A DNA stretch of 36,141 bases from an uncultured Acidobacteriota bacterium (GTDB lineage Bacteria > Acidobacteriota > Thermoanaerobaculia > Multivoradales > SZUA-115): assembly GCA_937867335.1 (NCBI GenBank), contig CALMKX010000084.1, positions 1 through 36,141 on the forward strand. Direction: 5' to 3'. The notes under the pieces were generated by a model. It did no database searches and had not been told where the DNA came from. It worked only from the letters and a program-made list of their open reading frames with translations. Positions 1-36,141 of the stretch are shown one piece after another. The position numbers and the translations under genes are program-made. Position 1 is the stretch's first letter. Each line of letters starts with the position of its first letter.

Positions 1-936
1 GACTTGGTACGCGCAAAGATTCGGCGGCAATGCCGGCATAGGGCCCCGGCTCATCACCGAAAGCCCCTGCGGAGCGAGCCCCAGCTCGGCCAGAAGTTCG
101 CTCTCCACCTCCTCCAACCAGAACTCGCCGAAGGATTCGACGTGGAATGGCAAATACAGAAAGGGCAAGCCGAGGGCCCGATAACAGCCGTTGTGCAAGC
201 GGGGAGAAAGGGAGTGCGAGACCGGGTTGCCGGCGATGCCGAAGAGGCTCTCGATGGGCCTCAGGCCGGGCAGGCCGAAGTCCTCGATCAGGGTGCGGAT
301 GGCCGGCTGACCGGGCGCGGCTGGTCTCTCCGCGAACGAGCCGTAGACCACCGGAGCGCCGAAGCGGGGCGCCAGGAGCCGAACCCAGCTGCCGAGCGCG
401 CCGGTGGGAAAGGCCACCACATCCCCCCGCCCGAGCCGGGCGAGAAAGGACAGCACGGCAAGCTCGTCGCCGTGCGTCGAAGCCGCCGGCACCAGCTTGT
501 AGAGGGCGGCGGAGGTTTCCTCCAGGCTCGCGAAGCGGCGGAAGAGGGCCCCGGCATCCGCCGCCCCGCCGTGCCAGGAGAGCAAGCGCTTCTCCGGCGG
601 GATGGCTGCCAGCAGCTGCGGGGAGAGATCCCGGGCCGCCTCGAGGTCGATCAGGTCGTAGCCGGCGGCGTGAGCGGCGAGGAGCGAGGCCTGCCGCTCG
701 AACGGTGCGGTTCCGCCCTCTCCGCCCTCGGCGGCGCTCCGCAGGGTGAAGAGGAGCTGCCGCCCGCTCGCCTCGCGCAGGCCCTGGGGCGAGGTCTCGC
801 CCAGCAGGTCCGCCCGTACCTCCAACCAGCGGACTTCCGGCGGCAGGGCCGCGAGCTCGGCCTCGGTGGGAAGCGAGGTCAGGGTCGCCACCAGGGTGGC
901 TTCCGACGTCGGGCGGCGCTGTGGGCTCAGCTGCAA
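1..936 (-). CDS. aroDE: Bifunctional 3-dehydroquinate dehydratase / shikimate dehydrogenase, 3' end cut by window edge
   Basis: The minus-strand frame is open from 939 to the left edge. The first ~220 residues match type I dehydroquinate dehydratase: LVATLT start strand, EVRADLL, FTLRSAAEGG, a His in SWHGG, a Lys in LYKLVP (Schiff-base position) and ERPAAPGQ. The next part begins a shikimate dehydrogenase: LFGIAGNPVSHSLSPRLHN, the shikimate-binding SHSLSP motif. Such fusions catalyse steps 3 and 4 of the shikimate pathway to chorismate, the precursor of Trp, Phe and Tyr. The start is one of two tandem TTG codons (939 or 936); GGAGGAG lies 5 or 8 bases upstream, and 936 has the better spacing. 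It is preceded by a Trp-type attenuator. The last ~15 codons (bases 1-45) no longer resemble AroE: the expected T-x-P-x-K segment after GLSV is missing, so a frameshift or assembly error at the edge is likely. Confidence 0.9.
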   Translation of the reverse strand, partial: MQLSPQRRPTSEATLVATLTSLPTEAELAALPPEVRWLEVRADLLGETSPQGLREASGRQLLFTLRSAAEGGEGGTAPFERQASLLAAHAAGYDLIDLEAARDLSPQLLAAIPPEKRLLSWHGGAADAGALFRRFASLEETSAALYKLVPAASTHGDELAVLSFLARLGRGDVVAFPTGALGSWVRLLAPRFGAPVVYGSFAERPAAPGQPAIRTLIEDFGLPGLRPIESLFGIAGNPVSHSLSPRLHNGCYRALGLPFLYLPFHVESFGEFWLEEVESELLAELGLAPQGLSVMSRGPMPALPPNLCAYQV

Positions 937-970
937 CAAAAAAGCTCCTCCGGGTTACCGAGAGGAGCTT
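935..970 (-). terminator. Attenuator terminator hairpin overlapping the aroDE ribosome binding site
   Basis: On the minus strand AAGCTCCTC (970-962) pairs perfectly with GAGGAGCTT (950-942) across an 11-base loop. A run of six T (943-938) follows, the classic shape of an intrinsic terminator. The Shine-Dalgarno sequence GGAGGAG of aroDE (951-945) forms most of the 3' arm, and the T run enters the TTG start codons. Folding would therefore both end transcription and hide the ribosome binding site. Confidence 0.88.
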
Positions 971-991
971 CTTGTCATCGCCGCTGGCGTT

Positions 992-1033
992 GTCGCTCGT
1001 CCCGGACCTTCGAAGGTCGGGACGAGTTGCGAC
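992..1033 (-). promoter_or_regulatory. Strong leader hairpin between trp leader peptide and terminator
   Basis: CTCGTCCC (1026-1019 on the minus strand) pairs with GGGACGAG (1003-996). The inner stem is GACC/GGTC around TTCGAA, and an outer GTCG/CGAC pairing sits beyond a small bulge. The hairpin starts 6 bases after the leader-peptide stop codon, where a ribosome finishing the leader would cover its 5' arm. The 3' arm GACGAGC could pair imperfectly (6 of 7) with GCTCCTC of the terminator, a possible alternative pairing. The exact antiterminator fold is not resolved. Confidence 0.65.
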
Positions 1034-1039
1034 CCCGAC

Positions 1040-1120
1040 CTAGGCCTTGGAATGCGCGTGGCCATGCCACCACCAATGGCTGGTGGTCGAGGCGGCGGCA
1101 GTGGCTACGAGCACGGTCAT
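1040..1120 (-). CDS. trpL: Tryptophan operon leader peptide (26 aa, Trp-Trp-Trp)
   Basis: ATG at 1120 opens a 26-codon frame ending in TAG at 1040. It is rich in Ala and Thr at the N-terminus and ends SHWWWHGHAHSKA. Three consecutive UGG codons (residues 16-18) in so short a peptide, placed between a promoter and a terminator hairpin, are the hallmark of ribosome-mediated Trp attenuation. Under Trp starvation the ribosome would stall on the UGG run and favour read-through into aroDE and whatever follows. The UGG run itself can pair with the upstream ACC-ACC-A codons (CCACCA/TGGTGG), giving a small hairpin within the coding region. There is no good Shine-Dalgarno sequence, and the likely transcription start is about 4-5 bases before ATG, so translation is probably leaderless. 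Confidence 0.88.
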   Translation of the reverse strand: MTVLVATAAASTTSHWWWHGHAHSKA

Positions 1121-1131
1121 GGTTCGAGGAG

Positions 1132-1161
1132 ATTAGAGCCCGGGGGCCGGGCTGGTGTCAA
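1132..1161 (-). promoter_or_regulatory. Promoter of trpL-aroDE
   Basis: The minus strand has a perfect -35 TTGACA (1161-1156), an 18-base spacer and a -10 TCTAAT (1137-1132). Expected transcription start is near 1125-1124, only a few bases before the leader-peptide ATG at 1120. Confidence 0.75.
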
Positions 1162-1204
1162 GGCCGGGTGGGGAGCGCCCGGCGAGAGCGCCGAGGGCTC
1201 GCTG

Positions 1205-1243
1205 CACCGAGGGTCGAGCCAGGGGCGAACCCGGCCCTCGGTG
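1205..1243 (-). repeat. 9-bp inverted repeat, possible terminator of the 1266-2087 gene
   Basis: CACCGAGGG (1205-1213) and CCCTCGGTG (1235-1243) are perfect complements around 21 bases. The repeat lies 23 bases beyond the stop codon of the upstream secreted-protein gene and before the trp-type promoter. No T run follows, so it is at most a weak intrinsic terminator. Confidence 0.35.
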
Positions 1244-1265
1244 TTCGAGCGAAGGGGCGACGAGC

Positions 1266-2087
1266 CTAGTTCGCGGGCTCGGCCGGAACTTCGATCACGG
1301 CGCACTTGATCGGCGTCGGAGCCGGAGCCGGCACCGCGTTCCTCGGCGAAGCGGGCTGCACGTTGCACGGCTTCGGCGGCTTGGTCGGGTGCGGCCCCGA
1401 GTGGGTAGCGGCCGTGGGGAAGAAGTTCGAGGTCCCCGGGAGCACCTTGTCGAGAGCGCCGTCGCAGTTCGAGTCCACGTTCACGTTGCCGCTCACCACC
1501 ACAGCCCCGGCCGGCGGCGCGTACTGCCAGGCGCCACCGGTGGTGACCATGCGCAGCGAATCGGTGGTGGTCAAGCTGGTGGCGCCGCTGGTGAAGATCA
1601 CGTCGGCCTTCACGGTGAAGTCGGCGGTGAAGCTGCCGCCGCTCGCCGAGGTGACGACCGCCGTGATGCTGCCCGGAGCCTGCACCGCCGAAAGACGCGC
1701 CTTGACGGTCCAGGTGCGGCCGCAGGGGTCCACCCAGCCGCCGTTCTTCACGCACAGAGCGGCCATCACCAGCGTGGTGCTGCCCTTGCCGGTAGCGTCG
1801 AAGTTGATGATGCCGGTGCGCTGCAGGATGGTGTCGCTGGTGCCGAGGGCCTTGTCCGCGGCGATCGGGTCGCCGGAAACCGGAACCTGCCCGGCGAAAG
1901 GCGACGGGCAGCCCGGGAAGAAGCCGGCCGGCAGCGGGTTGTCCGAGAAGTCGATCACGGTGCCGGGCTGGGTCTCCCACAGGTCGATACCCGGGTTGAC
2001 GGCCGGTACAGCGCTGGCAGGGCCGGCCACGGCCAGGCCGGCGATCAGGAGAATTGCGAGCGTCAGAACCTCAGTTCTCTTGTTCAT
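1266..2087 (-). CDS. Secreted protein of unknown function
   Basis: 273 aa. The N-terminus is a clear Sec signal peptide: MNKRTEV, a hydrophobic core LTLAILLIAGLAVAG, then a cleavage region PASA-VPA near residue 26. The mature part is rich in Gly, Thr, Ser and Val with beta-strand character. It has few cysteines, a DSNCDGALD segment resembling short Asp-rich calcium loops, and a Pro-rich tail (PTKPPKP, PAPAPTP). I recognise no enzyme motif. The ATG is preceded by GGAG about 13 bases upstream, so initiation may be modest. The gene stands alone: a ~300-base intergenic region lies upstream and the trp-type promoter downstream. It may be a lineage-specific exported or surface protein; no function is assigned. 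Confidence 0.8.
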   Translation of the reverse strand: MNKRTEVLTLAILLIAGLAVAGPASAVPAVNPGIDLWETQPGTVIDFSDNPLPAGFFPGCPSPFAGQVPVSGDPIAADKALGTSDTILQRTGIINFDATGKGSTTLVMAALCVKNGGWVDPCGRTWTVKARLSAVQAPGSITAVVTSASGGSFTADFTVKADVIFTSGATSLTTTDSLRMVTTGGAWQYAPPAGAVVVSGNVNVDSNCDGALDKVLPGTSNFFPTAATHSGPHPTKPPKPCNVQPASPRNAVPAPAPTPIKCAVIEVPAEPAN

Positions 2088-2385
2088 TTAAATTGTGGCT
2101 CCATGTGAAGAAAAGAAAGTTGTGCCCCTGGTCCTTCGTTGCGCGCGATCTGGCCGGTAGCGGACTGGATGCCGCTTCTAGGAATCCATCATCGGCTACT
2201 GCTGCAAGTATCTGCCGACAATTTTTCGCTTCCTTCGTTCAAGTGCATCTTTGTGGGCAGAGAGAGACACTCATTTTTTTGCTTTGATCCGCCTTCGTTA
2301 TCGCCGGACACGCCGTGGACGAGGCACTGCCTGGGCATCTTCCGGCGAGGAAGGCGTCCGGATAGAAAAGCGCAAGAAAACGAGA
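2088..2385. other. Intergenic region with three copies of CCTTCGTT
   Basis: No gene is visible here. The stretch is less GC-rich than its surroundings and must hold the promoter of the minus-strand gene at 1266-2087, but no convincing -35/-10 pair stands out. The octamer CCTTCGTT occurs three times on the plus strand at 2133, 2232 and 2292 and could be a regulator half-site. A short stem CTTCC/GGAAG near 2339-2353 is too weak to call a terminator for the gene ending at 2386. Confidence 0.4.
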
Positions 2386-3117
2386 TCAGGAATAAAGACG
2401 GAGGAAACGATCCAGCAGGCCGTCCGCCTGCGGGCTGGGTCGCAGCCTGCCGAGGAAGCGCTGGTAGGCGTCTTCATCGGCTCCCAGGTAGCGATCCTGG
2501 TAGAGGCGGGCCCGCTGGCGCATCTCGGGCTCCCCCATCTCGCTGTGGAACTGGCTGCCGTAGACCGGCCGATCCGCCAGGCGCACCAGCTGGCAGAGGC
2601 AGCTCGGCGTGGAAGCCAGAACCACCAGCTCCGCGGGCGCCGGCTCGATCTGGTCGTTGTGCCCGAGCTGCACCGCGAACTGCTCCGGGAGGCCGTCGAG
2701 CAAGGGGTCCGCCTTGCCGGCCGGGGTCAGCTCGAGATCGAAAGTCCCTACTTCAGCCCGTTCCTTGTCGGTGATCACGGCTCCACCGAGGATCTTGCCC
2801 AGGAATTGATGCCCCCAGCAGGAGCCGAAGAACGGACGGCCATCGTCGATCCAGCGCAGCACCACCTCGGTCAAGGCCTCGGTGAAGGGGTAGTCGACGG
2901 TCACAGAATGAACGCCCGCGCCACCGATCATCAAGACATCGGCGTCTTCTACGGTCGCCCAGCAGAGCTCGGGATGGTCCGCCACGTTCTGGATGCGGAG
3001 CTGCTGGGGCTCGAGGTGGCAATGGCGCAAGAAGCACTGGCGTTCCTGCTCGGCCACCACGGGAAGGTCTCGGATCTGAACCAGGAAGACCCGCAGCTCC
3101 GAGCGCGGCTTGCCCAC
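2386..3117 (-). CDS. Class I glutamine amidotransferase-like protein
   Basis: 243 aa. The class I GATase triad is visible: nucleophile Cys100 in FFGSCWGHQFLG, and His191 and Glu193 in GSQFHSEM. An oxyanion-type GG pair precedes it at residues 65-66 (MIGGAGVHS). The family transfers or hydrolyses glutamine-type amides. This stand-alone form resembles GuaA-like or gamma-glutamyl-cleaving amidotransferases, and the true substrate is unknown. The start is GTG at 3117 with GGGAGGGG just upstream, and the proC stop is 11 bases before it. It is thus the last gene of a proline dehydrogenase-proC-GATase group. The link to glutamate/proline chemistry is suggestive only. Confidence 0.82.
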   Translation of the reverse strand: MGKPRSELRVFLVQIRDLPVVAEQERQCFLRHCHLEPQQLRIQNVADHPELCWATVEDADVLMIGGAGVHSVTVDYPFTEALTEVVLRWIDDGRPFFGSCWGHQFLGKILGGAVITDKERAEVGTFDLELTPAGKADPLLDGLPEQFAVQLGHNDQIEPAPAELVVLASTPSCLCQLVRLADRPVYGSQFHSEMGEPEMRQRARLYQDRYLGADEDAYQRFLGRLRPSPQADGLLDRFLRLYS

Positions 3118-3128
3118 CTCGCCCCTCC

Positions 3129-3950
3129 CTACTGAACCAGCTCGCCCGCTCGTCGCGTGGCCTCGACGACGGTCTTGATCAGGGTCACCCTCAGTCCACC
3201 TTCTTCGAGCTTCAAGATGCCGTCGATGGTGCAGCCGGCGGGTGTGGTGACGGCGTCCTTGAGCACCGCGGGATGGTCGCCGGTCTCGATCACCATTCGG
3301 GCTGCCCCCAGGCAGGTCTGGGCCGCGAGCTCGGTGGCGATCGCTCGAGGCAGGCCGGCCTTGACCCCACCTTCGGCCAGGGATTCGATGATGATGTAGA
3401 CGAAAGCGGGTCCGCTCGCCGAGAGGCCGGTGACGGCATCGAAGTACTTCTCGTCGAGGACCATGGCCCGGCCGAGGGACTCGAACAGGCGCTTGACCAC
3501 GGCGAGCTGGCCCTCTCGGGCGTGGCGGCCGCCGCAGACGCCGCTCATGCCAGCGCCGATCAGGCTCGGTGTGTTGGGCATCACCCGAACCACGGCCACG
3601 GGAGCCGGCAGACGCTCCTCGATGTAGCCCGTCGAGACGCTGGCGAGGATCGAGATCACCATCTGCCCGGGGCGGAGCACCGGAGCGAGCTCCGCCAGCA
3701 CCTCGGCTGCTCCCTGAGGCTTGACGCCCAGGAGAATGGTGTCCGCGCTAGCCACCGCCTGACGGTTGTCGAGGGTGGCCTCGATGCCCAGCTCACGGGC
3801 CACCTGCTCGATCCTCGCCTGATGGCGGGCGGTGGCGATCACCTGGGCCGGGCGCACGACTCCAGCTCCCAGCCAGGCACGAAGCAGGGTCGTTCCCATC
3901 TTGCCGGCACCGACGACCGCCAGCCGGCCCAGCTCGAGTTCGGGTTCCAT
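3129..3950 (-). CDS. proC: Pyrroline-5-carboxylate reductase
   Basis: 273 aa, the normal family length. It reduces pyrroline-5-carboxylate to proline with NAD(P)H, the last step of proline synthesis, in the cytosol. The N-terminal Rossmann fold shows VVGAGKMGTTLL (residues ~12-23). VKPQ, the MPNTP motif, and the C-terminal signature around GLSASGPAFVY and DAVTTPAGCTIDGI are all present. It follows the proline dehydrogenase gene by only 5 bases and precedes the amidotransferase gene by 11, so the three are almost certainly co-transcribed. Having the enzyme that makes proline beside the one that oxidises it is unusual as regulation but would close a proline/P5C cycle. Confidence 0.96.
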   Translation of the reverse strand: MEPELELGRLAVVGAGKMGTTLLRAWLGAGVVRPAQVIATARHQARIEQVARELGIEATLDNRQAVASADTILLGVKPQGAAEVLAELAPVLRPGQMVISILASVSTGYIEERLPAPVAVVRVMPNTPSLIGAGMSGVCGGRHAREGQLAVVKRLFESLGRAMVLDEKYFDAVTGLSASGPAFVYIIIESLAEGGVKAGLPRAIATELAAQTCLGAARMVIETGDHPAVLKDAVTTPAGCTIDGILKLEEGGLRVTLIKTVVEATRRAGELVQ

Positions 3951-3955
3951 CCGCG

Positions 3956-4867
3956 CTACCTCGAGGCGGCTGCGGGCCGGAAGAAGGCCCGCACCACGTG
4001 GCGAGCGACCTCGGGGTTCTCGCGTAGCCGCCGAATGGAGTAAGCGTACCAGTCCCGTCCGTAGGGCACATAGACCCGCAGGCGGTGCCCTTCGGCGATC
4101 AGATATGAGCGCAGCTCCTCCTCCACTCCCAGCAGCATCTGGAGCTCGTAGCGATCACGCGGCACTTTCAGACGGTCCACCAACGCGAGGGCCCCCGCCA
4201 GCAGGTACTCGTCGTGGGTGGCGATGCCCACGTAGACGCCCCTCGACAGCGCCTTCTCGAGCTGGGCGAGGAAGGCCAGCCGAACCGTTTCGTAGCCCTT
4301 CCAGGCCACTCGCCGGGGCTCAAGATAGATGCCCTTGCACAGCCGGATGTTGGCGCCGGAGGGCGGCAGGGCTTCGATGTCCGCGGGTGTTCGCCGCATG
4401 TAGGCCTGGAGCACCACACCGACATTGCCGTGGCTCCGCTGCAGCTCGTGGTAGAGCGCGAGCGTGGCATCCGTGGTGGTGGCATCTTCCATGTCGATGC
4501 GCACGAAGTTGCCGTGCTCCTTGGCTGCCGAGACGATCTTCTCGACGTTCTCGCGGCAGAGCGCCGGGTCGATCTTCAAGCCCAGCATGGTGAGCTTGAT
4601 GGAGACGTTCGAATCGAGCCCGTCCGTCGCGATCGAGCCGAGGAGCTCGACGTATTCCTGGGCGAAGCGCCTGGCCACGGCGGGCTCGGTGACCTCCTCG
4701 CCCAGCACATCGAGCGTGGCCATCGCCCCGGCCTGGTTGAGCGCCCGCACTGTGGCCAGAGCCTCCTCGCGGGTGGCCCCCGCCACGTAGCGAGAGGCCA
4801 CCTTGCCCACGATGAAGCGGGGAACCAGGGGAAGTCCGGCTTTGACCAGGCGCCCGAAAAGGCTCAT
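3956..4867 (-). CDS. Proline dehydrogenase (monofunctional, FAD-dependent)
   Basis: 303 aa, the size of stand-alone bacterial proline dehydrogenases. It oxidises proline to pyrroline-5-carboxylate and passes electrons via FAD to quinone. Family segments appear in order: RFIVGKVASRYVAG (residues 17-30), LDVLGE (52-57), VSIKLTMLG (88-96), RIDMED (123-128), QAYMRR (154-159), RLCKGIY (175-181), YELQMLLGV (240-248), RVYVPYGRDW (264-273) and RRLRENP (279-285), the last two lining the FAD/proline site. It is first of a tight group with proC (5-base gap). No P5C dehydrogenase lies nearby. The gene 67 bases upstream is a BoxB/PaaA-like oxygenase, so a shared transcript from further upstream is possible. 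Confidence 0.94.
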   Translation of the reverse strand: MSLFGRLVKAGLPLVPRFIVGKVASRYVAGATREEALATVRALNQAGAMATLDVLGEEVTEPAVARRFAQEYVELLGSIATDGLDSNVSIKLTMLGLKIDPALCRENVEKIVSAAKEHGNFVRIDMEDATTTDATLALYHELQRSHGNVGVVLQAYMRRTPADIEALPPSGANIRLCKGIYLEPRRVAWKGYETVRLAFLAQLEKALSRGVYVGIATHDEYLLAGALALVDRLKVPRDRYELQMLLGVEEELRSYLIAEGHRLRVYVPYGRDWYAYSIRRLRENPEVARHVVRAFFRPAAASR

Positions 4868-4934
4868 CCAGCGCGCCTCGCCGAACGGAAATCAGAGCGA
4901 TTCAGCTCCACCGCGCCACGCACCCGTCGCCAGC

Positions 4935-6269
4935 TCAAGCCTGCGCCTGCGACTCCAGCTTCACCGCCGGCTCATCGCGCACCCAACGCACCGCTCGCGA
5001 GCACTGGCAGGCTCCGCCCACTCGGCGCAGGGCGGGCATCTGCCGCGAGGCTTCTTCGGCGGTCATCTCACCGGCCGCCACCTTGCGCAGCGCCAGGGTG
5101 TAGTCCTTGAAATCGCGGCCGGCCAGGTAGGCTTCCGGCAGGTTGCGGCAGAGGTAGCGCAGGTACTCTTCGACGTCCTCGAAGGTTTCTCCCTGAGCGC
5201 CCACCATGGTGAAGGCGGCCATGCCCCGGCGGCGGAAGAAGCCGAGGTGCGGTACCCGCAGCAGCTCCTCGGGCTGGATGCCGTGCTGCACCGTCCCTTC
5301 CTTGTGCAGCGCCTCGAGGGCCGCTTCCGCCTCGACGCGCGAAAGCTCAGGCCTCTTGGCCCGCACGTAGCGCAGGTTGAGGTCGCGTACCACCTTCTCC
5401 ACTTCCGCGTAGTACTGCGCCTGGGCCTCGGAGTTCTTGATCGGCTTGAGCCCCATGCGCACGTTCGAGGCACCGCCCCGCTCGTCGCCGAACATCTCGA
5501 CGGCGCGAGAGATCCACTTGTTCAGGGTGTGCTGGAGCGCGGCCATGGAGACGTAGGGCTCCCCCGCCGCGGCCTGCTGTACCCAGCGGCGCAACGGCAC
5601 CACGCCGGCAGCCAGGTGGAACGCCTCTTCGCGCAGCATCGGCGGCATGCTCTCCGCCATCGGCTTGTAGGCCGAGACCCCCTGCAGCGTGAGTTGGTAC
5701 TTGCCCACGCGGTCGATCATGGCGCAGAAGACGATCGAGTCGAGAAAGCTGTCGAAGGCGATGTTGAAAGCCCCTAGAACGTGGGAGCCGGTGGTCATGG
5801 AGAGGATCTCTTCCACGAAGTCGGCGGAGGATTGCTGGCTCACGGAGGACCAATCGTCCTCCACCAGCAGGTGCAGCATCTGGTAGCCGTGGCGGAGCTC
5901 TTCGGCCATCATGCGCAGGATCCACACTTGCTCTTCCTCTTCCGGCGCCCGGGCCAGCACCTCGCGATGCTGCTGGATGGAGCCGAACTCGGTCGAGGCC
6001 TGGGCCTTGATGGCACTCAGTAGGTGGTGGGCCTGCTCCGAACTCAGGTCCGCAGCCACCGTTCGCTTGGGCTGCCCTTTGTGCTCGCCGCATTCGATCT
6101 CGTTGCAGATCCCCACTTCGCGGTAGGCGCAGAGCTCGAAGCGTCGGTCGTTGGGAAAGTACTTGTCCCAACTCTCCATCAGGAAGGGGAAATCGGTGAG
6201 GTAGGTATCCCTCCAGCGCACCACAGCGTCGTGGAAGTGCTTCGGCAGGGTGGTCGAACGGGTCCGCAT
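4935..6269 (-). CDS. BoxB/PaaA-like diiron oxygenase subunit
   Basis: 444 aa from the ATG at 6269, chosen because GGAGG lies 8 bases upstream. The ferritin-like diiron ligands are recognisable: Glu94 (ASTEFGSIQQH), Glu124-x-x-His127 (EELRHGYQ), an Asp in FDSFLDS near 173-177, and Glu215-x-x-His218 (REEAFHL). CGEHKG and VGKYQL match positions in BoxB, the oxygenase subunit of benzoyl-CoA 2,3-epoxidase (about 470 aa); PaaA is shorter. The family adds one oxygen atom to an aromatic CoA thioester and needs a reductase (BoxA or PaaE) and partner enzymes, none of which is encoded in the window. The substrate is therefore open. It is preceded by a terminator-like hairpin and followed by proline dehydrogenase. 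Confidence 0.8.
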   Translation of the reverse strand: MRTRSTTLPKHFHDAVVRWRDTYLTDFPFLMESWDKYFPNDRRFELCAYREVGICNEIECGEHKGQPKRTVAADLSSEQAHHLLSAIKAQASTEFGSIQQHREVLARAPEEEEQVWILRMMAEELRHGYQMLHLLVEDDWSSVSQQSSADFVEEILSMTTGSHVLGAFNIAFDSFLDSIVFCAMIDRVGKYQLTLQGVSAYKPMAESMPPMLREEAFHLAAGVVPLRRWVQQAAAGEPYVSMAALQHTLNKWISRAVEMFGDERGGASNVRMGLKPIKNSEAQAQYYAEVEKVVRDLNLRYVRAKRPELSRVEAEAALEALHKEGTVQHGIQPEELLRVPHLGFFRRRGMAAFTMVGAQGETFEDVEEYLRYLCRNLPEAYLAGRDFKDYTLALRKVAAGEMTAEEASRQMPALRRVGGACQCSRAVRWVRDEPAVKLESQAQA

Positions 6270-6281
6270 GGAAGTTGCCTC

Positions 6282-6313
6282 CAAAGAAGCAAGACGCCGG
6301 CACGGGGCCGGCG
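6282..6313 (-). terminator. Hairpin with T-rich tail between GNAT gene and BoxB-like gene
   Basis: On the minus strand CGCCGGC (6313-6307) and GCCGGCG (6301-6295) form a perfect 7-bp stem with a 5-base loop, followed by the T-rich TCTTGCTTCTTT. It lies just after the acetyltransferase stop and directly before the GGAGG of the BoxB-like gene. It probably terminates or reduces read-through from upstream. Confidence 0.6.
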
Positions 6314-6323
6314 GGTGTAGGGA

Positions 6324-6764
6324 TTAGAGCGCCATCACCAGGGGTCGCAGTGTCGCCGGCTGGAAGCCCAAGGAAGCGAAGAACGCCGAGAGATCCTCTC
6401 GTTCGGCATCGACGAAGGTCCGTACTTTCGCAGCGCCCCGGCGGCGGAAGTGATCGAGCATGGCCGAAGCGAGTTCGCGGCCGACCGAGCGCCCGCGGTG
6501 ATCGGGATCCACCCCCACCACTTCGATCCAGCCTGTCGCTTCCTCCTGGCCGAACTCGCCCGAGCGCACTTCGCCGAGCATGAATCCCAGGAGCTCGCCG
6601 TCCGCCTCGGCGACCACCGAGGAGTCCGGATCGCGGCGCAGGTAGTAGGTCAGCCGGCGCTCCCAGATGTCCGGCCGGTACTGCCCGGAGAGTTTTTCGT
6701 CGATAGCTATGATGGCGTCGAGGTCGAGCTCGTTGGCAGGGCGGATGGTTACGGAATCACTCAT
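6324..6764 (-). CDS. GNAT-family N-acetyltransferase
   Basis: 146 aa, a single GNAT domain. The start MSDSVTIRPANELDLDAI is the usual first strand and helix. VVGVDPDHRGRSVG (residues ~82-95) is motif A, with the acetyl-CoA pyrophosphate-binding R-G-R-x-V-G loop. The C-terminal AFFASLGFQPA is the family's final strand region. Members acetylate small-molecule amines or protein N-termini, and the substrate cannot be told from sequence. There is no obvious Shine-Dalgarno sequence. A 7-bp hairpin sits just upstream of the start. Confidence 0.88.
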   Translation of the reverse strand: MSDSVTIRPANELDLDAIIAIDEKLSGQYRPDIWERRLTYYLRRDPDSSVVAEADGELLGFMLGEVRSGEFGQEEATGWIEVVGVDPDHRGRSVGRELASAMLDHFRRRGAAKVRTFVDAEREDLSAFFASLGFQPATLRPLVMAL

Positions 6765-6778
6765 GATGGCCGGAAATT

Positions 6779-6797
6779 GGCACCCGAAAGGGGTGCC
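6779..6797 (-). repeat. Hairpin GGCACCC/GGGTGCC before the GNAT gene
   Basis: A perfect 7-bp stem with a 5-base loop lies 14 bases upstream of the acetyltransferase start and about 97 bases after the secreted-protein stop at 6894. On the minus strand AATTT follows, so it may be a weak terminator of the upstream gene or a structured leader. Confidence 0.4.
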
Positions 6798-6893
6798 ACC
6801 TCTCGCCCTGGAATTCTACTTCACAGCTCGGCCCTCCCCGCAAAGTCCACCTCAACGGGTAGGGCCAGGCAGCGGAGCTCGGAACTCTGTCGT

Positions 6894-8210
6894 CTAGGAG
6901 CAGCCGGGCGGATCCGGAGCGCCGTCGCAGACGGGAAGGAGGGTGTCCGGGGCGGTGGCCGGGTCGGTCACGTTGCCGAGCTGGATGCCGTCGTAGCCGA
7001 CACTGAACCGACCGTTGGCGGAGTGAATCACCTGCACCCAGTTCTGGAGCAGAGGCTCGAAGGGCACCTGCGATCCGGCCACGTTGTTGTCGAGGTTGAG
7101 GTACACCCAGCCGAAGTTGAAGCTCACCGGGAAGTTCTCGCCCCCGACATGGGTGAGGTTGGCTTCCCAGGGAAAGGGGATCAGCAAGTCGCCAGGAATC
7201 GGCGGCGAGAACGGGCTGGTGGGTGGCACCTCCGGGTTCTCCGCTTCGTCGAAGACCACGATCTGATTGGCCGAAAGGGGGAACGGGTTCGGCGCCTCGA
7301 GCGCGCAGCTGAAGGGTGAGATCGAACGCTTGCTGTCCCTCCAGACCACCAGATCGGTACCGCCGTCGAAGGCCCCACCGTTCAGAAAGCGCGCTGCGAA
7401 GAGGTTGCCCAGGCCCTCGCGCTGGTCTGAGCCGCCGGAGTAACGGCGGTAGAAGGTGTAGTCGGCCGGGCCCAGATCGTCGCTCGCCTCGACGTGCACG
7501 AGGGTCATGCCCTGGGCCGAGTTCTCGGTCTCGTTGACGTAGAACATGTCGCCCCAGAGCACGTTCTGGTTGTTGCCCACCCCGAGGCCACCGGAGATCC
7601 AATAGCCGGTCTCGCCGGGGAACTGCAGAGAGCAGAAGTTCACGTTGTCGATGGTGATGTAGCCGCGAGCGACGTTGTCGCCGTGATCGACGCCGGAGCA
7701 GAGGCCGCCGAAGATCACCGGCGAAGCCTGGCCGGTGTGAGCGGCGCGAATATGGTCCAAGAGCAGGGCCGGAAGGGCCGGCAAAGGCAGCTGGTCATTG
7801 CAGGAGGTCGAGCCCGGGCCGACGCCTGTCACTGGATTGGTGGTGTTCGAGTAGATTCCCCGCGGGCTGATGGTGGTGTTGACGTGCGAGGTCTGTGGCA
7901 GCCTGCCGGTGGTGAACAGATCCCGCAGGTTGAAGGTCACCACGTCGTAGCCGGTCAGGAAGACGTTGAAGTCGAGAGTCGGCACCGAGAGATCGGTCCA
8001 CAGCGTGACGTGCGCAATCGCCGGCTCGGCCGCCGCGTTGTTGATCGAGAAGAGGGTTGCGGTCCAGTCGGTCGGGTCGAGGTTGATCTCGAAGTACGGA
8101 ACCAGCAGCGTGGCCGCCGGAACCGCATCGATGGTGCCGATCTCGGCCGAGGCAATCTGAGCGGAGAGACCCAAGAGCAGAAGGCCGGCGATGGTCGCAA
8201 GTCGAGTCAT
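6894..8210 (-). CDS. Secreted protein of unknown function
   Basis: 438 aa from ATG 8210, chosen because AAGAGGGA lies 7-8 bases upstream and the protein then begins with a signal peptide (MTRLATIAGLLLLGLSAQIASA, cleavage near residue 22). The mature protein starts with a VPAATLLVPYFEINLDP segment. It is rich in Asn, Asp, Gly and aromatic residues and holds six cysteines, two of them in the last 13 residues (PVCDGAPDPPGCS). I see no catalytic motif or membrane anchor after the signal. The composition suggests an extracellular or periplasmic beta-rich protein. It lies directly after another secreted cysteine-containing protein gene (147-base gap). Confidence 0.82.
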   Translation of the reverse strand: MTRLATIAGLLLLGLSAQIASAEIGTIDAVPAATLLVPYFEINLDPTDWTATLFSINNAAAEPAIAHVTLWTDLSVPTLDFNVFLTGYDVVTFNLRDLFTTGRLPQTSHVNTTISPRGIYSNTTNPVTGVGPGSTSCNDQLPLPALPALLLDHIRAAHTGQASPVIFGGLCSGVDHGDNVARGYITIDNVNFCSLQFPGETGYWISGGLGVGNNQNVLWGDMFYVNETENSAQGMTLVHVEASDDLGPADYTFYRRYSGGSDQREGLGNLFAARFLNGGAFDGGTDLVVWRDSKRSISPFSCALEAPNPFPLSANQIVVFDEAENPEVPPTSPFSPPIPGDLLIPFPWEANLTHVGGENFPVSFNFGWVYLNLDNNVAGSQVPFEPLLQNWVQVIHSANGRFSVGYDGIQLGNVTDPATAPDTLLPVCDGAPDPPGCS

Positions 8211-8357
8211 GATCGTCCCTCTTCGGAAGACCCGAGAATTGAGCCTGGAACAGAGCATCCCCACGGGGGGCTGAAGGCCGGCGTATGTTACATCAGCAAA
8301 CAGCCGATCGCCAATAGATTCAAGGCTCGCAAGCTCGCGACGGCTGGTCGATGGCGC

Positions 8358-9728
8358 TCAGCAGTCCTGGTCGAAGACGAGCTCAGCATAGTAGAGGCCC
8401 GAACCCGGATCACCCGGGTCGGAGAGCGAAGGACAAGAGACGCCCTGAGGGCAGCCCACCGCCGCTCGCACCGCGACCCAGCCCTGAACCGTGGTGGCGT
8501 CGGGGCAGCTGATGATCTGCACCTGGGCGTCGTCCTCGGCTCCCGCCTGCTCGAAGACCTCGAGGAGAAGCTGGCCGCCGTCCTCGAGCTTCTTGAGCTC
8601 GGTGAGCGGGTTGTCCACCACGGAAGTGGTGATGTTGACCGGCCGGATCTCGGCTTCAGCACCCTGGAAGTCGATGGCGCGATGACGACGCAGGCAGGCC
8701 TTGCGCGGTGCCTGGGCCCTCGGGAACTGGAAGGGGAAGTAGAAGGTCAGGTCCCGAGCTCCTTGGGACCAGGTATTGCCGTTGTTGTCGCCACAGTGGG
8801 GAAAGCTGTAGCGGTTCGAGTCGTCCTGGAGGAGCGCGAAGATCCAGCCCTGTCGAGCCTCCGGGTGGCGGAACCAGATGGCGTCCAGCGGGTGGATCTC
8901 GGGACGATCGTGGCTGGCATCCAGCGAACAACAAAGCTGGCTGTGGTCCTTGACTCGGTGGTCGGGCCCGTGGTCGATGGCGTAGACACCGAACACGCAG
9001 GCCTCCCGCCCGGGCTGGGAGGGCACTCCTCCCGGAGGCGGCGGCGAGGTACCCCACTCGCTCGCCGGCTCGAGAGCCGACCGGCAGCCCCAGCCGTCGC
9101 CACAGCCGCCGCCGTCGGCGATCGGCAGGAAGCTGGCATCCCGACCGTAGAGCTGCTGGGCCGGCGTGATCTCGGCATGGATGCACTTGCCGGTCTTGGC
9201 CGCCGCGGCCGCGAGGCAGGAAGAGACCGGGCACTTGGCGTCCGACTTGGCGAACAGGTTCTTCTCAGCGGAGCTCAACGGTGTGCACTCGGTGTTCACG
9301 AAGCCGGCCACGAGGTGCTCGAAGCCCGCCTTGGGAACGATGTTGATCATGATGTCGCGGGGGTCTGCGTTCTCATCATTGACGCCGTACCTCTCCACCG
9401 TGCCACAGAGCCGCCGGCGCAGCGGTAGCCCGCCATCCGACTCCAACTTCTCAGGGCCGTTGGGGGTGGGGCGGAGGGCGCCGAGGGACTGCTCTCCGCA
9501 GTACCAACAACAGTTCGTCCAGGCTTCGGCCTCGGTCACTCGAGCCGGGCGGGCCTCCACCAGCACGCTGGCCAGGTCTTCCATGGGTCCGGCGTTGTAG
9601 GGGTTGCAGCCTGGATAGGCGGTATCGGGGAGGTCGATCGGGGGCTTGTTCTGAGCGCCTGCCAGAGTTCCGGAAACTCCCAGCCCCAGGAGCAGAGCGG
9701 CGACAAACGGAGCCTTGTTTCGATTCAT
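8358..9728 (-). CDS. Cysteine-rich secreted protein of unknown function
   Basis: 456 aa from ATG 9728, which has GAGGAAC just upstream and yields a signal peptide (MNRNKAPFVAALLLGLGVSGTLAGA). The mature region holds 20 cysteines, including TNCCWYCGEQ near residue 70, GGGCGDGWGCRS and QLCCSLD. The even number in an exported protein suggests up to ten disulfides. A proline patch (SPPPPGG) sits mid-protein. I recognise no domain. A haem role is not supported, since no CxxCH is present. It follows lipA on the same strand with a 144-base gap, so it may have its own promoter. Confidence 0.82.
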   Translation of the reverse strand: MNRNKAPFVAALLLGLGVSGTLAGAQNKPPIDLPDTAYPGCNPYNAGPMEDLASVLVEARPARVTEAEAWTNCCWYCGEQSLGALRPTPNGPEKLESDGGLPLRRRLCGTVERYGVNDENADPRDIMINIVPKAGFEHLVAGFVNTECTPLSSAEKNLFAKSDAKCPVSSCLAAAAAKTGKCIHAEITPAQQLYGRDASFLPIADGGGCGDGWGCRSALEPASEWGTSPPPPGGVPSQPGREACVFGVYAIDHGPDHRVKDHSQLCCSLDASHDRPEIHPLDAIWFRHPEARQGWIFALLQDDSNRYSFPHCGDNNGNTWSQGARDLTFYFPFQFPRAQAPRKACLRRHRAIDFQGAEAEIRPVNITTSVVDNPLTELKKLEDGGQLLLEVFEQAGAEDDAQVQIISCPDATTVQGWVAVRAAVGCPQGVSCPSLSDPGDPGSGLYYAELVFDQDC

Positions 9729-9872
9729 GGAGTTCCTCTCCTCGGCTGCAACAGGGCGGTTGGTGCCTTGCTCTCGGTCGCGCTGCGACAGCGAGACCCG
9801 TGTCGAGCGGACCAACCTCTACCTGAGCCTTGTTGGCGATCTGGAGGAGAGGCGGCGGCGCTGGGTGGAGCG

Positions 9873-10838
9873 TTACACCTGAGCGGGGCGGGCCCGGGGC
9901 GACCCAGGAGCGCCCTGCCTTGCTGAAACGGTGGGTGCCACGTGCTCGTGGGCGTGGTAGCTGCTGCGCACCAGGGGGCCGCTTTCGCAGTGCGCGAAGC
10001 CGATCTCGAGAGCACGGGCCCGGTAGGCCGCGAATTGCTCGGGAGTTACCCAGCGAGCCACCTCGAGGTGCTTGCGTGTGGGTTGCAGGTACTGGCCGAT
10101 GGTGAGGATCTCCACGCCGGCGCCACGGATGTCCTCGAGCGTCTGGTGGATCTCGTCGTCCGACTCGCCCAGACCCACCATGATCCCGGTCTTGACGCGG
10201 CCGGGATAGGCACCTTCATCGCGCCGGCGTGCGGCCTCGCCCAGCAGCGCCAGACTCCGCTCGTAACGGCTTCCGGGACGCGCCTGCCGGTACATCCGCG
10301 GCACCGTCTCCATGTTGTGGGAGAAGACCTCCGGCCGAGCGCCAAGCACGCGATCGAGAGCGTCGGCGACGCCCCGGAAGTCCGGCGTAAGCACTTCCAC
10401 GGCCACGCCCGGGCTGCGCCGATGGATGGCCTCGATCACTTCGGCGAAATGGCCGGCGCCGCCGTCGGGCAGATCGTCGCGGTCCACCGAGGTGATCACC
10501 GCGTGCTTGAGACCCATCACCTCCACCGCCTCGGCCACGTGCTCGGGCTCGGCGGCATCGGTCCCGGGACGGGGCCGGCCGGAGGTCACCGCACAGAACC
10601 CGCAGCGCCGCGTGCAGATCTCGCCCAGGATCATGAAGGTCGCCGTACCATGCTGGCCCCAGCACTCGTAGATGTTCGGGCAGCGGGCTTCCTGGCAGAC
10701 CGTATTGAGGTTCAGGCGGGAAACCAGGCTCTGGACCTGGTGGTAGGAAGCCGGGGTGTGCAGGCGGATTCTCAGCCACTCGGGTCGGGGTTCCCGACCG
10801 GGAGTGGACCGCCCGAGCTGGACCAATCGCTCCGTCAT
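9873..10838 (-). CDS. lipA: Lipoyl synthase (radical SAM)
   Basis: 321 aa, typical length. It inserts two sulfurs into the octanoyl chain on carrier proteins (pyruvate dehydrogenase E2, glycine cleavage H). The auxiliary 4Fe-4S cluster motif C48-x4-C53-x5-C59 (CQEARCPNIYEC) and the radical SAM motif C75-x3-C79-x2-C82 (CTRRCGFC) are both intact. The C-terminal RSSYHA carries the conserved Arg-Ser-Ser-Tyr whose serine ligates the auxiliary cluster. It lies 43 bases after nadC on the same strand, so it may share the nadABC transcript. lipB and lipoate-protein ligase are not in the window. Confidence 0.97.
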   Translation of the reverse strand: MTERLVQLGRSTPGREPRPEWLRIRLHTPASYHQVQSLVSRLNLNTVCQEARCPNIYECWGQHGTATFMILGEICTRRCGFCAVTSGRPRPGTDAAEPEHVAEAVEVMGLKHAVITSVDRDDLPDGGAGHFAEVIEAIHRRSPGVAVEVLTPDFRGVADALDRVLGARPEVFSHNMETVPRMYRQARPGSRYERSLALLGEAARRRDEGAYPGRVKTGIMVGLGESDDEIHQTLEDIRGAGVEILTIGQYLQPTRKHLEVARWVTPEQFAAYRARALEIGFAHCESGPLVRSSYHAHEHVAPTVSARQGAPGSPRARPAQV

Positions 10839-10881
10839 GAGACCGGCAGTCTAGCAGCCGCGGGCGGGCTCGAGGTTGAGA

Positions 10882-11751
10882 TCAGAGCTCGACGTCGAGG
10901 GCGACGTCGAGGTTCGGGGCGGAATGGGTGAGCCAGCCGATCGAAAGCAAGTCCACGCCGGTAGCCGCCACTTCAGCCGCGGTGCTCGGGGTGATGCCGC
11001 CAGAAGCCTCGGTGATCGCCCTCCCGCCGACCAGCCGAACTGCCTCCTTGAGCTCCTGCGGCGTCATGTTGTCGAGCAGGATCGCCTCCACTCCGGCCTC
11101 GAGGGCTTCCGCCACTGCAGCCAGGGTGTCGACCTCGAGTTCTACCTTTACCAGGTGGCCCACGTGGCCGCGGACGCGGCGCACCGCCTCGGCGATCGAG
11201 CCGGCGATGGCGCGGTGGTTGTCCTTGATCAGCACCGCGTCGTCGAGGCCGAAGCGGTGGTTGGCTCCTCCCCCCACTCGCACGGCGTACTTCTCGAGCG
11301 CCCGCAGCAGAGGAGTGGTCTTGCGGGTGCAGACTACGCGGGCCCGGCTGCCGGCCACGGCTGCCACCACGCCACGAGTGACCGTCGCGATGCCGGAGAG
11401 ATGGCCCAGGAGGTTCAGAGCCGTGCGCTCGGCCGAGAGCAGCTCACGGGCAGGTCCCTCTACCCAGGCGAGAGTGGCATCCGCATCGACGTCCCGGCCG
11501 TCCGGCGCGGGGATCTCGAAGCGAAATGAGCCGGAAAGGAGCTCGAAGGTCCCGAGCGCCGGGCCGAGCCCCGCCACCCGCCCTCCCTTGCGGGCCACCA
11601 GGCGAGCTTTCGCCGGCATCCCGGCGGGCACCACGGCGTCGCTGGTCAGGTCGCCGGCCCGGCCGAGGTCCTCCGCCAGCGCGGCTCGCACGATGGGCTC
11701 CCAGAGGAGGCGGTAGAGCTCTGGAATCCGAGAGTCCTCGACCGAGCTCAT
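10882..11751 (-). CDS. nadC: Nicotinate-nucleotide diphosphorylase (quinolinate phosphoribosyltransferase)
   Basis: 289 aa, usual length. It converts quinolinate and PRPP to nicotinate mononucleotide, third step of de novo NAD synthesis. Family segments: EDLGRAGDLTSDAV at residues ~27-40, ERTALNLLGHLSGIAT, TRKTTPLLRALEKYAVRVGG (substrate-binding Arg/Lys), HRFGLDDAVLIKDNH, KVELEVDT, ILLDNM and EASGGI. Its ATG overlaps the nadB stop by 4 bases (ATGA), showing translational coupling with nadB. Confidence 0.97.
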   Translation of the reverse strand: MSSVEDSRIPELYRLLWEPIVRAALAEDLGRAGDLTSDAVVPAGMPAKARLVARKGGRVAGLGPALGTFELLSGSFRFEIPAPDGRDVDADATLAWVEGPARELLSAERTALNLLGHLSGIATVTRGVVAAVAGSRARVVCTRKTTPLLRALEKYAVRVGGGANHRFGLDDAVLIKDNHRAIAGSIAEAVRRVRGHVGHLVKVELEVDTLAAVAEALEAGVEAILLDNMTPQELKEAVRLVGGRAITEASGGITPSTAAEVAATGVDLLSIGWLTHSAPNLDVALDVEL

Positions 11752-13352
11752 CCCAGCGCCTCGGCCGCAGGGGCCACCGACTCGCCCTGGACCGGGACGA
11801 ACTGCCCCCGGGCTAGCACGAAGCTCGCTCGATGAGCGAGAGCCGGGTTGGCAGCCGGGTAGTCGCTACGAAAGTGGCTGCCCCGGCTCTCTCGCCGAGC
11901 GAGCGCCGCGGTCGCCACCGAGCGGGCGACCAGCAGCAGGTTTCGCGCCTCGCCTCCTACGTCCGGGCCAGCGCCCTCGAGCTTCGCGAATTGCCGGAGA
12001 GCCCGCTCGAGCCCCTGTTCATCGCGGCAGAGCCCGACGTCAAGCCACATCCTCCGGCGGAGCTCGAGCACCAGCTCCGCATCTCGCTCCGGCTCGCCGG
12101 CGGGCGGCAGCGGGAGGGCCGAGAGCCGCGGCGTGACCATCGCCGGCGGCAAGCTCGAGGCGATGTCCGCGGCCACCCGGCCGCCGAAGACCACCGCTTC
12201 GAGAAGCGAGTTGCTCGCCAGGCGGTTCGCCCCGTGAGCGCCCGTCGAGGAGACCTCGCCGCAAACCCACAGCCCGGGCAGCGAGCTACGGCCCTCGAGG
12301 TCGCAGGCGACTCCGCCCATGTGGTAATGCGCCGCCGGCGAGACTGGAATCGGCTGTGTCCGTGGGTCGACTCCGGCCTCCTGGCAAAGCTGGAAGACGC
12401 GCGGAAAGCGGTCCGGGAAGCGCTCTCCGAGGGCCTCTCGAGCGTCGAGCACCACCCTGTCGCCGGCAAGCAGCCGACGATGGATAGCCCGGGCCACGAC
12501 GTCGCGTGGAGCGAGCTCGGCCAGCGGGTGCTCATCGAGCATGAACCGGTGGCCCGCCGAGTCCAGAAGCCACGCGCCCTCGCCTCGCAGGGCTTCGGTG
12601 ACCAAAGGCATAGGATCCGCCCCGGTGGCCAGAGCCGTCGGATGAAACTGCACCATCTCGAGGTCGGTCAGTCGAGCTCCGGCCCGCGCCGCCATGGCCA
12701 GCCCGTCGCCGGTCGATTCGAGCGGGTTGGTGGTATGGAGGTACGCCCGGCCGATGCCACCGGTGGCCAGAATCACCGCTCGGCCGAGATGGAGCGCCAA
12801 GGTGCCCTCCGGGTGGCGAGCGACGACGCCGACGACCCGGTTGCCGACCTGCGCCAGATCCTCCACGAAGCAACCCGCAAACGGACGGATCTCAGGGGCC
12901 TGAACCACCGCAGCCGTGAGCGCCCGTACCATCTCGGCGCCCGTGGAGTCGCCATGCGCATGCAGAATGCGCCGCCGGCTGTGGGCCGCTTCTCGTCCGA
13001 GAGCGAGGTCTCCCCCGGGCTCGCGGTCGAAAGCCACTCCGAGCTCGAGCAGCCGCGCCACGCGCTCCTTGCCTTCACGGGCCAAGAGCTCCGCCACCGC
13101 CGGATCACCGAGCCCGCCCGAGACCGCCAGGGTGTCCTGGGCATGGAGGACCGGCGAGTCGTCCGACCCCACCGCCGCTGCCATGCCACCCTGGGCCCAG
13201 TTCGAGGCGCCCCCCTGGCCGAGCTGCGTCTTGGTGAGCAAGGCGACCGTTCGGGGTGCCAGGCCGAGCGCCGCCGTCAAGCCGGCGAGGCCCGCGCCCA
13301 CCACCACGACATCGTGGCTGAAGACTTCCTCGATCCGTCGCGGCCGGTTCAT
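11748..13352 (-). CDS. nadB: L-aspartate oxidase
   Basis: 534 aa, normal length. This FAD flavoprotein oxidises L-aspartate to iminoaspartate, the first step of NAD synthesis. [14 protein letters not shown] (residues ~15-28) is the FAD dinucleotide-binding motif. [28 protein letters not shown] and the catalytic/FAD segment [19 protein letters not shown] follow in order, and the helical C-terminal domain ends the protein. I chose ATG 13352 because it overlaps the nadA stop in an ATGA junction and gives the canonical N-terminus. The same frame is open much further upstream, but that part runs antiparallel to nothing useful and overlaps nadA. The C-terminus overlaps nadC by 4 bases. Confidence 0.97.
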
Positions 13353-14401
13353 CGCCCCGGCCCCCGTCCCACCGCCAGCATGCGCTCGACCGCCTGGCGG
13401 GCGCGCAGGCCCACCTCGGCCGGGACCTCCACCTTGTGCTCCAGGGTCTCGAGGGCGCGGAGCACCCCGGGCAGAGTGATTCGCTTCATGTAGGGGCAGA
13501 GGTTGCAGGGTCGAACAAACTCGATGTCCGGAAACTCCACTGCCACGTTGTCGCTCATCGAGCATTCGGTGACCATCACCACTCGGTTCGGACGGCGACC
13601 GGCCACGTAGTGCACCATTCCAGCCGTGGAGCCCACGAAATCGGCCTCGGCGAGCACCTCCGGGGGGCACTCGGGGTGGGCCAGCACGACGAGATTCGGC
13701 TGGCCGTGACGGTACGCCCGCACATCCTCGGCGGTGAAGCGCTCGTGCACCTCGCAGTGGCCGTGCCAGAGGATCAACTCCACCTGCGTCTTGCCGGCCA
13801 CGTACTTGCCGAGGTACTCGTCCGGCAGGAAGATCACCCTCGGCACACCGAGGGACTCCACCACTTCGACCGCGTTGGCCGAGGTGCAGCAGACATCCGA
13901 TTCGGCCTTCACCTCCGCCGAGGTATTCACGTAGGTGACGACCGGCACACCCGGGTAGCGCTGCCGGAGTAGGCGAACATCCGCCCCGGTGATCGAAGCC
14001 GCCAGCGAGCAACCGGCCTCGAGATCCGGAATCAAGACGGTCTTCTCAGGGTTCAGGATCTTGGCCGTCTCGGCCATGAAGTGGACGCCGCAGAGCACGA
14101 TGATGTCGGCGTCCGTGGCTGCCGCCCTCTGAGCAAGGGCGAGGGAATCGCCGGTCAGATCGGCCACGCCGTAGAAGATCTCCGGCGTCTGGTAGTTGTG
14201 CGCGAGGATCACCGCGTTGCGCTGCTTCTTGAGCTCCGCGATGCGAGCGATGTAGGGTGCGTGGAGCGGCCATTCGAGCTCGGGAATTACTCGGGAGACG
14301 CGCTCGTAGAGCGCCGCCGTCCGCTGTGCGATCTCGGGAGTGTAAGAGAGGAGACTCGACCCGCCTGGGGGCTGGCTGGAGCTCTCCGGGATCAGGCTCA
14401 T
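13349..14401 (-). CDS. nadA: Quinolinate synthase A
   Basis: 350 aa. It condenses iminoaspartate with dihydroxyacetone phosphate to quinolinate using a 4Fe-4S cluster. Conserved parts: [10 protein letters not shown] (residues 67-76), [20 protein letters not shown] with Cys104, [21 protein letters not shown] with Cys171/172, [19 protein letters not shown] and CNLCPYMK at 299-306; Cys104, one of Cys171/172 and a cysteine of the last segment are the likely cluster ligands. GGAGGG stands 9 bases before ATG. It is the first gene of nadA-nadB-nadC, each joined by a 4-base overlap, behind a good promoter and a perfect palindrome. Confidence 0.97.
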
Positions 14402-14422
14402 TTCGAGGGGCCCTCCGCTCCA

Positions 14423-14443
14423 TTATGCTCATTTTGAGCATAA
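14423..14443. promoter_or_regulatory. Perfect 9-bp palindrome in the nadA leader (operator or RNA hairpin)
   Basis: TTATGCTCA and TGAGCATAA flank TTT (14423-14443). The element lies between the nadA promoter (expected start near 14476) and the nadA ATG, inside the transcribed leader. It could be a roadblock-type operator for an NAD-sensing repressor or a 9-bp RNA hairpin with a 3-base loop. I do not recognise it with certainty as a known NrtR, NiaR or NadQ site. Confidence 0.6.
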
Positions 14444-14482
14444 GTGAGGCGCAGAAAAGGCCGGCTTGGCCGGCGGGCACTT

Positions 14483-14512
14483 ATACTAGAGATGAGAATA
14501 TCTAGCTGTCAA
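14483..14512 (-). promoter_or_regulatory. Promoter of nadABC
   Basis: Minus strand: -35 TTGACA (14512-14507), 18-base spacer, -10 TAGTAT (14488-14483). Expected start near 14476 gives a ~75-base leader. That leader holds a GCCGGC/GCCGGC stem followed by CTTTT, then the 14423-14443 palindrome, then the GGAGGG site. Confidence 0.7.
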
Positions 14513-14676
14513 GCCCAGAAGCTGGCCGGGAGCTGGCTGCGCGCACTCACCAGGGCGTCGTCCCTTCCTCGAGTTTCGTGGCAGAATCCTCCCGACCTGC
14601 CCGCAGCTGGAAGCCCTGTACCTCGGCCGTGCCAGGCTTCCGGCCAGCCAAGACCCCTTGGAAAGGAGCCACTGCT

Positions 14677-15288
14677 ATGCATAGTGTCCCTTCGCTCTCC
14701 TACGCTTTCGACGCTCTCGAGCCCTACATCGACGCTCGGACGATGGAGATCCACCACGACAAGCACCATGCCGCCTATGTCACCAACCTCAACAAGGCCC
14801 TGGAAGCGCATCCAGATCTGGCTGGCCAGCCGGTGGAGAGCCTCCTTCGCCAGATGGCGGCGATTCCCGAGGCGATTCGCACTGCGGTTCGCAACCACGG
14901 AGGTGGCCACGCCAACCACAGCCTGTTCTGGAGTGTGATGGCGCCCAACGCGGGCGGTGCCCCCGCGGGCGACCTGGCATCGGCGATCAGCCATTCGTTC
15001 GGCAGCTTCGAGAGCCTCAGAGAGAAGCTCACTGCTGCGGCCATGGGCCAGTTCGGCTCCGGCTGGGGCTGGTTGGTGGCTGCGCAAGACGGAAGCCTCG
15101 AGGTTCTGGCCCGTCCCAACCAGGACAGTCCCTTGATGGAGGGCAAGACGCCTCTTCTGGGAGTCGACGTCTGGGAGCACGCCTATTACCTCCTTTACCA
15201 GAACCGCCGTGCCGACTACCTCAATGCCTGGTGGAACACGGTGAGCTGGAATGCTGTGGCAGAGCGACTCCGACAGGCTCGCGCCTAG
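14677..15288 (+). CDS. sodA: Superoxide dismutase, Mn type
   Basis: 203 aa, typical. It converts superoxide to oxygen and hydrogen peroxide. ATG 14677 is chosen for AAGGAG 7-8 bases upstream and the standard N-terminus ([25 protein letters not shown]). The four metal ligands are visible: His26, the second His of [10 protein letters not shown], and Asp and His of [16 protein letters not shown] carries the Gln typical of Mn rather than Fe enzymes, which suggests but does not prove the metal. No signal peptide, so cytosolic. It is divergent from nadA, sharing a 275-base intergenic region. A 12-bp inverted repeat follows the stop codon. Confidence 0.95.
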
Positions 15289-15685
15289 CCGGAGCTGGAA
15301 CCGAGAGAAGCCCCCGCCCGCGCCAGCTTCGAGCGTCACCCCGCCGGGCCAACTCGAAGCTGGCCGCCGACGGTCAGCCCTGGCAGTCTTCCCTCCAGAA
15401 GCATCTGTCGCCTGGCTCGACACCCCCAAGCGCCACGGCGTCGTAACCTGACTCGTAATAAACCTTGCCCCTGCCACGTTTCGGTGGCGACGCGGAAATT
15501 TCGCCGTCACGGGCCCAACTTCTGAATATACACAAGTTTACACCTCATTGCTCATAGACTGGGCATATCCATGCCCTCATGCCTGGCCACTTTCAATTGC
15601 AGTTCAAGTCCCACCGCTGTACACTTTCGCATGTGAACGGAGCGGCCTAGCTTAATGGGCCAGTATCCAGTGAAGGAGATCAACC
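15289..15685. other. Intergenic region between sodA and the ArsR-type gene
   Basis: No credible gene is seen in these 397 bases. GCCAGCTTCGAG (15322-15333) and CTCGAAGCTGGC (15353-15364) form a perfect 12-bp inverted repeat 33 bases after the sodA stop; it lacks a T tract. GGGCAT/ATGCCC (15561-15576) is a small palindrome. A weak promoter for the next gene may be TTGCAG (15597-15602), 17 bases, TACACT (15620-15625). The right half is richer in A and T than the genes. Confidence 0.5.
15322..15364 (+). repeat. 12-bp inverted repeat after sodA, candidate terminator stem
   Basis: Perfect arms 15322-15333 and 15353-15364 with a 19-base loop. The position just after sodA suits a transcript-end stem-loop, but no T run follows, so termination by itself is doubtful. 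Confidence 0.45.
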
Positions 15686-16009
15686 ATGCCAGAGGTCGAT
15701 TCGATGTCGAGCGGGGGACGGGACGAGCGCCATCTTACCAAGGTGTTCAAGGCTCTCTCCGATAACACTCGCCAGGAGATTCTGCGGCTCCTCGAGAGCC
15801 ACCAGCGGACGGTGGGCGAAATCGTCGGCAACTTCAACCTTTCGCAGCCGACCATCTCCCGGCACCTCTCCGTGCTGAAAGAGGCTGACCTGGTGATCGA
15901 CCAACGCCAGGGTCAGAACGTGATCTACCGCCTCAACGACGAAGCCCTGTCGACCTCGATGCGCGAGTTCTTCGGGCAGTTCCGTAGCTGCCAAGAGTCG
16001 CTGCGCTAG
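15686..16009 (+). CDS. ArsR/SmtB-fold winged-helix transcriptional regulator
   Basis: 107 aa. The HTH fold is clear: LTKVFKALSDNTRQEILRLLESHQRTVGEIV (residues ~17-47), a recognition helix in NLSQPTISRHLSVLKEADLV (51-70), and the wing IDQRQGQNVIYRLN (71-84). The metal-sensing ELCVCDL box of ArsR is replaced by RTVGEIV, so this is probably a non-metal member of the SdpR/ArsR type. Possible ligands and targets are unknown; autoregulation is usual for the family. AAGGAG stands 7 bases before ATG. The gene lies alone between sodA and the tRNA-tilS unit. Confidence 0.92.
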   Translation: MPEVDSMSSGGRDERHLTKVFKALSDNTRQEILRLLESHQRTVGEIVGNFNLSQPTISRHLSVLKEADLVIDQRQGQNVIYRLNDEALSTSMREFFGQFRSCQESLR

Positions 16010-16069
16010 GCCGAGAGCCTGGGGCTCTTGCTGAGCCGAGCGCCACCGGCTTCTCGAAGAACCGATCTC

Positions 16070-16109
16070 CACCTCGCCTGACGGAGTCCTTCCGATCTCA
16101 GGCGAGGTG
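16070..16109 (+). repeat. 12-bp inverted repeat after the ArsR-type gene
   Basis: CACCTCGCCTGA (16070-16081) and TCAGGCGAGGTG (16098-16109) pair perfectly, with CGGA/TCCG pairing inside the loop. A TTTTT run begins 10 bases later (16120), too far for a canonical terminator. It may end the regulator transcript or be a protein-binding site upstream of the tRNA promoter. Confidence 0.5.
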
Positions 16110-16172
16110 AGCAGCCCGGTTTTTCCCCACGAAGGGCGTGAGGCGTCGCGTACTGCCGTGGAATAGGGCAGC

Positions 16173-16200
16173 TCGACGATCCTGTCGACCTCTGTATAAT
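16173..16200 (+). promoter_or_regulatory. Promoter of the CAU tRNA-tilS unit
   Basis: A perfect -10 TATAAT (16195-16200) is preceded by a weaker -35 TCGACG (16173-16178) at 16 bases. Expected start near 16207 is ~47 bases upstream of the tRNA. Confidence 0.7.
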
Positions 16201-16253
16201 CCACCCTCCGCAGCCCGCCCCGCCCATCGCTTCGCGGGACGCAGCAGTTTCCA

Positions 16254-16330
16254 GGCGGTGTAGCTCAGCTGGTCAGAGCGAGCGGCTCATAACCGCTAGG
16301 TCATGGGTTCAAGTCCCGTCACCGCCACCA
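16254..16330 (+). tRNA. tRNA with CAU anticodon (elongator Met or Ile2)
   Basis: 77 bases with encoded CCA. Acceptor GGCGGTG/CACCGCC, D arm GCTC/GAGC, anticodon arm AGCGG-CTCATAA-CCGCT and T arm ATGGG-TTCAAGT-CCCGT are all paired. G1-C72 is paired, which argues against initiator tRNA. The CAU anticodon reads Met, or Ile (AUA) if its C34 becomes lysidine. The next gene is tilS, the enzyme that makes lysidine, which raises the Ile2 possibility. By overall sequence I cannot separate the two. Confidence 0.95.
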
Positions 16331-16362
16331 ATTCCCCTGCCCTTGCCCGGCTTCTGAACGAA

Positions 16363-17793
16363 GTGGCGGCAGCGCTCTCCCGGCTCGCGACCGAGGGCTC
16401 TCCCGGCTCCTATCTGGTTGCTTTCTCGGGCGGTGCGGACTCCTCGGCCCTCCTCGTGGCGCTGAGCCATCTCCGGGAGAAACTCGGCTTCGAAGTCCTA
16501 GCGGCTCATCTGGACCACGGAATGGACCCGGGCTCTGCCGGCCGCGCCGCAGCAGCGGCCGAGCTCGCAGCCAGGCTGAGGGTGCCATGCCACTCCGGGC
16601 ACCGCGAGGTCTTGGCCGAGCGCGAGTCCGGCGAGAGCCTCGAGGAGGCTGCCCGACGGGTGCGGTATGGCTTTCTCGAGGCCGTTCGCAAGCAGACCCG
16701 TGCCGACTGGATCCTCACCGCCCACCATCGCGACGACCAGGCCGAGACGGTTCTCCTTCGCTTGCTCTACGGCTCTGGGCTAGCCGGCCTGGCCGGCATC
16801 CTGCCGGTCTCGGGGCGAGTGGCGAGGCCCCTCTTGGCGCTCGGCCGAGGCGATCTCCAGGCGGCCCTGACGGAGGTCGGCGTGCTCTGGCTCACGGATC
16901 CCACCAACGCCAGCCTGAAGCCTGTTCGCAACCGGCTCCGGGCCCGGTTGTTGCCGGCACTGGAACGAGAGGATCCGTCGGCTCTAGAGCTTCTGGCACG
17001 AGTGGCCGCCCTGACAGCCGGCCTGCGCACCCGCTTGGACACTCGGCTGGCTCGGTGGCTGGATTACCGCGAAGCGGCCACCGAGCCCAGCCTCGGCCTG
17101 CCTCACTTCGCCAAGCTCGCTCCCGAGCTCCAACCCTTCGCTCTCTCGCTCCTGCAGCGCTCGGCCGGTGCTGCGTACCCGCCGTCTCGGCAGGCCGCGG
17201 AGGAGCTAGGCCGCCAGCTCGCTCGTAGCTCGCGCATCCGTTCCGACTGCGGCTCGAGCTGGTACTGGGAAAGCTCCCAGCGGCGGCTCTATCTAAGGCG
17301 AAAAGAGCCAGTCTGTGCCCCTTTCTCTTATACTTTCAGGGTTCCAGGAGGGGTGATCGTCCGAGAAGTCGGCCTTCACGTCTCCCTGGAGCTTGCCGGT
17401 CCGGCGGTTGGTTCTCCTGAGGCCGGGGAGGTCGTGGCCGAGATCGGCCTCCAGCTCGCGGAGGGAGACGCGGTGGAGATCCGCAACCGGCGGCCGGGGG
17501 ATCGGTTGCAACCGGTCGGGCGCAGCAGCGTAAAGCGTTTGAAGGAGGTGCTCATCGACCTCGGCATTCCGCGCCAGCAACGGGACCGCTTGCCGCTTCT
17601 CGCGGTGGCCGGGAATCTGGTCTGGGCGGACCGCGTAGGGCTGGATCGGCGGTATTGCCCCCAGCCCGGAAAGCGAAGCTGGGTGCTGAAAATGACTCGC
17701 CTCCAGCCGACTTGGCCTGGCGCCGATTCTGCATCCTGCCCTCAGGTCAACGAGCCCGCACCGGCCGAGCCGGCGGGGCAGGTCAACACTTAA
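16363..17793 (+). CDS. tilS: tRNA(Ile)-lysidine synthase
   Basis: 476 aa from GTG 16363. It attaches lysine to C34 of tRNA-Ile(CAU) with ATP, switching it from Met to Ile identity. The PP-loop SGGADSS lies at residues 22-28, matching its place in known TilS. AHLDHGMDPGS, ARRVRYGFLE, TAHHRDDQAETVLLRLLYGSGLAGLAG and LTDPTNASLKPVRNRLR follow. The C-terminal TilS domain shows RNRRPGDRLQPVGRSSVKRLKEVL. The frame is open up into the tRNA, where an in-frame ATG (16303) sits in the T arm. I reject that start since it would translate tRNA sequence and overextend the N-terminus, but no strong Shine-Dalgarno sequence precedes the GTG. ftsH follows after 12 bases. Confidence 0.93.
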   Translation: MAAALSRLATEGSPGSYLVAFSGGADSSALLVALSHLREKLGFEVLAAHLDHGMDPGSAGRAAAAAELAARLRVPCHSGHREVLAERESGESLEEAARRVRYGFLEAVRKQTRADWILTAHHRDDQAETVLLRLLYGSGLAGLAGILPVSGRVARPLLALGRGDLQAALTEVGVLWLTDPTNASLKPVRNRLRARLLPALEREDPSALELLARVAALTAGLRTRLDTRLARWLDYREAATEPSLGLPHFAKLAPELQPFALSLLQRSAGAAYPPSRQAAEELGRQLARSSRIRSDCGSSWYWESSQRRLYLRRKEPVCAPFSYTFRVPGGVIVREVGLHVSLELAGPAVGSPEAGEVVAEIGLQLAEGDAVEIRNRRPGDRLQPVGRSSVKRLKEVLIDLGIPRQQRDRLPLLAVAGNLVWADRVGLDRRYCPQPGKRSWVLKMTRLQPTWPGADSASCPQVNEPAPAEPAGQVNT

Positions 17794-17805
17794 GGGAGCT
17801 CACCT

Positions 17806-19800
17806 TTGAGTTCGACGGTGAAAAGCTTGATTCTCTGGGGCGTGCTGTTCGCGGCCGCCCTGGTTCTCTGGCAGGCGATGGGAGCGGGCAAGATGACTCA
17901 GCCCCAGCCCACGTTCGGCCAGTTCATGGAGCAGGTGGAAAGCGGCAAGGTGGCCACAGCCACCATCAAGGGGCGCAAGATCACCGGCCGTTACAAGGAA
18001 AGCGATCAGAAGTACACCGTTCAGCTGCCCTTCGAGCCGACCCTCGATTTCGAACGCCAGCTCGCCAAGCACGGCGTGGAGACCGCCGGCGAGGAGGATC
18101 GCGCCAACCCCCTCCTGAGCTTCCTGGTTTCGTTCGGCCCCTTCCTGATCCTGATCGCACTCTGGATCGTCTTCATGCGCCAGATGCAGTCCGGCGGCAA
18201 CCGGGCTCTCTCGTTCGGCAAGAGCAAGGCCAAGTTGCTCAATACCACGGGTAAGAAAGTCACCTTCAAGGACGTGGCAGGGGTCGAAGAAGCCAAGGAG
18301 GAGCTCCAGGAGATCGTGGAGTTTCTCCGTGAACCCCAGAAGTTCCAGCGTCTGGGTGGCCGAATTCCCAAGGGTGTGCTGCTGATGGGCCCGCCTGGAA
18401 CCGGCAAGACGCTCCTCGCCCGAGCGATCGCCGGCGAGGCGAACGTGCCCTTCTTCTCCATCTCCGGCTCGGACTTCGTCGAGATGTTCGTGGGCGTGGG
18501 TGCCAGCCGGGTGCGAGACCTCTTCGAGCAGGGCAAGAAGAACGCCCCCTGCATCATCTTCATCGACGAGATCGATGCCGTCGGCCGGCACCGGGGAGCC
18601 GGCCTGGGCGGCGGCCACGACGAGCGCGAGCAGACGCTGAACCAGCTGCTGGTGGAGATGGACGGCTTCGAGTCGAACGAGGGCGTCATCCTGATCGCCG
18701 CCACCAACCGCCCGGACGTGCTCGACCCGGCGCTGTTGCGTCCGGGTCGCTTCGACCGCCGCGTGGTGGTCGACCGGCCGGACTTGAACGGCCGCCTGGG
18801 CATCCTCGAGGTGCACACCCGCAGCCTGCCTCTCGGCGGCGATGTGGACCTCAAGGTGATCGCTCGGGGCACCCCGGGTTTCGCCGGCGCCGATCTCGCA
18901 AACCTGGTCAACGAGGCCGCCCTGATCGCCGCCCGCAAGGACAAGAAGAAAGTGGACCTGGCGGACTTCGAATACGCCAAGGACAAGATCATGATGGGCG
19001 TCGAGCGTCGGACCTTGATCCTGACCGACGCCGAGAAGGAAGTCACCGCCTATCACGAAGCCGGCCATGCTCTGGTCGCCGCCTTCGTGCCGAATTCGGA
19101 TCCGTTGCACAAGATCACGATCATTCCGCGCGGCCGTGCCCTGGGTCTGACTACCCAGCTACCCACCGAGGACAAGCACAACTTCTCGAAGACCTACATC
19201 GACTCGCGGATCGCCATCCTGATGGGCGGCCGGATCGCCGAGGAGCTCACCCAGAAGGACATCACCACCGGCGCGAGCAACGACATCGAGCAAGCCACCG
19301 AGCTCGCCCGTCGCATGGTGTGTGAATGGGGGATGTCGGATCTCGGCCCCCTGGCGTACGGCACCAAGGACGAGCCGGTGTTCCTCGGCCGGGACTTCAG
19401 CCAGCGAGCGGACTACAGCGAAGACACGGCCATCCAGATCGACCGCCAGGTGCGGGCCATCGTCCAGCACGGCTACGAGCGATCCCGTGGGCTCCTCACC
19501 GAGCACCGCGCTGTGCTCGACGCCATCGCCCAAGGTCTGCTGGAGCACGAGTCGCTCGACGGCGAAGAGGTCTACCGGATCATCCGCGAGATGACCGGCG
19601 TCGAGGTGGGCTCGCCTCGACCGTCTCCCGAGCCGCCGCCGGCCAAGCCCTCGGCGAAGCCGGCGACGGTGCAGCCCAGCGCGCCGGAACCGATGGGCCT
19701 GCCCAACGCCCAGCCGGTCGGGGCGACTCGCGTCGCCACCCGGCTCGAGAACGGCTCGGCTCCGCTCACCGTGGCCGAGAGGACTCCCCGCCGGGCGTGA
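17806..19800 (+). CDS. ftsH: ATP-dependent zinc metalloprotease FtsH
   Basis: 664 aa, normal size. This membrane-anchored AAA+ protease degrades misassembled membrane proteins and short-lived regulators. Two membrane segments (residues ~7-26 and ~108-124) flank a periplasmic domain. Walker A GPPGTGKT is at 195-202, Walker B IIFIDEID at 250-257, the second region of homology around 299-318 ([21 protein letters not shown]), and zinc motif HEAGH at 417-421. The tail after ~600 is Pro/Ala-rich and variable. Start is TTG 17806 with AGGGAG upstream. The last base pair group overlaps folP in a GTGA junction. tilS-ftsH adjacency is common among bacteria. Confidence 0.98.
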
Positions 19801-20702
19801 TCGGCCTCGACCCTCAGGGACGACGCCCGCGCGTGCTCGAGCTGCCGCGCGGGCGCTCTCTCGAGCTGGCCGGGCGGCCCCTGGTGATGGGGGTCGTCAA
19901 CCTCACACCGGATTCCTTCAGCGATGGCGGTCTGCTGGCGAGCGCCGAGCAGGCGGTCGCCCACGGCTTGAGCTTGCTCGAGCAGGGTGCCGACCTCCTC
20001 GACCTGGGTGCAGAGTCCACCCGGCCGGGTGGAGGGGTCTACGGGTCCGGAGCCCGGGAGGTACCCGCAAGCGAGGAGCTCGATCGCTTGCTGCCGGTGC
20101 TCCAGGGCCTGCGGGCTAAGGCTGAAGCGGTGGTCTCCGTGGACACTCGCAAGGGCTCGGTGGCCAGAGCTGCTCTGGAGGCGGGCGCTGATCTGATCAA
20201 CGATGTCAGCACACTTTCCGACCCGGAGCTGGGAGCCGCGGTGGCCGAGGCCGGCTGCCCGCTCGTCCTGATGCACTCCCGGGGTGCCCTGGCGACGATG
20301 CAGACCGAGATCCATTTCGACCGGCTGATGGCAGAGATTCGGGGCGAACTCGCCGATGCGGTCGCCCGAGCCGAGGCGCTCGGCATCGAGCGGCAACAGC
20401 TGATCGTGGATCCCGGCATCGGCTTCGGCAAGACTTACAGCCAGGGCTGCGAGATCCTGGCGCGGCTGGGAGAGCTCGCGCCTCTCGGCCTGCCGGTGCT
20501 GGTCGGCGCCAGCCGCAAGAGTTTCATCGGGCACCTCACAGGCGGTGCCCCGCCCCAGGACCGCCTCGCGGGCAGCCTGGCCGCGGCCGCCTGGGCGGTA
20601 CGCCAGGGCGCCGCCATCGTGCGGGTGCACGATGTGCGCGACACGGTGCGCTTCCTCAAGGTGTGGAGCGCGATCGAGCAGCTTCAGGGAGCAGGGGCTT
20701 GA
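19797..20702 (+). CDS. folP: Dihydropteroate synthase
   Basis: 301 aa from GTG 19797, whose GTGA junction overlaps the ftsH stop. It joins p-aminobenzoate to 6-hydroxymethyl-7,8-dihydropterin diphosphate in folate synthesis and is the sulfonamide target. Motifs: [15 protein letters not shown] (residues 31-45), [49 protein letters not shown] and the closing RVHDVRDT. An upstream extension of the same frame lies wholly within ftsH and is rejected. The stop overlaps the cdaA TTG start, continuing the chain of coupled genes; ftsH-folP-cdaA-cdaR-glmM order is widely conserved. Confidence 0.96.
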
Positions 20703-21487
20703 GCTTCAGCCAATTCCTCACCCTGCTCTCCTGGCGAGATCTGGCCGACGTGCTGGCGGTCGCTGTGGTGATCTACTACTGCCTGCAGCTGATCCGCGGC
20801 ACTCGGGCCGCCCAAGGCCTGGTCGGGCTCGCTCTGGTGGGCCTGTTCTACGCTGGTGCCCGCCTGCTCGCCCTGCCCACGCTCCAGACCCTGCTCGGCA
20901 ACTTCCTGCTGTTCCTTCCGTTCGCCGCCATCGTGCTGTTCCAGCAGGAGATCCGGCGTGCTCTCGCCGGCTTCGGGCGGAACCCGTTCTGGGGGCGGAG
21001 CGGCCAGAAGCACTCCCCCACCACTTTCAACGAATTCGCGGTCGCCGCCACCGCTCTCGCCGCCCGGCGCACCGGGGCGTTGATCGTGATCGAACGGCTG
21101 GACAGCCTCAAAGCCTACTCTGAGAACGGCATCACCCTCGACGCTCAGCTCTCTTACGACCTGCTGATCAACCTGTTCACTCCCGGCGCCCCGCTCCACG
21201 ACGGCGCGGTGATCGTCCAGGGGGACCGCATCGCCGCGGCGGCCTGCTTCTTGCCGCTGACGGCCAACCCCGAGCTGTCGCGAGACTTCGGCACCCGCCA
21301 CCGCGCCGCACTGGGCATCAGCGAGGAGACCGACGCCCTGGCGATCGTGGTTTCGGAAGAGACCGGGGTGGTCTCCCTCGCCGTCGAGGGCCAGCTGCTG
21401 CGGGACCTCGACGCCAAGATGCTGCTCAACCACCTCTACCGGCTGCTGGTAGCGGACCTCTACGCCCCCGGCAAGAGGTGGGCATGA
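20699..21487 (+). CDS. cdaA: Diadenylate cyclase CdaA (c-di-AMP synthase)
   Basis: 262 aa from TTG 20699 in a TTGA overlap with the folP stop, giving the usual family length. It makes cyclic di-AMP from two ATP at the membrane. Three hydrophobic N-terminal segments (residues ~16-31, 40-58 and 67-81) precede the DAC domain, with catalytic DGA at 168-170 (APLHDGAVIV) and GTRHRAALGISEETDA from 198. GGGAG upstream serves as a ribosome site. It is followed by its regulator cdaR and then glmM, the conserved c-di-AMP/cell-wall module. A longer start at GTG 20663 is possible but less like the family. Confidence 0.96.
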   Translation: MSFSQFLTLLSWRDLADVLAVAVVIYYCLQLIRGTRAAQGLVGLALVGLFYAGARLLALPTLQTLLGNFLLFLPFAAIVLFQQEIRRALAGFGRNPFWGRSGQKHSPTTFNEFAVAATALAARRTGALIVIERLDSLKAYSENGITLDAQLSYDLLINLFTPGAPLHDGAVIVQGDRIAAAACFLPLTANPELSRDFGTRHRAALGISEETDALAIVVSEETGVVSLAVEGQLLRDLDAKMLLNHLYRLLVADLYAPGKRWA

Positions 21488-22143
21488 GGGAGCGGCAGGC
21501 CAACTGGCCCTATCGCCTGCTGGCGCTGGGCATCGCTCTCGGCCTATGGTGGACCACCGCAGCCGAGAAGCGGGAGCCGCAAAGCGAGAAGACCCTCGAT
21601 GCGAGCGTCACCTACAACTTGCCCAAGGGGCTGGTGCCGCTCTCGCGAGTGAGCCAGGTGCGGCTCTCCGTGCGCGGCAGCAAGCGGGAGATCCGCCGCC
21701 TGCGGCCTTTCGATATCGATGTCGAGGTCTCTCTGCCCACCGCTCGGGCGGGGCCGATCACGGTCAACCTCGGCGAGGAGAATGTCATTCTGCCGAACGA
21801 CAACCTCCAGGTGGTGGCGATCGAGCCCAAGGTGCTGAGCCTTCGGCTCGACACGGAGGTGGAGCGCACCCTGCCGGTGTTCGTCGAGATCACCGGCGAG
21901 CCGGCCGCCGGCGCTGTGTTGCGCTCGTATCGGGCGAGCCCGGCGACAGCGCAGGTGGCCGGCCCGGCCTCCGCCCTCGCCACGGTGCGCCGCCTGCAAA
22001 CCGATCGGGTCTCGCTCGACGGCCACGCCTTCACCTTCGAGAAGGAGGTCGCGGTCCTGGCTCCCGACCCCCTGGTGCGAGTCTTGTCGCCTGCCTCGGT
22101 CACGGTTCGAGTGGAGCTGGACCAGCCGCAGGCCCCACGCTGA
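21484..22143 (+). CDS. cdaR: YbbR-domain protein, CdaA regulator
   Basis: 219 aa from ATG 21484 (ATGA overlap with cdaA). The N-terminus has a single membrane anchor (YRLLALGIALGLWWTTA, residues ~10-26). Behind it are YbbR repeats, each with a LPKGLVPLSRVSQVRLSVRGSK-like and a VEIxGEPAAG strand pattern, which lie outside the membrane. In Firmicutes the homologue binds CdaA and modulates c-di-AMP production. Two or so YbbR repeats fit this length. Position between cdaA and glmM supports the assignment. Confidence 0.9.
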   Translation: MRERQANWPYRLLALGIALGLWWTTAAEKREPQSEKTLDASVTYNLPKGLVPLSRVSQVRLSVRGSKREIRRLRPFDIDVEVSLPTARAGPITVNLGEENVILPNDNLQVVAIEPKVLSLRLDTEVERTLPVFVEITGEPAAGAVLRSYRASPATAQVAGPASALATVRRLQTDRVSLDGHAFTFEKEVAVLAPDPLVRVLSPASVTVRVELDQPQAPR

Positions 22144-22156
22144 GGAGCTCTCTTCG

Positions 22157-23506
22157 ATGCCTCGATTGTTTGGAACCGACGGGATCCGGGGTGCGTTCGG
22201 CGCCGAGCCCCTCGACCGCGCGACCGTCACGGCCCTGGGGGTCGCTCTCGGCCAGGAGCTCGGCCGGGCTGGCGGCGAGCCGTTCGTGGTCCTGGCGGGA
22301 GACACTCGCGACTCCACTCCCACCCTCGCCGCCTGGCTCGCTTCGGGACTCGGCCGCGCCAACGTCGCAGTACGCTTCGGTGGCGTGCTGCCGACGCCGG
22401 CCGTGGCCTTCCTCGCCCGGCGGCTGGGTGCGGCCTGCGGAGTGGCTATCTCCGCCAGCCACAACCCCCACCCGGACAACGGCATCAAGCTGATCGACGC
22501 GGCAGGCTACAAGTGGAGCCCCGAGAACGAGGCTGCGATCGAATCGGCTCTGATCGCCCTGCGACCGGCTGTGGCCGCGGAAAACGAGCCTTCTCCGCCC
22601 TCCCTGGAGCCGGATCCCGAGCTCGGTGCGCTCTATCGCCGTTTTCTCCTCGAGGCAGCGCCCGGGCCGCGCTGCCTAGCAGGTCTTCGCATCGCCCTCG
22701 ATCTTGCCAACGGCGCTGCCTACCGCCTGGCCCCGGACCTCTTCACCCGGCTCGGAGCCGAGGTCGAGGTCTTCGCGGCCGAGCCCGACGGCACCAACAT
22801 CAACCGGGGCTGCGGCTCGACCCACCCGGAGGCCCTGGCCGCCCGACTCCGAGCCGGCGGTTTCGACCTCGGCGTGGCCTTCGACGGCGATGCCGACCGC
22901 GCTATCCTGGTGGATGAAACCGGGGAGATTCGCGACGGCGACGCCATCCTCTATCTCTGGGCCGACGCCCTGGCGGGCGAAGGTCGCCTGAGCCCGGCCC
23001 GCTTGGTGGCTACCAGCATGAGCAATCTCGGCCTGGAACGCGCCCTCGGCAGGCTCGGTGTGGGCGTCGAGCGCTGCAACGTGGGCGACCGCGAAGTAGT
23101 GGCGACGCTCCTGGCCGAGGGGCTGACGCTGGGCGGCGAGCAGTCCGGGCACATCGTGAACCTCGAGCTCGCCACCACCGGCGACGGCCTGCAGACGGCC
23201 CTCCACCTGGCGGCGATCGTGGCTCGCTCGGGCCGGAGCCTGGCCACTCTGCTCGGCGATTTCGAACGTTTTCCCCAGGTGCTCACCAACGTGCGGGTGC
23301 AGCGCCGGGAGCCCCTCGAGAGCCTGCCCGGGGTGGCCGAAGCCCTCGCCAAGGCGCGCCGGGAGCTGGGCCTCGAGGGGCGGGTGGTGCTCCGCTTCAG
23401 CGGTACCGAGCCGCTCGCCAGGGTGATGATCGAAGGCCCGGACCAGCGTCAGATCGAGAACCTGGCCGGCAGCATCGCTGCGGCCGTCGCGGAGGCTTTG
23501 GGATGA
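22157..23506 (+). CDS. glmM: Phosphoglucosamine mutase
   Basis: 449 aa, standard. It interconverts glucosamine 6- and 1-phosphate, on the route to UDP-GlcNAc for peptidoglycan and LPS. LFGTDGIRGAFG (4-15) is the start signature; the phosphoserine is Ser101 in AISASHNPHPDNGIK. The metal loop is AFDGDADRAILVDE near residue 245, sugar binding GGEQSGHI, and phosphate-binding RFSGTEPLARVM near the C-terminus. In other bacteria CdaA and GlmM interact, and the gene order here fits. Its stop overlaps the pdxJ ATG by 4 bases. Confidence 0.97.
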   Translation: MPRLFGTDGIRGAFGAEPLDRATVTALGVALGQELGRAGGEPFVVLAGDTRDSTPTLAAWLASGLGRANVAVRFGGVLPTPAVAFLARRLGAACGVAISASHNPHPDNGIKLIDAAGYKWSPENEAAIESALIALRPAVAAENEPSPPSLEPDPELGALYRRFLLEAAPGPRCLAGLRIALDLANGAAYRLAPDLFTRLGAEVEVFAAEPDGTNINRGCGSTHPEALAARLRAGGFDLGVAFDGDADRAILVDETGEIRDGDAILYLWADALAGEGRLSPARLVATSMSNLGLERALGRLGVGVERCNVGDREVVATLLAEGLTLGGEQSGHIVNLELATTGDGLQTALHLAAIVARSGRSLATLLGDFERFPQVLTNVRVQRREPLESLPGVAEALAKARRELGLEGRVVLRFSGTEPLARVMIEGPDQRQIENLAGSIAAAVAEALG

Positions 23507-24231
23507 GTCAGCCGGTGCGCTTGCAGGTGAACGTCGATCACGTCGCCACCCTGAGACAGACTCGCCGCTCGGCCTATCCGGACCCGGTGGAGCTCGCCGG
23601 AATCGCCCTCGGCGCCGGAGCGAGCGGCATCACCGTCCACTTGCGGGGGGATCGCCGGCACATCCAGGACCGCGACGTTCGCCGCCTGAGAAGCGAGCTC
23701 GACACTCGCCTGAACCTCGAGATGGCCGCGACGCCGGAGATGATCCAGCTCGCTCTCGAGCTACAGCCGGACCAGGTCTCTCTCGTTCCCGAGCGGCCGG
23801 AGGAGGTGACCACCGAGGGTGGCCTCGATCTCGCGGGCCGGCTGGCCGAAGTCGCTCGGGCCGCGGAGGCTCTGGCCGGGGCCGGCATCGAGGTCTCGCT
23901 CTTCCTGGACCCCGACCCTGGACAGATCAGTCGTCTCGAAGCGCTCTCCCGGTCGGTGCGCGGCTTCGAGATCAACACCGACGCCTACACACGCGCCCCC
24001 CTGCCCTTGAGAGCCGAGGAACTCGCCAAAGTGCAAGAAGCGGCGGCCCTCGGCCGAAGCCTCGGCAAGGCCGTCTTCGCCGGGCATGGGCTGACGGCGG
24101 CGAACGTCGGCCCCATCGCCGCGATCCCAGAGGTGGAGGAGCTCAACATCGGCCATTGGCTGGTCTGCCGCTCGCTCACGCTGGGGATGGCGGGAGCGGT
24201 GGCCGAGATGCTCTCGGCGATGAGACGGTGA
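23503..24231 (+). CDS. pdxJ: Pyridoxine 5'-phosphate synthase
   Basis: 242 aa, typical. It condenses 1-deoxyxylulose 5-phosphate with 3-amino-1-hydroxyacetone phosphate to pyridoxine phosphate, the DXP-dependent B6 route. LQVNVDHVATLRQTR opens the barrel. GITVHLRGDRRHIQDRDV, LNLEMAATPEM, VSLVPERPEEVTTEGGLD, VSLFLDPD, EINTDAYT, GHGLTAANV and ELNIGHWLV complete the signature set. It is the last gene of the run; a minus-strand gene converges only 16 bases beyond its stop, and no terminator is visible between them. Confidence 0.97.
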   Translation: MSQPVRLQVNVDHVATLRQTRRSAYPDPVELAGIALGAGASGITVHLRGDRRHIQDRDVRRLRSELDTRLNLEMAATPEMIQLALELQPDQVSLVPERPEEVTTEGGLDLAGRLAEVARAAEALAGAGIEVSLFLDPDPGQISRLEALSRSVRGFEINTDAYTRAPLPLRAEELAKVQEAAALGRSLGKAVFAGHGLTAANVGPIAAIPEVEELNIGHWLVCRSLTLGMAGAVAEMLSAMRR

Positions 24232-24247
24232 GGGCCGAGCCGCCCGG

Positions 24248-24463
24248 CTAGCGCTCGATCTCCATCTCGAAGTCGTTCGCGGCTTCCGCCTGCTGGGCGA
24301 TGATCACCGTGCTGCCGATGGGAAAGTAGACGCGGTGCAAGCGGTCTCCGAACCGGCAAGTCGCCTCGTAGTAGCCGCTCGGATGCACCCGCAGCAGAGT
24401 CGCCCTGCCGCCCTTCAAGCCCAGCTGCTCGTTGTGGATGAGCACTTCTGCTGGTAGCTCCAT
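24248..24463 (-). CDS. Small protein of unknown function next to sigma-54 activator
   Basis: 71 aa. GAGGGG precedes ATG 24463 and the stop codon of the sigma-54 activator is 6 bases upstream, so they are very likely co-transcribed and coupled. The sequence has short beta-strand-like stretches (ATLLRVHPSGYYEATCRF, RVYFPIGSTVIIA) and an acidic tail, with one Cys, and no signal peptide. It might fold as a small beta-barrel and could be a partner of the regulator, but I do not recognise a family. Confidence 0.72.
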   Translation of the reverse strand: MELPAEVLIHNEQLGLKGGRATLLRVHPSGYYEATCRFGDRLHRVYFPIGSTVIIAQQAEAANDFEMEIER

Positions 24464-24469
24464 GTCCCC

Positions 24470-25918
<1,449 letters not shown>

Positions 25919-25973
25919 TTTGGCACACCCTCCAGGCTACGTCGAGGCAAAGCTCGCAGGCGATGCGGGGCGA

Positions 25974-26567
25974 CTAGGCCTGGCTATCCGCCAGACCCCC
26001 CTCGCTGCGGTAGATCAACCAGAGATTGCGCAGGTAAATCACCCAGCCGGCGCCCTGTCCGAGGACTCCCACTAGGTCTTTGCGCCACAGAAAGTAGGCC
26101 ACCAGCAGGGTCGAGCCGGCAACCGAGAGCCACCAGAAGCCCACCGGCACCACGCTGCGCCGCTCCCGCTCGCTCGCCAGCCACTGCAGCAGCATGCGGC
26201 CGGTGAACAGCAGCTGTCCGGCGAGGCCGAGCCCGACCCAGGCGAGGCCGATCGGCGAGGTGATGTTGAACAGCCGCAGCCACCAGCCTCGCCCGGCCTC
26301 TTCGGTGAGCAGACGGCTGGCGAAGTCGTCCGGGGAGAGCGTTTCGCGCCGGCCGTCGTCGCGGGTGATGACGAACTCGGGATGCCCGTCGGCTCCGCGT
26401 TCGACCTTCACCTTCTCCTCGGCGCCGGCGAGCTTCACCTTGACGCTCGCGGTAGCGCCGTCGTTCGGCCCAGCGCCCTCGCGCGCGATGGCCCAGCCGC
26501 CGAGCCCGATCGTCGCCAGCGCGGCCAACGCCAGCCAGAGCGCCCTTCTCCCTCGCGGTTGCTTCAC
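25974..26567 (-). CDS. Membrane protein with lipid A biosynthesis N-terminal (LAB_N) domain
   Basis: 197 aa from GTG 26567 (GGGAG upstream). One N-terminal membrane segment (residues ~8-25) is followed by a ~75-residue hydrophilic loop. Three or so helices follow: SPIGLAWVGLGLAGQLLFTGRMLLQWLASER, VPVGFWWLSVAGSTLLVAYFLWRKD and GVLGQGAGWVIYLRNLWLIY. The second half is the LAB_N domain (PF07578), found at the start of some lipid-A-disaccharide synthases and as stand-alone proteins; the RxxLQWLxSE and VPxxFWxxS motifs are characteristic. The exact role is not established. It suggests a cell with an outer membrane. It lies 55 bases from the activator gene on the same strand. Confidence 0.85.
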   Translation of the reverse strand: MKQPRGRRALWLALAALATIGLGGWAIAREGAGPNDGATASVKVKLAGAEEKVKVERGADGHPEFVITRDDGRRETLSPDDFASRLLTEEAGRGWWLRLFNITSPIGLAWVGLGLAGQLLFTGRMLLQWLASERERRSVVPVGFWWLSVAGSTLLVAYFLWRKDLVGVLGQGAGWVIYLRNLWLIYRSEGGLADSQA

Positions 26568-26666
26568 ACCGTCTCTCCCTCACTCGAGTGAGGCATCAGA
26601 AGGCGCCTGCGAGCTGCAAGCGCCAGGCCAGACCCTGGGGCTCGGCGGCTGAAGACGGGCCGCCGC

Positions 26667-27488
26667 TCAGGCGAACCAACGGCGGTAGAGCTCCGGCCGC
26701 CGATGCTGCCAGAAGAGCCGCCGGGCGGTGGAGCAAGCAGCGGCTCGGAGCTCGCAGTCGCAGAGCACGAGGTCCTCCTCGCCGCTCGCGCCCCGTGCCA
26801 GCACCCGGCCTTCCGGGTCCACCACGAAGGACTCGCCGGCGAAATCCAGTCGATCCTCGACCCCCACCCGGTTCACCAGAGCGGTGAAATAGCCGTTCTG
26901 GAAGGCCGCCGCCCGCACTTCTGCCTCGTACATACCCTCCGGCCACTCGCCCACGGTGCCGGCCTGGGGGATCACCACCAACTCCGCCCCGGCGAGGCCC
27001 AGCGCCCGCAGATACTCGGGGAAGTGGCGGTCGTAGCAGATCGCCACGCCTACCCGGCCGGCCCGGGTTTGGTAGACCGGCGCGCCGTGGTCTCCCGGGT
27101 GGTAGTAGTCCTGTTCGTGGAACAGCGGATAGTCCGTGATGTGCACCATCCGGGTGGTGCCGAGTAGCGTGCCGTCGGCGTCGATCACCGGCGAGCTGTC
27201 GAAGGTGCGACCCTCGGCGTCGCGCTCGTAGAGGTTGAACACCGTCACCAGGCCGAGCTCCCGGGCGAGCGACGCCAGCCGCTCGGTGGTGGGCCCCGGA
27301 ACCGGCTCGGCGAGCTCCCGGGCACTGGCATCCCCCGGCCGCTGGGGAAAGAAACGGTCCAGGGCCAGCTCGGGAAAGGCGATCAGCTCGGCCCCGGCCG
27401 CCGCCGCCCGGCGCATCTGGGCCAGGGCTTTCTCGAGGTTGGCGGAGCGGTCCGGGCCGGCTGAAACCTGGGCGAGGGCGAGGCGCAT
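26667..27488 (-). CDS. Carbon-nitrogen hydrolase (nitrilase superfamily)
   Basis: 273 aa, one CN-hydrolase domain. The Glu (Glu40, FPELAL) and nucleophile Cys151 (AICYDRHFPEY) of the Glu-Lys-Cys triad are clear, and the second Glu (Glu125, FHEQDYY) is present. The usual catalytic Lys in YRKMHIPD lines up with Met114 in TTRMVHITD, an atypical change. Family members hydrolyse amides such as N-carbamoylputrescine or N-carbamoyl amino acids, so activity and substrate here are uncertain. AAGGAG lies 4 bases before the ATG; TAGAAT on the minus strand at 27513-27508 may be its -10. The gene is divergent from the patatin-like gene. Confidence 0.88.
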   Translation of the reverse strand: MRLALAQVSAGPDRSANLEKALAQMRRAAAAGAELIAFPELALDRFFPQRPGDASARELAEPVPGPTTERLASLARELGLVTVFNLYERDAEGRTFDSSPVIDADGTLLGTTRMVHITDYPLFHEQDYYHPGDHGAPVYQTRAGRVGVAICYDRHFPEYLRALGLAGAELVVIPQAGTVGEWPEGMYEAEVRAAAFQNGYFTALVNRVGVEDRLDFAGESFVVDPEGRVLARGASGEEDLVLCDCELRAAACSTARRLFWQHRRPELYRRWFA

Positions 27489-27618
27489 GGGTTCTCCTTC
27501 GGGCGGGATTCTACCGTCGACCCTCGCCCCGTCCGGATGGCGTCACCTTCTCCACCGGAAACAATCCCCTCTGTCCGTCCAACTAAGAGAGGATCGAGAG
27601 CAGGAATTCGCCGGAAGC

Positions 27619-27641
27619 CCGGGCCAGCTCTCTTGGCCCGG
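27619..27641 (+). repeat. 8-bp hairpin in the 5' region of the patatin-like gene
   Basis: CCGGGCCA (27619-27626) and TGGCCCGG (27634-27641) form a perfect stem with a 7-base loop, 36 bases before the ATG. It is GC-rich enough to fold in RNA. No T run follows. Confidence 0.4.
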
Positions 27642-27677
27642 CGCCAGCAGCGCACGCTGACCCCAGGAGGCTCCTCC

Positions 27678-32641
<4,964 letters not shown>

Positions 32642-32730
32642 CTCCGGTCTCGCCTTGGCACGCTCTGGCTCCGCCTTGCGTAAAAGTAGCAGAGTGCAAT
32701 GTTGCCTCAACCTCTATGCAAGGAGCTGCC

Positions 32731-33042
32731 ATGAAGACTCTTCTCGGTGCTCTCGCTCTCGCCGCTCTGCTGCTCTCCGCTCCTGTCTCCGCCCAGCCTG
32801 CCGGCGCGCCGCCCTCGGCGGCCGAGGAGGCCTTCCTCCTCACCCTCGCCTCCCCCGCTCCCGGCAGTGAGGCGACTGCCTCGGTTCCGGCGCCCACCCT
32901 GGTTTCCACCAGCGACTGCGCCCGGCTGGCCTCCGAGTGCCTGCGGGCCAACTGCCAGTGCAGCGAGGACTGCGGCGGCGTGGTAGCGCAGTTCCCCTGT
33001 GTGTTCTTCCCGCGCCAGTGGCGGGAGTGCATCTGCGGTTGA
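32731..33042 (+). CDS. Small cysteine-rich secreted protein
   Basis: 103 aa. AAGGAG precedes ATG 32731 by 5 bases. The first ~21 residues are a signal peptide (MKTLLGALALAALLLSAPVSA, cleavage after SA-Q). Residues ~22-60 are Ala/Pro-rich and low in complexity. The last ~44 residues hold eight cysteines (DCARLASEC...NCQCSEDCGG...PC...ECIC), enough for four disulfides. This pattern occurs in many lineage-specific exported peptides; toxin, adhesin or structural roles are all possible and I assign none. It stands between ligA and polX, with its own spacing on both sides; an 8-bp inverted repeat follows its stop. Confidence 0.85.
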   Translation: MKTLLGALALAALLLSAPVSAQPAGAPPSAAEEAFLLTLASPAPGSEATASVPAPTLVSTSDCARLASECLRANCQCSEDCGGVVAQFPCVFFPRQWRECICG

Positions 33043-33044
33043 GG

Positions 33045-33081
33045 CGCTCGGCACCCTGACGGCTGCGGTCTCCGCCGAGCG
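33045..33081 (+). repeat. Inverted repeat after small Cys-rich gene, candidate terminator stem
   Basis: CGCTCGGC (33045-33052) and GCCGAGCG (33074-33081) pair over a 21-base loop immediately after the stop codon. No T run follows, so this is a weak candidate. Confidence 0.35.
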
Positions 33082-33095
33082 ACTCGCGATCGGCT

Positions 33096-33124
33096 TTGAC
33101 CGCGTGCCGCCCCGCCCGTAGACT
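33096..33124 (+). promoter_or_regulatory. Promoter of polX
   Basis: TTGACC (33096-33101), a 17-base spacer and TAGACT (33119-33124). Expected start near 33131, directly at the ATG of a 26-codon frame at 33132. Confidence 0.6.
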
Positions 33125-33131
33125 CCGGCGC

Positions 33132-33212
33132 ATGCTCCGCCCTCGGAAGCCTGCGCTGGAGTCCCTCTCCCGCGAGTTCGTCCTCGCGCCCACGCTGGAC
33201 GGTCACCGCTGA
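33132..33212 (+). CDS. Possible leaderless upstream ORF before polX
   Basis: A 26-codon frame starts with ATG at the predicted transcription start and ends in TGA five bases before the polX ATG. It reads MLRPRKPALE..., with no special amino-acid run. polX itself has no visible Shine-Dalgarno sequence, so ribosomes ending this frame could re-initiate on polX. Only position and spacing support it; chance occurrence is possible. Confidence 0.3.
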   Translation: MLRPRKPALESLSREFVLAPTLDGHR

Positions 33213-33217
33213 CCGCC

Positions 33218-34975
33218 ATGGACAACGCTTCCCTGGCGCGACACCTGGACGAGCTCGCGGACCTCCTGGAGATCCGCGGCGACAACCCCTTCCGCATCCG
33301 GGCCTATCGCAACGCCGTGCGCACCGTGGAAGCCGAGGCCATACCCTTCTCCCGCCTGCTCGAAGAAGGCCGGGACTTGACCGAGCTGCCCGGCATCGGC
33401 AAGGAGATGGCAGCGCACCTCCGCGAGCTGGTCGAAACCGGGCGACTTGCCTTGCTCGAGCAGCTCGGCGAGGAGATCCCGCTCTCCTTGCTGGAGCTGA
33501 TGCGCCTGCCGGGGGTGGGTCCCAAGAAGGCCAAGAAGCTCTGGCAGGAGCTCGGTATCACCACCGTCGAGGCCCTCGAGACGGCGGCCCGGGCCGGGCA
33601 GATCGCCGACCTCGAGGGCTTCGGCGCGAAGAGCCAGGCGAAGATCCTCGCCGGCATCGCCGACTACCGCCAGCACACCGCCCGCTTCCGCATCGACCAG
33701 GCCGACCGCATGGTGGAGCCTCTGCTCGCCCACCTGAGGAAGGCTCGCGGCCTCGAACGGCTGGAGGTGGCCGGTAGCTGGCGCCGGCGCAAGGAAACGG
33801 TGGGCGACCTCGACCTACTGGCCGTGGCCCAGGACTCGGCGCCGGTGATCGCCGCCTTCACCTCTTACTCCGGTGTGGCCCGGGTGGAGTCGGCCGGCGA
33901 GACCCGCAGCACCGTCGTGCTCGAGAGCGGCTTGCAAGTGGACCTGCGGGTGATCCCCCGCGAGAGTTTCGGCGCCGCCCTGGTGTATTTCACCGGCTCG
34001 AAAGAGCACAACATCGAGCTGCGCAAGCGAGCCGTGGCCCGCCACCTGAAACTCAACGAATACGGCATCTTCCGGCTGCCTCCGGGCTCGGACGAGACGG
34101 ACGAGGACCCACGCTCCGGCCTCCGGCTGCCGAGCGAGGAGGAAGCGGCGATCTACGCTGCTGTCGACCTCCGCTGGGTGCCCCCCGAGCTGCGCGAGAA
34201 CCGGGGCGAGATCGCCGCCGCCGAAGAGGGCAAGCTGCCCGAGCTCCTCCGCCTCGAGGACCTCCAGGGCGACCTGCAGATGCACAGTACCTGGTCCGAC
34301 GGCAAGAACACGCTCGAGGAGATGGTGGCCGCCTGCGCAGCACGGGGCTACCGCTACATGGCGATCACCGACCACAGCAAAGCGCTGGCGATGACCGGCG
34401 GGCTCGACGCCAAGCGGCTGCGCGAGCAATGGCGGGAAGTCGCCGAGATCGCCGAGCGGCACCCCGGGATCCGCATCCTGCGCGGCCAGGAGGTGGACAT
34501 CCTGGCCGATGGCAGCCTCGATGCCGACGAGGAGATCCTGGCCGAGCTCGACGTGGTGCTGGTCTCCGTGCACTCCCGTTTCGAACTCCCCGCCGCCGAG
34601 CAGACGCGGCGGGTGCTCAAGGCGATCGCGCACCCGCAGGTGAACGTCCTGGCCCATCCCACGGGCCGACTGATCAACCAGCGCAAGCCGATCGAGCTCG
34701 ACCTCGACGAGGTGCTCCACGCCTGCCAGGAGCATCGGGTGGTGGTAGAGCTGAACGCCGCCCCCGAGCGGCTGGACCTCAAGGACACCCAGCTGATGCT
34801 GGCCAGGAAGCTCGGCGTGCCAATCGTGATCTCGACCGACGCCCACTCGGTCAAAGGCCTCGAGATGATGCGCTACGGCGTGGAACAGGCCCGGCGAGCC
34901 TGGCTCGAGCCCCGCGACGTGCTCAACACCCGACCACTCAACGAAGTTCTCGAGGTTCTCGCCAAGCGCCCTTGA
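33218..34975 (+). CDS. polX: Family X DNA polymerase with PHP domain
   Basis: 585 aa, usual bacterial length (about 570-590). It fills short gaps in base-excision repair; the PHP domain gives 3'-5' exonuclease and AP-endonuclease-type activity. The N-terminal helical domain (ARHLDELADLLEIRGDNPFRIRAYRNA) is followed by two helix-hairpin-helix motifs (LPGIGKEMA, LPGVGPKKAKKLW). The polymerase nucleotidyl-transferase motif GSWRRRKETVGDLDLL carries the two metal-binding Asp. The PHP domain begins LQMHSTWSDGKNTLEEMV and includes AITDHSKALAMTGG, GQEVDIL, LAHPTGR, ELNAAPERLD and ISTDAHSV. The ligA-polX neighbourhood suits repair roles. Confidence 0.96.
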   Translation: MDNASLARHLDELADLLEIRGDNPFRIRAYRNAVRTVEAEAIPFSRLLEEGRDLTELPGIGKEMAAHLRELVETGRLALLEQLGEEIPLSLLELMRLPGVGPKKAKKLWQELGITTVEALETAARAGQIADLEGFGAKSQAKILAGIADYRQHTARFRIDQADRMVEPLLAHLRKARGLERLEVAGSWRRRKETVGDLDLLAVAQDSAPVIAAFTSYSGVARVESAGETRSTVVLESGLQVDLRVIPRESFGAALVYFTGSKEHNIELRKRAVARHLKLNEYGIFRLPPGSDETDEDPRSGLRLPSEEEAAIYAAVDLRWVPPELRENRGEIAAAEEGKLPELLRLEDLQGDLQMHSTWSDGKNTLEEMVAACAARGYRYMAITDHSKALAMTGGLDAKRLREQWREVAEIAERHPGIRILRGQEVDILADGSLDADEEILAELDVVLVSVHSRFELPAAEQTRRVLKAIAHPQVNVLAHPTGRLINQRKPIELDLDEVLHACQEHRVVVELNAAPERLDLKDTQLMLARKLGVPIVISTDAHSVKGLEMMRYGVEQARRAWLEPRDVLNTRPLNEVLEVLAKRP

Positions 34976-34994
34976 GGGGCTTGGATCTGCCGCC

Positions 34995-36141
34995 ATGGGC
35001 GACTTCTCGCGCTTCACCGAGGAAGATCGGGCCCGCCTCGCCGAGATCCTGGGCGAGGCCGGCCTGCGCTGCGATCCCACGGCTCTCGAGCGCTACGGTC
35101 GGGACGAGACCGAGGACTTCCACTTCCTGCCCGAGGCGGTGGTGCTGCCGGCTTCGTCCGCCGAGGTCTCGGCCGTGCTGGCCCTGGCCCGAGAACGCAG
35201 GTTGCCGGTGACGCCCCGGGGTGCGGGCACCGGCCTTTCCGGCGGGGCCCTGCCGGTGGCCGGGGGGCTGGTGCTCTCGGTGGAGCGGCTGAACCGCATC
35301 CGCGAGATCTCGGTGGCCGACCAGCTGGCGGTGGCGGAAGTCGGCGTTGTGACCGGCGAGCTGCAGCGGCAGGTGGAGGAGCTGGGCCTGTTCTACCCCC
35401 CCGACCCGGCCAGCCGGGACAGCTGCCTGCTGGCCGGCAACCTCGGCGAGGACTCGGCCGGCCCCCGCTCGCTCAAGTACGGCACCACCAAGGCCTGGGT
35501 GCTGGGCCTCGAGGCGGTGCTGCCGGGCGGCGAGGTGATCCACACCGGCGGCCGCACGCGCAAGAACGTGGCGGGCTACAACCTGACGCAGCTCCTGGTG
35601 GGCTCGGAGGGCACACTGGCGGTGATCACCGCGGCTACCCTGCGCCTCACCGCCCGGCCCCGGGCCACCCTCAGCCTGCTGGTGCCCTTTCCTACTTTGG
35701 AGACCGCCGCCGCCGCGGTGGCCGCGGTGCTGGCCGCCGGCCTCGACCCGGCCGCCTGCGAGCTGGTGGAGGACGGCGCCTTCGCCGCTCTCGCCCTGGT
35801 GGAGCCCCTGCCGCCCTTCCTGCTGGGCCAGGCCGCCTTCCTGCTCTTCGAGCTCCACGGCGGGGGCCAAGACGAGCTGCTCGAGCGGGCGGCCGCTCTG
35901 GCCGAAGTGGCGGCCGAGGCCGGGGGCGGCGAGGCCATCGTGGCGAGCGACGCCGCGCAGGAGCGGCGCCTCTGGGCTCTGAGGCGGCGGGTGGGCGAGG
36001 CGGTGAAGCACCGCTCGGTGTACAAGGAAGTGGATGCCGTGGTGCCCCGCTCCCGGCTCGCCGAGCTGGTGCGGGCGGCCCGCGCGGCGGCAACGTCCAG
36101 GCCTCGCTGCACGTCACCGTGGAGGGGAACGCCGACGAGCG
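34995..36141 (+). CDS. GlcD-like FAD-linked oxidase, cut by right window edge
   Basis: The frame opens at ATG 34995 and stays open to the edge, 382 codons. The FAD-binding PCMH domain is clear: AVVLPASSAEVSAVL, TPRGAGTGLSGGALPVAGGLVLS, FYPPDPAS (residues ~132-139), GNLGEDSAGPRSLKYGTTKAWVLGLEAVLPGGE and GYNLTQLLVGSEGTLAVIT. Enzymes of the group (glycolate and D-lactate oxidase/dehydrogenase) oxidise 2-hydroxy acids and pass electrons on through FAD. KEVDAVVPRSRLAELVRAARAA near the end fits the second domain. The last ~17 codons, starting near 36087, do not: the conserved YGHAGDGN-type segment is absent. A different frame gives GNVQASLHVTVEG, so an indel or misassembly at the edge is probable. 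No ribosome site is strong. It is 19 bases after polX. Confidence 0.88.
   Translation, partial: MGDFSRFTEEDRARLAEILGEAGLRCDPTALERYGRDETEDFHFLPEAVVLPASSAEVSAVLALARERRLPVTPRGAGTGLSGGALPVAGGLVLSVERLNRIREISVADQLAVAEVGVVTGELQRQVEELGLFYPPDPASRDSCLLAGNLGEDSAGPRSLKYGTTKAWVLGLEAVLPGGEVIHTGGRTRKNVAGYNLTQLLVGSEGTLAVITAATLRLTARPRATLSLLVPFPTLETAAAAVAAVLAAGLDPAACELVEDGAFAALALVEPLPPFLLGQAAFLLFELHGGGQDELLERAAALAEVAAEAGGGEAIVASDAAQERRLWALRRRVGEAVKHRSVYKEVDAVVPRSRLAELVRAARAAATSRPRCTSPWRGTPTS

Follow-up and report, generated by a model that had tools for sequence, protein, structure and literature searches.

The stretch of DNA analysed here (the window, 36,141 nucleotides, contig CALMKX010000084.1 of assembly GCA_937867335.1, from an uncultured Acidobacteriota bacterium of the class Thermoanaerobaculia) begins at a contig end with a truncated aroDE gene on the minus strand, which is preceded by a short leader gene with Trp codons and by a terminator. 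This arrangement raises the question of which amino acids such a leader would sense, and on behalf of which genes. A preliminary description, made from the sequence alone, read it as a ribosome-mediated Trp attenuator controlling either aroDE itself or a Trp operon with aroDE as its first gene. The promoter hexamers, the 26-codon leader with three tandem Trp codons, the intervening hairpin and the terminator with its 9-bp stem and six T residues were all found in the right order (Table 1), and the first structural gene was identified as a fused aroDE by NCBIfam matches to aroD and shikimate dehydrogenase, whose scores do not reach the curated cut-offs, as one would expect when a fusion is truncated (the reading frames of the relatives' aroDE are open over about 490-600 aa). 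Absent from that description were four His codons, which flank the Trp run in the leader, and the context of a 17-gene operon.

Table 1. Features of the leader region and of the first structural gene in the window
Feature	Position	Strand	Remarks
aroDE, first structural gene	1..939	minus	3-dehydroquinate dehydratase/shikimate dehydrogenase, cut by contig end
Intrinsic terminator	9-bp stem 970-962 with 950-942; T6 at 943-938	minus	direct sequence
RNA segment 4 CCGGAGGAGCTT + T6 tract	938..953	minus	intrinsic terminator
RNA segment 3 AAGCTCCTCTCGG	958..970	minus	5' arm of terminator
RNA segment 2 TCCGGGACGAGC	995..1006	minus	pairs with 1 (the 'strong hairpin' of the preliminary description) or 3 (antiterminator)
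Hairpin between leader and terminator	1026-996	minus	direct sequence
RNA segment 1 CTCGTCCCGACC	1015..1026	minus	partner is 0 (ON) or 2 (OFF)
RNA segment 0 GGTCGGGG	1033..1040	minus	at and just past the stop codon; pairs with segment 1
Leader peptide gene MTVLVATAAASTTSHWWWHGHAHSKA	1040..1120	minus	ATG 1120, stop TAG 1042-1040, 26 codons; translation
Four His control codons	CAT 1078-1076, CAT 1066-1064, CAC 1060-1058, CAT 1054-1052	minus	direct sequence
Three Trp control codons TGG TGG TGG (TGGTGGTGG)	1067..1075	minus	direct sequence
-10 hexamer TCTAAT	1132..1137	minus	18-nt spacer from -35; direct sequence
-35 hexamer TTGACA	1156..1161	minus	direct sequence

The two promoter hexamers agree with the consensus in 11 of 12 bases; the promoter scanner passed over the -10 hexamer because its rule requires an A at position 2. 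TTGACA stands at the equivalent place in four relatives (G012, G013, G015 and G016), followed by TCTAAT in G013 and by similar hexamers in the other three, at a comparable distance from the ATG. Transcription in the window is predicted to start at about position 1125 and, since the ATG would lie only ~5 nt downstream, the leader mRNA is probably nearly leaderless. Leaders with both Trp and His codons occupy the same place in relatives, and we infer that the leader frame of the window is translated. The window combines a short leader reading frame containing codons for product amino acids with a terminator between this frame and the first gene. For the RNA 1125-930 the folding energy is -100 kcal/mol, with z = -5.7, and no shuffled sequence does as well. 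The start codon of aroDE is probably a TTG in or beside the T tract of the terminator (934-943), with no obvious Shine-Dalgarno sequence, and the start (TTG or similar) seems to be placed likewise in G004, G009, G012 and G013. Searches of Rfam gave no relevant match in the window at the gathering score and none for this region even at E up to 10. Neither the Trp_leader (RF00513) nor the His_leader (RF00514) covariance model matched the window; the Trp_leader comparison proposed in the preliminary description was thus negative at gathering and lax thresholds alike.

The window lies at a MAG contig end (G000:C84), so nothing is present past position 1, and the genes following aroDE are visible in relatives. 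AroDE searches gave matches in 66 of the 72 genomes of the order, and the surroundings of the gene were taken for 60 loci of the order, most of which show the arrangement aroDE-his-trp. In at least 12 relatives, a supraoperon of 17 co-directional genes, aroDE-hisZGDCBHAF-hisIE-trpEGDCFBA, is present on a single contig (G009, G041, G042, G043, G013, G017, G046, G052, G064, G069, G044 and G067), and this gene order is contig-complete in many Thermoanaerobaculia; gene identities were assigned by NCBIfam for 10 proteins of G009 and nine of the window's own genome. The trp genes expected to run co-directionally with aroDE are thus found on the relatives' contigs, the window itself ending too early. 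The proposal of a Trp operon beginning with aroDE came close, in that trp genes do follow aroDE in relatives, but a his operon lies between them. Control of aroDE alone does not hold, as the relatives carry aroDE at the front of a full his operon and, after this, a full trp operon.

Two further contigs of the window's own genome carry the remaining genes, hisZ'-G-D-C-B-H-A-F-IE-trpE(N) on C288 and trpE(C)-G-D-C-F-B-A on C146. The breaks between the three unjoined contigs fall inside genes expected to be adjacent (aroDE'/'hisZ and the N- and C-terminal halves of trpE), and C84, C288 and C146 would accordingly form one operon. The C-terminus of AroDE was absent from the own genome in a contig search and was lost in the assembly gap. 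Contig C288 (L101) carries foreign sequence at both junctions, with a fragment of a polA-like exonuclease next to hisZ and SMC-like sequence next to trpE, and within positions 1-50 of the window the AroDE translation ceases to resemble the family over its last 40-50 bases; these three places are probably chimeric contig ends. Used alone as a query against the genome contigs, the window protein returned no relative, whereas an alignment of relatives succeeded, and named relatives put the genome in Thermoanaerobaculia (Acidobacteriota). The window DNA matched no plasmid record.

In some genomes of families f2 and f5, aroDE lies elsewhere and the leader is still found before hisZ, with peptides such as SSWWYGVHHHGI (G005, G006), LWLRWHHHGLS (G037) and WRGHWHHHVN (G036). 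Since the leader remains beside hisZ where aroDE has been relocated, we assign it to the his-trp operon, in which aroDE is a passenger at the head; a leader tied to aroDE itself was ruled out. No clear T tract accompanies the hairpins before hisZ in G003, G005 and G006 (L127, L128, L129), where the element may use another kind of termination or act on translation. Supraoperon leaders before aroDE include WWWHGVHHFGS (G009), WWHGVHHHGDF (G042), WWGFVHHHVE (G041), AWAWRTHHHHAVS (G069), CWRRSGHHHAVS (G012) and SWWAHGHGKG (the Ca. Multivorans group, G046 and kin), and in other orders of the class WHWHWHHG (G400), RHWHVHHS (G125, G491), HHHHWHWTVRR (G474) and THAHRHSTWAWPERR (G407). The last His codon precedes the stop by two or three codons in 37 of 40 leaders, the last Trp codon usually by seven to nine. 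The preliminary description had looked for conservation of the WWW peptide or of the hairpins: no single peptide sequence is kept, but Trp and His codons are retained across relatives, as are the pairing structures described below.

A covariance model built from 26 leaders, with matches accepted at E up to 0.1, found the element in 56 of the 72 genomes of the order, including the 26 model sequences, which match by construction; matches in other orders of the class were weak. The element has been lost from most genomes of family f4, which is without hisG. Weak matches (E about 0.001-0.01) also occurred outside the class; in G217, G386 and G325, the DNA retrieved around the match contained no genes for his or trp biosynthesis. 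On G468:C32 (L324), a divergent hisG-like gene is preceded, at a distance of ~110 nt, by a short reading frame, MAMTCHHHHHHHGHTPAGAR, possibly a separate His attenuator.

The codon composition of the leaders follows the genes of the operon. Operons with his and trp genes have leaders with Trp and His codons, aroDE-trp operons without his have Trp leaders from which the His runs are lost (WWFLRS, WWWPSSE, WWWSRRS, WWRLEKRR, WRWREATR, WYWYWSDTR, WWCVRSRS), and his-only operons have leaders with His runs. In f16 g40, where hisD is the sole surviving his gene, the leaders read GWWCWPVRR and GWRWPVRR. Four genomes of family f10 have a split operon, with a separate leader for either part: WWFLRS for aroDE-trp and QQHHHHHI for his in G311, and, for the trp and the his part respectively, WWWSRRS and TWHHHHHHVM in G449, LWWWPSSE and RHHHRHHHLV in G099, and LWWWRSRC and QHHHLAWHHRP in G289.

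For a count, the last 12 codons of 50 leaders from 35 genera were scored for His; separate his-operon leaders found later were excluded, except that of G112. At least two His codons were present in all leaders of his-containing operons (34/34) versus 3/16 of those without his (Fisher 1.6e-9, kinship ignored), or 26/26 versus 1/11 when counted per genus (3e-8, kinship likewise ignored). Adjacent His codons occurred in 30/34 versus 0/16 leaders, and at least one Trp codon in 45 of 47 leaders with trp versus none of three without. The leaders were collected with a filter for Trp or His motifs, which favours peptides rich in these residues, not their association with operon content. On a TrpE tree, the presence of his changed at least 5-6 times, with contrasts between his present and his absent within families f1, f3 and f16. 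In independent pairs, His content followed his in 4.4 of 5 and went opposite in none, which is not significant in a sign test resting on so few transitions (p 0.06-0.13). The exceptions are G003 and G039, without a Trp codon near the leader end although trp is in the operon, and G002, G010 and G011, which retain two or three His codons although his is absent. A lone hisD precedes trpE in G479, G319, G476 and G478 (f16 g40, after aroDE) and in G148, G268 and G466 (f13), which suggests histidinol use or another role of HisD. In G002 and G001 (L052, L093), a hutH-like (histidine ammonia-lyase) gene stands directly before aroDE-trpS, with no hisG match in either genome, and in G002 the attenuator lies between trpS and trpE.

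These data bear on three rival accounts. Were the element an attenuator for Trp only, as first proposed, the His codons would be incidental or structural, with CAC pairing to TGG and no sensing of His; TGGTGG and CCACCA are indeed able to pair, and the HGHG repeats of the Ca. Multivorans group could be structural. However, His is encoded by CAT 47 times and CAC 40 times in the relatives' leaders, so that conservation concerns the amino acid rather than the base, His codons are retained where his is in the operon and decay where it is not, leaders of his-only operons contain 5-7 His codons and 0-1 Trp codons, and G071, with trp on another contig, has lost its Trp codons and retains HHH. A structural origin of the His codons was ruled out by this alternation together with their link to the his genes, and we regard a response to Trp only as very unlikely. 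Conversely, in a His-type attenuator the Trp codons would be a relic or a context for slow translation. Operons with his always have His codons with anything from 0 to 3 Trp codons, and Trp codons are missing in G003, G039, G038 and G424, yet trp operons without his keep or raise their Trp codons (WWW, WWCW, WYWYW) and the window leader itself has WWW, which makes this account very unlikely. Finally, the peptide itself might act, by arresting the ribosome or in trans as proposed for the peTrpL peptide of S. meliloti; trans action of a Trp leader peptide has been published (PMC7298713). Here the order and spacing of Trp and His vary widely (WWWHGHAH, WWxxVHHH, WHWHH, HWHVHH, HHHHWHW) with their composition kept, which argues for sensing of codons and not for a peptide motif. 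Action through the peptide in place of codon sensing is highly improbable; an additional role beside it is compatible with the data.

The RNA structure was analysed in terms of five segments (Table 1), which can form two mutually exclusive folds, 0:1 with 2:3 (ON) and 1:2 with 3:4 (OFF). In the alignment of 26 leaders, 86% of the cells were paired for ON and 91% for OFF, compared with 38-66% when slid by 1-3 columns, and compensating changes support both folds. Pairing 2:3 involves 90% of the cells in the 26 sequences, with 995:968 being C-G in the window and G-C in most relatives, and 3:4 also reaches 90%; an antiterminator exclusive of the terminator is thus conserved with compensating changes. 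In a test that did not use alignment columns for pairing, native 0:1 duplexes had -13.9 kcal/mol versus -11.3 kcal/mol when swapped between species. Native duplexes were likewise better for 2:3 and 3:4, whereas the control combinations 0:2 and 1:3 showed no effect. Stable hairpins are common in GC-rich DNA, where 1.3 terminator-like sites are expected per 3 kb, and one might suspect a chance coincidence of hairpins and a reading frame. Chance is refuted by conservation across the order at equivalent positions with covariation, and a short reading frame ending with at least two Trp and two His codons was found in 33 of 40 upstream regions of the order, preselected for holding such a leader, versus 0.01 per set of dinucleotide shuffles; the probability of a chance origin is practically negligible.

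In folding predictions for the RNA preceding segment 4, a ribosome at a Trp or His codon gave mainly 0:1 and 2:3, on average over the 26 sequences with 7.7-7.8 pairs of 2:3 and 2.3 of 1:2, versus mainly 1:2 (3.8 and 5.8 pairs, respectively) with the ribosome at the stop codon; the untranslated leader was predicted to lie between the two states. For the window alone, the switch was weakly predicted (2:3 with 1.8 pairs at the His stall, 0.1 at the Trp stall and 0.2 at the stop), as equilibrium folding favours a very stable 1:2 hairpin in every state. Switching there, if it occurs, must rest on the kinetics of folding during transcription, and this is the main weakness of the interpretation. Strong switching was predicted for G012, G013 and G067.

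Ribosome-mediated attenuation through Trp codons is well supported by these results, and we conclude that the element is probably a transcription attenuator with two inputs, relieved by shortage of either Trp or His. RNA polymerase would transcribe the nearly leaderless leader gene with a ribosome trailing behind. A shortage of Trp-tRNA would stall the ribosome at the Trp codons, and a shortage of His-tRNA a few codons further on, at the His codons. Either stall would leave segment 0 free to pair with segment 1, releasing segment 2 to form the antiterminator with segment 3, and the whole aroDE-his-trp operon would be transcribed. With both amino acids plentiful, a ribosome at the stop codon would mask segment 0, so that 1:2 and 3:4 form and transcription ends before aroDE. 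The position of the control codons close before the stop is explained by this scheme, as a stall at either set frees segment 0 and only a ribosome at the stop masks it. The elements, the operon of the relatives, the conservation of both structures and the match between codons and genes are established from the sequences; ribosome stalling, the termination of transcription, a response to each of the two amino acids and the joining of the three contigs in the window's own genome are inferred.

The element resembles the E. coli trp attenuator (RF00513) in its tandem Trp codons, its alternative terminator and antiterminator and the trp genes downstream. It differs in the additional His codons, in having no Rfam match, in the aroDE and complete set of his genes in the operon, and in the control codons lying upstream of the switching segments, so that the masking ribosome is the one at the stop codon. 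The leader of the Salmonella and E. coli his operon has 7 His codons. With that attenuator (RF00514) the element shares a run of His codons and his genes downstream, but there are 2-5 His codons here, with Trp codons in the same leader and again no Rfam match. A single leader is read for more than one amino acid in the ilvGMEDA, ilvBN and thr operons of enterobacteria. In these, the amino acids belong to one branched pathway, whereas Trp and His come from different pathways, which have PRPP as a common substrate and, in this case, also one operon. The list of operons under attenuator control in PMC1183508 includes ilvGMEDA, ilvBN and thr, and the his attenuator is described there as alternative helices that follow one another in a chain, with an additional hairpin ahead of the terminator, as is the case here. 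The trp attenuators of Streptomyces and Corynebacterium, which precede trp operons or trpS and have been described for Trp alone, likewise have two or three UGG codons and a GC-rich terminator with a T tract, outside Proteobacteria (PMC1262725). In Sinorhizobium meliloti, the trpL mRNA begins at the leader ATG (PMC7298713) and is thus leaderless, as predicted here from the transcription start; unlike the window leader, trpL encodes 14 aa before trpE(G) and is described for Trp only. In open-licence papers, we found no Trp/His leader and no aro-his-trp or his-trp supraoperon with a leader, which would make this, within that literature, the first attenuator found with codons for both amino acids. 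Tyr/Phe-rich leaders also occur in the class: LRAYYYGFYT (G342:C6:56453-56546(-)) and PNWFYYGYYT (G112:C27:1128-1230(-)) precede chorismate mutase-DAHP synthase genes and are candidate Tyr/Phe attenuators, so that attenuation seems to be a general habit of the class.

Taken together, a 17-gene aro-his-trp operon is probably governed by a single cis-acting attenuator that combines information on Trp and His supply and whose leader codons were repeatedly fused, split and retuned to the gene content within the class. The phylum is one in which gene regulation has been little studied, and the supraoperon joins two biosynthetic pathways. Fused, split, his-less and his-only versions among the relatives make it possible to test leader codon content as a direct evolutionary record of what the operon does, and for uncharacterised operons of Acidobacteriota the leader peptide could serve to predict the targets. 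If the proposed mechanism is correct, starvation for either amino acid would open both pathways together with the shared aromatic step, and the element would be a bacterial cis-acting counterpart of cross-pathway control.
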